Shown here: piece after piece, positions 1-64,000 of the stretch
How the letters are laid out: every line of letters begins with the position of its first letter
Position numbering within the stretch: position 1 is the first letter of the stretch
Source of the DNA: Roseobacter fucihabitans
GTDB lineage: Bacteria > Pseudomonadota > Alphaproteobacteria > Rhodobacterales > Rhodobacteraceae
Length of the DNA stretch: 64,000 nucleotides
Direction: 5' to 3'
Assembly (NCBI RefSeq): GCF_014337925.2
Contig: NZ_CP143423.1
Location: 1,456,501-1,520,500, forward strand
Made by a program: the position numbers and the translations under genes
The notes under the pieces: generated by a model
What the model was told of the DNA's origin: nothing
Databases searched by the model: none
Seen by the model: only the letters and a program-made list of their open reading frames with translations

Positions 1-1020
1 GCGAATATGCGTGTAGCGGCGCAGCATCTTCCAATCCTTGTGCCTGGCAACCAGCGCGACCTGTTCGATGGCGAAGCCTGCTTCGAACAGACGAATGGTG
101 CCTTCATGGCGCAAGTCGTGGAAGTGCAGGTCCTTGATACTGACCTCGACGCAGGCGCGCCGGAAGGCTGTTCCGACGGATCGCGAATTATAGGGGAATA
201 TCCGGCTCTTGGCGCGCCTCAGCTGCTTCGCCTGCGCCGTAACCAGCGCTCAGGCGTCGAACCCAGTGGCGGCAAAGAGCAGGATCCGCTGGTCGTTGCC
301 AGTCTTGTTGCGTGGGTCTTTCCGGTCGCGGATCAGGAGCATGCGGCGATCAAGGTCGAGATCCGTCCATTCGACCCGGCAAATCTCGTCGAGCCGCATG
401 GCCGTGGCCACTGCGAACTGCACGATCCTAGTCATTGGCAGGGTGAGCCGGTCGTTGTCATCGAAACAGCGGAAGAGCCGGTTCAACTCATCTTTGCGGG
501 GTCGGCGATCCCGCTCGGTGCCCTTGCCGATCAGCCCGAGCCGCTTGAGGGCGACACGAGCCAGATCGACGGGTTCGGAGGATATGTCGAGACCATGGAC
601 AGCGGCGGCATGGGTTATGATCATCTTGGTAACGCCGATATCGATGCCAAGCGTCACCGGTCCCGCACCTTGCTCCGCGCGCATCTTGCCATAATCGATC
701 ATCTTTTGGCGATCGAGGTGCCCGATCCGCTCCTTGCCCAGATCGCGCTTCAAGGCGGCAAGAGTTGCGGCCTTGCTGCGGCGCGGCGGTTTGCCTACCT
801 CGCACATATCCACTATGTGAAGATCGATCAGATCGCCGAAGGTTGCGAGACGTGAGACGGATGACTTGTTCGGGGCTAACCCCTGATCCACCCGGGTCTC
901 CGCCTGACGCGCCCAGCGATGGGCGTCATCGCGCAGGAGAAACGTCTCGCTCGCGTAGCGGCCTTTTCGTCTGATCTGGACCCGGTAAGCACCGGAGGGG
1001 AGTTTTGTGATGGAGGCCAT
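1..1020 (-). pseudogene. Tyrosine recombinase (dusA-associated integrase), broken by an in-frame stop
   Basis: Reading leftward from the ATG at 1018-1020 (MASITKLPSG) gives a phage-type integrase with an N-terminal SAM-like region and a catalytic domain. One frame stays open across the segment except for a TGA at 250-252, between residues FDA and ALVTAQ. Downstream of that stop, still in frame, are HDLRHEG (HxxR box), HKDWKML and RRYTHI (tyrosine nucleophile). The catalytic Arg (AMRLDEICRVEW) and Lys lie before the stop. The likely lesion is a Trp codon turned into TGA. The gene runs off the left window edge. It is divergent from dusA, with about 110 bp between starts, which is the known position of dusA-associated integrases of islands and prophages. 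The stop should abolish recombinase activity unless it is read through. Confidence 0.85.
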
Positions 1021-1133
1021 TTTCGTGTGCGCTGTGTGTGCAATGAGTCGTCGTAGAGGGGCAAATTCGGGGATATTGGGGCGTAGTGCAGCGTAGCAGC
1101 AACCGCCGCCAACAGTTTGAAGATACAAAAAAA

Positions 1134-2135
1134 ATGCAAATAAATCAACACGCTAGATTGTCTATTGCGCCTATGATGGACTGGACGGATCGGCATTGCC
1201 GTTATCTGCACCGCCAGCTGAGCCAGCATGCATTGCTTTACACCGAGATGGTGACATCCGCCGCTTTGGTGCGGGGTGGGGCTGTGCATCTGTTGGCGTA
1301 TTCTCAGCAGGAACATCCGGTTGCATTGCAATTAGGCGGCTCTGACCCGCAGGAATTGGCGCAGGCCGCTATTTTGGGTGAACAGGCCGGGTATCGCGAA
1401 ATCAATCTGAACGTGGGCTGCCCGTCGGACCGGGTACAATCTGGGTGTTTCGGGGCTGTGTTGATGCAGCAACCAGCGCTGGTCGCGCGGTGCTTTGGAG
1501 CCATGCAGTCGGCGGTTTCGGTGCCGGTGACGGTGAAATGCCGCATCGGTGTGGATGACCAGGACCCCGAAGTCGCGCTTCCCGAGTTCCTCGCCCATAT
1601 CGTGGCCGCAGGCTGCGAACGTGTGGCCATCCATGCGCGCAAGGCCTGGCTCGCGGGGCTCAGCCCCAAGGAAAACCGCGACATTCCCCCGCTGGATTAT
1701 CCTTTGGTGATGCGGATGAAGGAGTATTTTCCGAACCTTCATATTTCGATCAACGGCGGCATCACCTCCCTGGATCAGGCGCAAGCGTTCCTCGATGCTG
1801 GCCTGGATGGGGTGATGATAGGGCGCACAGCTTATCACAATCCGGCGGCGATTTTATGCGACGCTGACCGGCGGATTTTCGGTGCACATACCGCGACAAC
1901 GCCACAGGATGCCGTCCTGCAAATGCTGCCCTACATTGAGGCGCATCTGAGCGCGGGAGGCAAGCTGGGGCAGGTCACGCGCCATATGCTGGGCCTGTTC
2001 ACCGGCCGCCCTGGCGCGCGCGCGTGGCGCCGGATTCTGTCGGAGGGGGCGCATAAGCCGGATGCGGGACCGGAATTGGTGCGCGAGGCGCTGGACCAGA
2101 TTTTACAGCATGACCTGGAGCGGCATGCGGGATAA
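1134..2135 (+). CDS. dusA: tRNA-dihydrouridine(20/20a) synthase DusA
   Basis: The 333-residue flavoprotein reduces uridine 20/20a in the tRNA D-loop. The sequence shows the DusA signature near the N-terminus (SIAPMMDWTDRHCRY), the catalytic-cysteine segment NLNVGCPSDRVQSG, the FMN-binding stretch ISINGGI and the GVMIGR motif. Length is normal. The ATG at 1134 was chosen because it places the signature at the usual distance from the start. An upstream GTG in frame at 1086 would add residues that do not look like the family. The 5' end is the usual attachment target of dusA-associated islands, and an integrase lies just upstream, so the first codons may have been rebuilt by insertion. Confidence 0.95.
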   Translation: MQINQHARLSIAPMMDWTDRHCRYLHRQLSQHALLYTEMVTSAALVRGGAVHLLAYSQQEHPVALQLGGSDPQELAQAAILGEQAGYREINLNVGCPSDRVQSGCFGAVLMQQPALVARCFGAMQSAVSVPVTVKCRIGVDDQDPEVALPEFLAHIVAAGCERVAIHARKAWLAGLSPKENRDIPPLDYPLVMRMKEYFPNLHISINGGITSLDQAQAFLDAGLDGVMIGRTAYHNPAAILCDADRRIFGAHTATTPQDAVLQMLPYIEAHLSAGGKLGQVTRHMLGLFTGRPGARAWRRILSEGAHKPDAGPELVREALDQILQHDLERHAG

Positions 2136-2308
2136 CCCGCCCGGTGGGTCGCGATTTAGGGCTTTCGGGCGGGGATTGGTTGGCGCGACGCTGCCTAGGG
2201 GCCTGGGGCTGGAAATTGCGGACGTGGTCTGGATTGCGGATGTTTGCAATTTGCGTGTAGGGTTTGCGCTGTCCTGTGCAACAGGGGCATGCTTTCGAGG
2301 GCTCCTCA

Positions 2309-3097
2309 ATGACGGGTGATTACTTTCAAAAAGGATGGGCGTGTTTCGAGCCGGAACCGGCCGTGCGTGATTGGGCACGATACGCGGCACATTATGCAAA
2401 GAACGCGGTGCATACTATTGAAAATAAAAATTTCCATCAATGCGAGCGGACCTGGTTCATTGGCCTGGACGTGCTTCCCAATGACGCTGAGGGACGGGTT
2501 GAGGGGGGGTGCGCCCTGAGCGGTAAGGCCGTGGATTTTGCCACGCAAAACTGCGGGGGATGGCCCGCCCTGCACCGGGCGCAAATCTCCGTGATGTATC
2601 CCGGCTACCCGAAACCGCGCCTCGGCGAGAGTGACGCCGGGTTTCGGTATCGTGTGAACCGGGACGCGGCCCATGTCGATGGTATCATCGGAGTGGGGAC
2701 GCCCAAGCGGCGTTTTGTGCAAGAGCCCCATGCGTTCATAATGGGGATTCCTCTGACGCAAGCCAGCGTGGATGCCGCCCCGCTGGTGGTCTGGGAGGGC
2801 AGCCATTACATCATGCGTGCGGCCTTGCAACACATCTATGCCGGCCTCTCTGAGGCGGATGCGACAACCACAGATATCACCGGCATATACATTGCGGCAC
2901 GGCGCGAGGTGTTTGAGACCTGTCCGCGGGTTCCTTTGTGCGTCGATGTCGGCGCGACGGTACTGCTCCACCGGTTGACTTTGCACGGTGTAGCCCCTTG
3001 GGACGAAGGCGCGACAGCCGACCCTGACGGTAGGATGATCGCCTATTTCCGACCCAAAATCGCGGGCGGTATCGCGGCCTGGCTGTCCAGCCCATGA
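2309..3097 (+). CDS. Phytanoyl-CoA dioxygenase-like protein
   Basis: This is a 262-residue protein starting at MTGDYFQKGW. It has an HxD-like motif (AAHVDG) in the middle, a second histidine in a region reading LLHRLTLHGVAPW, and an Arg downstream (GRMIAYFRP). That order resembles the 2-His-1-carboxylate iron site and the 2-oxoglutarate-binding Arg of PhyH-type dioxygenases. No signal peptide or membrane segment is visible. The substrate is unknown. It stands alone between dusA and suhB in the same direction, with 173 bp before it and 100 bp after it. Family membership is inferred from motif order; a conserved protein of unknown function is the fallback. Confidence 0.6.
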   Translation: MTGDYFQKGWACFEPEPAVRDWARYAAHYAKNAVHTIENKNFHQCERTWFIGLDVLPNDAEGRVEGGCALSGKAVDFATQNCGGWPALHRAQISVMYPGYPKPRLGESDAGFRYRVNRDAAHVDGIIGVGTPKRRFVQEPHAFIMGIPLTQASVDAAPLVVWEGSHYIMRAALQHIYAGLSEADATTTDITGIYIAARREVFETCPRVPLCVDVGATVLLHRLTLHGVAPWDEGATADPDGRMIAYFRPKIAGGIAAWLSSP

Positions 3098-3197
3098 GCT
3101 AATCGCCCTGGTGTCGTGGATGATCATGCGATCCCCCTTGGCAAGGACGCGCACAGCACCTATACGGCCAGCCTGATCCCCCACCCGGAGAACGAAA

Positions 3198-3983
3198 ATG
3201 GTCGGCAGTGCTAATCTCAACATCATGATCAAAGCTGCGCGCCGCGCGGGCCGTTCGCTGGTCAAGGATTTCCGGGAGGTCGAGAACCTTCAGGTCTCCA
3301 TGAAAGGGGCCGGTGATTTTGTCAGCCGCGCCGATATCAACGCCGAAAAAATTATCAAACAGGACCTCATGGAGGCCCGTCCGACCTATGGCTGGCTGGG
3401 CGAAGAGGGCGGTGGTGACGAGGGGCAGGACCCGACGCGCCGCTGGATCGTGGACCCCCTGGATGGGACCACGAACTTCCTGCACGGGCTGCCGCATTGG
3501 GCTGTGTCCATCGCGCTTGAACACAAGGGGCAGGTCGTGGCGGGGGTCGTATTCGATCCGGCCAAGGACGAGATGTTCTTTGCCGAAAAAGGCGCTGGTG
3601 CCTGGATGAACGAGAGCCGCTTGCGCGTTTCGGGTCGCACCAAGATGATCGAGAGCCTGTTTGCCACTGGTCTGCCCTTTGGCGGGCGTACGGATTTGCC
3701 CGATACGCTTAAAGAAATGGCGCGGATTGCGCCGGTGTGTTCGGGCATCCGGCGCTGGGGGGCGGCCGCGCTCGACATCGCTTATGTGGCCGCAGGGCGC
3801 TATGATGGGTTCTGGGAGCGGCGTTTGAATGCCTGGGACCTGGCCGCGGGCCTGATCATCGTGCGCGAAGCGGGGGGGTTGGCCGAACCGATCAACCCTG
3901 CGGGCAATATCGTCGAGGATGGCACGATCATATGTGCCAATGAACCGTTGTTTTCGCCGCTCGCAAAAATGGTACGTGGCTGA
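3198..3983 (+). CDS. suhB: Inositol-1-monophosphatase family protein (SuhB)
   Basis: The 261-residue protein is a Mg2+/Li+-sensitive sugar phosphatase of the inositol monophosphatase family. Metal-binding motifs are present in order: GEE near residues 68-70, DPLDGTTNFLHG near 86-97 and WDLAAG towards the C-terminus. Length is typical. A Shine-Dalgarno-like GGAGAACG precedes the ATG. In bacteria SuhB can hydrolyse inositol-1-phosphate and also takes part in rRNA transcription complexes; the sequence does not tell which role dominates here. The stop codon abuts the stop of the convergent rhomboid gene with no gap. Confidence 0.93.
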   Translation: MVGSANLNIMIKAARRAGRSLVKDFREVENLQVSMKGAGDFVSRADINAEKIIKQDLMEARPTYGWLGEEGGGDEGQDPTRRWIVDPLDGTTNFLHGLPHWAVSIALEHKGQVVAGVVFDPAKDEMFFAEKGAGAWMNESRLRVSGRTKMIESLFATGLPFGGRTDLPDTLKEMARIAPVCSGIRRWGAAALDIAYVAAGRYDGFWERRLNAWDLAAGLIIVREAGGLAEPINPAGNIVEDGTIICANEPLFSPLAKMVRG

Positions 3984-4748
3984 TCAGCCCCAGGGTCCGC
4001 GCCGCTTCTGGCGGGGGACTTTGGGAACGCTGCTTCTGACAAGCCTGTATTGCGCCGCAGGATGAGGCGGATGACCCTGCGTCCGGCTCCAGAACGCAGG
4101 ACCACCGCGGCGCACCCACAGCGGGGTCGCCAGCAGCAATCCAGCGACGAAGCCACCCGCATGCGCCCAATAGGCCACACCGCCCGCGTCCGGGTCCGAC
4201 CCGATGCCCCCGATAAATTGCAGCGCAAACCAGACCGCCAGCATGATCCATGCGGGGATCGGGAGGATACGAAAAAACACAATGAAAATGAACAGGATGT
4301 CGACTTTGGCCTTGGGAAACAGCAGTAGATAGGCGCCCATGACGCCAGCGATGGCACCGGAGGCCCCAACAACCGGCACCATGGATGTGGGCGCGGTGAT
4401 ATATTGGACATATCCCGCCGCCGCCCCGGCGATCAGATAGAAGACCCCATAGCGGACATGCCCCATTTCATCTTCGATATTGTCGCCAAAAATAAATAGA
4501 AACAACATGTTGCCGATTAAATGCATCCAGCCGCCATGCAGAAACATGGAGCTGAAAACAGTATAAAACCCTTGCCCCTGATCCAGCCGCGCCGGGATCA
4601 GCGCCCAATCCGCCCAGAACGCATAGATTAACCGCGCATCCTGCATGATCCCCACATAGCTGAGGAAAACGACGATATTCGCCGCCATCAGCGCGTAGGT
4701 CACATAGGGCGTGCGCCCGGAGGGGTTATGATCGCGGATCGGAAACAT
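3984..4748 (-). CDS. Rhomboid family intramembrane serine protease
   Basis: This 254-residue membrane protein (start MFPIRDHNPSG) has about six hydrophobic segments. Rhomboid hallmarks are clear: HGGWMHLIGNMLFL in the second helix region, the nucleophile motif GASGAIAG and the catalytic His in YWAHAGGFVAG. It should cleave transmembrane substrates within the inner membrane. A longer in-frame start at 4880 exists but would overlap the 3' end of putA, and its extra 44 residues are not family-like, so the ATG at 4748 is preferred. The C-terminus carries a basic cytoplasmic tail of about 45 residues. Confidence 0.92.
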   Translation of the reverse strand: MFPIRDHNPSGRTPYVTYALMAANIVVFLSYVGIMQDARLIYAFWADWALIPARLDQGQGFYTVFSSMFLHGGWMHLIGNMLFLFIFGDNIEDEMGHVRYGVFYLIAGAAAGYVQYITAPTSMVPVVGASGAIAGVMGAYLLLFPKAKVDILFIFIVFFRILPIPAWIMLAVWFALQFIGGIGSDPDAGGVAYWAHAGGFVAGLLLATPLWVRRGGPAFWSRTQGHPPHPAAQYRLVRSSVPKVPRQKRRGPWG

Positions 4749-4818
4749 GGCCGCACGCTCTGCGATCAACGGGGCGTCGTCAAGAGACCCCGGCGCGAGA
4801 TGGCCGGGGTCCGCTGCG

Positions 4819-7800
4819 TCAGGTTGCTGCACCCAAAAGGGCCGCGTTGCCCCCCGATGCGGTTGTGTCCACGCAAACATGGCGCTCAGAGAGCACCCGC
4901 GCGGTATCGGGCCGTCCTGGGATCAGGGGCGTGATCGGGCCGTCGCGTTTGGCCAATGCGCGCTCAATGGCCTCGCCGGTTTCTGTATCGCCCCACCACA
5001 GGACACCGCCATAGGCGGGTCCGGTGATCAGGGCTTGCGGCGCGATGGTTCCGGTGGCCGCGACGGCGACACCGCCCAGGGCCTGGACCGCACGCATCTG
5101 GGCCGCGGTGGTTTCAGGTCCCGGTCCCATGCACAAAAGCCCAGGGCGGGGCAGGGTGCTCAGCCGGTTGGATTCGCCGGTTGGACCGGGCAGGCTCTGG
5201 GCGATCATTGGCGTGGGGGGTACGGGGCAGGGCGGGGAGTTCCGCCATCTTCTGCGCCCATATTGCCTCAGAGGTTTCGCGGTCCGGCGCAGAGAAACGC
5301 GGCAGGTAATTGGGCCCACCCGCTTTGGGACCGGTGCCCGAAAGGCCCTCACCGCCAAAGGGTTGGCTGCCGACGATCGCGCCGATCTGGTTGCGGTTGA
5401 CGTAGATATTGCCCGCCTCGATCCTCTCGGAGATATGCTGGACACGATCATCAATCCGCGTGTGCAGGCCGAAGGTCAGCCCGTAGCCGGTGGCGTTGAT
5501 CGTGTCGATTACCTGGTCAAGTTCGTGGGATTTGAAAGTGGCCATATGCAGGACCGGCCCGAAAATCTCGCGCTCCAGATCGGCGATGCTTGTGACTTTG
5601 ATCAGGGTCGGGGCGATAAAAGTCCCGCTATCGGGTGTCGTGAGTTCCGCCAGAACGCGACCCTCGCGACGCGCCTGCGCAATGTGATCGGCAATGCCCT
5701 TGCGGGCGGTCTCGTCGATCACGGGACCCACATCGGTGGAAAGATGCCAGGGCATACCAAGGCGCAGCGCGTCCATCGCACCAGTCAACATGCGGGTGAA
5801 ATCCTCGGCGATGTCTTCCTGAACATAGAGGCAGCGCAGCGCGGAGCAGCGTTGGCCCGCCGATTGAAATGCGCTTTCAATCACCGATTGAACGGCTTGC
5901 TCCGGCAGGGCGGTGCTGTCCACGATCATCGCGTTGAGCCCGCCGGTTTCGGCAATGAGCGGCGTGCCGGGCGCGCAGTTTTGCGCCATGGCGGCGCGGA
6001 TGCGCAACGCTGTTGCGGTGGAGCCGGTAAAGGCCACCCCGCCGACGCGCGCATCCGATGTCAACAAAGCTCCGATATCCCCGCCGCCGGGCAGCAGTTG
6101 CAGAGCCGCGCGCGGCACCCCGGCCTCATGCAGGATTTCCACGGCAAAATAGGCGCTTAGAGGCGTTTGTTCAGCTGGTTTTGCCAGCACGGCATTGCCT
6201 GCGGCAAGGGCTGCCGTGACCTGACCGCAGAAGATCGCGAAGGGGAAGTTCCAGGGCGATATGCACACAAAAACCCCCGCAGGCGGCGTATTGGTGGCCT
6301 GCGCTGCGTAATAGCGCAGGAAATCGACCCCTTCGCGCAATTCGGCCACGCAGTCGGGCAAACCTTTGCCCGCCTCGCGCGCAAGCAACGCAAACAGCGC
6401 GCCATACCGCTCCTCCATCAGGTCTGCCGCGCGCAACAGCGTGGTGCGGCGTTCTTCAAGGGGGGCGGCCCATTCCTGTGCCTGCGCAAAGGCCGATGCG
6501 ACATCCTTCGCGGTCGCGTTTTGTACGGTGCCGGGGGAATCCTGTGGATCGGCTGGGTTCTGAACCGTCACAGTGGTACCATTCGCGTCGACGTCACCAG
6601 CCAGTAGCGGTGTCGCTTTCCAGTGATGCCGGGCAAAGGCACCGCGTGCCGTCTCGATCCGCTCCAGCGTCTGCGTATGGGCCAGATCGAACCCCTTGGC
6701 GTTGGCGCGCAGCGGCAGGAAAAGCTCCGGCCCCTTAGGGATTTGCGGTCCGGCATTTTGCGTTAACATCCCGAAGGGGTCCGCCGCCACGACCTCGGGT
6801 GGAACGTTTTCATCGACGATCTGATTGACGAAACTGGAATTCGCACCGTTTTCCAGCAGACGCCGCACCAGATAGGCCAGCAGATCCTTATGCGCGCCCA
6901 CGGGGGCATAAATCCGGCAGCGCGTCTTGTTTTGCGCCATGACCAGCTTGTGCAGGGTTTCGCCCATCCCATGCAGGCGCTGGAACTCATAGGTTCCCGC
7001 ATCTTGCGCAATTTCCAGAATGGCGGCGACGGTATGGGCGTTATGCGTGGCGAATTGCGGGTAAATCCGGTCGGTCATGCCCAACAGCTTTTTCGCGTTG
7101 CAAATATAGGACACATCGGTCGCGGCCTTATGGGTATAGACGGGGAAACCGTCGATGCCTTCGACCTGCGCGCGCTTGATTTCAGTGTCCCAATAGGCCC
7201 CCTTCACCAAGCGCACCATGATTTTGCGGTCGTGACGCTGGGCCATATCATAAAGCGCATCAATCACGGTCCCGGCGCGCGGCCCATAAGCCTGCACCAC
7301 GATGCCGAAGCCATCCCAGCCCGCCAGAGCAGGTTCGCTCATAACCTTTTCGATAACGTCCAGCGAAAGTGCGAGCCGGTCGGCCTCCTCTGCATCAACG
7401 TTAAGGCCCATTCCCGCCGATTTCGCCAGCAATGCCAAGGCGCGCAGACGCGGCACCAGATCGGTCATCACGGCCTCTTCCTGGGCGACCTCATAGCGTG
7501 GGTGCAGGGCGGACAGCTTGACGGATATGCCTGGATTGCGCCGGATGTCCTGCGCAGTGCAGGCCGTGGCAATCGCGGAGATCGCACGGGAATAACTCAG
7601 GTGATACCGCTTGGCATCCGCTTCGGTGCGGGCGGCCTCACCCAGCATATCATAGGAGTAGGTAAAGCCAATTTTCTCCATGTTTGCCGCGCGTTGCATA
7701 GCGGCATTGATGTTCTCTCCAAGAACGAACTGACGCCCCATCTCTTTCATGGCGCGGCTCACGGCGGTCCGGATCACGGGTTCACCAAGGCGCTTTACCG

Positions 7801-8242
7801 CAGCACGTAAATGGCGCACCGGGCCGGGGTGCTCATCATCCAGCACTCGGCCTGTCAGCATCAGCGCCCAGGTCGAAGCGTTCACCAGGCTGGAGGTGGA
7901 ATGACCCAAGTGGCGCCCCCAATCGGAGGGGGCGATCTTATCCTCGATCAACGCGTCAATTGTATCGGCATCAGGCACGCGCAACAGCGCTTCGGCCAGA
8001 CACATCAGCGCAACGCCCTCATCGGTAGACAGACCGTATTCTGCGAGAAAAACCTCCATTAACCCGGGCGCTGTTGAGCCGCGGATATCACGCACGAGTT
8101 GGGCTGCCTTTGCGCTGATCGTCTGTCTGGTGTCAGGGGAAAGCTGCGCTCCCTCCATCAACTCCGTCAGAACGCGATGGGGGTCAGCATAAGTGCCAGC
8201 ATCGATTTGGTGGCGCAGGGAAAGTGAGATGTCACGAGCCAT
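4819..8242 (-). CDS. putA: Bifunctional proline dehydrogenase/P5C dehydrogenase PutA, with a 3' frameshift
   Basis: PutA oxidises proline to glutamate in two steps. The proline dehydrogenase barrel occupies the first half (GLNVDAEEADRL, VRLVKGAYWD) and the P5C dehydrogenase the second, with the catalytic Glu (IAETGGLNAM) and Cys (GQRCSALRC). The first frame ends at 5114. The conserved PutA C-terminus (SLPGPTGESNRLS through VDTTASGGNAALL) continues in the next frame to a TGA at 4819. Removing one G from the run of six at 5215-5220 joins both frames into a 1140-residue protein, a usual length for the family. The start at 8242 (MARDISLSLR) has a GGAG upstream. The frameshift could be real decay, slippage or a sequencing error. 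It is divergent from an Lrp-type regulator. Confidence 0.9.
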
Positions 8243-8327
8243 CTGGGAACTCCGGGAATGAATTTTCCCTAGTATACAGATAAGTAACCAGTCATAATGA
8301 CCTAAATTTGATGCCATGGGAGGCAAA
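8243..8327. promoter_or_regulatory. putA-regulator divergent promoter region
   Basis: The 85-bp gap separates the divergent starts of putA and the Lrp-type regulator. It contains the perfect 11-bp palindrome GTCATAATGAC at 8291-8301 in an AT-rich stretch, a plausible operator for the regulator. GGGAGG at 8318-8323 serves as ribosome binding site for the regulator start at 8328. The role is inferred from position only. Confidence 0.45.
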
Positions 8328-8828
8328 ATGGTTAAATTTGGTGATCAAAACGAGCAAAGTGAGCAAGCAAGCCTTGATCGATTTGATCGCACGATTCTCT
8401 CGGTGCTCGCCGAAGACGGGCGGATCAGCATCACGGATTTGGCTAAACGCATTGGTTTGTCGAAATCACCGACGCAGGCGCGGTTACGCCGTCTGGAACA
8501 GAGCGGGATCATTATTGGATATCGCGCCTTGCTGGATCCTATTCAATTGGGATTGGATCACGTCGCTTTCGTCGAAGTCCGCTTGAGCGATACGCGTGAA
8601 GCCGCGCTCAAGGCGTTCAATGCGGCGGTTGCACGGGTACCGGAGATCGAGCAAGCCCATATGATCGCTGGTAATTTTGACTACCTGCTGAAGGTGCGAA
8701 CGCGCGATATGCAGCGCTACCGGCAGTTCCTGGGCGAGACGATTTCAATGCTGCCCCATATCGCCGGCACCTCGACTTACGTCGCGATGGAGGCCGTCAA
8801 GGAAACGATGCTGGCGGAGACCTCTTGA
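8328..8828 (+). CDS. putR: Lrp/AsnC family transcriptional regulator (PutR-like)
   Basis: This 166-residue protein has an N-terminal helix-turn-helix (DRFDRTILSVLAEDGRIS, then LAKRIGLSKSPTQARLRRLE) followed by an Lrp-type ligand-binding RAM domain (FVEVRLSD, MIAGNFDYLLKV). In alphaproteobacteria, divergent Lrp-type proteins of this kind activate putA in response to proline, and its position here fits that role. Start 8328 is chosen because GGGAGG lies four bases upstream; an ATG at 8316 in the same frame overlaps that ribosome binding site. The proline effector is inferred from context, not from the sequence. Confidence 0.88.
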   Translation: MVKFGDQNEQSEQASLDRFDRTILSVLAEDGRISITDLAKRIGLSKSPTQARLRRLEQSGIIIGYRALLDPIQLGLDHVAFVEVRLSDTREAALKAFNAAVARVPEIEQAHMIAGNFDYLLKVRTRDMQRYRQFLGETISMLPHIAGTSTYVAMEAVKETMLAETS

Positions 8829-8859
8829 CCTGGGGCTGGCGCGTGTCATTTTCGATATC

Positions 8860-9414
8860 ATGAAACATTTAATATTTGTTCTGTCGTTCTGTGCGACACC
8901 GCTCTTTGCCGACTGCCCTGCGGTCACCGATCATAGCTCCGAGATGGAGAGACTTTTTGAGCAGGCGCGCGCGGCGCCAAACGATATGGCCGGGCGGGGG
9001 ATCTCTGACAAGATGTGGCAGATATGGCTTCAAGCGCCCGATGAGGCCGCCCAAGCCACTCTGGACCGAGGCATGCGCCAGCGCGAGGTGTCCGATTTTG
9101 TCGGCGCGCTCGATGAATTTTCGCGTCTTGTGGCCTATTGCCCGCATTATGCGGAAGGGTTCAATCAGCGCGCCTTTATTCATTTTCTGCGTAAAGACTA
9201 TGCAAATGCGCTGAGTGATCTGGATCAGGCTTTGGCCTTGTCACCGTTTCATGTTGGAGCGCGCTCGGGGCGGGCGTTGAGCTTGATGAGCCTTGGACGG
9301 ATCCGCGAGGCGCGCGAAGATCTGTTGTTGGCACTGGAGAATAACCCATGGCTTTCAGAGCGTTTCTTGATGTCGCAAGGCGGGCCATTGGCCTTGCCGG
9401 GAAAAGACATCTGA
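8860..9414 (+). CDS. Secreted tetratricopeptide-repeat protein
   Basis: The 184-residue protein begins with a Sec-type signal peptide (MKHLIFVLSFCATPLFA, cleavage before DCPA) and is probably periplasmic. From about residue 75 it contains three TPR-like helical repeats (REVSDFVGALDEFSRLV, KDYANALSDLDQALAL, GRIREAREDLLLALENNP). Such repeats normally mediate protein contacts. No catalytic motif is seen. It follows the Lrp-type gene by 31 bp in the same direction and could be co-transcribed, but nothing ties it functionally to proline use. Confidence 0.85.
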   Translation: MKHLIFVLSFCATPLFADCPAVTDHSSEMERLFEQARAAPNDMAGRGISDKMWQIWLQAPDEAAQATLDRGMRQREVSDFVGALDEFSRLVAYCPHYAEGFNQRAFIHFLRKDYANALSDLDQALALSPFHVGARSGRALSLMSLGRIREAREDLLLALENNPWLSERFLMSQGGPLALPGKDI

Positions 9415-9619
9415 CCCGTTTACACCGCCCGTTGTTGCATTATTGTGCCCGTTATATCGCCGTGATGCACCGCGCGAAATCAGGTGTTTGAAACGTCGCT
9501 TGTTTCGTTTCGGGGCTGCAGTGTGGGGCAGTGACCTCGCGATCTGGATGGGTCTGCGAGGTTAACGACAAGGAGTAAATTGCACAGACTAAATAGTGCG
9601 TCATATAAAATTGGGGACC

Positions 9620-10760
9620 TAAAACATTTTGCATTTAATCTGCGGCATATCCGGCAGCTTTGAGGAGGTTTCCAGCATTCGCTTGGATCAAACAGATCAC
9701 AAATGTCGCCGAGGGCCTGGAAGAGTGCATCGAACGTTTTTAGCCCGATCGGTCTCAGATGGGCTTTGAGAAAGCCATCTCGATCATTGGCCGTCAGGGT
9801 ATTGTGCAGCAATGTCCCGAGAGGTGGGGTTGAGGTCGCGGGAGTAGGGCGGCAAGAACAGGAACCAGCACGCGCTTTCTTAACGCCTGCGCTGCGCGGG
9901 GGCTTTTGTGGGTGGAAAGATTGCCCCTTGCCCGGCAGTTGATTGCAAAGCAATTAAGGAGAGGAGAGAATGGCTACCGTTCCGGGTTCCAACGCAGGTG
10001 TCGAAGGCGCGCCCGTCCAGTGCACCCGTGATCACCCACGGCGCGATCAGCGCAGCCCGGCGATGAAAGTCTGCGTACCCCGTTTTCCAAAGGGCGCGGT
10101 GCCAAGGAGGCGCTCGCCTATAGGTGCCCGTCCGCACAGCCGCGTGACATTGGTTTTTACGGCTGTCTCATCCACTGGCCGTCAGGGTATTGCGCAGCAA
10201 TGTCCCCAGAAGCAATAAAGACCAGTCTGTGTGGCTCCTGGCGCATGCGCGGCTGGCGGTGGTTGATCCACCCCCGCCTTGCCCTGCGCAGGGCAGGCCG
10301 ATTACGTTCCCGTGCGATAAGTCCTTTTTTCATATAAGAACCCGGCGCGTACCAAGGCGCGGTGAATTGATGAGAGGTGAACAGATACGCCAGACGTGTC
10401 TTCCAGCGCGCCGGATAGTTCATGCAATGTTATGTCTGGTTCGGCACGGATAACCCCGATTAAGAAATCCTTATACGGTGCCAGCTGGCCAAATCGGCCC
10501 ACCGGCCTGCCCTGTGGTCTGGGCGTGACGTCGCGCCGCTCTCGTTTGTCCGCAGCATAACGCACCGCCGTTGCCGCACTGACACCAAAAATGCGCCCTG
10601 CTGCACGACAAGAGTTCCCAGCAGCAACATACCCGCAAATCCGGTGCCGAAGATCTAAAGAAAGAGGTTTGCCCATCATCCACCTCCACACTGAAAATGA
10701 AGCAGACAAAGACTCCTTTAGGAAACACAAATCAATTCAGATTAAACGCAAACCGCTTTA
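9620..10760 (-). mobile_element. Degenerate IS630-family element, copy 1
   Basis: The element is bounded by TA dinucleotides at 9620-9621 and 10759-10760, the expected IS630 target. The ends form imperfect inverted repeats: TAAAACATTTTGCATTTAAT on the left and, read on the other strand, TAAAGCGGTTTGCGTTTAAT. A second copy lies at 32379-33137 and an end fragment at 12680-12774. Inside, a 35-bp segment occurs twice (9788-9822 and 10176-10210, two mismatches), so this copy has been rearranged. It is not expected to move by itself. Confidence 0.85.
9640..10676 (-). pseudogene. IS630-family transposase, multiply frameshifted
   Basis: The intact N-terminus starts at 10676 (MGKPLSLDLRHRICGYVAAG) and carries the helix-turn-helix region typical of IS630 transposases. 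The rest is scattered over three frames: LIARERNRPALRRARRGWIN, then DETAVKTN (first catalytic Asp) with GRAPIGERLL, then APWVITGALDGRAFDT, then FDALFQALGDICDLFDP at the C-terminus. An insertion of about 42 bp duplicating C-terminal-coding sequence separates VFI from DET. Stops and frame changes make it non-functional. Confidence 0.85.
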
Positions 10761-10819
10761 AGGCTTATTTGGGCTGGCATGTTCGGCGCGATATCCTTAT
10801 GGCAAGCCTTATCAACAAT

Positions 10820-11150
10820 GCGGACGTGGTGGAATCGGTAGACACAAGAGACTTAAACCATTTTTTTGAGTGCCTCGGGGGAAACCCTGGGAGTAGAACT
10901 GCTCAAATTCGGGGAAAGCTAACGGCCTGAACCAGGGTCCATGCCAATCCCGAGCCAAGCCGACCAAAGGGTCATCCAGGTCGGAAGGTGTAGAGACTAG
11001 ACGGGCAGCACCTAAGACCGGGGGACCGGTGACGGTGAAGGGATAGTCCAGACCACAAACGGCGTATTGCGCCGGCGGCGAAAGTCGTAGCGGGTAAGAA
11101 AATCTCTCGATCGTATGATCGTGCGGGTTCGAGTCCCGCCGTCCGCACCA
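10820..11150 (+). tRNA. tRNA-Leu(UAA) interrupted by a group I intron
   Basis: The 5' exon is 10820-10854 and the 3' exon 11099-11150. Joined, they give an 87-nt class II tRNA with CCA encoded. The acceptor GCGGACG pairs with CGTCCGC, the anticodon stem AGAGA pairs with TCTCT, the loop reads C-T-T-A-A-A-A (anticodon UAA), the long variable arm has CGATC and GATCG, and the T-arm is GCGGG-TTCGAGT-CCCGC. The intron sits inside the anticodon, after the first anticodon base (U34), the same place as the well-known cyanobacterial and plastid tRNA-Leu(UAA) intron. The gene lies 59 bp after an IS630 remnant. Confidence 0.93.
10855..11098 (+). ncRNA. Self-splicing group I intron in tRNA-Leu(UAA)
   Basis: The 244-nt intron follows a U (5' splice site) and ends in G. 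Helices visible by eye: P1, exon ACUU with GAGU at 10868-10871 including the U-G wobble at the splice site; P4, TCGGG 10909-10913 with CCCGA 10949-10953; P6, CCGACC 10960-10965 with GGTCGG 10979-10984; P7, GACTA 10995-10999 with TAGTC 11044-11048; P9, CGGCG 11060-11064 with CGCCG 11070-11074. The Q-region string GAGCCAAGCC and the core AGACTAGACGG are group I hallmarks. No homing endonuclease is encoded. The size and arrangement suggest the small tRNA subgroup (IC3-like). Confidence 0.92.
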
Positions 11151-11153
11151 AAA

Positions 11154-11169
11154 CAGACCTTAGGGTCTG
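11154..11169 (+). terminator. Hairpin just after tRNA-Leu
   Basis: CAGACC-TTAG-GGTCTG forms a six-pair stem with a tetraloop four bases after the tRNA 3' end. There is no T-run after it, so termination is possible but weakly supported. Confidence 0.35.
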
Positions 11170-11189
11170 AAACTGCCCTTAACGCTATG

Positions 11190-11539
11190 AACGGAAACGA
11201 TATTTCCGGGGTTCTAGCTCCATCATTTCGGCAGTATTTGATACGGGTTTTAAGGGCCAGTTTTAGCACCAAACGACGCAGGTTGACCTGTGCGCTACCG
11301 GGCGTTTCCCAGATTTTCCAAGGGCTTGCGAGAAACATGATCGCTGGTTCTAGTTTTTCCTCAAAACTCCCCTTCGGCTCGGCTTGTTTTTGCATTTGTT
11401 CGGCCAAAATCGCCTTGCCACGCTCCAGCGCGACGATCTCGCCTTCATAGACGGGTACAATCGCGTCGCTTTGCGCGTTCACGATACGACCCAGCAGCGC
11501 GTCGATGCGTTTATCAATGCGGGACAGCTCTTTCTTAGT
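11190..11539 (-). pseudogene. C-terminal remnant of a large serine recombinase
   Basis: The minus strand encodes about 115 residues that match the C-terminal coiled-coil part of large serine recombinases: ELSRIDKRIDALLGRIVNAQ, then YEGEIVALERGKAILAE, then EPAIMFLASPWKIWE and RRLVLKLA. The resolvase catalytic domain and zinc ribbon are absent. On its upstream side the sequence switches directly into the truncated IS1595 transposase, and its downstream end stops about 40 bp short of the tRNA-Leu 3' end. It is a leftover of an integrated element, perhaps one that used the tRNA locus. Confidence 0.75.
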
Positions 11540-12306
11540 GGTAAACGCCGATGTACCCGCGCTTGAGCAATGACCAGAAGCTTTCAATTCCGTTGGTGTG
11601 CACCATGTCGCGGACATACTCGCCAGCAGAGTGACGAACCGTCTTGTGGGTGTAGCCCTTGACCTCAAGGCTTTGTAGGCGCGGACTCGTCTGTAACGAC
11701 TTCGCCACCCTCTGGTGCGTTTTCCTGCGCGAAACCAACCAGTGTGGCCGCATTGGTGCGCTTAACAGGCTTGGCGACAACTTCGCCGCTTTCGTCCCGC
11801 ATGCCAACGACAGCGATCTTGCCAACCGCGCCACGGCCCGCTTTCAGCTTCTTATCGGCGTGTTTGTTCTTCTCTTTTCCGCCCACATAGGTTTCATCCA
11901 CCTGAACTTGGCCGTCCATCTTGTTACTATTGCCGCCCATCCAAGTTTCGCGGATGCGCTGCGCAAGGAACCATACTGTTTTCTGAGTGACACCCAATTC
12001 GCGAGCCATCTGAGTGCTGGAGATGCCCTTACGGGCGCTGGTGAGCATGTAGATGGCAAGCAGCCATTTGAGCAAAGGAAGGCGACTCTCTGCAAGGACT
12101 GTGCCAGTGCGGACGCTGAAATGCTTGCGGCAATCTTTGCAGCGATAGGCCATTGGCTTGTGATCTTTACACTCAGTCACGGCAACCGAGCCGCAGTGAC
12201 CACATACGGGTTCATCATTCCAATGACGCGCTTCAAAGAATTGACGCGCCGCTTCCTCAGTAGGAAATTTCTGAAAGAACTCAAATGTGCTAAGTGTATC
12301 GGTCAT
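11535..12306 (-). pseudogene. IS1595-family (ISXO2-like) transposase, frameshifted and truncated
   Basis: The start at 12306 (MTDTLSTFEFFQKF) is followed by a zinc ribbon (CGHCGS and CKDCRKHF), the SxMARELGV-type helix-turn-helix and the catalytic VDETYVGGKEK. The first frame ends after VVTDESAPTKP at 11665. A one-base shift near 11680 restores LEVKGYTHKTVRHSAGEYV and HTNGIESFWSLLKRG, containing the final catalytic positions. The protein then stops after GYIGVYH, lacking the usual C-terminus of some 60 residues. It is non-functional as it stands. Confidence 0.85.
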
Positions 12307-12390
12307 CACGCTAAATCCCTTTTCTGAAATTAAGCTAGCCAAAACGGATATGGCGTTAAGCCAAAATTGGCCAGTTAGGTATATAGATCC
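11535..12390 (-). mobile_element. Truncated IS1595-family element
   Basis: The element carries an ISXO2-like transposase and lacks its downstream end, which is cut at about 11537 where serine recombinase sequence begins. Its upstream end lies near 12390, where IstA-like sequence of an IS21 remnant starts, so it probably inserted into that older element. The outer boundaries are approximate because no clear repeat pair is left. Confidence 0.7.
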
Positions 12391-12394
12391 CTAA

Positions 12395-12679
12395 ATTTTG
12401 GCTCTACCGCGTCGTCGCGCAGATACTTTTTGATGGTGTTGCGAGACAGCCCAGTGCGCCGCGCAATCTCTCGTATCGGCATTTTGTCACGCAATGCCCC
12501 CCTCTCGTGCATGTAAACATGCACTGCCGGGCAATGAGCGTCCTATGACACTCAAAAATCCCATGTCGATCACTCCAAATCCCACTGAACAAAAACGTCA
12601 GGGCTATGTGTTCACATGGCGCAGTTCTCAGTGACAATTTATGGGGCTACCGGTTCAGTTCTCAGTGACATTCAACAAC
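12395..12679 (-). mobile_element. IS21-family end with an IstA fragment
   Basis: The minus strand encodes the N-terminal helix-turn-helix of an IstA-type transposase (MHERGALRDK, then MPIREIARRTGLSRNTIKKY) ending where IS1595 sequence begins. Upstream of it, CAGTTCTCAGTGACA occurs twice exactly (12622-12636 and 12656-12670, period 34). Repeated end motifs of this kind are typical of IS21 termini. IstB and most of IstA are missing. Confidence 0.65.
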
Positions 12680-12774
12680 GGTTTGCCCATCATCCACCTC
12701 CACACTGGAAATGAATCGGACAAAGACTCCTTTGGGAAACCCAAATCAACTCAGATTAAACGTAGACCACTTTA
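12680..12774 (-). mobile_element. IS630 end fragment, copy 3
   Basis: About 95 bp match the transposase-start end of copies 1 and 2: the reverse strand reads from the terminal repeat (TA at 12773-12774) through the ATGATGGGCAAAC start region, where it is cut off by the IS21 remnant. It has several differences from copy 1 and is an older relic. Confidence 0.75.
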
Positions 12775-12930
12775 GCCCTATTTTGATTGAAAAGAACGGG
12801 GAATTTGCTGATGGGCACGCCACCTTATGTGATGCGCGTTAAGCTGACAGAAAGAAGTACTTTGTAAAACCTTTGCATGTGCGTGTTGGCAAGTTCCAGT
12901 GCGATTGCCTCTTAATTTCCAAAGGACACA

Positions 12931-15522
12931 ATGATGTCGCTCTTGAAGCCTTCAAAATTGCAGAGTTCCCCACTAAATAGCCTGTTTGTCAAATGTACCT
13001 TCATGATTTTGATCTGCATCGTTTCCGTGGTGTCCGCGGTTGCCTATTCTGCGCAGCAGACGAAAATCAAGATGACCTCCGACGCGTTGAGCGCGCGCGC
13101 CGTTGAAGTCACCGGTCTTCTGGCGATGCAGCTGGGCGGCGCTATCAAATTTGGCAATGCGGATGCGATATCGGGTCTTGTCGGTGGTGTTGTAAAGGCT
13201 GCGGAGCCGGACACATCCGGGGCACTTGTCATGAATGTCAATGGAGACATTCTTTACGGTGAAGAGCGCGAAGTAATTGATATGGATGCGGCACAGGCCT
13301 TGGCAAAGCGTGCGTTGGAAAGTGGTGAGGCGGTTGTGTCCGAGAATGGTTTTTCTAGTGCACAACCTGTGTTTTTTGGAGACGATAAAGCAATCGTGGG
13401 CGTTATCGTTACGAGTTGGAATCAAGAAAGAAAATTGGCACGGTTGCAGGAAATGCAGATGCAATCCTTGGCGGTCGGATTTGCCGTCATGGCTGCCGCA
13501 ATCATATTTTCCAGCATAATACTGCGTAGTCAGATGTCACAGCCGTTGGTCCGGCTGACAACGTCCATGGGCGCTGTCGCGAAGGAAGATTACGATGCCG
13601 CTGTACCCTATACGAATCGCGGTGATGAAGTTGGCCAAATGGCGCGACGTCTGGACATGTTTCGGAGCGCGCTTTCGCTCGCGAAAGAAACAAAACGGGA
13701 AAGCGCCTATAAGAGCGCGGCATTCGTTGGCTCGACAGCCCCCATGATGGTTCTTGATGAAGCGATGTCAGTGATTTACGTCAACCCCGCATGCAGTGAT
13801 CTTCTCGAAGAAATCATGAGCGATCTCAAGACGGTTTGGCCGGGTTTGTCAGAAGACCAGGTATTGAACACCGATTTTTCGAAATTTGGGGCAATGTGTC
13901 ATAATATCGAAGAGATTCAAAGTAAGGGTATTTCTGCAATGCCCGTTTCTCATAGCGTAAAGATCGGTGAATTTCTCATTGAGATCAATATTAATGCAGC
14001 TTTGAATGATGACGGTCAAATGATTGGTGCCGTGGTGGAGTGGGCAGACCATACCGAAGCTGCACGCAACGCGGCCGTTTTGAAGTCGATTGACGATGGG
14101 CAGTTGCGGATCGAATTTGACCCCAAGGGCCGAACAATCGCCACAAATGGCAATTTGCGCAATATTTTGGAAATTGAAGGAAACGCCAGTTCGGCTAAGC
14201 CTCTTTCTCACCTTTTTGAAGGGATGGCAGATAAATCGAGTACCGGAGAAAAGCTGTGCTCACAGATCCTCAACGGAGAATCCGTATTCGGTCGGTTTCA
14301 GGTTGCGGGCTGCGATGGATCGGCACCGATGATCTGGGAAGGGAATTTTGCAGCTGTCAGGGCACCAGATGGAAGTTTGGACCGCACTATTTTTCTTGGG
14401 ACGGATGTCACGGAGGTTGCGAGAAAGGCAATACTGGCCGAGCATGAGCGCGCACGGACCGCACGACAGCAGGAAGAAGTGGTCGAAGCTCTTGGAGTTG
14501 GGCTGAAGGGCCTGTCTGAGGGCGATTTGACCGTCGAGATTGCCAGGGATTTCCCTGGTGAATACGAAAAACTGCGCGCTGATTTCAACATGGCGGTGCG
14601 TGCCCTCAAAGAAACCGTCGGAGCCGTCGTACACAATGCGGAAACGATCCGAAATGAAACGGGTGAAATAAATTCGGCTGCGGATGATCTTTCGCGGCGC
14701 ACTGAAAAGCAGGCGGCAACGTTGGAAGAAACAGCTGCTGCCATGGATCAATTGACGAGCTCCGTTCGCTCTGCCGCAGAGGGTGCAGATGAGGCATCCA
14801 ATATGTCGGCAGAGGCTCAGGCGAACGCAGAAAAAGGTGGAGAAGTCGCGCGCCAAACGGTGCGCGCCATGGATGAGATTAAAAACTCTTCTCAGGAAAT
14901 TTCCAAAATTACATCTGTAATTGATGATATTGCCTTTCAAACCAATCTATTGGCGTTAAACGCCGGTGTAGAAGCTGCGCGTGCGGGCGAAGCGGGTCGT
15001 GGTTTTGCTGTGGTAGCGACAGAAGTGCGCGCCCTTGCGCAGCGGTCCTCGGAAGCCGCGCGCGAAATCAACGCGCTCATTTCCAGTTCTGGAGATCACG
15101 TCAACCAAGGCGTTGATCTTGTGGATAAAACCGGTGTCGCTTTGGCATCAATCGTCACATCCGTTGCAGAGATTTCAAAACGAATTTCAACCATTGCGAC
15201 CTCGGCGAGGGAGCAATCCGCTGGCCTCAACGAAATTAACACTGCTGTAAACGAATTGGACCATGTTACTCAGCAAAATGCGGCGATGTTTGAGGAGACG
15301 ACGGCTGCCAGCCATTCTCTGACCGCGGAAGCAGATGCGCTTTCATCTGCGGTTGCGCGATTCAAATTGGATATGCCAGCCATCAAATCGACCCGTTCAC
15401 CGGCTGCGCCGCAATTGTCAAACGAAGAAACGAAGGCTTCTGCCATTCCAGCCGTCGAAGGTAATACGGCACGCGATATGTCACGAGATGTAGACACGCA
15501 AAGCGGTTGGGAAGAGTTCTAA
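12931..15522 (+). CDS. Methyl-accepting chemotaxis protein
   Basis: The 863-residue receptor has a first membrane helix at about residues 17-40, a periplasmic part of some 130 residues, a second helix at about 178-200 and a HAMP domain. A PAS-like cytoplasmic stretch follows (about 260-500), then a second HAMP-like segment ([20 protein letters not shown]). The signalling tip has the canonical hairpin [20 protein letters not shown]. The C-terminus ends in GWEEF, resembling the xWxxF tether that docks CheR/CheB. An AAAGGA precedes the ATG. No other chemotaxis gene is nearby, so the ligand is unknown. It starts after the mobile-element pile and seems intact. Confidence 0.93.
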
Positions 15523-15594
15523 CCGCTGGCCAAATGCGCAATCACGATACGTAACTTTGATCTCAAGTTTGCTGCAATTCCACAAGCCGATACT

Positions 15595-17316
15595 TCAGTC
15601 AGAGCGCTCGCCAGAGAAACGATTTTGCCAAATCTGACGTTCCTCATCTGTCACTTTCGCAAAAAGGACGTCGGGAACTGAAAATGAGTGCCCTGGTTCC
15701 AATTGAGACATAAAGGCTGTCACATCATCGGGCCAATGGGTGCCTTCAATGTTCAGGCACCTCAGAATGGACGCACTGGCGTCAGGTAAAAATGGTGCTG
15801 ACAAAACTGCGTAGAGATGCGCAAAATTCAATCCAAGCCTGGTCTGCATTGCGGCCATTTCGGGATCTTCCTTAATCGTAGTCCATGGGGCAACGCTTTG
15901 AAGATACTCATTTCCACAGACCCAGATAGCCCGCAACTCCTGTGCGGATTTCCGCACTTCCATAGCCTCCATCAGGGCTTCATATTTTGCGCAGCGTTGT
16001 GAAATCTCTTCAATCAGCGCGTTTTCGCGAACCCCGTAGGCGACACCAGCCGGAACGGCCTCACCGAATTTTGCACGGCAGAACTTCGTAATGCGACTGA
16101 TGAAATTCCCCAGCACATCCGCCAAATCCTTGTTCACGGAGCTTTGGAAATTCTCCCAGGTAAATTCCGCATCGCTGTTTTCGGGCGCATGGCTCAGCAG
16201 CCACCAGCGCCAGTAATCAGCCGGGAGCAATTCCAAGGCCTGGTCCATAAAAATCCCACGCCCCTGCGAGGTCGAAAACTGGCCGCCATCGTAGTTGAGG
16301 TAGTTGAAGGATTTCAAATGGTCCACAAGCTTCCAGGGTTCGCCGGACCCAATGAGGGTTGTTGGAAAGCTGAGGGTGTGAAACGGCACATTGTCCTTCC
16401 CCATGAATTGGGTATAGCGCACATCCTGCGCGCCCTTATCGATGCGCCACCATCGTTGCCAATCGGCGTCCGACAATCCATTGGTCTCGGCCCATTCACC
16501 GGCACAGGCGATATATTCGATCGGGGCATCGAACCAGACATAGAAAACCTTGCCTTCCATTCCGGGCCAATCCTGATCGCCGCGGCGCACCGGAATCCCC
16601 CAATCCAGATCCCGCGTAATACCGCGGTCGCGCAGGCCTTCGCCGTCGTGCAGCCATTTTTTTGCGATGGATGTGGTCAGCACAGGCCAATCGGTTTTTG
16701 TATCGATCCATTTATCAAGTTCGTCCTTCATCAAGGACTGGCGCAAGTAGAGGTGTTTGGTCTCACGCACTTCCAGATCGGTCGATCCGGAAATGGCCGA
16801 GCGCGGATCAATCAGGTCCGTGGGGTCCAATTGCTTTGTGCAATTCTCACATTGATCCCCGCGCGCCTTGTCATATCCGCAATTTGGGCAAGTGCCTTCG
16901 ATATAGCGATCCGGCAGATATCGCGCGTCCTGGTTGGAATAAACCTGTTTCTCGCTGATTTCTTCGATCAATCCGGCATCGGCGAGCCGCCCTGCAAAAT
17001 GTTGTGTGAGCGCATGGTTTTGCGCGCTGGACGAGCGACCAAAATGATCAAAGGACAGACGAAACCCGCGGGCGATCTCAGCCTGCACCGCATGCATTTC
17101 CGCGCAATATTCGGCCACCGGTTTACCCGCTTTGGCGGCGGCCAATTCGGCGGGGGTGCCATGTTCGTCCGTGGCGCAGAGAAACAGAACCTCATGACCG
17201 CGCGCGCGCATGTAGCGGGCAAATAAATCGGCGGGCAATTGGCTCCCGACCAGGTTGCCGAGGTGTTTGATCCCATTTATGTAGGGGATCGCGGATGTGA
17301 TCAGGTGGCGTGCCAT
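15595..17316 (-). CDS. metG: Methionyl-tRNA synthetase
   Basis: The 573-residue enzyme charges tRNA-Met. The HIGH-type motif appears as [14 protein letters not shown] and the KMSKS-type loop as [12 protein letters not shown], the variant used by one MetRS subgroup. The zinc knuckle has CPNCGY and CENC near residues 140-160, and the anticodon-binding helical domain fills the C-terminal third. No C-terminal dimerisation domain is present, which is normal for this length class. It is convergent with the chemoreceptor and stands alone. Confidence 0.96.
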
Positions 17317-17412
17317 GGCAGGGCCTCTCGTATTTCTACAACTTGCGCTTCCCTCTAGCCCAGCTTGGGCGCAAGAGCCACGGTGAAATCTGCCTTGCGC
17401 CAGGATAGCGGC

Positions 17413-18642
17413 TTATGTGTCGGATTTGGTTTTGCTGCGCCGGATCAACCGACCGATGATAAATGAGGTGCGCGGCGCATAGGTATAGCGTGTGCGTTGT
17501 GCAGGCGAGGGTCGAGCGCGCATCCGCGTCAGCCCGAACAGAACCAGCAGGATATGGCCGACGCCCAGCATTACGAACAAGGCCGGTGGGCCGTAGTTTT
17601 CGATCAGCAGGGATGCGAAATAGGGTGCCGCGATGGCCCCCAATGCAAAATAGAACATGAGTGCTGCGGAGAGCTCCACGCGTTCATCGTCGCTGGCGAA
17701 ATCATGTGCGTGTGCTGCGGCGACGGAGTAAATCGGGAAAGTGGTCAGGCCAAAGAGGCCCGCCGTCAACATGATCCCGATCGTGCCGGTTTGGGCGGCG
17801 AAAATGGTGATCGCCGAACTGGCGATGGCGGCAATGGACAGCCAGATCAATACCTTGCGGCGGTCATATTTATCCGCGAGCCATCCCACGGGAATCTGCG
17901 CCAGCGCGCCGCCAAAAACGAATGCGGTCAGAAAATAAGCAATCTGATCATTGCTCAGCCCCACTTCGGCACCGTAAACCGGCCCGACCATCCGAAAGGA
18001 GGCGCTGGACAGGGCGGCGACCAGGACCGCGGCCGCGGCCAGGGGGGAGCGCGCATGCGCGAGGCTTGGACGCAGGCGCGGGGAGGCGGGCGTGTGAGGT
18101 TGGCGCACCGTGGTGAGCGTCAGCGGCAACAGCGCCGCGCAGCACAGGATCGCCAACAGGTTGTAGGACACATAAGAGGCGGGTTCCAGAAAGCCGATGA
18201 GCATTTGGGCCGCCATAGAGCCGGTCATATCAACCACGCGGTACACGCCCATGGTGCGACCGCGTGTTTCATTGGTCACCTTCGCCTGGAGCCAGGCTTC
18301 GATCACCGTGTAACAGCCCGCAACGCAGACACCGGAGGCAATGCGCATCAAGGCCCAGGCATAGGCATCTATGATCAGCATATGGCTCATCAGACCGATG
18401 GCCCCGGCAGCAGCAAGGGCGGCAAAGGCGCGGGAGTGACCGACGCTGCCCATCAGGCGGGGAGCCCACCAGCACCCGATGAAAAAGCCAAGAAAATGCG
18501 CCGACCCCAGCAGGCCAATTTCCTGTTTGCTGAACCCCAGCGTCAGCCCCGACAACGCATCCAGCGGGCCGACACCACCCGAGGAGAGTTGCAGCAAAAT
18601 GACGGACAGGAAAAGAGCAGCAAAAGAAATCAGAAGACGCAT
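17413..18642 (-). CDS. MFS transporter
   Basis: The 409-residue membrane protein has twelve predicted helices. The region after helix 6 holds the long cytoplasmic loop, and the motif GWLADKYDRRKVL between helices 8 and 9 is the conserved MFS motif A of the second half. The first half carries VIEAWLQAKVTNETRGR between helices 4 and 5. It resembles the YcaD-like sugar/efflux branch, but the substrate cannot be deduced. The ATG at 18642 is preferred; an upstream TTG at 18663 in frame would add seven polar residues. It is transcribed alone. Confidence 0.9.
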   Translation of the reverse strand: MRLLISFAALFLSVILLQLSSGGVGPLDALSGLTLGFSKQEIGLLGSAHFLGFFIGCWWAPRLMGSVGHSRAFAALAAAGAIGLMSHMLIIDAYAWALMRIASGVCVAGCYTVIEAWLQAKVTNETRGRTMGVYRVVDMTGSMAAQMLIGFLEPASYVSYNLLAILCCAALLPLTLTTVRQPHTPASPRLRPSLAHARSPLAAAAVLVAALSSASFRMVGPVYGAEVGLSNDQIAYFLTAFVFGGALAQIPVGWLADKYDRRKVLIWLSIAAIASSAITIFAAQTGTIGIMLTAGLFGLTTFPIYSVAAAHAHDFASDDERVELSAALMFYFALGAIAAPYFASLLIENYGPPALFVMLGVGHILLVLFGLTRMRARPSPAQRTRYTYAPRTSFIIGRLIRRSKTKSDT

Positions 18643-18707
18643 GATGGCGTCAGGTTTATCCAATCCTGCTGTCGAACCTATGCGTAATTCGACACAAGGC
18701 GTCGTTT

Positions 18708-19304
18708 TTAGCCGCGTCTGCGGATTTCTGCGAAAATATCCAGATCAACCTGATCCTCGACGAGGTTTGGGTATCCGGTGGCACCGAATCGAATGCGGCT
18801 CAACGCCCCGGTGAGGTTTATGTTCAGCACCGAAAGGTCATCCGCGGCGGTCCCGGCCGGGCGGGTGAGTTGCGCATTCAGCACCAGGGGGAGCGTGGTG
18901 CCACGCAGCGTCAGCTTCCCTTCAATGCGCGCGCCCTCCGAGATGCGCCCCGCGCTGCCCAGCAGGATTTTCGTCGATTGAAACCGCACGATAGGATGAT
19001 TTTGCGCGTCCAGCACCGAGGGGCTGAGCAGGGCTTGTGTCACGAACAGCACACCGGCTTTGGCGCGCCGGATGTCCGTTGTAACATCCGCACTGGAGGC
19101 GGAAAGGTTGGCGATGTCCACACGGATGTCGGCGGTTCGCACCGGCACGGTGCCGGTTTGAGGGCTGCCGCTCACCTTGAAGTTGAAGGCGATGCGCGAC
19201 TTTTCCGCCACCAGATCATAGGGCGTTGCGCCGGCTTGAGCCTGGCCCGTCAGACTTGTGAGACCTGCGATGACAAACAGGCGTCGGGTCATCAGAAATG
19301 ACAT
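18708..19304 (-). CDS. YceI family periplasmic protein
   Basis: The 198-residue protein has an N-terminal signal sequence (RRLFVIAGLTSLTGQAQA) and a YceI-like lipocalin fold: the Y-D-LVAEKSRIAFNFKVSG start, a central VRFQSTKI strand and a GKLTLRGTTLPLVL region. YceI proteins bind isoprenoid-like lipids in a beta-barrel. The family's usual HTxVxF segment is present only in altered form. Neighbour genes do not suggest a pathway. A downstream in-frame ATG at 19292 is an alternative start. Confidence 0.87.
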   Translation of the reverse strand: MSFLMTRRLFVIAGLTSLTGQAQAGATPYDLVAEKSRIAFNFKVSGSPQTGTVPVRTADIRVDIANLSASSADVTTDIRRAKAGVLFVTQALLSPSVLDAQNHPIVRFQSTKILLGSAGRISEGARIEGKLTLRGTTLPLVLNAQLTRPAGTAADDLSVLNINLTGALSRIRFGATGYPNLVEDQVDLDIFAEIRRRG

Positions 19305-19826
19305 TGCGATATGCGTCCCTTATTCTGATCCTAGATAATCCTTAATGGTCGATTTCCAAATAAATCATCTGGATTTGATCTCGGCAGGCGGTCTTGATTG
19401 TGGCCGTCGTTTTGCTTGGCTCAGCCTGCGCAGGCGGTTAAAATGCAAGAATTGCGATCCGTTTGCAGGGGGCGCGAAGCGGCAAATGCGGTTTGTCCTG
19501 TCGCCGGGCATCGGACGTAAGTGTCAAACTTTGCTCCAAATATTGTTAGTTTTGCGTCCAAAGGCATTTGGCAATTAGGTCGCGAATGGCTGTTCCGGCC
19601 TGTGACGGATTCAGCAAGGCCGCGAGAGATGATAGCGCGAAAGCGGACCCTGAAAGCGGGTTGACCGACCGGAAGCGATTTGGATGCAGACATATGAAAT
19701 CTGTATCAAGTTCTTTTCTGTTCTATATCCCCGGTTTGCTCTTTCTATACCTTTTTGAGTGTAAAGCAGCTTGCAGCGACATGGCGTCAAGGTACTGTGC
19801 GCGTGCAAAAGCGAGAAAGGCCTACC
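19305..19826. other. Intergenic region without a recognisable gene
   Basis: About 520 bp lie between the divergent YceI and aldo/keto reductase genes. No conserved coding frame, tRNA or repeat was recognised. GAGAAAGG at 19813-19820 is the ribosome binding site of the next gene. Confidence 0.5.
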
Positions 19827-20870
19827 ATGAAGATGAACAAGCTCGGACGGACCAGCATCGAGGTATCGCAATTCTGTCTGGGTTCGATGACGTGGGGGAC
19901 GCAAAATACCGCGGATGAGGCACATGCTCAAATTGATCGCGCAGTGGACGCTGGTATCAATTTCATCGACACCGCAGAGATGTATCCGGTCAATCCGATC
20001 AGCGAGGAAACAATCGGGCGCACCGAGCGAATCATAGGTCTGTGGTTTGAGCGCGACATGCGCAGAGATGAGGTGATCCTCGCCACAAAACACTCCGGTG
20101 AAGGGTTGTCTATCGTGCGGGACGGCGCGCCGATCTCATCAAAGACCATTGCGGATACGGTGGAAGGGTCCCTGCGCCGGTTGCGAACGGATTACATTGA
20201 TCTCTATCAGTTTCACTGGCCCAATCGGGGCAGTTACATGTTTCGCAAGAACTGGGATTTTGACCCTTCCGGGCAATTGATGCTGGACACGCAGGAGCAT
20301 ATGGAGGAGGCGCTTGATGCGCTTCAAAAAGAGGTGAAGCGCGGGACAATCCGCGCCTTTGGATTAAGCAATGAAAGTGCATGGGGCACCACCAAATGGC
20401 TGGAAACGGCCGAACGTATGGGCGGGCCTCGGGTCGCGTCGGTGCAGAACGAATATTCCTTGCTGTGCAGGTTGTATGATACGGATATGGCGGAGATGAG
20501 CCTTCAGGAAGAGGTGCAGCTTTTGGCGTTCTCACCCCTTGCAGCTGGTTTGTTAACGGGCAAATACCAGGGCGGCAAAGTGCCTGCCAAATCGCGCATG
20601 TCGCTGAGTGCGGACCTCGGCGGGCGCAGGACCCCGCGCGCTTTTGAGGCCGTGGCCGCATATCTGGATATTGCCAAACGCCACGGGCTCGACCCGACAC
20701 AGATGGCGCTGGCATGGTGCAAGACCCGTCCTTTCATGGGTTCCATCATCTTTGGCGCAACGACGATGGCGCAATTGGAAACCTGCCTCGGGGCGGTTGA
20801 TCTCGATTTGAGCGCAGACGTCATGGCCGAGATCGGTGCGGCGCATCGCCAGCACCCGATGCCGTATTGA
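19827..20870 (+). CDS. Aldo/keto reductase (Tas-like)
   Basis: The 347-residue NADPH-dependent oxidoreductase has the catalytic tetrad residues in place: Asp and Tyr in DTAEMYP, Lys in ATKHSGE and His in YQFHWPNRG. The N-terminus (KMNKLGRTSIEVSQFCLGSMTWGT) and the PISEETIGRTE loop match the Tas subfamily. The substrate is unknown. GAGAAAGG lies six bases before the ATG. Its last 50 bp overlap tail to tail with the end of the convergent GlxA-type regulator gene. Confidence 0.92.
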   Translation: MKMNKLGRTSIEVSQFCLGSMTWGTQNTADEAHAQIDRAVDAGINFIDTAEMYPVNPISEETIGRTERIIGLWFERDMRRDEVILATKHSGEGLSIVRDGAPISSKTIADTVEGSLRRLRTDYIDLYQFHWPNRGSYMFRKNWDFDPSGQLMLDTQEHMEEALDALQKEVKRGTIRAFGLSNESAWGTTKWLETAERMGGPRVASVQNEYSLLCRLYDTDMAEMSLQEEVQLLAFSPLAAGLLTGKYQGGKVPAKSRMSLSADLGGRRTPRAFEAVAAYLDIAKRHGLDPTQMALAWCKTRPFMGSIIFGATTMAQLETCLGAVDLDLSADVMAEIGAAHRQHPMPY

Positions 20871-21819
20871 GAGGCCCCTTGCTTGATCTGCGCCCGCGTG
20901 CCGAAGTGCCAAAACGCTGCCGATAGGCGCGTGCGAAACTCGACTGTGAACCGAACCCGGTGATCAAAGCGATGTCCTGCAAGGGCAACGCCGTCTGTGT
21001 CACAAGCCGGTCCGCCTCCACCAGGCGCAGCCCGAGATAGTATGATTGAGGTGTGACACGCAATCTGGCCTTGAACTGGAGTTGCAGCGCCCGCAGACTA
21101 AGCCCGAGACGACGGGCAATCATTGCGATCGGCACCGGATGTTCGAGGTTGGCCTGCATGATGTCCTGTGCCCGTGCCGTGAGCCCTGAATGGTCGCTCC
21201 CAAGGGGGCGTCGTCCCTGTGGCCTTGTGGGCAACTGGGCCGCATCATAGATGAAGCTCGCCGCGACACTCTCCGATAGATGCGTGCCGAAAAAACCGGC
21301 GATCAAGTGAAGCATCATCTCAAGCGCGGGTGCTGCACCGCCACTTGTGAGGCGGCTGCCATCGTCGACAAAACGCGCATCAACGGTGTCAACATTATGA
21401 AACTGTTGGCGAAAAGCGTCGAGGTCTTCCCAATGCGTGGTGGCGCGGTGACCGTCCAGCAAACCTGCACGTGCCATAATCCATGGGCCGCCGTCGATCC
21501 CGGCCACGTGGCGCGCCTGCGCGGACAGGCGGCGCAGGCTGGCGTGCAACCTGGGCGTGGCTTGCCGCGCCAGATCAAATCCGGCGACGATGATGAGCAA
21601 ATCGCAAGTGGTGACCAGGTGCAGCGGGGCGGCTGGTACGCACAACCCGCTGGTCAAAGTCACATCTGTTTCGCCGGGCGTTGCAAAGCACCACTGGAAA
21701 ACCGGTCTTTGGGCATGTCGATTGGCCGCGCGCATCGGATCGACGGTGGCGGCAAAGGAGAGCGTATTCGTTTCTTCGAGGACCAGAACGACTGCCTGAA
21801 TGATTTCTACGTTTTTCAT
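20821..21819 (-). CDS. GlxA-type AraC regulator of the carnitine operon (CdhR-like)
   Basis: The 332-residue regulator (start MKNVEIIQAVVLV) has an N-terminal DJ-1/PfpI-like amidase domain without catalytic function and a C-terminal AraC double helix-turn-helix (IAMIARRLGLSLRALQLQFK, then LQDIALITGFGSQSSFARAY). It is divergent from the carnitine catabolic genes, where CdhR, a carnitine-responsive activator of this family, is found in pseudomonads. The role is therefore inferred. A longer start at 21882 is possible but would leave only 14 bp to the divergent gene. Its 3' end overlaps the aldo/keto reductase gene. Confidence 0.85.
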   Translation of the reverse strand: MKNVEIIQAVVLVLEETNTLSFAATVDPMRAANRHAQRPVFQWCFATPGETDVTLTSGLCVPAAPLHLVTTCDLLIIVAGFDLARQATPRLHASLRRLSAQARHVAGIDGGPWIMARAGLLDGHRATTHWEDLDAFRQQFHNVDTVDARFVDDGSRLTSGGAAPALEMMLHLIAGFFGTHLSESVAASFIYDAAQLPTRPQGRRPLGSDHSGLTARAQDIMQANLEHPVPIAMIARRLGLSLRALQLQFKARLRVTPQSYYLGLRLVEADRLVTQTALPLQDIALITGFGSQSSFARAYRQRFGTSARGRRSSKGPLNTASGAGDAPHRSRP

Positions 21820-21896
21820 CAAGTGAGCTTCGTATTTTGAAAAGTCATGGCGCGTGTTTTGGGGCATCTTTGCGTTAACCACAAGGGAGATAGGAT

Positions 21897-22811
21897 ATGC
21901 CGCTGACCATGAGCCAAGAGGTTTTTATCACCTGCGCTGTGACAGGTTCCGGCGGCACGCAGGACCGCAGCCCGCATGTGCCGCGCTCGCCTAAGCAGAT
22001 TGCCGAAAGTGCGATTGCAGCGGCCAAGGCGGGGGCGGCCATCGTGCATTGCCATGTGCGCGATCCCGACACCGGCGCGCCGAGCCGCAAGCTGGCGTAT
22101 TACCGCGAAGTGACGGATCGTATTCGCGCGGCGGATGTGGATGTGGTGCTGAACCTGACGGCGGGCATGGGCGGGGACATGATTTTTGGCGATACCGAAA
22201 ACCCGCTCCCCCTGAAACACGAGGGAACCGATATGATCGGTGCCACGGCGCGGGTTGCGCATGTGGCGCAGTGTCTGCCGGAAATTTGCACGCTGGATTG
22301 TGGCACGATGAACTTTGCCGAAGCCGATTATGTCATGACGAATACGCCCGGTATGTTGCGCGCCATGGGGCGCATGATGACGGACCTTGGCGTGAAACCG
22401 GAGATCGAGGCCTTTGACACCGGGCATCTGTGGTATGCCAAGCAACTGGTGGAGGAGGGCGTTCTGAAGGCCCCGGCGCTGGTGCAATTGTGTATGGGGG
22501 TGCCTTGGGGCGCGCCCAATGATCTCAATACTTTTATGGCGATGGTGAACAACGTGCCGCCAGACTGGAATTTTTCGGCGTTTTCATTGGGGCGTAATCA
22601 GATGGCCTATGTCGCGGCGGCGGTTCTGGCGGGGGGGCATGTGCGCGTCGGACTGGAAGATAACCTATGGCTGGACAAGGGCGTTCTGGCCGAAAACTGG
22701 CAACTTGTGGAACGCGCGGGGACGATCATCGAAAACATGGGCGCGCGCGTTATGAACGCTGGCGAGGTGCGCGCGAAACTGGGATTGCTCAAACGAGCAC
22801 GCCCCGCGTGA
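21897..22811 (+). CDS. cdhC: 3-dehydrocarnitine cleavage enzyme (BKACE family)
   Basis: The 304-residue protein belongs to the beta-keto acid cleavage enzyme family, zinc-dependent TIM barrels that react a beta-keto acid with acetyl-CoA. The zinc-binding motif VHCHVRD is near residue 50, and further family segments are LNLTAGMG, CTLDCGTMNF and the LCMGVPWGAP loop. In this operon the likely substrate is 3-dehydrocarnitine, giving betainyl-CoA and acetoacetate. AAGGGAGATAGG precedes the ATG. It starts a tightly packed operon: the next gene begins inside its stop codon. Confidence 0.9.
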   Translation: MPLTMSQEVFITCAVTGSGGTQDRSPHVPRSPKQIAESAIAAAKAGAAIVHCHVRDPDTGAPSRKLAYYREVTDRIRAADVDVVLNLTAGMGGDMIFGDTENPLPLKHEGTDMIGATARVAHVAQCLPEICTLDCGTMNFAEADYVMTNTPGMLRAMGRMMTDLGVKPEIEAFDTGHLWYAKQLVEEGVLKAPALVQLCMGVPWGAPNDLNTFMAMVNNVPPDWNFSAFSLGRNQMAYVAAAVLAGGHVRVGLEDNLWLDKGVLAENWQLVERAGTIIENMGARVMNAGEVRAKLGLLKRARPA

Positions 22812-23323
22812 GCTCTGCGAAGCTGCCTTTTGCACGGCTTAGCGCGGTCGTGGCCCTTGCCATGATCGGTGCCTGTATGCCGTTTGGGGAAGCCAGGGAC
22901 GGGATTTATCGCGACGTGAGCGTGCCAATCGGGGCCACGACGCGCTTTGACACAGCGCAGTTCGCCGGGGAGTGGTTCATTGTCGCCCGGTTCGGCGAGA
23001 CGCCAGAGGGCCGGGTGGTTTTCACACAAAGCCCCGCAAGAAATGCGCTGTCGCTCGCGAGTGACGTGATCCCCGAGCGGGCAGGAACATATGAAATTAC
23101 CCGCGCGGGTGTGTTGGAAAGCCCGCGCGCGCCCGGCGATACGCTGATTGTCATGTGGGTTGATGAAGGGTTCCGGACTGCGGCAATCGGCACCGGGGAG
23201 GGTGATTTTGGTGTCATCCTGAACAGACAGGGTGCCGCGCCGGCTGACCGTTTGGAGGCCGCGGTGGAGGTCTTGGATTTTTACGGCTGGGACACCAGCC
23301 AATTGAAAGGAGCACAGCCATGA
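22808..23323 (+). CDS. Lipocalin-family lipoprotein in the carnitine operon
   Basis: The 171-residue protein starts with GTG overlapping the previous stop (GTGA). An N-terminal signal (LSAVVALAMIGAC) with a lipobox-like IGAC suggests a lipoprotein. The mature part has lipocalin features: FAGEWFIVARFGET near residue 58 and MWVDEGFRTAAIGT near the C-terminal strands. Lipocalins bind small hydrophobic ligands; why one sits in a carnitine operon is unclear, though acylcarnitine binding is conceivable. It overlaps the next gene by ATGA, so the four genes are surely co-transcribed. Confidence 0.8.
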   Translation: MSSAKLPFARLSAVVALAMIGACMPFGEARDGIYRDVSVPIGATTRFDTAQFAGEWFIVARFGETPEGRVVFTQSPARNALSLASDVIPERAGTYEITRAGVLESPRAPGDTLIVMWVDEGFRTAAIGTGEGDFGVILNRQGAAPADRLEAAVEVLDFYGWDTSQLKGAQP

Positions 23324-24795
23324 CGCAGACGGCTGCAATAATCGGCGGTGGTGTGATCGGGGGCGGATGGGCCGCGCGGTTCCTGCTCAATGGTTGGGAT
23401 GTGCGGGTTTTTGACCCTGACCCGGAGGCCGCGCGCAAGATCGGCGATGTTTTGGCGAATGCGCGCCGGTCCTTGCCGGGTCTGCTGGATGTGGCGCTGC
23501 CGCCTGAGGGGCAATTGAGTTTTCATGACACCATCGCTGAGGCGGTGACGGGGGCGATCTGGATACAGGAGAGCGTGCCCGAAAGGTTGCAGATCAAGCA
23601 CGACAGTTTCGCCGCGATCCAGCGGGCTTGTGATCCGCGTGCCGTTATTGGATCCTCCACATCGGGCTTCAAGCCGTCGCAGCTCCAGCAGAACGCGCAA
23701 GATCGCGGGCAAATCCTGGTCTGTCATCCTTTCAACCCGGTTTATCTGTTACCCTTGGTCGAGGTCGTGAGCACGGCGCAGAACCCATCAGAGCTTATCG
23801 AGACTGCCAAGGGTATTTTATCGCGCGTTGGGATGCATCCGTTGCACCTGAAAAAGGAGATCGACGCGCATGTCGCGGATCGTTTCCTGGAGGCCGTGTG
23901 GCGCGAGGCACTCTGGTTGGTCAAGGACGGGATCGCAACAACTGAGGAGATCGATGACGCGATCCGTTATGGGTTCGGTATCCGCTGGGCGCAGATGGGG
24001 CTGTTTGAAACCTACCGCGTTGCGGGGGGCGAGGCGGGCATGAAGCATTTCATGGCGCAATTCGGTCCGGCGCTGCAATGGCCCTGGACCAAATTGATGG
24101 ATGTGCCCGAGTTCACGGAGGAATTGGTCGATCTGATCGCAGGGCAGTCGGATGCGCAATCAGGACATCACACGATCCGCGAATTGGAACGTATCCGCGA
24201 CAATAACCTCGTAGCGATGATGCGCGCGCTCAAGACGCAGGATTGGGGCGCGGGCGCGCTGCTGGGCGCGCAGGAAAAGGCGATCCGTCAGGGCTCGGAA
24301 CTGGGGCAAACGGCTGGCGACATCCGCGACCCTGCCGCACCTGTTTTGACGGTGCACCGCGCCGTGCCGCTGGATTGGACCGATTACAATGGGCATATGA
24401 ATGAGGCGAAATACCTTCAGGCCTTTGGGGACGCGACGGACCGTTTCATGGAACTGATCGGATGCGATGCGGCCTATATCGCCTCGGGCGGCAGTTATTT
24501 CACCGCCGAGACGCATATCCGTCACATCGATGAGGTGAACGCCGGTGCTCTCATCGAGATCCGCACACGCGTGCTGGGCGGGGGGGGCAAAAAGATGCAC
24601 CTGTGGCATGAGATGTATGAGGGCGCGCGATTGCTGGCCACGGGCGAACATTTCCTGCTGCACGTCAGCCTTGAGACTCGCCGCGCGTGCGACGCCAGCC
24701 CGGCCCTTGACGCGGCCCTGCGCCGGTTTGCGGACGCCCAAGCCGATCTGTCCCCCCCGGACGGTGCGGGTCGCAGTATTGGTGCGCCGCGATGA
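23320..24795 (+). CDS. Carnitine 3-dehydrogenase fused to a betainyl-CoA thioesterase
   Basis: The 491-residue protein is a fusion. Residues 1-320 form an L-carnitine dehydrogenase of the 3-hydroxyacyl-CoA dehydrogenase superfamily: Rossmann motif IIGGGVIGGGW, active-site segment CHPFNPVYLLPLVE and the dimer helix domain. Residues 345-491 form a hotdog thioesterase of the 4HBT type (LDWTDYNGHMNEAKYLQ). In pseudomonads these are separate proteins, CdhA and CdhB, which oxidise carnitine to 3-dehydrocarnitine and hydrolyse betainyl-CoA to glycine betaine. Fusion joins the first and last steps, with the cleavage enzyme encoded upstream. The start overlaps the lipocalin stop and the stop overlaps the SDR start. 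Confidence 0.92.
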   Translation: MTQTAAIIGGGVIGGGWAARFLLNGWDVRVFDPDPEAARKIGDVLANARRSLPGLLDVALPPEGQLSFHDTIAEAVTGAIWIQESVPERLQIKHDSFAAIQRACDPRAVIGSSTSGFKPSQLQQNAQDRGQILVCHPFNPVYLLPLVEVVSTAQNPSELIETAKGILSRVGMHPLHLKKEIDAHVADRFLEAVWREALWLVKDGIATTEEIDDAIRYGFGIRWAQMGLFETYRVAGGEAGMKHFMAQFGPALQWPWTKLMDVPEFTEELVDLIAGQSDAQSGHHTIRELERIRDNNLVAMMRALKTQDWGAGALLGAQEKAIRQGSELGQTAGDIRDPAAPVLTVHRAVPLDWTDYNGHMNEAKYLQAFGDATDRFMELIGCDAAYIASGGSYFTAETHIRHIDEVNAGALIEIRTRVLGGGGKKMHLWHEMYEGARLLATGEHFLLHVSLETRRACDASPALDAALRRFADAQADLSPPDGAGRSIGAPR

Positions 24796-25538
24796 AAACC
24801 GTTCTGATCACGGCGGGCGGGGCGGGGATTGGGCGCGCCATGGGGGAGGCCTTTGCCGCCCAAGGGTATCAGGTCTGGGTCACGGATGTGGATGAAGACG
24901 CCCTTGCGGAATGCCCCGATGGCTGGCACCGGCACGCTTGTGATGTCACTGATGAGAAAGCGTTGCACACCGTGATTTCGGGCATGCCAGGGTTGGACGT
25001 CTTATGCGCCAATGCCGGGACCGCGGGACCAACCGCGCGGATCGAAGACATCACCCTTGAGGAGTGGCGCAGCTGTGTGTCGGTCAATCTGGAGGGCGCA
25101 TTTCTGGCCGCCAAACACGCCACGCCAAAGATGAAAACGGCCGGGCAGGGCGCGATCATTGTGACCTCCTCGACGGCGGGTCTTTATGGCTATCCCAACC
25201 GCGCGCCCTACAGTTCGGCCAAATGGGCGGTGATCGGGTTGATGAAGACCCTCGCCATGGAGCTTGGACCTTTTGGTATCCGTGCCAATGCGATCTGTCC
25301 CGGTGCCGTCGAAGGGGCGCGCATGGAAACCGTCCTGGCGCGCGAGGCCGAGGCCAAGGGCATGACGCGGGACGCGGTTTATCACGGCTACGCGCGCGGC
25401 ACCTCGATGCAACGTTTTGTGGAGGTCACAGACATCGCGAATATGGCGGTGTTTCTGGGCTCGGATGCGGCCCGATTGGTGTCGGGTCAGGTCATTGCCG
25501 TGGATGGGCATACGGAAAACCCCGATCCGAAACTCTGA
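24792..25538 (+). CDS. SDR family oxidoreductase
   Basis: The 248-residue classical short-chain dehydrogenase has the cofactor motif ITAGGAGIGRAMG, an Asp at the end of the second strand (TDVDED, favouring NAD), NAG (CANAG), the Ser of VTSSTAG and YSSAK as the catalytic Tyr and Lys. It overlaps the carnitine dehydrogenase gene by ATGA and so belongs to the operon. A role on a carnitine-related hydroxy or keto intermediate, or on the acetoacetate product, is plausible but not shown. Confidence 0.88.
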   Translation: MKTVLITAGGAGIGRAMGEAFAAQGYQVWVTDVDEDALAECPDGWHRHACDVTDEKALHTVISGMPGLDVLCANAGTAGPTARIEDITLEEWRSCVSVNLEGAFLAAKHATPKMKTAGQGAIIVTSSTAGLYGYPNRAPYSSAKWAVIGLMKTLAMELGPFGIRANAICPGAVEGARMETVLAREAEAKGMTRDAVYHGYARGTSMQRFVEVTDIANMAVFLGSDAARLVSGQVIAVDGHTENPDPKL

Positions 25539-25582
25539 TCTTTGCCTCTGGCGATGATCCGGGATTTGCGCCATGAGGGAGC

Positions 25583-26500
25583 ATGAATTTTCCGATGCCC
25601 GACCTTTGGCTGCTTGTCACCTTTGCGGCGGCGATCTTCCAAACCCTGCGTTTCATGCTTCAAAAGATGCTGGCGACGGCCACGCTGTCTCCCACCGGGG
25701 CGACTTTCGCGCGGTTTTTGTACTCGGCACCGCTGGTCGCGCTGATCGTCGCGATCTATCTGCTGCGCACCGACCAGACCCTGCCGCCCCTGACGGCGCA
25801 ATTCTGGGGCTACGCGCTCAGTGGCGGGCTGGCGCAGATCATCGCCACCATCTGCGTCGTGACCCTGTTTAAATCGCGCAATTTCATTGTTGGCGTGACC
25901 CTGATGAAGACCGAAGTGATCCTGTCGGTGGTCATTGGTCTGATGCTGCTGGGCGAAGGGGTGAGCTGGCCCGCTTTCGGCGCAATTGCGCTCGGCTTGG
26001 GGGGTGTTCTCTTGCTGTCCACGCCCCCGGATGTGGTCGGCTGGCGCTGGCAGGACATGTGGAACCGGGGCGTTGGTTTGGGTCTGGCATCCGGGACGCT
26101 ATTTGCGGTTTCCGCAGTGTCTTATCGCGGTGCATCGCTGGAAATCCTGCATGATGATCCTCTGTTGCGGGCAGGGGTCACATTGTCCGTGGTTACAGGC
26201 GCGCAAATGATTGCCATGGCCGCCTGGCTTCTGTGGCGCGATGCCCCACAGATCCGCGCTGTCTGGGCCGCGCGGCGCGTTGCGGGATGGATTGGCCTGT
26301 TGTCGATGGCCGGATCCTACGGCTGGTTTCTTGCTTTTACGCTGCAAACCGCGGCCTACGTCAAGGCCGTCGGGCAGGTGGAACTTGTCTTCAGCCTGCT
26401 TGCATCCGTGCTGTTTTTTCGCGAAAAACCCAGCCTGCGCGAGCTTGCCGGTGTTTCGGTTTTATGTCTTTCGATCCTGACCTTGGTTCTGCTGATCTAA
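25583..26500 (+). CDS. DMT superfamily (EamA) transporter
   Basis: The 305-residue membrane protein has ten hydrophobic helices in two EamA repeats, with the typical Glu-containing helix in each half (KTEVILSVVIGLMLLGE and GQVELVFSLLASVLFF). It begins 44 bp after the SDR gene in the same direction, with GAGGGAG before its ATG, so it may close the carnitine operon as an exporter or importer of an intermediate. The substrate is unknown. Confidence 0.87.
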   Translation: MNFPMPDLWLLVTFAAAIFQTLRFMLQKMLATATLSPTGATFARFLYSAPLVALIVAIYLLRTDQTLPPLTAQFWGYALSGGLAQIIATICVVTLFKSRNFIVGVTLMKTEVILSVVIGLMLLGEGVSWPAFGAIALGLGGVLLLSTPPDVVGWRWQDMWNRGVGLGLASGTLFAVSAVSYRGASLEILHDDPLLRAGVTLSVVTGAQMIAMAAWLLWRDAPQIRAVWAARRVAGWIGLLSMAGSYGWFLAFTLQTAAYVKAVGQVELVFSLLASVLFFREKPSLRELAGVSVLCLSILTLVLLI

Positions 26501-26546
26501 GCGATTTGGCTTGATCTGAGCGCCAATATCCAAAGCCATGCATCGG

Positions 26547-27254
26547 TCATACGGGAATGGGTTTTCCATATAGACGCAGAAACAGGCTCTCTTCATCGTT
26601 ATTCTTGAAGAACGGGACGCTGTCGGGCGCATTCTTTTGCTTAAGCCGTCCTTCGATCTCGGCGAGAACCACTTCCGTAATGAAGGGCATGTCAAAGCTG
26701 CGCGCGTCCTTTAAAGCCACCCATTGCAGGTGGGATAGCTCATCACTTGCCGCCGAAAAATCATCCAGCGGTGTGCAGATGTGCTCCGCCTCGACGAGGA
26801 AAAACCGCGCATCAAACCGCCGCGGTCGTCCCGGCGGCGTTATGGCGCGAAAAACGAATTGCAACTCCGACGCGGCAGGCAGATGCCCGGTCCGCGCAAA
26901 ACCCTCCCAATCCGAGGGGATTGCAGATGTCCACTGTCCGGCTTTACCCAGCACGAGCCCTGTTTCTTCCCATAACTCGCGGATTGCTGCCACAGGGAGA
27001 GCGTGAGAGAGGTCCAGGCGCGCATCCTCCGCCAGGCGACGCGCACAGGGCTGCGTCAAAGGGTGCGCCAACGGGATATTGGCATCACTGTGGTCAACCG
27101 CGCCGCCGGGAAAGACGAATTTATTTGGCATGAAAGCGGCCTTCGCCCCGCGTTGCCCCATCAAAATATGCGGATCACGGTCACGATCACGCAAGATAAT
27201 AACGCTCGCAGCATCGCGAATGGCGGTTTTATCGACCGTATCATTTTTGGTCAT
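26547..27254 (-). CDS. NUDIX hydrolase
   Basis: The 235-residue protein has an extended NUDIX domain. The Nudix box is split by family-typical insertions: PGGAVD early, then AAIRELWEETGLVLG with the metal-binding Glu residues. The layout resembles the larger, RNA-associated or CoA/ADP-ribose type hydrolases; the substrate cannot be told. Its start lies 23 bp after the stop of the co-directional DUF983 gene. Confidence 0.87.
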   Translation of the reverse strand: MTKNDTVDKTAIRDAASVIILRDRDRDPHILMGQRGAKAAFMPNKFVFPGGAVDHSDANIPLAHPLTQPCARRLAEDARLDLSHALPVAAIRELWEETGLVLGKAGQWTSAIPSDWEGFARTGHLPAASELQFVFRAITPPGRPRRFDARFFLVEAEHICTPLDDFSAASDELSHLQWVALKDARSFDMPFITEVVLAEIEGRLKQKNAPDSVPFFKNNDEESLFLRLYGKPIPV

Positions 27255-27277
27255 TTTTTACCCCTTTGTGATCCAGA

Positions 27278-27736
27278 TCAAGGGGTTGGGGCGTCATGTT
27301 CCCCAAATCCACCCATGCCGCGCGCCCATTGATATCCGACGATGGCCCCTTTGAGCCGCGGCAACAGATAAAGCGACAGGCCAACGCAGCCAACCGAAAA
27401 AACTGTAAATAGGGTCAGCGGTTCGGGGCGCCAGGTCACAAAGACCAGATGCAGCAGAGGGGCCATCAGATGCCCGACGATCAGAATTGTAAGATAGGCG
27501 GGGCCATCATCTGCGCGGTGATGATGCAGATCGAGGCGGCACACTGAACATGTGTCGTTCACCTTGAGATAGGATTTAAGCAACGGGCCGCTGCCACAAT
27601 GCGGACATTTGCGTCGCCACCCGCGCATCATGGCGCGTTTTGTGTCCCGGGGAGGGTGCTGCGATGTGCTCTGGGCATCGGCACTTGTGGCGGGCGCATG
27701 GATCAATCCGGGCTCTTGGTGCGTGGCATCGCTCAT
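27278..27736 (-). CDS. DUF983 family membrane protein
   Basis: The 152-residue protein (start MSDATHQEPG) has a basic N-terminus, a zinc-ribbon-like pair CPHCGSGPLL and CSVCRLDLHHH, the signature DDGPAYLTI and two membrane helices. DUF983 proteins are conserved in alphaproteobacteria and have no established function. It is followed at 23 bp by the NUDIX gene, probably one transcript. A longer reading to 27865 lacks family similarity and is not used. Confidence 0.86.
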   Translation of the reverse strand: MSDATHQEPGLIHAPATSADAQSTSQHPPRDTKRAMMRGWRRKCPHCGSGPLLKSYLKVNDTCSVCRLDLHHHRADDGPAYLTILIVGHLMAPLLHLVFVTWRPEPLTLFTVFSVGCVGLSLYLLPRLKGAIVGYQWARGMGGFGEHDAPTP

Positions 27737-28213
27737 CGCGCAGTTCCTTCTTTGGAACTTCTCTGCGCCATTCTGATCAAAATGGAAAGCTTTGTGGGCG
27801 TCGCTGCGGCGGGATGTCGCGAAAACATGCTTAAAATGCGCGCCTTTTTCTACCCGTCCAGCCATGGGCAGAGGGGAGGGCGCAAGCCCCGTCGTTTGAT
27901 AAATGCGACGTATTTTGGGCCGGCGGTCCGTTGTTCGCCTGTTCTGTGACGTGTGAGTGGGTAAGCACTGCTCTTTATAGCCGTCATGGTCACTGGCTTT
28001 CCCCGGAAGATAAGGTTCAAGACGGGCTCACAAACAATCACGCCCACAAAACGTGCCACAGTCGTTCAGGCCTCCATTTGAAGCAGACATTGGCGGCTCA
28101 GGGCATCCTGCGGGGTCATAGGCTTTGGAATGACCAGAACGAGAGACACGACCCCACGCGGGCTTTCCATTCCGCGCGGGGCTGGTCAATTGATGGTTTT
28201 GTGCTGGAGTCGA
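27737..28213. other. Intergenic region, no gene recognised
   Basis: About 480 bp separate the starts and stops of the flanking minus-strand genes. Short open frames on both strands do not resemble known proteins. It should hold the promoter of the DUF983-NUDIX pair near 27740-27800. Confidence 0.45.
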
Positions 28214-29617
28214 TCAGGCGGCGGGTCGGTTCAGGTTGACCTGATTTCGGCCCTGCATCTTGGCCGCATAAAGCGCCTTATCCGCAGCGTCCAGCAGGAT
28301 ATTGGCATCCTGCGGCGGTTGGGGTTGTTGCGCCGTGCGCAAGCCGCCAAGTGTCACGCCTATGGAAACGGTGACCTTGATCAACTCGCTGCTACCGGGG
28401 ATTTGAAAACCGCGACCGCCGATTTTACGACACAGCCTGCTGGCCGCAGCGCGGGCCTCTATCAAGGGCGTGGCGGGCATGACAATCAGGAATTCCTCTC
28501 CCCCGATCCGGGCGATCAGATCCACACCCCGCAGGTTGTCGCGCAATCTTTTGGCCGTTTCGATGAGCACCGCATCCCCTGATGCATGGCCGTAGAGATC
28601 ATTGATCTGCTTGAAGTGATCCAGATCCGCCACCATGACCGCAAAACTACGCCCGGTCGCGGCGGAATGCTCGGCCACGCGGCTCAGATGCGGCATCGCA
28701 TACCGCCGGTTGTGCAGACCGGTCAACGGATCAGATACCGCCGCCTTAAGACCCGTGCGCACGGTGGCGCGCAATTGATCCGCGATTCTTTTGCGTCGCA
28801 ACATGGCCTTCACCCGCAGGGTCAGCTCCAAAGGCTCAAAGCCATCGGTCATCAAGTCATCCGCGCCAAGATCAAGCGCATAGGCCCCAAGTCCGGGGTC
28901 AGAACGCGCCTGCAGCACTAAAATACCGGCATGCCGTGTGATGGCCGTCGCGCGAATCGCCGCCAGCAGGCGCAAGACATCGCTATTTGATGTGTCGTTC
29001 TGCCCGAGCGCCAGGATAAAGACGTCTGGCACCTTATCAGGGGCGAGATCGCGCAATGCGGTCTCGGGCGCGGCATATGTCAGGCTGGTGCGCAGTTTCG
29101 GACGCAGCGTCACAACCCAGTTATGTGCAATCTGCGCATCACTTCCCACCAGCACCGCACGGCCGGCCGGTCCAAATTCCAATGCTTCCTCAGCAAAGCC
29201 CAAAGCGCGCGAGGTGTCATCTCGCATTTGCCATTCGGCTGCGGTATTATGTGCGCGGATCAGGCTGCGCACACGCGCCAGAAGCAAGGTGTCGTCGATG
29301 GGCTTCAACATGACATCCTGAACACCGGCTTCCAGCGCCTTGAGACGTGTATCAGCGTTTGGTCGGCACCCCACGACCATCATCGGGATGGCACGCGTTT
29401 GCGGGCTGCGCTTGAGGCGGAGGCATAATTCGGCGGCGTCACAATCGGGGAGCGCCATGGCCGAAATGATCAGATCGGGATCATGCCTGAGGGCCGCGAC
29501 GCAGGCTTCATCCGCCGTTGCAGCATGCACAACCTCGTAGAATGCCGAGGCAAGTTTGACTTTCAGAACGATGCGATTTGTCGAAATCGCGTCTACTATG
29601 AGAATTTTGCCCTGCAC
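28214..29617 (-). CDS. pleD: PleD-like response regulator diguanylate cyclase
   Basis: The 467-residue protein has two receiver-like domains (about 1-125 and 150-270) and a GGDEF domain (about 300-460) with the active-site signature RIGGEEFLIVMP and the substrate segment VADLDHFKQINDLYGH. It should make cyclic di-GMP. Receiver 1 is degenerate: at the phospho-acceptor position the usual LLD reads ISA (Ala53) and the acidic pair is VDA, so control must differ from classical PleD unless receiver 2 compensates. The start is GTG. It is divergent from the DUF3572 gene. Confidence 0.9.
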   Translation of the reverse strand: MQGKILIVDAISTNRIVLKVKLASAFYEVVHAATADEACVAALRHDPDLIISAMALPDCDAAELCLRLKRSPQTRAIPMMVVGCRPNADTRLKALEAGVQDVMLKPIDDTLLLARVRSLIRAHNTAAEWQMRDDTSRALGFAEEALEFGPAGRAVLVGSDAQIAHNWVVTLRPKLRTSLTYAAPETALRDLAPDKVPDVFILALGQNDTSNSDVLRLLAAIRATAITRHAGILVLQARSDPGLGAYALDLGADDLMTDGFEPLELTLRVKAMLRRKRIADQLRATVRTGLKAAVSDPLTGLHNRRYAMPHLSRVAEHSAATGRSFAVMVADLDHFKQINDLYGHASGDAVLIETAKRLRDNLRGVDLIARIGGEEFLIVMPATPLIEARAAASRLCRKIGGRGFQIPGSSELIKVTVSIGVTLGGLRTAQQPQPPQDANILLDAADKALYAAKMQGRNQVNLNRPAA

Positions 29618-29719
29618 GCTTTTTGCGTCCTTTTCTGGGTGTTTGACCGCTGGTCGACATTGCGCCGAATTTGGTTAACAAAGGGTTTCGAGTTTGGGAC
29701 AAATTATGGGCAGATTATC

Positions 29720-30001
29720 ATGACCACGCGGGAATCCGCCGAGGTACTCGCGCTTCAGGTTTTGGGATGGTTGGCAGGCAATGAAGACCTTCTCCCGGTT
29801 TTTCTGGGCGCAAGTGGTGCTAGTGAAAACGATGTGCGAATGGGCGCGCGCGACCCGGTTTTTCTGGGCTCTGTTCTGGATTTCATCCTGATGGATGATG
29901 CCTGGGTGATGCAGGCCTGTGATGCGCTCCATGTGCCTTATGAGGCGCTATCGCGCGCGCGACAGGCATTGCCGGGGGGTGAGCAGGTGAATTGGACATG
30001 A
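29720..30001 (+). CDS. DUF3572 family protein
   Basis: The 93-residue protein (start MTTRESAEVLALQVLGWLAG) matches the short alphaproteobacterial DUF3572 family, with the conserved ALQVLGWLA start, FLGASGAS and VLDFILMDDAWV. It has no known function and no membrane segment. Its TGA overlaps the ATG of the HAD phosphatase gene (ATGA), so the two are translationally coupled. Confidence 0.85.
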   Translation: MTTRESAEVLALQVLGWLAGNEDLLPVFLGASGASENDVRMGARDPVFLGSVLDFILMDDAWVMQACDALHVPYEALSRARQALPGGEQVNWT

Positions 30002-30696
30002 GCGCTATAAAGGGGGTTCTTTTCGACAAGGACGGCACGTTATTTGATTTCGCTACAACTTGGGAGGCCTGGGCCATTGGTTTCCTGGATCGGCTGGCGG
30101 ATGGCCCTGATGCGGCGGCACATTTGGGTGCGCAGATCGGGTTTGATTATCATGGTGGCCGTTTTACCAAGGATAGTATCGCGATTGCAGGCACGCCCGG
30201 GGATGTGGCACTGGCATTGCACCCTCATATGAGCGGGTATACGCAGGAGCAAATTCTCGATCTGTTGAACGATGAGGCGGCAAAAGCCCCCCAAGCAGAG
30301 GCCGTGCCGCTTGTGCCGTTCCTGTCCGGTCTGATCGACAGGGGTCTGAGGCTGGGTGTTGCGACCAATGACGCTGAAGCCCCGACACGCGCGCATTTGG
30401 ATGCGGCCCATATCCTTGATCGATTTGCATTCATCGCGGGATTTGACAGCGGCTACGGTTGCAAACCCGACACCGGCCAGTTGATCGCCTTTGCGCGTGC
30501 GATCAGCACCGATACGGCGGCGATTGTCATGGTCGGAGACAGCACGCATGATCTGTTGGCTGGGCGCGCGGCCGGGATGCGATGCGTTGGCGTTCTGACC
30601 GGGCTGGCCGAGCGTAGCGTGCTTGAACCCCATGCGGATGCGGTTTTCGATGACATTGGTTTTTTGCCGGATTGGATCGACGCACAACAGGGATGA
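29998..30696 (+). CDS. HAD-superfamily hydrolase (phosphoglycolate phosphatase-like)
   Basis: The 232-residue enzyme has HAD motif I FDKDGTLFD, motif II GVATNDAEA, the Lys in GCKPDT and motif IV MVGDSTHDLLAG. A helical cap sits between motifs I and II (subclass C1). Phosphoglycolate phosphatase is the closest general type, but the substrate is not fixed by the sequence. Start at 29998 is preferred because it gives the ATGA coupling; an in-frame TTG lies six bases upstream. Confidence 0.87.
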   Translation: MSAIKGVLFDKDGTLFDFATTWEAWAIGFLDRLADGPDAAAHLGAQIGFDYHGGRFTKDSIAIAGTPGDVALALHPHMSGYTQEQILDLLNDEAAKAPQAEAVPLVPFLSGLIDRGLRLGVATNDAEAPTRAHLDAAHILDRFAFIAGFDSGYGCKPDTGQLIAFARAISTDTAAIVMVGDSTHDLLAGRAAGMRCVGVLTGLAERSVLEPHADAVFDDIGFLPDWIDAQQG

Positions 30697-30818
30697 CCGC
30701 CACCCTGCATTTCCCGCAGTGATTTAGGCAAAAACGACGATTTAGGTCGCGAATAAGACGGCTCGCCGCGCGCGCTCTGCTCTTTATGGATCAACCGATG
30801 CGTAAGGAGCACACAGAG

Positions 30819-32381
30819 ATGACAGAGGCACCCCCCAAGCGCAGAACCCGCGGCGGCGGTCGTGCAGGGGCCGTGATACGGCGCGGGACTTCGGTGATCG
30901 AGCAAATGCCGTGGAACCCGCCTGTGAACATCGACCGGCCCACGGAGCCTTTGACCCCCGAGGGCGTGGAGGCCATTCACGACGGCGCGATGCGTATTCT
31001 CGAAGAAATAGGTATCGAATTCCTGAACCATGAAGCGCTGGAGATTTTGCGCAAGGCAGGGTGCACAATCAACGGTGAAAACGTCCGTATGGGGCGCGAT
31101 TTCGTCATGGAATGGATTGCGTATGCGCCGTCGGAATTCACCCTGACGCCGCGCAACCCGGACCGCAAGATCATCATCGGAGGCAAGAACATGGTGTTCG
31201 GCAATGTCTCCTCGCCGCCCAACTACTGGGATATGGCGCGGGGCACCAAAGTGCCGGGCACTCGCGAGATGTGTCGCGATCTGCTGAAACTGACGCAGTA
31301 TTTTAATTGCATCCATTTTGCGGGCGGTTATCCGGTGGAGCCGGTGGATCTGCACGCCTCTGTGCGGCATCTGGATGTTTTATATGACAAGCTGACCCTG
31401 ACCGATAAGGTCATGCACGCCTATTCGCTGGGCAAAGAGCGGATCGAGGACGTCATGGAAATGGTCCGTATTTCACAGGGGTTGTCACATGAAGAATTCG
31501 ACGCAAGCCCCAGAATGTACACGAATATCAATTCAACCTCGCCGCTGAAACATGACATCCCGATGCTGGATGGGTGGATGCGTATGGCGCGGCGCGGGCA
31601 GGGTCTGGTGGTGACGCCCTTTACGCTGGCCGGTGCTATGGCTCCGGTGACCATGGCGGGCGCGGTGGCGCAATCACTGGCCGAGGCGCTCTGTGCGGTG
31701 GTGCTGGCGCAGATCATCAAACCGGGATGCCCGGTTGCGATCGGGACCTTCACCTCCAATGTGGATATGAAATCTGGCGCGCCCGCTTTTGGCACACCGG
31801 AATACATGCGCGCAACCCAGATGACCGGGCAGCTATGCAGGCTTTATAACCTGCCGATGCGTTCGAGCGGTGTCTGCGCGGCCAATGTGCCGGACGGGCA
31901 GGCGATGTGGGAAACCTCGAACAGTCTTTGGGCCGCGGTGCAATCCGGGACCAATATGGTCTATCATGCGGCCGGTTGGCTTGAGGGTGGCCTGATCGCC
32001 AGCCCCGAAAAATTCATCATGGATTGCGAAGTATTACAGCAAATCCAACGCTATATGAATCCGGAAATCGTTGCGACGGGGCCCGATGAAATTGCATTGG
32101 ACGCGATCAAATCCGTTGGTGACAAGGGCCATTTTTTCGGTATTCAGCACACACAGGATCGGTATAGCACGGCGTTCTACCAACCGTTCTTGAGTGACTG
32201 GAAGAATTATGAGGGATGGGAGGCCGCGGGCGCGATCTGGACGCCGGAACGTGCACATCTGATGTTCAAGGAGATTATCGCAAGCTTTGAGCCGCCCGAA
32301 ATGGATGTCGCGATCCGTGATGAACTGGCCGATTTCGTGGCACGGCGCAAGGCAGAAGGGGGCGCGCCGACCGATTTTTAA
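30819..32381 (+). CDS. mttB: MttB-family (trimethylamine methyltransferase superfamily) methyltransferase
   Basis: The 520-residue protein belongs to the non-pyrrolysine branch of the MttB superfamily: no in-frame TAG occurs and the barrel is continuous from LTPEGVEAIHDGAMRIL to the C-terminal ARRKAEGGAPTDF. Members transfer a methyl group from quaternary amines such as glycine betaine or carnitine to a corrinoid protein. No corrinoid protein or activase gene is adjacent, so it is an orphan copy. AAGGAG at 30804-30809 supports the ATG at 30819. The TAA stop at 32379-32381 coincides with the TA target site of an IS630 derivative. Confidence 0.9.
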   Translation: MTEAPPKRRTRGGGRAGAVIRRGTSVIEQMPWNPPVNIDRPTEPLTPEGVEAIHDGAMRILEEIGIEFLNHEALEILRKAGCTINGENVRMGRDFVMEWIAYAPSEFTLTPRNPDRKIIIGGKNMVFGNVSSPPNYWDMARGTKVPGTREMCRDLLKLTQYFNCIHFAGGYPVEPVDLHASVRHLDVLYDKLTLTDKVMHAYSLGKERIEDVMEMVRISQGLSHEEFDASPRMYTNINSTSPLKHDIPMLDGWMRMARRGQGLVVTPFTLAGAMAPVTMAGAVAQSLAEALCAVVLAQIIKPGCPVAIGTFTSNVDMKSGAPAFGTPEYMRATQMTGQLCRLYNLPMRSSGVCAANVPDGQAMWETSNSLWAAVQSGTNMVYHAAGWLEGGLIASPEKFIMDCEVLQQIQRYMNPEIVATGPDEIALDAIKSVGDKGHFFGIQHTQDRYSTAFYQPFLSDWKNYEGWEAAGAIWTPERAHLMFKEIIASFEPPEMDVAIRDELADFVARRKAEGGAPTDF

Positions 32382-33137
32382 AGCGGTTTGCGTTTAATCT
32401 GAATTGATTTGTGTTTCCCAAAGGAGTCTTTGTCTGTTTCATTTTCAGTGTGGAGGTGGATGATGGGCAAACCTCTTTCTTTAGATTTTCGGCACCGGAT
32501 TTGCGGGTATGTTGCTGCTGGGAACTCTTGTCGTGCAGCAGGGCGCATTTTTGGTGTCAGTGCGGCAACGGCGGTGCGTTATGCTGCGGACAAACGAGAG
32601 CGGCGCGACGTCACGCCCAGACCACAGGGCGGGCCGGTGGGCCGGATTTGGCCAGCTGGCACCGTATAAGGATTTCTTAATCGGGATTATCCGTGCCGAA
32701 CCAGACATAACATTGCATGCACTATCGGGCGCGTTGGAAGACACGTCTGGCGTATCCGTTCACCTCTCATAAATTCACCGCGCCTTGGTACGCGCCGGGT
32801 TCTCATATGGAAAAAGGACTTATCGCACAGGAACGTAATCGGCCTGCCCTGCGCAAGTCAAGGCGGGGGTGGATCAACCACCGCCAGCCGCGCATGCGCC
32901 AGGAGCCAGGAGCCAGGAGCCACACTTTATTGCTTCTCGGGACATTGCTGCGCAATACCCTGCCAGTCAGCGGATGAGATGGCTTTCTCAAAGCCCATCT
33001 GAGACGGATCGGGCCAAAAACGTTTGATACACTCTTCCAGGCCCTCGGCGACATTTGTGATCCGTTTGATCCAAGCAAATGCTGAAACCTCCTCAAAGCT
33101 GCCGGATATGCCTCAGATCAAATGCAAAATGCTTTAA
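32379..33137 (+). mobile_element. IS630-derived element with internal deletion, copy 2
   Basis: The element is bounded by TA at 32379-32380 and 33136-33137 and by imperfect inverted repeats (TAAAGCGGTTTGCGTTTAAT at the left; the right end reads the same way on the other strand with a few changes). It encodes the transposase N-terminus from 32463 (MGKPLSLDFRHRICGY) in shifted frames, then jumps from the MRQEP region to the C-terminal part, missing the catalytic core. A triplicated GGAGCCA run at about 32900-32920 marks the junction. At 759 bp it is non-autonomous. Confidence 0.85.
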
Positions 33138-33236
33138 TCAAGTATGTAGGCCCAATTATTCACTAAAATTGAATGTATTGGCTAATTTTTAACGCTGTTG
33201 ATGCAATGGTTGCCCACGGATTTGAGTGAGGCGATA

Positions 33237-33821
33237 ATGCACGGGCTTATAAATCGAGCGATCCAGAGTTTTGTTATTGATAGCTACGGCGCGGACCGGT
33301 GGAAAGCGGCGGCACGGCGTGCGGATATTGGCCTTACCTCTTTCGAAGCAATGTGGGTGTATGATGATGCGTTGACGTTCAAGATACTGAATGCTGTCTG
33401 TAATGTGTTGGATCGTCGCTATGATGAGTTGATGGAGGATATTGGCAGTTACCTCGTGTCACATCCCAATCTCAAATCACTCCGCCGACTCCTGCGATTT
33501 GGAGGCGTTGATTTCGTAGAATTCCTTCATTCACTGGATGATTTACCTGACCGGGCCCGCCTGGCGGTGCCCGAACTGGAACTCCCACGCCTTGAACTGC
33601 ATGAACACTCGGTGTCGCGATACAGCCTTCGCTGTGAGGGTGTGATTGAAGGGTGTGGTCATCTGTTTGCCGGCGTCTTGAGGGCGATGGCGGATGACTA
33701 TGGTGCCTTGGTGTTTCTGGAGCATAAGGGAGCCAAGGACGGTGCTGAAACGATTTCGATCTCCTTGCTTGAGGCTGATTTCGCCGAAGATAGTGGTTTT
33801 GAGCTTGCGGCAGGTCTGTGA
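33237..33821 (+). CDS. H-NOX (heme NO-binding) domain protein, degenerate heme site
   Basis: The 194-residue protein begins with the H-NOX signature MHGLINRAIQSFV and follows the fold through FEAMWVYDD, SHPNLKSLRRLLRFGG and the EFLHSLDDLPDRARL helix. In H-NOX proteins the heme-ligating histidine lies at the position of Pro104 here (LDDLP), and the YxSxR heme-propionate motif is reduced to YSLR. Heme binding in the usual way is therefore doubtful. GTGAGG at 33225-33230 supports this start. It is coupled (TGATG) to a cyclase with the matching partner domain. Confidence 0.85.
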   Translation: MHGLINRAIQSFVIDSYGADRWKAAARRADIGLTSFEAMWVYDDALTFKILNAVCNVLDRRYDELMEDIGSYLVSHPNLKSLRRLLRFGGVDFVEFLHSLDDLPDRARLAVPELELPRLELHEHSVSRYSLRCEGVIEGCGHLFAGVLRAMADDYGALVFLEHKGAKDGAETISISLLEADFAEDSGFELAAGL

Positions 33822-34861
33822 TGAGTGATGTTACCCCAAGCCAAAGGATGCTGAGTATCATATGTCCGATGCACGTCATTTTGGATGCGACGGGTCGCAT
33901 TTGCAGCGCCGGCCCGACAGCAGAAAAGCTCCTTCTCGGAAAACCACTGACGGGTATGCAGTTTTTCGATGTATTCGAAGTAAAACGCCCCTGTGTGGCG
34001 GAGTCTCTGGAGAAATTGCGCGCAGCTGCAGGGGCCAAACTTCGGATGCAATTGCGTTTGGAGCCCTACCGCGAATTGAAGGGTGTTTTGGCGCAAGGCC
34101 CCGAAAAGGGACAATTGCTCATAAATCTGTCTTTTGGCATTTCAGTGATTGATGCGGTGCAATATTACCGACTTTCTGCGGCGGATTTTGCACCGACTGA
34201 CCTGACGATTGAGATGCTCTATCTGGTGGAAGCCAAATCGCTTGCCATGGATGCCTCACGCCAGCTCAATCACCGCCTTCAAGGGGCGCGTGACGCCGCC
34301 GAAAAGCAGGCTCTGACTGACACATTGACAGGCTTGAAAAATCGCCGCGCCATGGATCAGGTGGTGTCGGAACTGATCGAGAACAGAGAGAGCTTTGCGT
34401 TGATGCATGTAGATCTCGATTTTTTCAAGGCGGTCAACGATACGATGGGTCATGCGGCCGGGGACCATGTGCTGCAGGTGGTCGCATCAATCATGCTGAA
34501 TGAAACGCGAAAGCGCGATTGTGTCGCTCGCATCGGGGGGGATGAATTCGTCATTGTGTTGCGTGACCTGAAGAATCCCAACACAATTGACCAGATCGCA
34601 ATGCGTATCATCAACAAATTGAGTGAGCCAATCCTTTATGCAGGCGAGCTTTGTAATGTTTCGGCCAGCGCGGGGACTGCGTTGTCCAGCCTTTACGATT
34701 TCCCCGACGCGGATCAAATGCTCGGAGATGCCGATGCGGCCCTTTACGAATCAAAACGCCAAGGTCGCGCACGCCACACATTTCATTCTGGAACGCTAAC
34801 CCCAGAACGTACCGACCCGGAAGTGGTTGCTGATCCTGCACAATCAAAGTTGCGCGTATAA
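33821..34861 (+). CDS. HNOBA-GGDEF diguanylate cyclase, H-NOX partner
   Basis: The 346-residue protein has an N-terminal heme-NO-binding-associated domain (about 10-130: ICPMHVILDATGRICSAG, FFDVFEVKRP), a linking coiled coil (about 140-165) and a GGDEF domain with RIGGDEFVIVL and DLDFFKAVNDTMGH, so it should make cyclic di-GMP. It starts in the stop codon of the H-NOX gene. H-NOX/cyclase pairs normally lower cyclic di-GMP output in response to NO. Its partner here seems unable to bind heme normally, so the input may be different. Confidence 0.9.
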   Translation: MSDVTPSQRMLSIICPMHVILDATGRICSAGPTAEKLLLGKPLTGMQFFDVFEVKRPCVAESLEKLRAAAGAKLRMQLRLEPYRELKGVLAQGPEKGQLLINLSFGISVIDAVQYYRLSAADFAPTDLTIEMLYLVEAKSLAMDASRQLNHRLQGARDAAEKQALTDTLTGLKNRRAMDQVVSELIENRESFALMHVDLDFFKAVNDTMGHAAGDHVLQVVASIMLNETRKRDCVARIGGDEFVIVLRDLKNPNTIDQIAMRIINKLSEPILYAGELCNVSASAGTALSSLYDFPDADQMLGDADAALYESKRQGRARHTFHSGTLTPERTDPEVVADPAQSKLRV

Positions 34862-35038
34862 TGCACGCGGCCTCGGAAGCGGGCACGGGTCGCCATTGCC
34901 AGCATAAAACGCTCTCGCTTTTCCGGCCCGTCGCAAACCAATCTGCCGCTTCGGGGATGCGCCTGTGCCAGACAGCCCTGCGTAATGGGCAATGGGCAAC
35001 AATGCCTATACCCCAGAGAATGAAAAACGCCTAAACAG

Positions 35039-35590
35039 GTGATAGGAAAAAGGATTTTTTCTTTTTCTGGCATGCTTCACCAAGACGCCCCAAACCTTGG
35101 ATGCCAAGCGCGCTGTTGTGGGGAAATTGGGTCTTATTTGAGGTCGGGTTGCGTGACAGAACAGTTCTCCATGGTGTCGGTCAGGCTTGAGGCCATAAGC
35201 AAAGATCTGAATACGGCGGCCACATTCTTTTTCGCCTCGCCAACTTCTGCCCTGGGGAGCCCGAAGCAAGGGGACAATAAAACAGCGCATCATGATCAGA
35301 TCACGCAGCGCCAAGCGCACCAACTCGGCGATTACGTGTTTGACCTGCACAAACCTCTTTTCATTGATGACATTTACGCCCATCCTTTGATCGTCCGGAA
35401 CGATATTCTTTTTGGACATCGCATCAGAGCTTTCGCAGGGACGCCTATGATTGATAGTTTGGGTAGAAAATCGGGCGTTCTTTGCACTGTAGATACGAAA
35501 AAACGCCTTTGGAGTGCGCAAGATGGGGCGGTTTTGCAGGCTTTCAGTCGGTCGCTGCAATCCAATGTCGATTCTTATGAGCGCGCATGA
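35039..35590 (+). CDS. GAF domain protein
   Basis: The reading frame covers 183 residues, of which about 50-180 form one GAF-like domain (DYVFDLHKPLFIDDIYAHP, FAGTPMIDSLGRKSGVLCTVDTKK). The N-terminal 40 residues are not family-like, and the start may be a GTG at 35153 or the ATG at 35174. No output domain follows, so it may be a stand-alone sensor or a cut-down remnant. It lies between a cyclase and a histidine kinase, in the same direction as both. Confidence 0.65.
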   Translation: MIGKRIFSFSGMLHQDAPNLGCQARCCGEIGSYLRSGCVTEQFSMVSVRLEAISKDLNTAATFFFASPTSALGSPKQGDNKTAHHDQITQRQAHQLGDYVFDLHKPLFIDDIYAHPLIVRNDILFGHRIRAFAGTPMIDSLGRKSGVLCTVDTKKRLWSAQDGAVLQAFSRSLQSNVDSYERA

Positions 35591-35762
35591 TCAACGGCCA
35601 AGCGGATTTTACTGGATGGTCGGCACATTTTAATCATGTAAAAGTGGTAGATGCTTCGAAGCTAAGGTTCAGGAGAGTTTTTCTGATTACCGAACAAGGG
35701 CCTGATCAAAAATCGAGGGCGCGGATTGTAGCAGAAAACCTGCAGACAGGGCATGAAAGACG

Positions 35763-38108
35763 ATGAAATTCTCGTTAGGCATGATCCTGGCGCTTTGTCT
35801 TGCAGGACTGCAATTTGTTGCGGTCACGATTGTTGTGTTTTCTTCCTTTTTGACGTCCGAACGGGTTCTTCTGGATCACGCGCGTGACCTGCTGAGTGAT
35901 GTCGGCAATAATACCATCGCGCATTCGATCGGGTTTTTGAAACCTGCAAAAGGGGCCGCCGAGCTTGCCACGCGGCTTGCGGAAAACAGGGTCATATCCA
36001 GTGATGATCGCATGCAGCTGGAAAAGCTGTTGTTTCAGCAACTGCAAATTTCGCCACAGTTTTCGGGCCTTTTTTATGGCGATGAACAGGGTGACTTTGT
36101 TTACGTGATGCGCAGCAGTGGCCCGGGACCGTTCCGTACCAAAGTGATCTCTCACATTGACGGTCTGCGTACCGTTGACCTGATTTGGCGCGGCGATGAC
36201 CATGAGGTGATTGAGACACGTGTTGATCCTACTGATCTTTATGATCCCAGAAACCGCTTATGGTACATTGACGCGCGCGCAAAAAAACAGAGCATCTGGA
36301 CCGATCCGTATATTTTTTTCACCTCTCAACAGCCCGGGATCACCGCGGCATCCCCTGTGTTTAACGCATCAGGTGATATTCGTGGGATTGTGGGCGTGGA
36401 CATCGGGATCCATGCGATTTCCGAGTTCCTGTCGCGTTTGCAAATTGGTGAAAGCGGAAAGGCCCTGATTTTAAATCAAAATGGTGATGTGATTGCGCAT
36501 CCAGATAAGACTTTGATCCGCAAAGAAAACCCAGACGGGACCTTCAGATTTGTCAATATTGGGGAGATCGAAGATCCGGTTGCGCGCGCGGCCTTTGGTC
36601 ATTTAGGCGCTCGGGAGCAGGTTTCGGTGGAGGAAGAAGTGTCCTCAAGGTTCAATTACGAAGGTGCCACCTATGTGTCGATGGTAATGCCTATCATCAG
36701 TCAAGAACTGCCGTGGACAATCGCCGTTTACGCGCCGGAGAGTGATTTTACCGGAGAGATCAAAAACAATCGAACGCAAAATGTCTGGATCGCGGCGTTT
36801 ATTGCACTGATGACGGGTGTTTTCGGGCTGGTGCTTGCCAACTATATTCACAAACCGGTCAGGGCCTTTGCGGTGCGCGCGTCGCTTGTATCACAAGGCG
36901 AAGTTTCCGCGTCGGACCCTCTGCCAAAAACCTATCGCGAGCTTGAGCGTGCCAATGAAACATTGGTGGAAGCGATTGCGGAGCGCAAAATTTCAGAGGC
37001 CGAATTTGGTCGCACATTTGACCTGGCATCGCGTGGCATGGCACAAATTCAAGCGGGAACGGGGAAATTCATCCGGGTGAATTCGAAATTTGCCGCGATG
37101 CTGGGATATTCGGAAACCGAGATATTGCAATTGAGCGCACATGATATTTCACATCCGGACGACCCGGTATCTGCCTTTTTCTTTGAGGAGGGGGAGCATG
37201 AGAAATCGGGCTACCTGCATGAAAAGCGGCTTTTGTGTAAAGATGGCGATATTATCTGGGTCAGCGAGAATGTCATCGTCATTCGTGATGATGGCGGAAA
37301 ATCCCTGCATGCGGTGGTGACGGTTGATGATATTACCGAACGCAAAGCCGCAGAGCGCGAAATTCAGCAATTGCATTGGGATTTATCACATTCGGCGCGC
37401 GTAAACGTCATGGGGCAGATGGCGACCAGTCTTGCCCATGAATTAAACCAACCCCTGCTGGCCATTACGCAGAATATGGACGCAGCACTTTATGCGTTGG
37501 AAAACAAGGCGGTAAAGCCAGAGGATTTGAGGGCGGTTCTGCGCGAAACCGACCGCCATGCGCATCGCGCGGGTGATATTATCAAGGCGCTCAGGGGTTT
37601 CGTCAAAAAGGACGGTGTGGAGAAAGCCGATTTTGATTTTGAGGAGTTGTTAGAGCAAACGCTGCATTTGATGCGCTCGGAGGCGCGTGACAAGGGGATC
37701 AAGATCAGTATCCAGGCGCACGGGCTGGACCCGGTTTATGGATCACGGGTGCAGATCGCCCAGGTTCTGATGAACCTGTTGCGCAATGCCATTGAGGCGG
37801 TGGCCGAAAGTCAGGCGTTAAAACGCGAGGTGGTCTTGAAAGCCGAGAATACCGAGACCGGCGTGCAGATTTCTGTAACAGATACGGGCCCAGGGTTTGA
37901 TGAGGGCGCAAACCTTTTTGAACAGTTTGAAACCACCAAGGACGACGGCATGGGACTTGGGCTGTCGATCTGCCGGACCATCGTTGAAGCGCATGGTGGC
38001 AAGTTGTGGTATGAGCCAGATGCGCAGGGCATGGCACGGTTTTTGTTTTCATTGCCGGCACTTGCTCCGAAACCCAATACGATGAGGCGGGAAGATGTCA
38101 GAGCTTGA
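35763..38108 (+). CDS. Cache/PAS sensor histidine kinase
   Basis: The 781-residue kinase has a membrane helix at residues 7-29, a periplasmic double-Cache domain (about 35-325; LYDPRNRLWYIDAR is typical), a second helix at about 340-360, a PAS domain (about 415-530), a HisKA helix with His559 (SLAHELNQPLLAI) and an ATPase domain with NAIEAVAES, DTGPGFD and GMGLGLSICRTIVEAHGG. The FixL/DctB-like HELNQPL box fits pairing with the FixJ-like regulator gene, which starts 14 bp before its stop. Cache domains sense small organic molecules; the ligand is unknown. Confidence 0.93.
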   Translation: MKFSLGMILALCLAGLQFVAVTIVVFSSFLTSERVLLDHARDLLSDVGNNTIAHSIGFLKPAKGAAELATRLAENRVISSDDRMQLEKLLFQQLQISPQFSGLFYGDEQGDFVYVMRSSGPGPFRTKVISHIDGLRTVDLIWRGDDHEVIETRVDPTDLYDPRNRLWYIDARAKKQSIWTDPYIFFTSQQPGITAASPVFNASGDIRGIVGVDIGIHAISEFLSRLQIGESGKALILNQNGDVIAHPDKTLIRKENPDGTFRFVNIGEIEDPVARAAFGHLGAREQVSVEEEVSSRFNYEGATYVSMVMPIISQELPWTIAVYAPESDFTGEIKNNRTQNVWIAAFIALMTGVFGLVLANYIHKPVRAFAVRASLVSQGEVSASDPLPKTYRELERANETLVEAIAERKISEAEFGRTFDLASRGMAQIQAGTGKFIRVNSKFAAMLGYSETEILQLSAHDISHPDDPVSAFFFEEGEHEKSGYLHEKRLLCKDGDIIWVSENVIVIRDDGGKSLHAVVTVDDITERKAAEREIQQLHWDLSHSARVNVMGQMATSLAHELNQPLLAITQNMDAALYALENKAVKPEDLRAVLRETDRHAHRAGDIIKALRGFVKKDGVEKADFDFEELLEQTLHLMRSEARDKGIKISIQAHGLDPVYGSRVQIAQVLMNLLRNAIEAVAESQALKREVVLKAENTETGVQISVTDTGPGFDEGANLFEQFETTKDDGMGLGLSICRTIVEAHGGKLWYEPDAQGMARFLFSLPALAPKPNTMRREDVRA

Positions 38109-38727
38109 TCAAGTGGTTTTCATTGTGGATGATGACGAAGATATTCGTACGTCCTTGTCGCGCGCGTTGGAAATGCGCGGCTATAGCACGCGGGTTTTTG
38201 CCTCTGCACAGGCCTTTCTGGATGCCTATGACGCGGATTTGATGGGTTGTCTGATCCTGGATTATGGTATGCCACAGATCTCCGGCCTGGAATTGCAGAG
38301 TGCATTGGTTGCACGCGGCGCGACGCTCCCGATCATCTTTATAACGGGCCATGGTGGGGTACCGGAATCGGTCCAGGCAATGAAACTTGGTGCGATCGAT
38401 TTTCTGGAAAAACCCTTTCGACAAGAGACGTTGATTAAACAGATTGACGCGGCATTTATATCGGATGCACGGAGCCGCCAAGGCCATGCACGCGCGCGCA
38501 ATGCCCGTCGGATGTTTGAAAGCCTGACCGAGCGGGAACGCGAAATCGCGCAACTTCTGGTATCCAATCCTTCCAGTTCATCCAGCAAGGATGTGGCGCG
38601 CCATCTCGAGATCAGCCCACGCACCGTTGATCACCACAGATCCCGTGTTCTGGAGAAAATGCAGGTAAGTTCCGTCGCAGAGTTGGTCGATTTATCCATT
38701 TCGACGGGATTGTTTGATAAGGGCTGA
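38095..38727 (+). CDS. FixJ-family response regulator
   Basis: The 210-residue protein has a receiver domain with the acidic pocket VDDDED, phospho-acceptor Asp56 (LILDYGMP), the Thr of FITGHG and Lys of EKPF, and a LuxR-type DNA-binding domain (LTEREREIAQLL, then SPRTVDHHRSRVLEKM). It overlaps the kinase gene and is surely its partner. A four-serine insertion (SNPSSSSSKDVARHL) precedes the recognition helix, longer than usual. A strong terminator follows at once. Confidence 0.94.
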   Translation: MSELDQVVFIVDDDEDIRTSLSRALEMRGYSTRVFASAQAFLDAYDADLMGCLILDYGMPQISGLELQSALVARGATLPIIFITGHGGVPESVQAMKLGAIDFLEKPFRQETLIKQIDAAFISDARSRQGHARARNARRMFESLTEREREIAQLLVSNPSSSSSKDVARHLEISPRTVDHHRSRVLEKMQVSSVAELVDLSISTGLFDKG

Positions 38728-38728
38728 T

Positions 38729-38751
38729 ACCACCTCGGCATAGGTGGTTTT
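38729..38751 (+). terminator. Intrinsic terminator after the kinase-regulator operon
   Basis: ACCACCT (38729-38735) pairs with AGGTGGT (38742-38748) around a six-base loop and is followed by TTT. It starts two bases after the regulator stop codon. Confidence 0.75.
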
Positions 38752-39207
38752 ACCTAGGCAACACTGCTCATTTACCCTTCATCAAGAATAGTTCACTGTC
38801 TCCATACGGTGAGGGTGTTTTGTGTTCTGCGTTTTTTGGCGCGTTTCTTGTACCGAGTTGTGGGACGCAGAGTTTTCAGTCGTCTCAGGGTGGTTTCGCA
38901 TCCCATTTTTGTAACGACACTTTTGTGAGTATCAGTAGGAAGCACGTTGCGGTTTTTGACAATTGTCAGGCTGCGACGTGTCTTCCATTTTTGCGTTTTG
39001 GTCTTTGCATGGCAGTGCAGAGATCTTTGTGCAGGAGAGGGTCTGCGAAAGTGCGATTTTAAGAAGCGCGCCCGCTTGGGCAGAGCAATGCCCGGCGTCT
39101 TTCAGCGGTTTGCAGTCGCACAGCTCCCCCCAAATGCCTCCAGTTAACCAATTATAAACCATGTTTAATGTAGGTTAATGCCACATATAGCAGCGGAGGG
39201 CATGGCG
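38752..39207. other. Intergenic region before the GGDEF-EAL gene
   Basis: About 450 bp with no recognisable gene; the short open frames lack family-like sequence. GGAGGG at 39195-39200 is the likely ribosome binding site for the start at 39208. Confidence 0.5.
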
Positions 39208-41589
39208 ATGGGAGTTTTCGAACGGCTCGGGCGGCTTTCAGATCAGTTGACAGGACGCCTTTTGAGAAAGCACAGTGCGCCCGGCGGCACTGACCTGGTC
39301 AAAGATCGCCAGGGCTTTGTGCGTAAGGCGCAGCTGACCGCTGTAATGGCAACATCTCTGCCCATGATGATGGCTAATATCTGCAACGCGCTGGCTTTGG
39401 TCGCGCTGCAATACTCCGTTGACCGCCTGGATGTTGTCACGCTTGTTTGGGCAGGCCTCGTGACTGTTTTTGCGAGCTTCGGGATCGCCAGTGCCAGAAA
39501 ATTTCACACCACCCCTCCAAGGCATGTTGCAAGCGTCCGGGCTCCGGGAAAAATTGTCTTCTCTTCCTTGTTGCTGGCGCTGATATGGTGTTTTCCACTG
39601 CTGTTTTTGGTGCCGGGCGGCAACCTTCTGCAAGTGGCCTTTATTAGTGCGCTGACGGCCGGGATGATCGCGGGAGGGGCTCTGGCGCTTTATCCGGTGC
39701 CTTTGGCCGGGTCCATCTACGTTACGGTTTTGTCTGTCATGGCCTTTGTGACAATTGTGGTGACGGGCGCTTTGCCACTTTTACCCTTCGGTCTGGTGAT
39801 CGGGTCTTTTGCCCTGATCGTGACGTTTTCCACCCGGCGTCACACAGTTTTGTTTCTTTCGGAAATGATAGGCCGTCTGGAAGCGGAACGCCAACGTGAT
39901 ATGGTGAATTTGCTGTTGGATACCTATCAGGGCAAGGGCGGGCAGTACCTGTGGCGCAGCGATCAGAATCTGACCCTCACCGAAACCCCCAACTCGCTTT
40001 TCCAGATGCTCGGATTGCCGCCCGGACGGGACACCAGTGGGAATTTAATCACTTTGCTGCGCGCGGCAAAGGCCGTTGGTCACAACGCGCAAAGCGTTGC
40101 CGCTTTTGCAGCCATGACGGTGTTGCGCTATCCAACGGGCACCGATTTCGAGATGGTTTTACGGCTTGCGAATAAGCGGTTTCTGAAGCTGGCAGGACGC
40201 AGCGAAATCAGTGATGAAACCGCCCACCTTTCCTATCACGGGTATTTAAAGGACGTGACCAGTGAGATGCAGGCCATTGAAAAAGTCTATCATCTGGCGA
40301 CCTGTGATACGATGACGGGCTTGTTGAATTATCGTGAATTCAGCCTCCGGGTGCAGGCGGAATTGGAGGCCCTGCGCGATCAGGAGGGCGACATTCTCTT
40401 TGTGTTTCTGGATGCAGATAACCTCAAACGGATCAATGACAGTTTTGGACATGCCGTGGGAGATCGTCTGATCGAAACCATCGGGCAGAGGTTTGGAGAG
40501 CTGTTGCCGCAAGGCAGTCTGGTGGCCCGCAAGGGGGGAGACGAGTTTGTAGCGCTCATATTGCCGAACCAGATCGCGGATGTCGCCGTCTGGGCGGATG
40601 GGCTTCTGGAGGATATTGGGATCAGCTATTGCTGTGACGGTCTGGAGATCCCGGTGTCCTGTTGCGTGGGGGTGAGCGTTGCCACATGTGCGCAGGCACA
40701 GTTGCGTAGGCTGGAACTGGAGGCGGATCGGGCCCTATATTCTGCAAAATCCCGCGGAAAACGACAAGCCCGCATTTACAAAGAGAAATTCGGTCAACAA
40801 ATTCAGCGCGACCGTGTGTTGGCGCTGGATCTGGAAGCGGCGATGGAAGGTGGTGAATTGACGTTGCTGTTCCAGCCGATTGTGGATGCACGCGACGGTT
40901 TGATCCTCGGTGCAGAGGCGCTTTTGCGGTGGGAGCATTCGGTTTATCACGATGTAACGCCCGAAAAGATCGTAAGCATTGCGCAATGCGAAGGGCTGGG
41001 GCCAAAATTATTTGAATACGTTCTAGGTCACGCGCTGAGCCATGCGGCGCATTGGTCGGGCACCGGGTTTGTCGCCGTCAACATGCATTCGGCTGATTTG
41101 CAAATGATGAATTGCAGCACGCGGATTCTGGAGGCGCTGCAGCAGCAGGGTCTGCCGGCAGATCGCTTGTGGCTGGAGGTGACAGAGGCGGAGCTGCTTT
41201 TGGAAAATGGCCCCGTGCAGGACAATATCACGGCGCTGCGTGCCGCGGGCGTGCGCGTGGTGATCGACGAATTTGGCGTTGGAAATACGTCGCTGTCGCA
41301 TCTGGCGACCTCGCCAAGCGATATTGTCAAAATCGACAAAAACCTGATTGCGCATTGTGACCGTAATGACAGCAGTAGGATCATCATTCAGGCGATGCAG
41401 TCGCTTGCGTTTTTGAACGGGTTTCAGATGGTCGCTGTGGGTGTGGAGCGTGCAGCACAAAGGGACATGTTGATCGCTGCAGGCGTCAGAATGGCGCAGG
41501 GTTTTGCATTTCATGGGCCGATGCTGCCGTCTGATCTTCTGGCAAAACTGGCGATGCAACAGAGTTTTAGGCTACCCGCGGCGTCTTGA
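39208..41589 (+). CDS. Membrane GGDEF-EAL protein with a degenerate EAL domain
   Basis: The 793-residue protein has five or six N-terminal membrane helices (about 45-215), a PAS-like region, a GGDEF domain (RKGGDEFVALI, FLDADNLKRINDSFGH) and an EAL domain (AEALLRWEHS). The EAL domain keeps the EAL and the Asn (VNMHSADL) but has DEFGVG where DDFGxG is usual and AVGVE where AEGVE is usual, losing acidic metal ligands. It probably makes cyclic di-GMP and may no longer degrade it. Start 39208 (MGVFERLG) has the best-spaced ribosome binding site; ATGs at 39178 and 39202 are alternatives. Confidence 0.9.
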   Translation: MGVFERLGRLSDQLTGRLLRKHSAPGGTDLVKDRQGFVRKAQLTAVMATSLPMMMANICNALALVALQYSVDRLDVVTLVWAGLVTVFASFGIASARKFHTTPPRHVASVRAPGKIVFSSLLLALIWCFPLLFLVPGGNLLQVAFISALTAGMIAGGALALYPVPLAGSIYVTVLSVMAFVTIVVTGALPLLPFGLVIGSFALIVTFSTRRHTVLFLSEMIGRLEAERQRDMVNLLLDTYQGKGGQYLWRSDQNLTLTETPNSLFQMLGLPPGRDTSGNLITLLRAAKAVGHNAQSVAAFAAMTVLRYPTGTDFEMVLRLANKRFLKLAGRSEISDETAHLSYHGYLKDVTSEMQAIEKVYHLATCDTMTGLLNYREFSLRVQAELEALRDQEGDILFVFLDADNLKRINDSFGHAVGDRLIETIGQRFGELLPQGSLVARKGGDEFVALILPNQIADVAVWADGLLEDIGISYCCDGLEIPVSCCVGVSVATCAQAQLRRLELEADRALYSAKSRGKRQARIYKEKFGQQIQRDRVLALDLEAAMEGGELTLLFQPIVDARDGLILGAEALLRWEHSVYHDVTPEKIVSIAQCEGLGPKLFEYVLGHALSHAAHWSGTGFVAVNMHSADLQMMNCSTRILEALQQQGLPADRLWLEVTEAELLLENGPVQDNITALRAAGVRVVIDEFGVGNTSLSHLATSPSDIVKIDKNLIAHCDRNDSSRIIIQAMQSLAFLNGFQMVAVGVERAAQRDMLIAAGVRMAQGFAFHGPMLPSDLLAKLAMQQSFRLPAAS

Positions 41590-41797
41590 TGCCCTCAAAA
41601 CGGTGACATGATCTTGAGCCCTGAACATCGCCCAGCAAAATGCCGGGGTATTTGACCATCTTGGAACGTGGGTTTGTGGCGCGATTTTGGAACGTAAAAA
41701 CCAAAGCACCCCATCCTCACAGTGTCGCCCCCTAAAGAACGTTCGCTTGTTTTAGCAGCGCATGATGCCAAAGCTCGCGGATCAATGGATCCTGACG

Positions 41798-42301
41798 CTA
41801 AAAACGCTCGATATGTTCGGCAGAGAGGGCATAGGCGATATCGGCAAGCTGCGTTGTCATGGACGCGGTGCCGAACATGCCGATCACATTCACCGGTTCA
41901 AACAGACCGGAGCCTTCATAGGGTTCAGGTGTGGTCACGAACACCAGCTGGTTGGCCGGGGGCGGGGGGACATGAACGCAAGCCCCGACGAATGGCACCA
42001 GAATGAAGGCGGTCACGCCGGTGCCGGAATACTCGATGGGCACGACAAAACCGGGCAGACGTACGATTTTGCCGTTCCATTCCGTGCGCACGCCTTGGGA
42101 CGGGGGCTGCTCGCTCGACAGGCTGGGCCCATCGTGCTGGATCAGGTCCATGATCACAGGCGGGATCGCGGGTTGCCCCGGCGGCACCAGATCACCCCAT
42201 TCCAAATCGATGTAATCCTTTGCCAGGGCGGTTTTTGGCACCAGAGTGCCGGCGGCCAGAGCGGCCAACATTTCCCGACGTCTGAAGCGTGGCCCTACCA
42301 T
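41798..42301 (-). CDS. DUF3299 family periplasmic protein, second copy of the Zrg-like operon
   Basis: The 167-residue protein has an N-terminal export signal with twin arginines (RRREMLAALAAGTLVPKTALA) and the DUF3299 core: LEWGDLVPPG, VPIEYSG, FILVPFVGACVHVPPPPANQ. The Cys-His segment could bind a metal. It overlaps the upstream paralog by 7 bp. In Vibrio, DUF3299-type proteins belong to the ZrgABCDE zinc uptake system, which this operon resembles; that link is from memory of the family. Confidence 0.82.
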   Translation of the reverse strand: MVGPRFRRREMLAALAAGTLVPKTALAKDYIDLEWGDLVPPGQPAIPPVIMDLIQHDGPSLSSEQPPSQGVRTEWNGKIVRLPGFVVPIEYSGTGVTAFILVPFVGACVHVPPPPANQLVFVTTPEPYEGSGLFEPVNVIGMFGTASMTTQLADIAYALSAEHIERF

Positions 42302-42798
42302 TCAAAAGCCTCGATCTTATCGGCAAACATCGCGTAACCGATGTCGGCGATAGTTGTGGATTGCAATTCATGTGTCATCCGGCCCGTCACCCAAACCGGG
42401 TCCCACAGGTCGGTGCCGGGCCAGGGGTCCTTGCTGTCCACAAAGACCAATTGGTTCGCTGGCGGGGGCGGCACATGGATACAAGCGCCGACATAAGGAA
42501 CCATGATGAAGCTGGTCACGCCCTGCGCGGAGAGATCGATCGGCAACATATATCCGGGCATTTTGATATAGGCCCCATCCAGCGCCGCATTCAGCTTGGT
42601 GGCGTTTTCGTCGAAAACCGGCAGCCAGGTATCGTTGATCTCGTCAATTTCGCCATCTCCGATGATCTCTGAATAGGGCACGCCGGGGGGAATGAGGTCA
42701 TCCCAGCTCAGAACGCGCGGTGTCATCGCATAAGCCAGCCGTGGCACGCCCGCGAAGGCTGCGGCAACGGCAACAAGGTGGCGGCGGGAGAGTTTCAT
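42295..42798 (-). CDS. DUF3299 family periplasmic protein, first copy of the Zrg-like operon
   Basis: The 167-residue paralog of the next gene has an export signal (RRHLVAVAAAFAGVPRLAYA) and the same core LSWDDLIPPG, LPIDLS, FIMVPYVGACIHVPPPPANQ. The two proteins are the same length, and the tandem arrangement suggests duplication or a two-subunit complex. It begins 17 bp after the ABC permease gene in the same operon. Its function is unknown, with metal handling the best inference. Confidence 0.82.
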   Translation of the reverse strand: MKLSRRHLVAVAAAFAGVPRLAYAMTPRVLSWDDLIPPGVPYSEIIGDGEIDEINDTWLPVFDENATKLNAALDGAYIKMPGYMLPIDLSAQGVTSFIMVPYVGACIHVPPPPANQLVFVDSKDPWPGTDLWDPVWVTGRMTHELQSTTIADIGYAMFADKIEAFEW

Positions 42799-42815
42799 TG
42801 TCGCTAACCCTTTGA

Positions 42816-44066
42816 TCAGATCCGCACCATCATACCATCCGCAAGCGATATGCGATAGGCTCTGAGTGCCGGGACCAAGCTCACAATTGCGCCAGCCGCA
42901 ACGACGCCGAGGAGCACCCAGGCCTCGCGAAATGTGGGGGCCTGAGGCGGTAGCCAGAGGCCGAAGGCAGCATCGATCAAGGGCTGTGCGATGGCGAGGC
43001 TCGCATAGAGCAACCCCAGCCCGATCACCGCACCGATGGCCGCCATGAGCGCGGCTTCCAGCACCAGAAGGCTGAGAATGACGCGAGGTCTCGCCCCCAT
43101 GGCGCGCAGGATCGCCATCTCCCGGCGTCGCTCGTTCAGGCTGGAGAAAATCGTGGCCATCATCCCGATCAGCGCGGTCACAACGACCATGCCCGAAACG
43201 GCAATGAGCGCGGTTTCAGCGATGCCAACGATCTGCCACAGCTCCTGCAAGGCGACACCGGGCAAGATCGCCAGCAGTGGCTCGGCAGGGTATTCATTGA
43301 TCGCGCGTTGCAGGCCAAAGACCTGAAGCCTGCTGTTGACACCGATCAGGGCTGCGGTCACGGCCTGGGGCTCAAGTGTCATCTGGCGGATTTTATCGGC
43401 AGGTGTATTTTGGCCCGGAACCTGTGCGCCGCTTTGCCAATCAACATGGATGGCCTCAATGGCCCGCAGGCTGACCATCACCGTGCGATCCACGGGGGTG
43501 CCGGTCTTTTCGAGAATTCCGGAAATACGGAACGGTTGGTCGTCGTGGTGGATGAAGGAGGCGAGCCCATGCGCCACCACAATCGGATCGCCCACGTCGT
43601 AGTTCAGCGTGCTGGCAACATCCGCCCCGATCACCGTATCGAACAGATCGTCAAATATCGCGCCTTTTTTCAGCATAAGCCCTTGGTTGGCGCGATATTT
43701 ATAACGCTCAAAAAACGCATCGCTCGTGCCCATGACACGAAACTGGCGGTGGCTGTCGCCCAGAGAAATCGGAACGATCCAGTCGACCTCCGGGCGCGCA
43801 GCGATGTCACGGTAACTCTCCCAGGTCATGTTATTGGTCGCATTGCCGATCCGAAATACCGAATAGAGCAGCAGTTGGACCGACCCCGAACGCGCCCCGA
43901 CGATCAGGTCGGTGCCGGAGATCGTATCTGCAAAACTCGCCTTTGCCCCTGTGCGGACCTTCTCGACGCCCAGAAAAAGCGCCACGGAAAGGGCAATCGC
44001 CAAAATCGTCATTGCCACGGTCAGGGCGCGGGCCTTCAAGGAGGCACAGGCAAGGCGCAGCATCAT
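42816..44066 (-). CDS. FtsX-like ABC transporter permease (Zrg-like)
   Basis: The 416-residue protein has a membrane helix near residue 20, a large periplasmic domain (MacB-like, about 45-260) and three helices in the C-terminal FtsX region (GMMATIFSSLNERRREMAILRAMGARP). Such type VII ABC permeases usually transmit force to periplasmic or envelope partners rather than form a channel. Its ATG overlaps the ATPase stop. The operon context suggests metal acquisition or lipoprotein handling. Confidence 0.9.
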   Translation of the reverse strand: MMLRLACASLKARALTVAMTILAIALSVALFLGVEKVRTGAKASFADTISGTDLIVGARSGSVQLLLYSVFRIGNATNNMTWESYRDIAARPEVDWIVPISLGDSHRQFRVMGTSDAFFERYKYRANQGLMLKKGAIFDDLFDTVIGADVASTLNYDVGDPIVVAHGLASFIHHDDQPFRISGILEKTGTPVDRTVMVSLRAIEAIHVDWQSGAQVPGQNTPADKIRQMTLEPQAVTAALIGVNSRLQVFGLQRAINEYPAEPLLAILPGVALQELWQIVGIAETALIAVSGMVVVTALIGMMATIFSSLNERRREMAILRAMGARPRVILSLLVLEAALMAAIGAVIGLGLLYASLAIAQPLIDAAFGLWLPPQAPTFREAWVLLGVVAAGAIVSLVPALRAYRISLADGMMVRI

Positions 44067-44782
44067 CGCGCGGTTTCCGGGCTGTTTGTGATCTGCGACA
44101 TCTCTACCACGCGGTCAAAATTCGGTGCCAGCCGGGCGTCATGGCTGACCATCAGCAGCGTGCTGTGATGCGCGCTGGCTTGCTCGAAAAGCAGTTGTAA
44201 AAACGTCTGTTGCGTCGCTGCATCCAGCGCGGAAGTCGGTTCATCCGCGATGATCAGCGCAGGCGCGCCGATCAATGCGCGCGCCGCGGCGACGCGTTGT
44301 TGTTGTCCAACGCTGAGCGTGCCGGCGGGGGCCAGTATCACATCGTGGGGCAGGCCGAGGTCAAGGCACAGGGCGCGCGCCGTTTTCTCAGCCGCAGGCA
44401 GGCGGGCGCGACGGCGCGGTGCAAAGCGCAGAGGCAGCAGAATATTGTCCAAAACGCTGGCATAGGGCAGGAGATTAAATTGTTGAAAAATCAAGCCGAT
44501 TTGTTCGGCACGAAAGCTGTCACGCTTGCCCGCTGAAAGGGTCTTCACATCCGTTCCCGTCACCCTGACATTGCCCGATTGCGCCGTGATCGTGCCGCAG
44601 ATCAATGACAGAAGAGTGGATTTTCCCGACCCGCTTTCGCCCAGCAAAAGGACCGTCTCGCCGCCCATCATGTTGAAGTCCGGAATATTCAGGTGAAAGG
44701 AATTCCGACCTGGCCACCGATAGGTGACGTCGCGCAGCTCCAGAACGGGTGGCTGCGCGCTGATCTCGTTGCGTGGGTTCAA
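44063..44782 (-). CDS. ABC transporter ATP-binding protein (Zrg-like)
   Basis: The 239-residue ATPase has Walker A LLLGESGSGKSTLL, the Q-loop LIFQQFNLLPY, the signature LSVGQQQRVAAARAL, Walker B LIIADEPTSALD and the His switch MVSHDA. It is of the LolD/MacB type that pairs with FtsX-like permeases. It overlaps both neighbours by ATGA, so the three genes are tightly coupled. Confidence 0.92.
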   Translation of the reverse strand: MNPRNEISAQPPVLELRDVTYRWPGRNSFHLNIPDFNMMGGETVLLLGESGSGKSTLLSLICGTITAQSGNVRVTGTDVKTLSAGKRDSFRAEQIGLIFQQFNLLPYASVLDNILLPLRFAPRRRARLPAAEKTARALCLDLGLPHDVILAPAGTLSVGQQQRVAAARALIGAPALIIADEPTSALDAATQQTFLQLLFEQASAHHSTLLMVSHDARLAPNFDRVVEMSQITNSPETAR

Positions 44783-45399
44783 AATAGACCGCGCAAATCG
44801 AGCATCGGGGCCTCTCGCAAGACCTCGCTTGCCGCCGCCCCCTTCGACGAAATCACCTGAACCTCAAGCTTTTCGGCATTTTCGAAAGCTTCGAAATAGG
44901 AGAATTCAATCACCGTCATTGCGCTCACATTTGTGCACTCCAAAAGGTATTCCGCGTGGAATTCAGTGTGGGAGGCATGATGCGCATCTGATTTCTGATC
45001 CTCATCATGATCATGCGCGGCATGTTCGTGGCTCTCTTCATGTTCGTCGTGCGCGTGCGTTTCGCCGTGATCCTCATGCGCCTCGCCACCGTGCAATGCG
45101 ACATCGACCCCCACAACATTACATCCAGCTGCAGCAGGTGGTGCAAAGAAATCCAAGGGCCGGGAAAGTGCGGCCACGGCGGCCTCCAGTTTTGCGCGAT
45201 CCTGCGACGTCTGTGCGGCATATTCAAAGCCGACAATATCGGCACCGGGAGCGCGAAGTTCCATGGCAATCTGACGGCCCTCAAAGGCTATGTCAAAGTG
45301 CCCGACGCCATGCTCATGCGCCTCCAACTGTCGAATTTCTTCGGCGAGAAGGACACCGGGTGCTAATGCAGGCAGGAAAAGCAAGGAGATGAATTTCAT
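44779..45399 (-). CDS. zrgA: DUF2796 family zinc-binding periplasmic protein (ZrgA-like)
   Basis: The 206-residue protein (start MKFISLLFLP) has a signal peptide ending LLAEEI, the DUF2796 start EAHEHGVGHFDIA and a long His/Asp/Glu-rich loop around residues 105-150, a typical zinc sponge. ZrgA is the named zinc-binding member of the Vibrio Zrg system. It is the first gene of the five-gene operon, and a Zur-box-like palindrome lies 270 bp upstream. A longer start at 45471 gives no signal peptide and is rejected. Confidence 0.85.
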   Translation of the reverse strand: MKFISLLFLPALAPGVLLAEEIRQLEAHEHGVGHFDIAFEGRQIAMELRAPGADIVGFEYAAQTSQDRAKLEAAVAALSRPLDFFAPPAAAGCNVVGVDVALHGGEAHEDHGETHAHDEHEESHEHAAHDHDEDQKSDAHHASHTEFHAEYLLECTNVSAMTVIEFSYFEAFENAEKLEVQVISSKGAAASEVLREAPMLDLRGLF

Positions 45400-46064
45400 T
45401 GTTGTAGTCCTTTTACGCGTGATTGGGCATTTCGAGTCGCATCGCTTTGTTGTTTCCCTACCTATCTTCACGAAAACTGATCATGCCGATGCCAAAGCGC
45501 GTCGAATCGGACCAATCGTCGTTTTATTGCCGATCCTTTTATCTAGAGGCCAAACACAGTTTTAGAACAGCCCTAGGATCGTGTGGGCGCCAGGTCAGGT
45601 GGCCACAATTTGCTCGGAGGCGGTGAGTTCTCGTTAGATCAGAAGCCTTTTTGGGTAAGGTCATAGCGTTATGATATAACATATCTAATTTGCGTTGTAT
45701 AGGAACGAAAAATGGTGTGATGAAACGCCACAGATACCCGAATACCTCGCTCAGACGGGTAACACGTAAGACCCGCCGCATAGGATTTCCGCTGAGCGTG
45801 CAACTTGTAGCTTTGATGTCCGACCACGTGAAATTCCATAGAAAAAATGCTCCATGACAAGGTTTAAGACGGAGATAGGCAAAATAAAGCTAGCCCGGCC
45901 AACTGTTCGGTGCAATCTTGCTCGGAACGAAAGGCGTTGGCTTGAAACAGGTCACGGCCCCAAAAAATATTCGGTCCAAGAGATCCGCCCCGCATCAAGC
46001 CGTGCTGGTCACATCAGAGCACTATAATTTGACACATCCGCTGGCACCGTTTGAGTGCCCCCGA
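45400..46064. other. Intergenic region upstream of the Zrg-like operon
   Basis: About 665 bp carry no convincing gene. Short minus-strand frames (45539-45860) lack family resemblance. The region holds the Zur-box-like palindrome and presumably the promoter for the operon. Confidence 0.5.
45668..45685. promoter_or_regulatory. Zur-box-like palindrome
   Basis: GTTATGATATAACATATC is an interrupted 18-bp palindrome (14 of 18 positions symmetrical) and closely resembles the alphaproteobacterial zinc-uptake regulator site as I remember it (GATATGTTATAACATATC). Its distance of about 270 bp from the zrgA-like start implies a long leader. Binding is inferred. Confidence 0.55.
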
Positions 46065-48290
46065 TCACCCCTTGGGCATCTTTAGGATGATGTTGCGCCC
46101 ACTTTTCTGGTAGCGCAGTTCACCCTCCCCGATGGCAGATATATTGCCGCCGTCAATACGGTCGCCGACTTCGACTTTTTTGTATCGCCCATTTGCCAGG
46201 CGCACCAATGCGCGGCGTTGGGAGGGGGTCCCATAGACACCAATCAGGTTCACTTTGCGCAGGTTGATCGCGTTGCGCACCGTTGCTTCGCGCGCAACCG
46301 AGGCGCTTGAAGGGATGGAGGGTTTGACAACCGCACGCGGTGCAATACTCGCAGCGCCACCGGTGGATGCAATCGTTGCGGCGGTATTTTGGGAACGCGC
46401 CACGATCTGATTGAAATTGCTGGGACGAATACCGGGCCTTTGGGTCACCACGGCCACGCCGGATGTCGCGGCATCATTGGGATCCTGGTTGGCGGTGTTA
46501 CCCTCAAGCGGCACAAGGCTGGCTGCGGCGGCATTCCCACCTCCGGCACTGGCCAAGGTGGGTCGCAAGGGGGGGCGGATCTGAGCAAGTTCCGAGCGTG
46601 TCAAACCCTCAAGGGTGGCGCGCTCGGTCGTCTCGACAATATCGTCTGGTCGCAGCTGGGGGCGAAAGGCCGCCAGGCTGGCGCGCGCCGGGTTCGACGC
46701 ATTTTGGGTTTCTGAGGTGCCGCGTTCAGGCAGGTTTGCGGGCCGCACCGGCGGGGCGCCGGAAAATACTGTCACGCCGTCGGGCGATACCGCGCCACCG
46801 GGTTGGGCAATGACCAACCCCCTGTCATCAAGTTTGAAGGTAATACCCGCAGCAGCCGGGGAAGCCGGTGCGTCAATGGCGCTATCCCGGTTCACCACCT
46901 CCAATTGCGGCAGCGCCACCGCATCAAAACCCGGTTCTATGGGGTCAATGCTGGTAACGTATAGATCCTCGATATCCACCAGCGGGGGCGGGCTTGGCAC
47001 TTCCGGCGCGCGGGGCCAGATCCCGCTCACGGCATATTTGGCAAGAAATTCCTGTGTTATCAGCGTGCTGGTCTCGGTTTCAGAGGAGGTCTCCAGCGGC
47101 GCGCGCAGTGCGTTTAGCACGGCTGCATCTTCATCGCTCAGCGACTCCGCCGGGGATACGACATCAACATCGCGGGTTGGGCTGGCCGCGTCGGTGGGCC
47201 CATCCCGAACGGGGTTGGGGAGCGGGGGCGCGACCTGAATGGCGGTCGTTTCGACACCGCCCCCCTGTTCGCGATCAAACAAGACGGCCACGAACGCCGG
47301 TAGCCTGCCCGAAGCAAAGGCCAGGACGCCAAGCAAAACGAGCAGAGCAAAACACGCCACAATCAGAACTGGTTGGCGCGACCCTTCCGGCGTATTGGCC
47401 TGAGCACGGGCCCCGAAGGTCGTCAGGCGCGCCGCTTCGTCCGTAATCAAGGCAGCATTTGGTGCCGCGCGCGCCTCGTGACGCGCTCCTTGCCCCTCAA
47501 ACGGCGTTGCCGTTTCCGCGAAGCCGCCCGCAATTGGTACGGGAGAGGCAGGTTTGGGAAATGCAGGTGGGGGAGGGGTATTGGTGCCGCGCCGACGACT
47601 GCTGAATTCAGGTGCCGGTATGCCCTGTTCAGGTGTCCGCCCGATTGTCGCGGATTCCGCGCCCTGGGCGTTTCCCAGCGTGGCCGCCATGACGGCGGGA
47701 TTGCCCTCATCGCCCGCCGGTCTGGTTGATTGCATTTGCAACCCGGCCTTGGCCGGTGCGTCGCGGCGCATGTCCTGTTCAGTCTCGCGCACAGAAGCAA
47801 GCCTGTCACGGCTGGATTGAGCCGCTCCAAAAAAGGGCTCCCAGGCGAAGGCGTCTTCTTCCGGAACAGCGACAAAACAGACCGGATCGAACCCGTGCTC
47901 CAGAGCAAAGGCTTCGGCTTCTTCCAGTGTTTCGCGCGCGACGGCGGCGATGTGGCTGCGGTCTGCGTCCGTGATCACGTCAAAGGCGAGCTCCTCCATG
48001 GCATAGGGTGTCGCCCCGTTCAGCGCATCATAGGCGGCCTGGTGGATCTGCTCCGGGTCACATTCGCCGGTTTGGATGCTCAGATAGCGCACTTGCTGAT
48101 TGGGGATCACAAGTTTGCACCCGCTTCCCCGCGTGGCAAGGCGCGCGCCGCTTTGTTGCAGGCGCATCAGATCTGATCTCAGCGTCGTCGATTGTGGCGA
48201 AACCTCGCCGAGCACGGTCCAGCCCGCCCCACCACGATGCAGCAGGCGAATGCCATCTGGAGAAAGAGAAAGGGCAAAATCTGGTTTCAT
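46065..48290 (-). CDS. Large single-pass protein with a PilP/GspC-like C-terminus
   Basis: The 741-residue protein has an N-terminal region of some 150 residues resembling the actin-like fold of PilM/GspL proteins, a long Pro/Ala-rich linker, one membrane helix at about 310-335 (VLIVACFALLVLLGVLAF), another low-complexity stretch, and a C-terminal domain of about 65 residues (INLRKVNLIGVYG, RRALVRLANGRYKKVEVGD, ISAIGEGELRYQKSG) like the HR domain of GspC/PilP. It may be an inner-membrane assembly platform element. No pilus or secretion genes are adjacent, so the partner is unknown. Confidence 0.7.
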   Translation of the reverse strand: MKPDFALSLSPDGIRLLHRGGAGWTVLGEVSPQSTTLRSDLMRLQQSGARLATRGSGCKLVIPNQQVRYLSIQTGECDPEQIHQAAYDALNGATPYAMEELAFDVITDADRSHIAAVARETLEEAEAFALEHGFDPVCFVAVPEEDAFAWEPFFGAAQSSRDRLASVRETEQDMRRDAPAKAGLQMQSTRPAGDEGNPAVMAATLGNAQGAESATIGRTPEQGIPAPEFSSRRRGTNTPPPPAFPKPASPVPIAGGFAETATPFEGQGARHEARAAPNAALITDEAARLTTFGARAQANTPEGSRQPVLIVACFALLVLLGVLAFASGRLPAFVAVLFDREQGGGVETTAIQVAPPLPNPVRDGPTDAASPTRDVDVVSPAESLSDEDAAVLNALRAPLETSSETETSTLITQEFLAKYAVSGIWPRAPEVPSPPPLVDIEDLYVTSIDPIEPGFDAVALPQLEVVNRDSAIDAPASPAAAGITFKLDDRGLVIAQPGGAVSPDGVTVFSGAPPVRPANLPERGTSETQNASNPARASLAAFRPQLRPDDIVETTERATLEGLTRSELAQIRPPLRPTLASAGGGNAAAASLVPLEGNTANQDPNDAATSGVAVVTQRPGIRPSNFNQIVARSQNTAATIASTGGAASIAPRAVVKPSIPSSASVAREATVRNAINLRKVNLIGVYGTPSQRRALVRLANGRYKKVEVGDRIDGGNISAIGEGELRYQKSGRNIILKMPKG

Positions 48291-48446
48291 GACCTGAAGT
48301 TATCAGCCGCTAAAAGAGTTGCACAGGAGTTTGAATTAAATAAAGCACATATAGCAGGGATTTGCCGAGGAAAAGCGAAACCAGCCTTAACGGCTTGCTC
48401 TTGTGCCTGTGCAGGGATCAGATGGGATTGATTAAAGGAGAATTAA

Positions 48447-49142
48447 ATGAGACATGTGTTAAAGTTGTTGGTGGCCCTCTTTTTTGTCGCGGGTGCCGCT
48501 CACGCCCAGGGCGCGCAAGAGCGCGTGATCACCACGACCGGGCAAGGGAGCGTCGCGACGCCACCTGATATGGCGAGCATAAGCCTGGGCGTGACCCATC
48601 AGGACGAAGAGGCAGCGCGCGCGATGATGGCAACCTCTGAGGGGGTCACGGCGATTTTGAGCAGGCTTTCAGAAGCTGGCATTGCGTCGCGTGACATGCA
48701 GACCGAAAATATCGCGCTGCGCCCGTTATGGTCGAACCGGGGATCGAACGCCGATAGTCCCGCGCAGATCACCGGGTTTGTTGCCAGCAATACCCTGACG
48801 GTCCGGGTGAATGATCTTGCGGCGCTGGGGGGTATTCTGGATCTGGTGGTGCAGGATGGGGCCAATACTTTCAATGGCTTATCGTTTGGATTGCAGGACC
48901 CGAAACCTCTCGCGGATGCGGCGCGCGCGCAGGCTGTGAGCGATGCGATTGATCGTGCGGGCCAATTAGCGGCGGCGGCGGGTGTCACGCTCGGTCCGGT
49001 TCAGTCGATCAGCGAGCAGGGGGGTATGGCGCGGCCGCAAATGATGGAAATGGCATCGGCCCGCCAGATGGATATGCCCATAGCGGCGGGCGAACTGACG
49101 GTGCAAGCGCAGGTCAATATGGTGTTTTCCATCGCGAATTGA
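48447..49142 (+). CDS. SIMPL domain (DUF541) periplasmic protein
   Basis: The 231-residue protein has a signal peptide (MRHVLKLLVALFFVAGAAHA) and a DUF541/SIMPL core: ITTTGQGSVATPPDMASISLG, the MQTENIALRPLW segment and GVTLGPVQSISEQGG. SIMPL proteins are widespread, form large oligomers and have been linked to stress resistance; their function is not settled. AAAGGAG precedes the ATG. It converges on metY with a hairpin between them. Confidence 0.9.
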   Translation: MRHVLKLLVALFFVAGAAHAQGAQERVITTTGQGSVATPPDMASISLGVTHQDEEAARAMMATSEGVTAILSRLSEAGIASRDMQTENIALRPLWSNRGSNADSPAQITGFVASNTLTVRVNDLAALGGILDLVVQDGANTFNGLSFGLQDPKPLADAARAQAVSDAIDRAGQLAAAAGVTLGPVQSISEQGGMARPQMMEMASARQMDMPIAAGELTVQAQVNMVFSIAN

Positions 49143-49158
49143 TCCCACGCAGAGAAGG

Positions 49159-49187
49159 ACGAGGGCATGTGGTTGACATGCCCTCGT
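49159..49187. terminator. Bidirectional hairpin between the SIMPL gene and metY
   Basis: ACGAGGGCATGT pairs perfectly with ACATGCCCTCGT (12 base pairs) around the five-base loop GGTTG. It lies in the 52-bp gap between two convergent stop codons. It lacks a T-run on either side. Confidence 0.7.
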
Positions 49188-49194
49188 GATGGGG

Positions 49195-50487
49195 TCAGTT
49201 GACCGCTTTTGCCAGCGCCTGATCCAGATCCGCGATCAGATCATCGGCGTTTTCGGTCCCGATAGAGACCCGCACAACGCCGGGCCCGGCCCCTGCGGCC
49301 TCTTGTTGCTCCGCCGTCAACTGGCGGTGCGTCGTGGAGGCGGAATGGATCACAAGGCTGCGCGTGTCGCCCAGATTGGCGACATGGCTGAAGATTTCCA
49401 GCGCATTGACGAATTTCACGCAGGAATCGTAACCGCCCTTGATCGCGAAGGTAAACAAGCCACCCGCGCCCTTGGGGCAGATCTTCTTCACCCGCTCGTT
49501 ATAGGGCGATGATTTCAACCCGGCGTAGGTTACATAGTCGACGCGCGGGTCCTTCTCCAGCCATGCAGCCAGCTTTTCGGCGTTTTCCACGTGACGTTCC
49601 ATACGCAGCGACAGGGTTTCGGTGCCCATCAACGTGTAATGCGCCGCCTGCGGGTTCATGGTCATGCCCAGATCACGCAAGCCAATGGCGATGGAATGGA
49701 AGGTAAAGGCCAGCGGGCCGAAGGTCTCGTGGAATTTCAACCCGTGATAGGCCGGCTCCGGCGCGCTGAGCGAGGGGAATTTGTCATTGGCGGACCAATC
49801 GAACTTGCCCGAATCCACGATGCAGCCGCCCGTGACCGTGCCATTGCCCGTGAGGTATTTGGTGGTGGAATGCACCACCAGCGTCGCGCCATGCTCAATC
49901 GGGCGGCAGAGGTAGGGCGTGGCCGTGGTGTTATCCACGATCAGCGGAATGCCCGCCGCATCCGAAATGGCGGAAATCGCATCCAGATCTGTGATGTAGC
50001 CGCCCGGATTTGCGATGGCCTCGCAAAAAACGGCGCGTGTGTTGTCATCAATCGCCGCCTTGACCGCGTCCAGATCGTCGAAATCCACGAAGGTCGCTTC
50101 CCAGCCGAACCGCTTGATCGTGTGGGAGAATTGCGTGACCGTGCCGCCATAAAGACGGGTGGAAACGACGATGTTCTTGCCCGGTCCCATCAGTGGGAAC
50201 AGCGCCATGATTTGCGCTGCGTGACCTGAGGAGCAACAGGCCGCCCCGACACCGCCCTCCAGCGTGGCGATGCGTTCCTGCAACACCGCCACGGTGGGGT
50301 TGGTCAGGCGGGAATAGATAAAGCCAACCTCTTGCAGGTTGAACAGGGCCGCCGCGTGATCGGCATCGCGAAACACGTAAGCCGTAGTCTGATAGATGGG
50401 CGTCTGGCGGGCACCGGTTGCGGGATCGGGGCGCGCGCCCGCGTGGATTTGTAGCGTGTCAAAGCCGTAGCTGGGGCCGTCTGTCAT
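49195..50487 (-). CDS. metY: O-acetylhomoserine sulfhydrylase (MetY)
   Basis: The 430-residue PLP enzyme makes homocysteine from O-acetylhomoserine and sulfide. Family features are the N-terminal TLQIHAG and QTPIYQTTAYVF, YSRLTNPT, SSGHAAQ, the Asp of IVDNTTATP and the PLP lysine in VHSTTKYLTGNG. Length suits MetY rather than cystathionine synthases. Start 50487 (MTDGPSYGFD) has GAGGAGG upstream. A 6-bp stem hairpin lies in the leader. Confidence 0.94.
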   Translation of the reverse strand: MTDGPSYGFDTLQIHAGARPDPATGARQTPIYQTTAYVFRDADHAAALFNLQEVGFIYSRLTNPTVAVLQERIATLEGGVGAACCSSGHAAQIMALFPLMGPGKNIVVSTRLYGGTVTQFSHTIKRFGWEATFVDFDDLDAVKAAIDDNTRAVFCEAIANPGGYITDLDAISAISDAAGIPLIVDNTTATPYLCRPIEHGATLVVHSTTKYLTGNGTVTGGCIVDSGKFDWSANDKFPSLSAPEPAYHGLKFHETFGPLAFTFHSIAIGLRDLGMTMNPQAAHYTLMGTETLSLRMERHVENAEKLAAWLEKDPRVDYVTYAGLKSSPYNERVKKICPKGAGGLFTFAIKGGYDSCVKFVNALEIFSHVANLGDTRSLVIHSASTTHRQLTAEQQEAAGAGPGVVRVSIGTENADDLIADLDQALAKAVN

Positions 50488-50510
50488 GGGGGTCCTCCTC
50501 GGGGATTTGT

Positions 50511-50531
50511 TTGGCCGTATCGTTAGGCCAA
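50511..50531 (-). promoter_or_regulatory. Leader hairpin upstream of metY
   Basis: On the metY strand TTGGCC pairs with GGCCAA around a nine-base loop, shortly before the ribosome binding site. A riboswitch is conceivable for a methionine gene, but no known SAM aptamer core was recognised. Confidence 0.3.
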
Positions 50532-51691
50532 GGGGGCAGGGCATACAAGGGTCGCGCGTTGCTCAGCGCATCCAGAGCCGTTGGATTTGATCCGGGGTGG
50601 CGATGGTCGCTTTGCGCCGGGGCAGGGTGTCGCGATCAAGCAGCGCGTACCTTCGCGCCGCGTCCCTGATGAAGGTTGCGCTTGATCGGCTCGTGTTTCT
50701 TGAGCTTATTGGGTGCGGCGACCGTCTCGATAAGGACGCCCGAAGACATGCGGACACGCAAAGGAAAAGAAATCCGCATTGAAGGGGAGATAGCGTTTTC
50801 AATATTCATTCGCGTCATCCGCGCCGGAATCGGGGCGTTCAAAGGGTATGATTTCGTAAATACCATTTCCACCCGCACGGATGGCGACCGCAAGGCCTGT
50901 CCCCCATGGCATCTCACCCCCACATTTATGGATCACACCGTGGCAATTCGCGTGCCAATTGCCACATATGTGACGCATCCGAAATCAAAACCCGTCTTTC
51001 ATAGGGGTCCTGACGGCACTGCATCAGGGGTACTGCGATCTCGGGCGATGACCGCGGGGGGTAGCCCAGGATCGCCTTTGGGTGCGGCAACCCCTTTTCC
51101 GCGCAAAGAACGCGTTTTATCTTGATGGTATCGATCATTAGGGGCCGCGATGAGCGCTTTCTAATTGGCTATCGTGCCCTTGGTGACCTCAAGCCTCCGG
51201 TGAGTTTGCAGGTTGCGTGCACGCGCAAATACCGAATTATGACGTGCCGCGCCTTTACTAATGCGCCGTGAAATTGTGCCTCTTGGGGGGCTTTGGGGTC
51301 GCTGTAGGGGATTGGCCTCAGGCCCCGCTCCCTTAAGCGCGACAGTAAATCGGCCTTGCCAGCTCTGTGAGGTTGATCGGTTGATGGCACCGCCGCCTGT
51401 CGATGCGCTCAGCTACAATCTGTTCGGGGAAACCCCGACCTCGACGGGCAATAGCAGAACCCCGGAACCGATGTCGAAGCGGGAAAGCAAAGGGTGCTCG
51501 CCGGGCATCTTAAAGCCGGCATGGCCTTGGATGTGCTTTCCCACGGTGCCGGGGATTTCTGGTCTTACGGCTTGCGTCATGGGGTCTTCCTGCCAGGTTC
51601 AATTCCGACTAAAACAATCGGGTCTGTAAACTGCCGGAAGTCCGGGTTAAGGAGTTTTTGCGGAAAACGATTTTGGGTGGGGCCGTTTGGT
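50532..51691. other. Decayed or non-coding stretch between metY and fbpB
   Basis: About 1.1 kb without an intact recognised gene. Minus-strand pieces at 50565-50923 read like a protein C-terminus across two frames (RMSSGVLIETVAAPNKLKK and then ATIATPDQIQRLWMR) but could not be assigned. The iron ABC pair nearby lacks an ATPase gene, yet no Walker motif is seen here, so this is not evidently its remnant. Confidence 0.5.
51413..51580 (-). CDS. Short hypothetical protein, possibly a truncated gene
   Basis: A 55-residue frame starts at 51580 (MTQAVRPEIPGTVGKHIQGH) with GGCAGGAAG as a plausible ribosome binding site and ends at a TAG after VGVSPNRL. It may be the N-terminal part of a longer decayed protein. 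I do not recognise the family. It is divergent from fbpB. Confidence 0.35.
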   Translation of the reverse strand: MTQAVRPEIPGTVGKHIQGHAGFKMPGEHPLLSRFDIGSGVLLLPVEVGVSPNRL

Positions 51692-53320
51692 ATGGACAAG
51701 AAAATCATCACCGGTATCGCGCTCTTTGTCGCCTTGATCTGCCTTCTGCCGCTGGCCGGTGTGATCGCCGCAGCGGCGTTTGGCAGTTTTGAAACGCTGG
51801 GAAATCTCGCCCAGACGGTCCTGTGGCGATATACGTGGACGACGCTTGTGTTGGTGCTGCTGGTGGCGACGGGCAGCATCATCATTGGTACGATCACGGC
51901 CTGGCTCGTCGTGACCTGCGACTTTCGTGGCAGGCGCTTTTTCGAGGTCGCTCTCGTCATCCCGCTGGCCTTTCCGGCCTATGTTCTGGCCTATGCCTAT
52001 ACCGATGTGCTCGATCATCCGGGCATTGTGCAAACCAGCCTGCGCGCCCTGATGGGGTGGGGGCCGCGTGATTATTGGTTCCCGGAAATACGCTCGCTGG
52101 GGGGGGCGGCGCTGATGCTGACCCTGGTGCTTTACCCCTATGTTTACCTGCTGACCCGCGCAGGGTTCCGAATGCAGGCGGCCACGCCGTTTTATGCCGC
52201 GCGCTCGCTGGGCTCATCTCCGGTCATGTCCTTTCTGCGGGTGTCCCTGCCGATGGCGCGCCCGGCCATTGCTGCCGGGGCCTTGCTGGTGGTCATGGAA
52301 ACGATTGCGGATTTCGGCACGGTGGCGCATTTCAGCGTGCAGACCTTTGCCACCGGCATCTACACCAGCTGGTTTGGACTGGCAGATCGCGGTGCGGCGG
52401 CGCAACTGGCGCTTGGGCTTCTGGCCTTTGCGCTGCTGGTCGCGGCGCTGGAATATATGAACCGGGGGGCGGCAGATTACGCCTCGCGCGGTCGGCAAGA
52501 ACCGTTTGCGCGCTTCGCCCTGTCCGGCCCATCTGCCCTGTCGGCACAGATCGCCTGCGCGCTGCCGGTGCTGCTGGGGGTAATCATACCAACGATCACG
52601 CTGGTGCTGATGGGCCTGCGCTCAGAGCAGGATATCTTCAGCCCACGCTATCTGGGTTTCATCCAAAGTACGCTGACCTTGGCCGGTATCGCGGCCCTCG
52701 TGACGGTCTTCGCTGCGATCTTCCTGGGCACCTTCAACCGTGTTTCACCAAGTCGCACGTCGATTGCCTCGCTGTTCATCGGACGGTTGGGCTATGCGGT
52801 GCCCGGCGGTGTCATCGCCATCGGCTTGCTGGTGCCCTTCGCGCGGTTTGACAATTGGCTGGATCTGCAAATGGAGGCCTTTTTCGGCATTTCCACCGGC
52901 TTGCTGATCTCGGGCTCCATCTGGTTGATGGTGGCGGCCTATATGATCCGCTTTCTGGCGGCGGCCATCGGGGCCTATGACAGCGGGTTGGCCACGGTAA
53001 CGCCGAATGTCGATGCCGCCTCGCGGGTGCTGGGACGCACCGCCTGGGGCACGGTGCGCGACGTGCATCTGTCGGTGCTGCGCCCCAGTATCCTGACGGC
53101 GATGCTGATCGTGTTTGTGGATACGGTCAAGGAACTGCCCGCCACGCTGATCCTGCGTCCGTTCAACTATGATACCTTGGCGGTGCAGGCTTTCCGGCTC
53201 GCCTCGGATGAACGCCTTGAGGGGGCAGCGGTGCCCAGCCTGATGATCGCGGGCATTGGCCTCATTCCGGTCATTCTGCTCTGCGCTCAGATTGGGGATT
53301 GGCGCCGCGCCACGGCCTGA
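51692..53320 (+). CDS. fbpB: Iron(III) ABC transporter permease (FbpB/AfuB type)
   Basis: The 542-residue permease has two fused halves with about twelve helices. Each half carries the EAA-type loop that contacts the ATPase (AARSLGSSPVMSFLRVSLPMARPAI and SRVLGRTAWGTVRDVHLSVLRPSI). The VKELPATLILRPFNYDTLA segment is typical of ferric-iron/thiamine-type permeases. The ATG at 51692 places the first helix right at the N-terminus. It converges on the binding-protein gene fbpA; no ATPase gene is in the window. Confidence 0.93.
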   Translation: MDKKIITGIALFVALICLLPLAGVIAAAAFGSFETLGNLAQTVLWRYTWTTLVLVLLVATGSIIIGTITAWLVVTCDFRGRRFFEVALVIPLAFPAYVLAYAYTDVLDHPGIVQTSLRALMGWGPRDYWFPEIRSLGGAALMLTLVLYPYVYLLTRAGFRMQAATPFYAARSLGSSPVMSFLRVSLPMARPAIAAGALLVVMETIADFGTVAHFSVQTFATGIYTSWFGLADRGAAAQLALGLLAFALLVAALEYMNRGAADYASRGRQEPFARFALSGPSALSAQIACALPVLLGVIIPTITLVLMGLRSEQDIFSPRYLGFIQSTLTLAGIAALVTVFAAIFLGTFNRVSPSRTSIASLFIGRLGYAVPGGVIAIGLLVPFARFDNWLDLQMEAFFGISTGLLISGSIWLMVAAYMIRFLAAAIGAYDSGLATVTPNVDAASRVLGRTAWGTVRDVHLSVLRPSILTAMLIVFVDTVKELPATLILRPFNYDTLAVQAFRLASDERLEGAAVPSLMIAGIGLIPVILLCAQIGDWRRATA

Positions 53321-53326
53321 AACGAA

Positions 53327-53354
53327 AAAAGCGCACCCGTCTGGATGCGCTTTT
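53327..53354. terminator. Bidirectional terminator between fbpB and fbpA
   Basis: AAAAGCGCA (53327-53335) pairs with TGCGCTTTT (53346-53354). The A-run before and T-run after it make it work for both convergent genes, whose stops lie 54 bp apart. Confidence 0.85.
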
Positions 53355-53374
53355 GAGGTGGGGTGTTGTTTGCT

Positions 53375-54388
53375 TTATTTCCAACCGGCTTCTGCCAGTA
53401 TCCGCTGGGCCGCCTCGATGTTATCGGCAATGTCGGACAGGGCGATGGCATCTGGACGGAAAATGCCCAGTGCCGCGACCGAAGGCGACAGGCCCACACC
53501 CGGCACGGCGGGATATTCATCGTTACCGGCGGAGAAATACTGCTGCGCCGCATCCGAGGCGAGATACTCAAGGAAAGCGACGGCGTTGTCCTTATTGGGC
53601 GCATGCGCTGCGACGCCACCGCCGGAGATGTTCATATGCGCGCCGATATCGTTCTGGTTGGGAAACACCCAGCCCACCCCGTCGATGCTATCGGAGAGAC
53701 CCGATACATCTTTGCGCAAAGCCCGCGCGAAGTAATACGTGTTAGACATCGCAATGTCGCATTCGCCCGACACAATACCGCGCAACTGGTCGGTGTCACC
53801 GCCTTGTGGGTCGCGTGCAAAATTGGCGACGACGGCTTTGGCCCAGTCCGCCGCGGCCTCTTCGCCCAGATGCGCAACAAGGGCTGCAACGATATTCTGG
53901 GTATAGACGTTGGAAGAGGAGCGAATACAGACCATGCCCTCATACTCGGGTTTTGCCAAATCCTGATAGGTTGCGGGCGGGTTTGCGACTTCGTTCTTGT
54001 CATAGAACAGGATACGCGCGCGCTGGGAAAAGGCGAACCACTGGTTGTCCGCATCCTGTAGATAGGCCGGTACACGCGCTTCGAGGACGTCGCTGTCCAC
54101 CGATTGCAACAATCCCAGATCTTTGGCGCGGGTGATGCGCACCGTATCCACCGTCAAAAATACATCGACCGGAGAATTGGCCCCCTCGGCTTCCATACGC
54201 GCGATTAACTCATCCGCGTTGCCCTCGATACGGTTAACGGTGATGCCGGTTGCATCGGTGAACTCGGAGTAGAGGCGCTCATCGGTGTCATAATGACGCG
54301 AAGAGTACAGGTTGAGTTCCCCCTCGGCGACGGCGCTTGAGGCCGTCATCGCCAGTGCCAGAGCGAAGATAGAAGTCTTGGTGGTCAT
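53375..54388 (-). CDS. fbpA: Iron(III) ABC transporter substrate-binding protein (FbpA type)
   Basis: The 337-residue periplasmic protein has a signal peptide (SIFALALAMTASSAVAEGE) and starts with LNLYSSRHYDTDERLY, the family opening. The iron-binding tyrosine pair appears in SNTYYFARAL, and further ligands may come from the N-terminal His/Tyr. It delivers ferric iron to the convergent permease. Upstream lies a 9-bp inverted repeat that may be an iron operator. Confidence 0.94.
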   Translation of the reverse strand: MTTKTSIFALALAMTASSAVAEGELNLYSSRHYDTDERLYSEFTDATGITVNRIEGNADELIARMEAEGANSPVDVFLTVDTVRITRAKDLGLLQSVDSDVLEARVPAYLQDADNQWFAFSQRARILFYDKNEVANPPATYQDLAKPEYEGMVCIRSSSNVYTQNIVAALVAHLGEEAAADWAKAVVANFARDPQGGDTDQLRGIVSGECDIAMSNTYYFARALRKDVSGLSDSIDGVGWVFPNQNDIGAHMNISGGGVAAHAPNKDNAVAFLEYLASDAAQQYFSAGNDEYPAVPGVGLSPSVAALGIFRPDAIALSDIADNIEAAQRILAEAGWK

Positions 54389-54419
54389 TGGAATCTCCCG
54401 AATTTCATAAACCTTACAG

Positions 54420-54470
54420 TTTTACTCAATTACAAGATCCCAGCCACATTGCAACCCATCCTGAGTAAAA
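54420..54470. promoter_or_regulatory. Inverted repeat in the fbpA promoter region
   Basis: TTTTACTCA (54420-54428) and TGAGTAAAA (54462-54470) are perfect inverted copies 33 bp apart, 32 bp upstream of the fbpA start. They could be two half sites for an iron regulator. No known box is claimed. Confidence 0.45.
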
Positions 54471-54599
54471 TGGTCGGATTAATTTCACGGCACTCTGCGC
54501 AGGGTCAAGGCACTTCTTGCCAAGCGCGGGGCTGTCTTGATGGGTTATGATCTATGTCTAGCTTGGCCTGCGCGCCTTAAAGCCGTGGGCTTGCAAAGA

Positions 54600-56003
54600 T
54601 CACGAAGAATATCGCGTTGCGCCGCGCCTGGTCTCATCCACCGGGCTGGCCAGCATGACGGTCTGATGTGCGCGCTGGTCACAATCCATGCGCGGACAAA
54701 CGCGACAATTGATGCCGATCTTTGTCATGCGCGCCGCCGCGAGGCTGAGGTCATCCGCATAGCCGATCTCGCCGACATGATCGAGGCTGCACCCCATGGC
54801 GATGGCAAGCTGTACGTCCCTTGAATGGCGCGTGAACGTGGGGCGATCCACGGTGCGCGCGAAGACGAAAAACTGCGTGGCATCGGGCAGTTCGACAAAT
54901 TGCGGCACGATACGCCCGGGCGCGCGAAATGAGCTATGCACCTCAAGGCGCGGGCAGGCCCCGCCGTATTCTGCCAGATGAAAATCGGTGGCATTGAATC
55001 GCTTGGTTACATTCCCCGCCTTGTCGATGCGCAGGAAAAACAGCGGCACGCCCTTGGCACCGGGGCGCTGGAGCGTGGTGGTGCGGTGGCAAGCCTGCTC
55101 GAAACTGACCCCGAAACGGGTGGCGAGATGGTCAAAGTCATATTTGCTGGCCTGAGCCTCGCGCAGGAAGGCAGTGTAGGGCATTAGCACGGCCGCCGCA
55201 AAATAATTGGCCAGCTCAACCCGGTAACGCGCTCGGCTGCGGGCGTCCTCAAGCCCGGAGCGCGCGAGAATCTCTGCCAGCAGGTCATGCTGTTCGATCA
55301 GGGCGGCGACATGCACCAGTTGAAACACGCGGTTGGGGTGGTCCATCGCCTCAGAGAGGCGCACCTCGCGCAGGGTCTCATCATATTCGCGCAGGGTATT
55401 GGGCATCTCTTCACTGGCCGCGAGCCGGACGGTCAGCCCGAGTTTGTCGCGCAGCCGCGATTTCAGCGCGCCATAGACCTCATCCGCGGGCACCTTCTGC
55501 CCCGCCCAGAAGGCTTCGGCGGCGGTTTCCAGAGAGGGAAAATGGTTCTGATGCTCGCGAAACAAATTATGCACATTCGATTCGGGAGAGGTCGGCAGGA
55601 GCGCCTCCTTGTCGTCGGATGCACCAGCCAGGCTCATCAATTGATCCGTTACCGCCAGATAGGCACGATGCAGTTGCAGAAAACTGCTTGCCAGATCTGG
55701 ACTATGGCTTAGCGCGGCGCGCAGCTGTGTGAGGTCCGGGCGTGTCGGCTCAAACAGCGGATTTTGCAGGGCGGCGCGCATGTCGGCAAGCTGCGCGGCA
55801 TCATCGTCCTTGGCGATGTCACGCCAGTCAACACCATATGCTTCCATCACTTTCAACAGGACAGAGACGGATACGCTGCGCTCGTTCTTTTCCAGCAGGT
55901 TCACGTAAGACGTACTGATCCCCAGGGCCTTGCCCATCTGCGCCTGCGTCTGGCCGTGCTCCACACGGAGGCGTCGCAAGTGGGGTCCGATAAAAGTTTT
56001 CAT
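54600..56003 (-). CDS. XRE-family regulator with IrrE-type domain (short-chain fatty acyl regulator family)
   Basis: The 467-residue protein (start MKTFIGPHLRRLR) has an N-terminal helix-turn-helix (HGQTQAQMGKALGISTSYVNLLEKNER), an ImmA/IrrE-like region (about 170-290; the HExxH motif is not intact: RVELANYFAAAVLMP) and a C-terminal DUF2083 zinc-like domain with Cys residues (CRVCPRMDCDQR). Relatives include RamB and propionate/methylcitrate regulators that sense acyl-CoA. It is divergent from the aminotransferase-mtk cluster with a dyad operator between them, so it probably controls that cluster. Confidence 0.87.
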   Translation of the reverse strand: MKTFIGPHLRRLRVEHGQTQAQMGKALGISTSYVNLLEKNERSVSVSVLLKVMEAYGVDWRDIAKDDDAAQLADMRAALQNPLFEPTRPDLTQLRAALSHSPDLASSFLQLHRAYLAVTDQLMSLAGASDDKEALLPTSPESNVHNLFREHQNHFPSLETAAEAFWAGQKVPADEVYGALKSRLRDKLGLTVRLAASEEMPNTLREYDETLREVRLSEAMDHPNRVFQLVHVAALIEQHDLLAEILARSGLEDARSRARYRVELANYFAAAVLMPYTAFLREAQASKYDFDHLATRFGVSFEQACHRTTTLQRPGAKGVPLFFLRIDKAGNVTKRFNATDFHLAEYGGACPRLEVHSSFRAPGRIVPQFVELPDATQFFVFARTVDRPTFTRHSRDVQLAIAMGCSLDHVGEIGYADDLSLAAARMTKIGINCRVCPRMDCDQRAHQTVMLASPVDETRRGATRYSS

Positions 56004-56014
56004 ATCCTTTACTA

Positions 56015-56060
56015 GCGCAATTTTTACAAGTTTACAAATTGAGAACTTGTGAACTTGCGC
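56015..56060. promoter_or_regulatory. Nested dyad between the XRE regulator and the sgaA cluster
   Basis: GCGCAA (56015-56020) pairs with TTGCGC (56055-56060) and ACAAGTT (56026-56032) with AACTTGT (56044-56050); both share the same centre at about 56038. This lies just upstream of the regulator start and between divergent genes, a likely operator for the regulator itself. Confidence 0.6.
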
Positions 56061-56136
56061 GTTTACAGCATGACCCGCTTCTGTTTCAGGATTTCCATCT
56101 GCACGTGCAATGGTCCACGCATCAGGAGGAGCACCC

Positions 56137-57339
56137 ATGCGGACAGGCCAGACACATCTTTTTATTCCCGGACCCACCAATGTACCCGAAAGCGTGCGCC
56201 AAGCCATGAACGTGCCCATGCAGGACATGCGGGCACCGGATTTCGGCGACCTGACGCTTGGCCTTTTCAAGGACCTCAAAAGCGTTTTGCGCACTAAAAC
56301 CGGCAAGGTCATGCTCTTTCCTGGATCCGGCACGGGGGCCTGGGAAGCGGCGATCACCAATACGCTTAACCCCGGTGACAAGGTCTTGATGTCACGCTTT
56401 GGTCAATTCTCCTCGCTCTGGGTAGAGATGGCGCAGCGTCTTGGTCTCGACGTCGAGGTCGTTGATGTCCCTTGGGGGGCCGGTGTGCCGGTCAAGGAAT
56501 ATGCCCGCCGCCTCGGCGCGGATGCCAAGGATGAAATAAAGGCGGTTTTTGTGACCCATAATGAAACCGCAACCGGTGTGACCTCGGATGTGGCGGCGGT
56601 ACGCAGGGCGATGGATGATTGTTTCCATGATGCGCTGTTGTTCGTTGATGGCGTGTCTTCGGTCGCCTCGATCGATTTCCGCATGGATGACTGGGGCGTG
56701 GATCTGGCCGTCACCGGCAGCCAGAAGGGCCTGATGTTGCCCGCGGGTCTGGGTATTCTGGGCGTCAGTGAAAAGGCGCTGGAGGCCGCGCGCGGTGCCA
56801 AAATGCGGCGCGCCTATTTTGAGTTCGACGATATGCTGAAGCTGAATGCGGATGGGTATTTTCCCTATACGCCGCCGACGCAACTGTTCCACGGCTTGCG
56901 CAAATCGCTGGACCGGATCCAGCACGAGGGGCTCGACAATGTCATCGCCCGGCACCATCGCCTTGGCGAAGCCGTGAGGCGCGGGATTGCGGCCTGGGGG
57001 ATGGATCTTGTCGCAGAACATTACACGCTTTACTCCGATACTGTCTCCGCGGTGCGCGTGCCTCAAGGTGTGGATGCACGCGACGTGTTGCGCATCGCCT
57101 ATGAGGAATACAACGCCTCTTTTGGATCGGGTCTGGCGCGGCTTGCGGGCAAGGTGTTTCGGATCGGGCATCTGGGCGATCTCAACGAGGGCATGTGCCT
57201 GACATCGCTGTCACTGGCGGAAATGGCGCTGGCGCGGGCGGGTGCACGGATCGAATTGGGCTCTGGCGTCGGTGCGGCGCAGGATTGGCTCTTGTTGCAA
57301 CACATGGATGCGCCTGATTTGTGTGTTGCGGCTGAATAA
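56137..57339 (+). CDS. sgaA: Serine-glyoxylate aminotransferase (class V)
   Basis: The 400-residue PLP enzyme starts at MRTGQTHLFIPGPTNVPE and carries the family segments LFPGSGTGAWEAA, VTHNETATG, VDGVSS and the PLP lysine in VTGSQKGLMLP. It moves the amino group of serine to glyoxylate, giving hydroxypyruvate and glycine, the entry to the serine cycle. A role as aspartate-glyoxylate aminotransferase (BhcA type) is possible since the two are similar, but no other bhc gene is nearby. AGGAGGA precedes the start. It leads the mtk cluster. Confidence 0.88.
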   Translation: MRTGQTHLFIPGPTNVPESVRQAMNVPMQDMRAPDFGDLTLGLFKDLKSVLRTKTGKVMLFPGSGTGAWEAAITNTLNPGDKVLMSRFGQFSSLWVEMAQRLGLDVEVVDVPWGAGVPVKEYARRLGADAKDEIKAVFVTHNETATGVTSDVAAVRRAMDDCFHDALLFVDGVSSVASIDFRMDDWGVDLAVTGSQKGLMLPAGLGILGVSEKALEAARGAKMRRAYFEFDDMLKLNADGYFPYTPPTQLFHGLRKSLDRIQHEGLDNVIARHHRLGEAVRRGIAAWGMDLVAEHYTLYSDTVSAVRVPQGVDARDVLRIAYEEYNASFGSGLARLAGKVFRIGHLGDLNEGMCLTSLSLAEMALARAGARIELGSGVGAAQDWLLLQHMDAPDLCVAAE

Positions 57340-57366
57340 ACCCTTCCAGCAGCGAGAAAGTAATCC

Positions 57367-57575
57367 ATGTCCCACAGGCATCACCCCCTGCGACAGCAAC
57401 GCGCGGAACTTGCTGCTGGGGCCTTCAACCCGGCGATGATTGGCCGCGCAGCAAGCAGCTCGCCAAGTGCCGAAGATAACAAGGCTGAGCGGACCATGGA
57501 TGCGCTGCGCAAGGCCGAAAGCTTAGGGCGCAAAACGTGATCGACGTGGCAAAAGCCATCGCCGCGCATGTGTAA
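57367..57575 (+). pseudogene. Possible C-terminal remnant of a CitE/malyl-CoA lyase-like gene
   Basis: Between sgaA and mtkA a frame from the ATG at 57367 reads through AGAFNPAMIGRAASSSPSAE and TMDALRKAESLG to a TGA at 57538-57540; the next frame then continues [11 protein letters not shown] to a TAA at 57573. The order of segments (SPSAE, a helix, then a short ID-VA strand) resembles the C-terminus of CitE/HpcH lyases. The assignment is tentative: only some 60 residues remain and catalytic parts are gone. A malyl-CoA lyase would fit this place. Confidence 0.35.
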
Positions 57576-57597
57576 CTGTTTCAACTGGGAGGCAATA

Positions 57598-58773
57598 ATG
57601 GACATTCACGAATATCAGGCCAAGGAAATTCTGGCAGGCTTTGGTGTGCCGGTGCCGCGCGGTGGGCTGGCGTATTCCCCCGAGCAGGCGGGATACCGCG
57701 CGCGTGAATTGGGCGGTGAGGCCTGGGTGGTCAAGGCGCAGATTCATTCGGGTGGGCGCGGTGCAGCGGGCGGTGTCAAGCTGTGCCGGACGGATGAAGA
57801 GGTGCGCGCTTATGCCGCCACGCTGTTTGGCCGCGACCTGGTGACGAAACAGACCGATGCGCGGGGCAAGAGCGTTCACCGCGTCTGGGTCGAAACCGCC
57901 TCGGAAATTAGGCAGGAACTCTATTTGGGTCTCGTTCTGGACCGTAAAACCGAACAGATTATGATTGTGGCCTCCGCCCATGGCGGCATGGAAATCGAGG
58001 ATTTGGCAGAGGAAGACCCCGACAGCCTACGCCGGATGTTGATTGATCCCGCCGTCGGGCTGGCCGAATTTCAGGCGCGCGAATTGGCCTTTTCACTGGG
58101 GCTGACGGGCGGGCAGGTGGCGCAGATGGTGAGCGTCCTGCAGGCTTGCTACCGGGCCTATCGCGATCTGGATGCGATGATGGTAGAGATAAACCCACTT
58201 GTGCTCACCGGTACGGGCGAACTTGTGGCGCTGGATGCCAAGATGAGTTTTGACACCAATGCGCTTTATCGCCGACCGGATGTCGCAGCCTTGCGTGATC
58301 CCTCCCAGGAGGACCCGCGCGAGGCAACCGCCGCCGATAATGGTTTGGCTTATGTCGGTCTTGACGGTGACATCGGATGCATCATCAATGGTGCCGGGCT
58401 GGCCATGGCAACGATGGATATGATCAAACTTTCGGGGGGTGAGCCAGCCAACTTCCTTGATATTGGCGGTGGTGCCAGCCCCGAGCGCGTGTGTCAGGCG
58501 TTCCGCACCGTTTTGAGTGACGCAAATGTGCGGGTAATTTTGGTGAATATCTTTGCCGGGATCAACCGCTGCGACTGGATTGCCAATGGCGTTGTGCAGG
58601 CCTACCGCGAGGTCGGTATGACCCTGCCTGTGGTGGTGCGCCTGGCCGGGACAAACGTCAAGGAAGGTCAGGACATCCTGCGCAAATCGGGCTTGCCGAT
58701 CCTCACCACCGATACGCTGGAAGAAGCGGCAGAGGTTGCCGTTGCCCATCGTAAAACCCCCATCGCCGCTTGA
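57598..58773 (+). CDS. mtkA: Malate-CoA ligase subunit beta
   Basis: The 391-residue ATP-grasp subunit has [49 protein letters not shown] and the C-terminal CoA-ligase flavodoxin-like part ([25 protein letters not shown]). It is closely related to succinyl-CoA synthetase beta. The neighbouring sgaA and the separate operon favour malate thiokinase, which makes malyl-CoA from malate. GGGAGG lies before the ATG. The alpha subunit follows by 13 bp. Confidence 0.88.
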
Positions 58774-58786
58774 AGGAGAAGAGCAT

Positions 58787-59683
58787 ATGGCTATTCTGAT
58801 CGATAAGAGCACACGCGTTTTGGTCCAGGGCATTTCCGGGCGCATCGGCCAATTTCACACACAGGAAATGATCGAAGCGGGCACCAATGTTGTCGGCGGC
58901 GTCACGCCGGGCAAGGGCGGGAGCAGCATCCTGAACCGACCCGTTTTTGACACCGTACGCGCGGCCGTGGAGGCCACCGGTGCCGAGGCCAGCCTGTTGT
59001 TTGTCCCGCCCCCCTTTGCGGCGGATGCGATGATGGAGGCGGCGGATGCGGGCATCCGCACGGCGGTCTGCGTGACCGATGGTATCCCGGCACAGGATAT
59101 GATCCGGGTGAAACGTTTCCTGCGCCGTTATTCCCGGCTGCGCAAAATGCGCCTGATTGGACCGAATTGCGCCGGGATCATCTCCCCAGGGCAGGGTTTC
59201 ATGGGGATCATGCCGCCTCATATCTACATGCCGGGGCGCGTTGGGATCGTCGGGCGGTCCGGGACTTTGGGATATGAGGCCGCCAGCCAGATGCAGAAAT
59301 TGGGCATCGGGGTTTCGACCTCCGTTGGCATTGGGGGGGATCCGATTAACGGATCGTCATTCCGCGACATTCTGGAACTGTTTGAGGCCGATCCGGAAAC
59401 GGATGCGGTCATGATGATCGGCGAGATCGGCGGGCCGCAAGAGGCTGAAGCCGCGGCCTATGTGCGCGATCATATGAGCAAGCCGGTCGTGGCCTATGTC
59501 GCCGGTCTGTCGGCACCCAAGGGGCGCCAGATGGGACATGCCGGGGCGATCATTTCCGCCTTTGGTGAAAGCGCGCAGGAGAAGGTTGAAATGCTTAGCG
59601 CCGTGGGCATTGCCGTGGCCCCAAACCCATCCGCAATGGGCGTGACCATGGCGGACGTCCTGTCCCATCAGCGCGCGGCATGA
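58787..59683 (+). CDS. mtkB: Malate-CoA ligase subunit alpha
   Basis: The 298-residue subunit has [21 protein letters not shown] with the CoA-binding Rossmann motif, [19 protein letters not shown] and the phosphohistidine segment [10 protein letters not shown] near the C-terminus. It pairs with mtkA. Assignment to malate rather than succinate rests on the gene context. AAGGAGAAG precedes the ATG. Its TGA overlaps the next start (ATGA). Confidence 0.88.
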
Positions 59684-60558
59684 GCCTTATGGACGGAGCC
59701 TCAGAAATCGCAATGACCAACAGCGCAAGCGGTGTCGGTCGCAAAGAACAGCATGTCGGTGTCTTGAGCCTGGCCTTGGCCAATATGGTCCATGGAGCGG
59801 TGGCGCATGGGTTGTCTGCGGCTTGCGATATCCGCGAGGGCGCGCCCATGCCGCATCTGTGGCATTGGGCGGGGTTTCCCGAAACCGTGCCGCTGTCGGA
59901 ATTGGCCCGCAACGGGCATCCGGCGATGGGTGGATTTTTACCGGAACTGTCCTTTGAGCGTCGTATGTGGGCGGGGGGGCATCTGCGGTTTTCGGGCAGG
60001 TTGCACATCGGCGAGCCCTTGCACCGCAGCTCGGAAATCCTCGCTGTCACCCGCAAGGCCGGGGCGACGGGCGAAATGGTGTTTATCACCGTGCAACATG
60101 TCGTGACCGGCGAGGCCGGGGGCCGTGTGGATGAGGTGCAGGACATCGTTTACCTCGATATCCCCGACCGTTTTACAGCACCCAAAAAGAAACCCGTGCC
60201 TCAGGATTTGCTGTTTGACGAAACCGTCACGATGAACGAGGTACGCTTGTTTCGCTTTTCTGCGGCGACCTATAATGCGCATCGCATCCATTATGATCTG
60301 GATTACACACGCAAGGTCGAAAAATACCCCGCCCTGATCGTGCATGGTCCGATGCAGGCGATGATGCTGCTGGATGCCGGTGAACGTCACAGCGGCAAAT
60401 CCGCATGCGGGTTCCGATTTCGCGGTGTGCATCCGATGTTCCACGATCAGGACCTGCGGCTCACGGGGACCGTTGATCTCGCAACAAAGGCCATGGTGCT
60501 GGGCACGGCTGCCCCGGCGGGCTTTCTGGGGATGCAAGCGCGCATGGAGTGGGCATGA
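59680..60558 (+). CDS. MaoC/HTD2-like hydratase, mesaconyl-C4-CoA hydratase type
   Basis: The 292-residue protein is a double-hotdog hydratase. The C-terminal half holds the hydratase motif FSAATYNAHRIHYDLDY and a YPALIVHGPMQAMML segment; the N-terminal half is the inactive hotdog (MPHLWHWAGFPETVP). This architecture matches mesaconyl-C4-CoA hydratase (Meh), which turns mesaconyl-C4-CoA into citramalyl-CoA in the 3-hydroxypropionate bi-cycle. It overlaps both neighbours by ATGA and lies next to a matching isomerase-like gene. Other double-hotdog hydratases are the alternative. Confidence 0.75.
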   Translation: MSLMDGASEIAMTNSASGVGRKEQHVGVLSLALANMVHGAVAHGLSAACDIREGAPMPHLWHWAGFPETVPLSELARNGHPAMGGFLPELSFERRMWAGGHLRFSGRLHIGEPLHRSSEILAVTRKAGATGEMVFITVQHVVTGEAGGRVDEVQDIVYLDIPDRFTAPKKKPVPQDLLFDETVTMNEVRLFRFSAATYNAHRIHYDLDYTRKVEKYPALIVHGPMQAMMLLDAGERHSGKSACGFRFRGVHPMFHDQDLRLTGTVDLATKAMVLGTAAPAGFLGMQARMEWA

Positions 60559-61796
60559 TGGGCGGTGTCCTGGCCGGAATGCGCGTTGTTGAAAGCTCTG
60601 CCTTCGTGGCGGTGCCGCTGGCGGGGATGACCCTGGCGCAGATGGGAGCGGATGTGATCCGTTTCGATTTGCCCACGGGCGGCATGGACCATCAGCGCTG
60701 GCCGATCACCGCGCAAGGCAAAAGCCTGTTCTGGGCAGGGCTAAACAAGGGCAAACGGTCGATTGCGATTAACGTAAAAACCCCGCGGGGCCGCGAGATC
60801 GCCTCAGAAATCATCTGCGCACCGGGCGAAGATGCGGGATTGTTTATCACCAACCTCGCCGTCAAGGGCTGGACCGATCATCTCAGCCTCGCGAAAAAGC
60901 GCACCGACATTTGCACGGTAACGCTGCGCGGGGACCGCATGGGGCGGCCCGCGGTGGATTACACGGTCAACCCATCGGTCGGTTTTCCCGATGCCACCGG
61001 TCCGGTCGATGGGAGCGAGCCGGTTGCGCATGTGCTGCCGGCCTGGGATTGTATCGCCGGGAATATGGTTGTCTCAGGGCTTCTGGCGGCAGAACGACAC
61101 CGGTTGCGGCGTGGCCACGGGCAGGGAGTCGATCTGACGCTCAAGGACGTCGCCGCTGCGATGCTTGGCAATTTGGGCATTATCGGTGACGTCGCGATGA
61201 ACGGCGAGAGCCGCGCCAAGGCGGGCAACGCGCTTTATGGTGCCTATGGGCAGGATTTTTTGTGCCGGGATGGTCGGCGCGTGATGGTTATTGGTCTGAC
61301 GGTGCGGCAGTGGCGCAACCTGGTGAAAGTAACACAGACTGAAGGCGAAATGGATCGCCTGGCGCGCAGCTTGGGCGTTGATCTCGCCGAAGAGGGCGCG
61401 CGCTGGCATGCGCGCGATCAGATCACAAAGGTGCTGGTCCCATGGTTCGCCGCACGAGATCTGGACATGGTTGCGAGCGCATTTGATGCAGGCGGCGTGA
61501 CCTGGTCGGTGTTTCGCAATTTCCGCGAAGCGCTCGCGCAGGACCCTGATTTGTCGCAGCAGAACCCGATGTTTCAATCGCTGCATCAACCGGGTATCGG
61601 GCGCTACCTGACGCCCGGCTCGCCGTTTGATTTTTCTGATCTTGCACGGCAAGATCCGCGACCTGCGCCGGTTCTGGGCCAACATACCGAAGAAATTCTG
61701 GCTGATGTCGCCGGGCTGCCCGACAGCGAGATCGCGTCCCTGTTTGACGCAGGTGTTGTAACGCAGCCGGGTCAGGCCATACGCCTTGCGTCTTGA
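60555..61796 (+). CDS. CaiB/BaiF family CoA-transferase, mesaconyl-CoA isomerase (Mct) type
   Basis: The 413-residue class III CoA-transferase-fold protein opens with LAGMRVVESSAFVAVPLAGM and has the catalytic Asp165 in VLPAWDCIAGNM. It fits mesaconyl-C1-C4 CoA transferase (2-methylfumaryl-CoA isomerase), which moves CoA within mesaconyl-CoA. The sequence motif LPAWD, the length and the adjacent hydratase agree. It overlaps the hydratase gene by ATGA. The reaction is inferred by family; a different CoA-transferase substrate is possible. Confidence 0.77.
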   Translation: MMGGVLAGMRVVESSAFVAVPLAGMTLAQMGADVIRFDLPTGGMDHQRWPITAQGKSLFWAGLNKGKRSIAINVKTPRGREIASEIICAPGEDAGLFITNLAVKGWTDHLSLAKKRTDICTVTLRGDRMGRPAVDYTVNPSVGFPDATGPVDGSEPVAHVLPAWDCIAGNMVVSGLLAAERHRLRRGHGQGVDLTLKDVAAAMLGNLGIIGDVAMNGESRAKAGNALYGAYGQDFLCRDGRRVMVIGLTVRQWRNLVKVTQTEGEMDRLARSLGVDLAEEGARWHARDQITKVLVPWFAARDLDMVASAFDAGGVTWSVFRNFREALAQDPDLSQQNPMFQSLHQPGIGRYLTPGSPFDFSDLARQDPRPAPVLGQHTEEILADVAGLPDSEIASLFDAGVVTQPGQAIRLAS

Positions 61797-62072
61797 CGTT
61801 GATGCACAGGGTGCTTGCCGGTTTTCGAGCCTGACCCGCGCTATGACTGGGCCCGCTCTGCAATGATGTGACCGTATATGGTTGCAGTGACCCTATCGTA
61901 ACCAAAAGGCATCGGATATGTGCAACGCTTTTTGTTGTGTTGCCGTGGCAGAGTGTGAATTATTTTGTCTGGGTCCGCTTGGTGTCTCAAGCGATATTGG
62001 ATCGACGCATTAAAAATTTCGGCGTAGGCAGGTGATGTGATTTGTCCCAGTGACCCCAGATAGAGTACCCCG
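61797..62072. other. Intergenic region, promoter for the aminotransferase
   Basis: This 276-bp region has no recognisable gene, and no terminator or known operator was recognised. Confidence 0.4.
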
Positions 62073-63002
62073 ATGACCGACACCCAGATTTCAACCCATG
62101 ATGCTGCGGCGGACGCGCGCAATGATGACATCCTGATCTATGTGGACGGCGATCTGGTGCCACGCGCGGAGGCAAAAGTGTCGGTGTATGATTCTGGCTT
62201 CATGCTGGGGGATGGCATTTGGGAAGGGCTGAGGCTCTATGACGGGTATCTGTCGTTTCTGGATGAACATCTCGACCGGCTGTTTGAAGCCGCGCTCTAT
62301 ATCGACCTCGACATTGGCAAAACCCGCGCGGAACTGGTGCAGGCGATCCACCAGACCCTTGATGCAAATGCCATGACAACGGATGTGCATCTGCGCGTGA
62401 TGGTCACACGTGGGCGTAAGAAAAAACCCTTTCAACATCCGCAGCTGAGCGTTTTCGGCTCTACGATCGTGATCATTGCGGAGCACTCCAAACCCGACGA
62501 AAACGCCATTCACCGTGGCATCCGGCTTCACACCGTGCCCCATCACCGTGGTCTGCCGCTGACGCAGGATTCAAAACTGAATTCGCATTCCAAACTAAAT
62601 TGCATTATCGCCCTCAACCACGCGTTGCGCGCGGGGGCGGATGAGGCGCTGATGCTGGATCCCTTTGGTTTCGTGAATACGACCAATGCCTGCAATCTTT
62701 TTATCGTGCGCAAGGGGGTTGTTTGGACCTCGACGGGGGATTATTGCATGAACGGTATCACGCGGCAGAAGGTTATCGATTTGTGTTGCGAGAATGACAT
62801 TCCGGTGTTTGAACGCAACTACTCCCTGGTCGACACCTACGGTGCGGATGAGGTATTTCTGACCGGTACTTTTGGCGCGCAGACGCCCGTTTTCGAGGTT
62901 GACGGTCGTGTGATCGGCGGTGGCAAACCCGGCCCCGTATTTTACCAAATACGCGCATTATACAAAGCGCTCATTGCAGAATCGCGGATCTCGACCTCCT
63001 GA
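62073..63002 (+). CDS. Class IV aminotransferase
   Basis: The 309-residue PLP enzyme has the fold-type IV start YVDGDLVPRAEAKVSVYDSGFMLGDGIWEGLR, the PLP lysine in SHSKLNCI, the phosphate-binding GFVNTTNACNLF and EVFLTGTFG. It resembles branched-chain or D-amino acid aminotransferases. It lies downstream of the mct gene, separated by 276 bp, so it may have its own promoter. The amino donor is unknown. Confidence 0.88.
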   Translation: MTDTQISTHDAAADARNDDILIYVDGDLVPRAEAKVSVYDSGFMLGDGIWEGLRLYDGYLSFLDEHLDRLFEAALYIDLDIGKTRAELVQAIHQTLDANAMTTDVHLRVMVTRGRKKKPFQHPQLSVFGSTIVIIAEHSKPDENAIHRGIRLHTVPHHRGLPLTQDSKLNSHSKLNCIIALNHALRAGADEALMLDPFGFVNTTNACNLFIVRKGVVWTSTGDYCMNGITRQKVIDLCCENDIPVFERNYSLVDTYGADEVFLTGTFGAQTPVFEVDGRVIGGGKPGPVFYQIRALYKALIAESRISTS

Positions 63003-63327
63003 AAGACCTAAGGCAATCAGTCGGCAAGGTGCTGGCGACGCTTCGGTGCAGGTCGGGAAAAATGAACCGCTCACCGCCGCGCGCATGACGGAGGGGTTTC
63101 GCGGAACGACTTGGTCTGGGTTTTGAGGTAAAGACCGGGCAGGCCTGTCTTGTTCTGCCTCATATTTCTGGTGCATCTAAGTTCAGTCTGATCTTGGGGT
63201 CCTGTGATGCCCGACCTGACGCGCTTGACGGTCGGATTCAAATTTGACCTAAAAACCAGAACGCGCGACCCACGGGTTTTGTATTTCCCACGCTCTTTTC
63301 AATTGCCATTGTGGAACCTAGCAATTT
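63003..63327. other. Intergenic region between convergent genes
   Basis: About 325 bp with no family-like coding frame, repeat or RNA recognised. A clear hairpin terminator was not seen. Confidence 0.4.
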
Positions 63328-63762
63328 TCAATCACAATGAGCCGCCTGCAAAACAGGACGCAGTCGCATCAGCTCTTCGACCTTGAGCGGTTTGTCGAGA
63401 AAAGCTTGAACACAGGACATGCCGCTGAATTTATTTTTTTGAACCAATGGTAAAGGTGTCGAGATCATGACCAGCACCGCGGGCGCGAAGATCAGATTTG
63501 CATCATTGGTTGCGGTTTCAAGAAACTCCAGTCCGTTCATACGCGGCAGGTTCACATCAAGTAGGATGACATCAATTGCGCCGCCGGGGGGCGTGCGCAA
63601 ATAGGCGAGCGCCTTTTCGGCATCCATGAAGCTTATCACCTCCTCGGCAAGGCGCGCGCGGATCAGCGTCCTTTGGCACATCGCCTGATCGACGCGATCA
63701 TCGTCAATGATCATCACCTTTCCCAGAAAAAGCGCGGGGTCATTTTTGTCAATATGCATCAT
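63328..63762 (-). CDS. Single-domain response regulator
   Basis: The 144-residue receiver has the acidic residues IIDDD, phospho-acceptor Asp69 (VILLDVNLP), Ser in VMIST and Lys in LDKPLKVEEL. There is no output domain, so it works as a phosphorylation intermediate or by protein contact. Its kinase is probably the histidine kinase whose end lies upstream on the same strand. Confidence 0.9.
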   Translation of the reverse strand: MMHIDKNDPALFLGKVMIIDDDRVDQAMCQRTLIRARLAEEVISFMDAEKALAYLRTPPGGAIDVILLDVNLPRMNGLEFLETATNDANLIFAPAVLVMISTPLPLVQKNKFSGMSCVQAFLDKPLKVEELMRLRPVLQAAHCD

Positions 63763-63885
63763 TTTGGGGTCCTCTTTCCAACCATCGGGCGTTTCTTTTT
63801 GCGCCGACGCATATTCCCGACGTCGTTTGATGACATCGTGTGGCGAGGCGTTGAGGTTTTAAAGCGTTGTGGGGCGGTAATGCTC

Positions 63886-64000
63886 TCACGCCGCGGTACT
63901 TTCACGGGGGGGTGCGGTCGCGTTACGGGGCCAATGAAAACTGAACGTGGCACCCTCACCGGGATGAGAGATAATTTCGACACGGCCGCCGTGTAATTCA
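63886..64000 (-). CDS. Histidine kinase, C-terminal end (partial)
   Basis: The minus strand from the window edge reads ELHGGRVEIISHPGEGATFS and ends FHWPRNATAPPRESTAA before a TGA at 63886-63888. The HGGRVEIISHPGEGATF string is the G2-box end of a HATPase domain. The rest lies outside the window. It is followed by the response regulator 123 bp downstream. Confidence 0.85.
   Translation of the reverse strand, partial: ELHGGRVEIISHPGEGATFSFHWPRNATAPPRESTAA

Follow-up and report, generated by a model that had tools for sequence, protein, structure and literature searches.

Group I introns of the Agrobacterium type interrupt tRNA-Arg(CCU) in Alphaproteobacteria, and the Azoarcus intron resides in tRNA-Ile. 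Like the Roseobacter fucihabitans intron described here, these introns are small and contain no gene, but they are found in other tRNAs, and the exons of tRNA-Arg(CCU), as read by eye, join after the anticodon and not after U34. In tRNA-Leu(UAA), Vepritskiy et al. reportedly found a group I intron in 2002, in a gamma-proteobacterium from the deep subsurface. In cyanobacteria, a different bacterial group, Rudi et al. reportedly described in 2002 how the tRNA-Leu(UAA) intron and the whole locus underwent nested transfer. The cyanobacterial and plastid intron presumably shares insertion site and subgroup with the Roseobacter intron. The host tRNA is the same, an intron being placed in the tRNA-Leu(UAA) of cyanobacteria and plastids (PMC4033280, PMC4476775). 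A group I intron in tRNA-Leu-TAA is also present in Beggiatoa and Thiomargarita, its secondary structure and type being given there as undetermined; these hosts are Proteobacteria like Roseobacter, and the tRNA is the same, but they differ in bacterial class (PMC4853749). Group I introns in tRNA-Leu(UAA) are already a known class, and R. fucihabitans adds one.

The DNA analysed, here called the window, is a 64-kb stretch of the R. fucihabitans genome. The initial annotation had placed in it, at 10820-11150, a tRNA-Leu(UAA) gene split by a group I intron, had described the exons as a class II tRNA and the insertion as lying at the anticodon after U34, and had named the gene as the only tRNA of the window. 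These statements hold, and the coordinates are essentially right. With its intron option, ARAGORN finds a split class II tRNA-Leu(UAA) gene on the forward strand, with a spliced length of 87 nt, a complete cloverleaf and a long variable arm, and it places the intron between U34 and A35 (Table 1). When introns of 200-280 nt are allowed, this is the sole tRNA in the window, and the same run on 10 same-size first-order Markov windows gives none. ARAGORN without the intron option reports zero tRNAs in the window, and Rfam at the gathering threshold has no match within it. In the covariance-model search that the initial annotation had proposed, run over 10600-11400, RF00028 (Intron_gpI) matches 10845-11066 with 48.1 bits and an E value of 4.5e-11, slightly below the cut-off of 50. 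In the whole genome, at E up to 0.001, this model matches only the tRNA-Leu(UAA) intron. The authors of tRNAscan-SE 2.0 state that the detection of tRNA genes interrupted by group I introns was not part of its design (PMC8450103). Because default ARAGORN and Rfam overlooked the gene, and tRNAscan-SE 2.0 is not built for such cases, introned tRNA genes are easily missed.

Two other identities of the insertion were rejected. A homing-endonuclease intron would need room for a gene, for which 244 nt are too short, and the overlapping ORF 11012-11668 (-) has no Pfam match. An IStron does not fit either, as the transposase-like genes sit outside the tRNA gene.

Table 1. Features of the tRNA-Leu(UAA) locus of R. 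fucihabitans, in window coordinates
Feature	Position	Strand	Remarks	Evidence
Conserved flank	5114-9414		putA, regulator and TPR gene beside tRNA-Leu(UAA)	
putA	5114-8326	-		Pfam
Regulator called lrp	8316-8828	+		named by eye
TPR gene	8860-9414	+		Pfam
IS material and 5' exon	9733-10854	+	1122 bp; second copy at G000:C1 3456040-3457161 (L067 3041-4162)	
Transposase-like gene	10302-10730		Tc3-like HTH	weak match, below cut-off
5' exon of tRNA-Leu(UAA)	10820-10854	+	last base U34	ARAGORN with intron option
Group I intron	10855-11098	+	244 nt, final base G	RF00028, ARAGORN boundaries, covariation
P1	10851-10857 with 10865-10871	+	5' strand takes 4 bases from the exon end and 3 from the intron start	93.8% paired
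P2	10874-10880 with 10885-10891	+	GAAA loop	two-sided changes at 7/7 pairs; 92.2% paired
P3	10899-10904 with 11003-11008	+	one pair UA in 36 rows, CG in 19	100% paired
P4	10909-10913 with 10949-10953	+	encloses P5	100% paired
P6	10960-10965 with 10979-10984	+		two-sided changes at 4/6 pairs; 92.7% paired
P7	10995-10999 with 11044-11048	+	encloses P8	100% paired
P8, outer stem	11009-11012 with 11034-11037	+		100% paired; inner stem 89.6%
P9	11060-11064 with 11070-11074	+		94.1% paired
Hairpin after P9	11076-11079 with 11084-11087	+	GAAA loop	100% paired
3' exon of tRNA-Leu(UAA)	11099-11150	+	CCA encoded	ARAGORN with intron option
Large serine recombinase, C-terminus remnant	11180-11536	-	about 30 nt from tRNA end	tblastn
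IS1595-family transposase	11665-12342			Pfam

Helices P1-P9 were drawn on the window sequence from one row of an alignment of 55 tRNA-Leu introns (row L143 is miscut at its first bases), and the pairs were counted over the whole alignment. Pairing is found in 96.2% of 2967 cells (shuffled mean 82.5) and two-sided changes at 32 of the 56 pairs (shuffled mean 25.1), in shuffles that ignore the relatedness of the introns. The covariation score is 0.360, compared to 0.132 for the shuffled alignments, and none of 500 shuffles reaches the observed pairing, changes and score. Sliding the partner columns by 1-3 lowers the pairing to 29-47%. The helices P1, P4, P6, P7 and P9 and the terminal G, which had been called visible in the sequence alone, could thus be drawn on the window, with covariation over 55 introns in support of the helices. 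The terminal G is at 11098; in the other introns it was demanded by the pattern or by the exon rule, and is not independent support. At the 5' splice site, a U-G wobble (10854 with 10868) is found in all 54 rows with letters, its U being imposed by the exon rule and its G being free. P5 is 100% paired, and one of its pairs is 32 times GC and 23 times CG. P7 corresponds to the guanosine site of known group I introns, and its one free pair is AU in 47 rows and GC in 8; a pattern that includes the 3' strand of the helix was used to fetch 42 of the 55 rows, so that part of its constancy follows from the choice of rows. With a P3-P9 core and a conserved P7, the intron is a member of group I. Resemblance to the Azoarcus architecture would place it in subgroup IC3.

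The R. fucihabitans genome has 35 RF00005 matches, of which ARAGORN names 34, with CAA, CAG, GAG and UAG as the only Leu anticodons; the list lacks Tyr, Ile and Ala-UGC and is an incomplete tRNA census. One RF00005 match of 111 nt (L066, G000:C1:286134-286244; 34.7 bits) is not called by ARAGORN. A pattern for intronless tRNA-Leu(UAA), which recovers 14 of 14 intronless Roseobacter loci, has no match in the genome. The second intact tRNA-Leu(UAA) that, according to the initial annotation, would make this copy a pseudogene was looked for in the whole genome, with RF00005 and ARAGORN and with the intronless pattern, and none was found. TTA accounts for 10 of 260 Leu codons and is present in all five neighbouring genes counted. 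Since no other tRNA-Leu(UAA) was found, the reading of UUA should depend on splicing of the intron. Judging from the sequence, the intron is probably spliced in the cell, UUA decoding probably relies on self-splicing, and the tRNA gene is likely to be essential. It is hardly credible that the copy is dead and that another tRNA reads UUA. The IS material upstream and the remnants downstream of the gene would suit such decay, but the cloverleaf and the intron core are complete, and neither the failure of these searches to find another tRNA-Leu(UAA) nor the TTA codons in the five genes agree with it.

Related introns are not rare in the family. RF00028 matches at E up to 0.001 occur in 31 of 394 Rhodobacteraceae genomes (14 above the cut-off), a lower bound, because G052 and G058 are introned according to BLAST yet absent from the matches. 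The host tRNA, read by eye for 30 of the 32 matches (G167:C77 and G169 were left out), is Leu(UAA) in 20 cases including the window, Arg(CCU) in 5, Arg(UCU) in 2 and Thr-like in 3. The expectation that alphaproteobacterial introns reside mainly in tRNA-Arg is thus not borne out in Rhodobacteraceae, where tRNA-Leu is the commonest host (20 of the 30 introns read). In a tree containing 67 of 69 rows, with hosts assigned by eye, introns group by host tRNA (7 changes, compared to a shuffled mean of 21.2); as drawn, it nests the Arg introns among those of tRNA-Leu, with weak support at the outer forks. A pattern scan of genome contigs gave at least 118 stretches, of which 102 of 118 were parsed as introned tRNA-Leu by the exon rule and 16 remained unparsed. 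Among the matches listed (118), 101 are from Pseudomonadota, 13 from Acidobacteriota, and one each from Bacteroidota and Kerfeldbacteria, with 2 unplaced. Many of these stretches come from MAGs and may be misbinned; isolates include Rhodophyticola porphyridii and Carnimonas nigrificans. G067 carries an intact introned tRNA-Leu and, besides it, a second intron whose adjoining 3' exon, recognized by eye, is tRNA-Leu-like but decayed (L071, G067:C1:2943121-2943338). A tRNA-Leu intron in Roseobacter was not named in the literature titles and abstract openings searched, subscription journals being mostly outside this search.

In R. fucihabitans and 15 other Roseobacter genomes, tRNA-Leu(UAA) is found beside putA, the regulator and the TPR gene; the comparison covers 15 of the 18 other genomes of the genus, as G001, G008 and G016 had no match and were left out. 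The exons at this one locus are of three unlike kinds, present in 7, 6 and 3 genomes, the last being R. fucihabitans, G014 and G009. The R. fucihabitans exons agree with those of G009 and G014 at 86 of 87 positions, compared to 66-71 of 87-89 columns for the 13 others, and the difference spans the whole gene, including both strands of the acceptor stem. Within the third kind, G014 is introned and G009 is intronless, with a 5' exon identical to that of R. fucihabitans. Altogether 14 of the genus genomes compared are intronless, 13 of them also with exons unlike those of R. fucihabitans. G017, which is intronless and of another exon kind, has the R. fucihabitans anticodon stem and loop. In 6.8-10 kb around the gene, no second intact tRNA-Leu(UAA) was found in 15 Roseobacter genomes.

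The flanking genes tell of different relationships. On the flank tree, R. fucihabitans is the sister of G013 (98/98), whose tRNA-Leu(UAA) is of the first kind, intronless and unlike. A single flank clade of R. fucihabitans, G009 and G014 is rejected (p-AU 9.6e-5). The exon kinds hardly follow this tree, on which they need 6 changes, a count no higher in 41 of 200 shuffles (shuffled mean 7.3). The R. fucihabitans kind alone needs 3, which may be gains or losses, and 2 of which are forced by well-supported branches. Two local observations can be added. In G018, a 41-nt 5' relic (L367 4092-4132) corresponds to positions 1-41 of a different tRNA-Leu allele; it lies 126 nt upstream of the functional tRNA-Leu gene, start to start. 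In G009, short repeats that look, by eye, like the 3' end of the tRNA with its trailer recur 3' of the intronless gene (L069, downstream of 5263).

Tateyamaria (L190) and Hoeflea (L120) have exactly the R. fucihabitans exons, and the 5' exon is identical also in R. cerasinus (L068), whose contig NZ_BLIV01000006 bears the same intron as G014. With one mismatch allowed, 2 of 394 family genomes contain the 3' exon, and both are introned; the sample has about one genome per genus and does not include G009 and G014. Among the matches listed, the introns closest to that of R. fucihabitans are from Tateyamaria (84.4% identity), Rhodophyticola (83.3%), a member of the Rhodobacteraceae (82.9%), Hoeflea, which belongs to another order (80.5%), G343 (78.9%) and the congener G014 (75.9%). 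In the intron tree, R. fucihabitans lies inside a cluster of 12 (95/94) with weak inner forks, and Hoeflea pairs with G343 (100/99). An intron clade of R. fucihabitans and G014 is not rejected by the AU test (p 0.169, bootstrap not settled). Tateyamaria L190 and, in another genus, L135 have the R. fucihabitans allele at the same locus, next to putA, the regulator and the TPR gene; in G343 the allele adjoins the TPR gene. The conserved flank genes are found at 3 of 8 other-genus loci of the exact or near exon kind (L190, L135 and L368); at L223, L120, L216 and L133, the set is absent, with a weak match at most.

Remains of mobile elements adjoin the gene. The recombinase remnant at its 3' side is 71% identical over 119 aa to a recombinase of R. 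porphyridii (tblastn, E 6.7e-59), which has PF07508 and PF13408 domains and also abuts an introned tRNA-Leu. In G014, a tyrosine integrase takes the place of this remnant 3' of the tRNA. The ORF 11012-11668 (-), which runs across the tRNA, was rejected as a gene, since as a whole it has no Pfam match and only the remnant within it is recognizable. The second copy of the 1122-bp stretch is 99.2% identical and stops exactly at the 5' splice site, after which unrelated DNA near katG follows; on the katG side, 18 other genus genomes were searched and no conserved upstream region was found. This second 5' exon could have arisen by chance, from a splicing intermediate that was copied, or through crossing over within the anticodon loop.

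Introned tRNA-Leu genes also occur on viral contigs and plasmids. In viral contigs, 44 of 119 loose-pattern loci match the intron core, and the other 75 are probably tandem tRNAs. An HNH-like ORF is present inside the intron in 5 of the 11 viral stretches examined (L281, L286, L288, L299 and L303); these introns measure 693-756 nt, the ORF lies between the 5' exon and the core, and Pfam confirms HNH for L281 and L299. That 7 of the 10 ORFs of four introned viral contigs match PHROGs fits phages without proving them. A review states that the phage introns observed to its date were all in protein genes (PMC3984707), and an introned phage tRNA-Leu was not named in the titles and abstract openings searched, again mostly outside subscription journals. 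A similar stretch, covering at least 80% of the query, is found in 1266 of 72,556 plasmid records, with about 72% identity among the matches listed; the intron itself was read in two of them. These two, L373 6001-6305 (NC_004464.2, pCTX-M3) and L374, contain an unannotated tRNA-Leu(UAA) with a group I intron. The neighbours of the L373 copy are aac(3)-IId and an AAA ATPase gene, and IS elements lie near. An alphaproteobacterial source of this tRNA gene is hinted at by the 92.4% identity of the L373 copy to Enterovirga aerilata L147 over 353 bp. The presence of introned tRNA-Leu genes on such contigs and plasmids shows that they can travel. None of these is a shown donor to Roseobacter, and no intact donor element for introned tRNA-Leu(UAA) was found.

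In view of these data, we consider it likely, with a probability of roughly 75%, that the group I intron is spliced out of the pre-tRNA-Leu(UAA) and that the whole introned gene was swapped in place at its locus. Transcription would give a pre-tRNA whose 244-nt intron folds as a ribozyme. The end of the 5' exon, ACUU, would be aligned on the guide sequence of the intron in P1, a guanosine bound in P7 would cut after U34, and ligation at U34^A35 would give the normal 87-nt tRNA; these steps are taken from established group I chemistry. The whole gene, exons and intron, probably replaced another gene at this very position of the chromosome, because the nearest relative by flanks has an unlike intronless gene and the R. 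fucihabitans exons equal those of Tateyamaria and Hoeflea. Hence the intron would not simply have been inserted into the gene kind of the nearest relative; instead, the entire introned gene would have been exchanged. This might have happened by recombination between chromosomes that have the locus in common. Alternatively, integrative elements or phages may have been involved that either make use of the tRNA gene or have it on board, since recombinase genes or their remnants adjoin the tRNA and introned tRNA-Leu is found on viral contigs and plasmids. Intronless G009 could have lost the intron or received the allele without it, and the anticodon stem and loop of G017 could reflect a partial exchange. 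The initial annotation had offered horizontal acquisition or an unrecognised lineage as the origin. The latter has some support, such introns being widespread in Alphaproteobacteria; so has the former, as the gene was probably acquired, but with the exons brought along.

The opposite course of events, in which the introned gene is ancestral at the locus in part of the family and other members lost the intron or had the gene replaced, appears rather unlikely. The shared locus in R. fucihabitans, G014, G009, L190 and L135, together with the TPR gene in G343 and the intron clade with G014 that the AU test leaves standing, would agree with it, and from the loci in L190, L135 and G343 the allele may be old in the family, with the other kinds as newcomers. 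However, 13 of the 14 intronless genus genomes, including the flank sister G013, have different exons, which loss of the intron alone fails to explain, and the allele occurs in just 2 of the 394 sampled family genomes. An ancestor with two or three tandem tRNA-Leu(UAA) genes, one of them introned, from which lineages kept different copies, would account for the change in place without any foreign DNA, and the G018 relic of another allele beside a functional gene would be in line with it. This is nonetheless unlikely, considering that the stretches around the gene in 15 genomes hold no second intact copy, and that Hoeflea, from another order, has identical exons and a close intron away from the locus.

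It is very unlikely that the intron alone moved into the resident tRNA-Leu and converted a short run of exon bases along with it. Homing of this kind is suggested by the HNH endonuclease ORFs in related introns of viral contigs, and a partial conversion could leave what is seen in the anticodon stem and loop of G017; but G017 is intronless, the R. fucihabitans exon difference runs through the entire gene up to both acceptor-stem strands, and an intron of this size has no space for a gene. It is also doubtful, though a more far-reaching version of the exchange, that the allele is itself mobile: as a single-copy, probably essential gene, an introned tRNA-Leu(UAA) might travel whole on phages, plasmids and integrative elements and oust the resident gene of one locus again and again. 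The intron, which interrupts the anticodon-loop DNA, could protect the gene against integrases or nucleases with that loop as their target, and the second 5' exon, a relic broken exactly after U34, would be a recombination scar.

Roseobacter offers a clean natural experiment, as a probably essential tRNA gene comes in three unlike forms at a single locus, and culturable species have it either with a ribozyme or without one. Both the exchange of tRNA genes and the cost or benefit of the intron thereby become directly testable.
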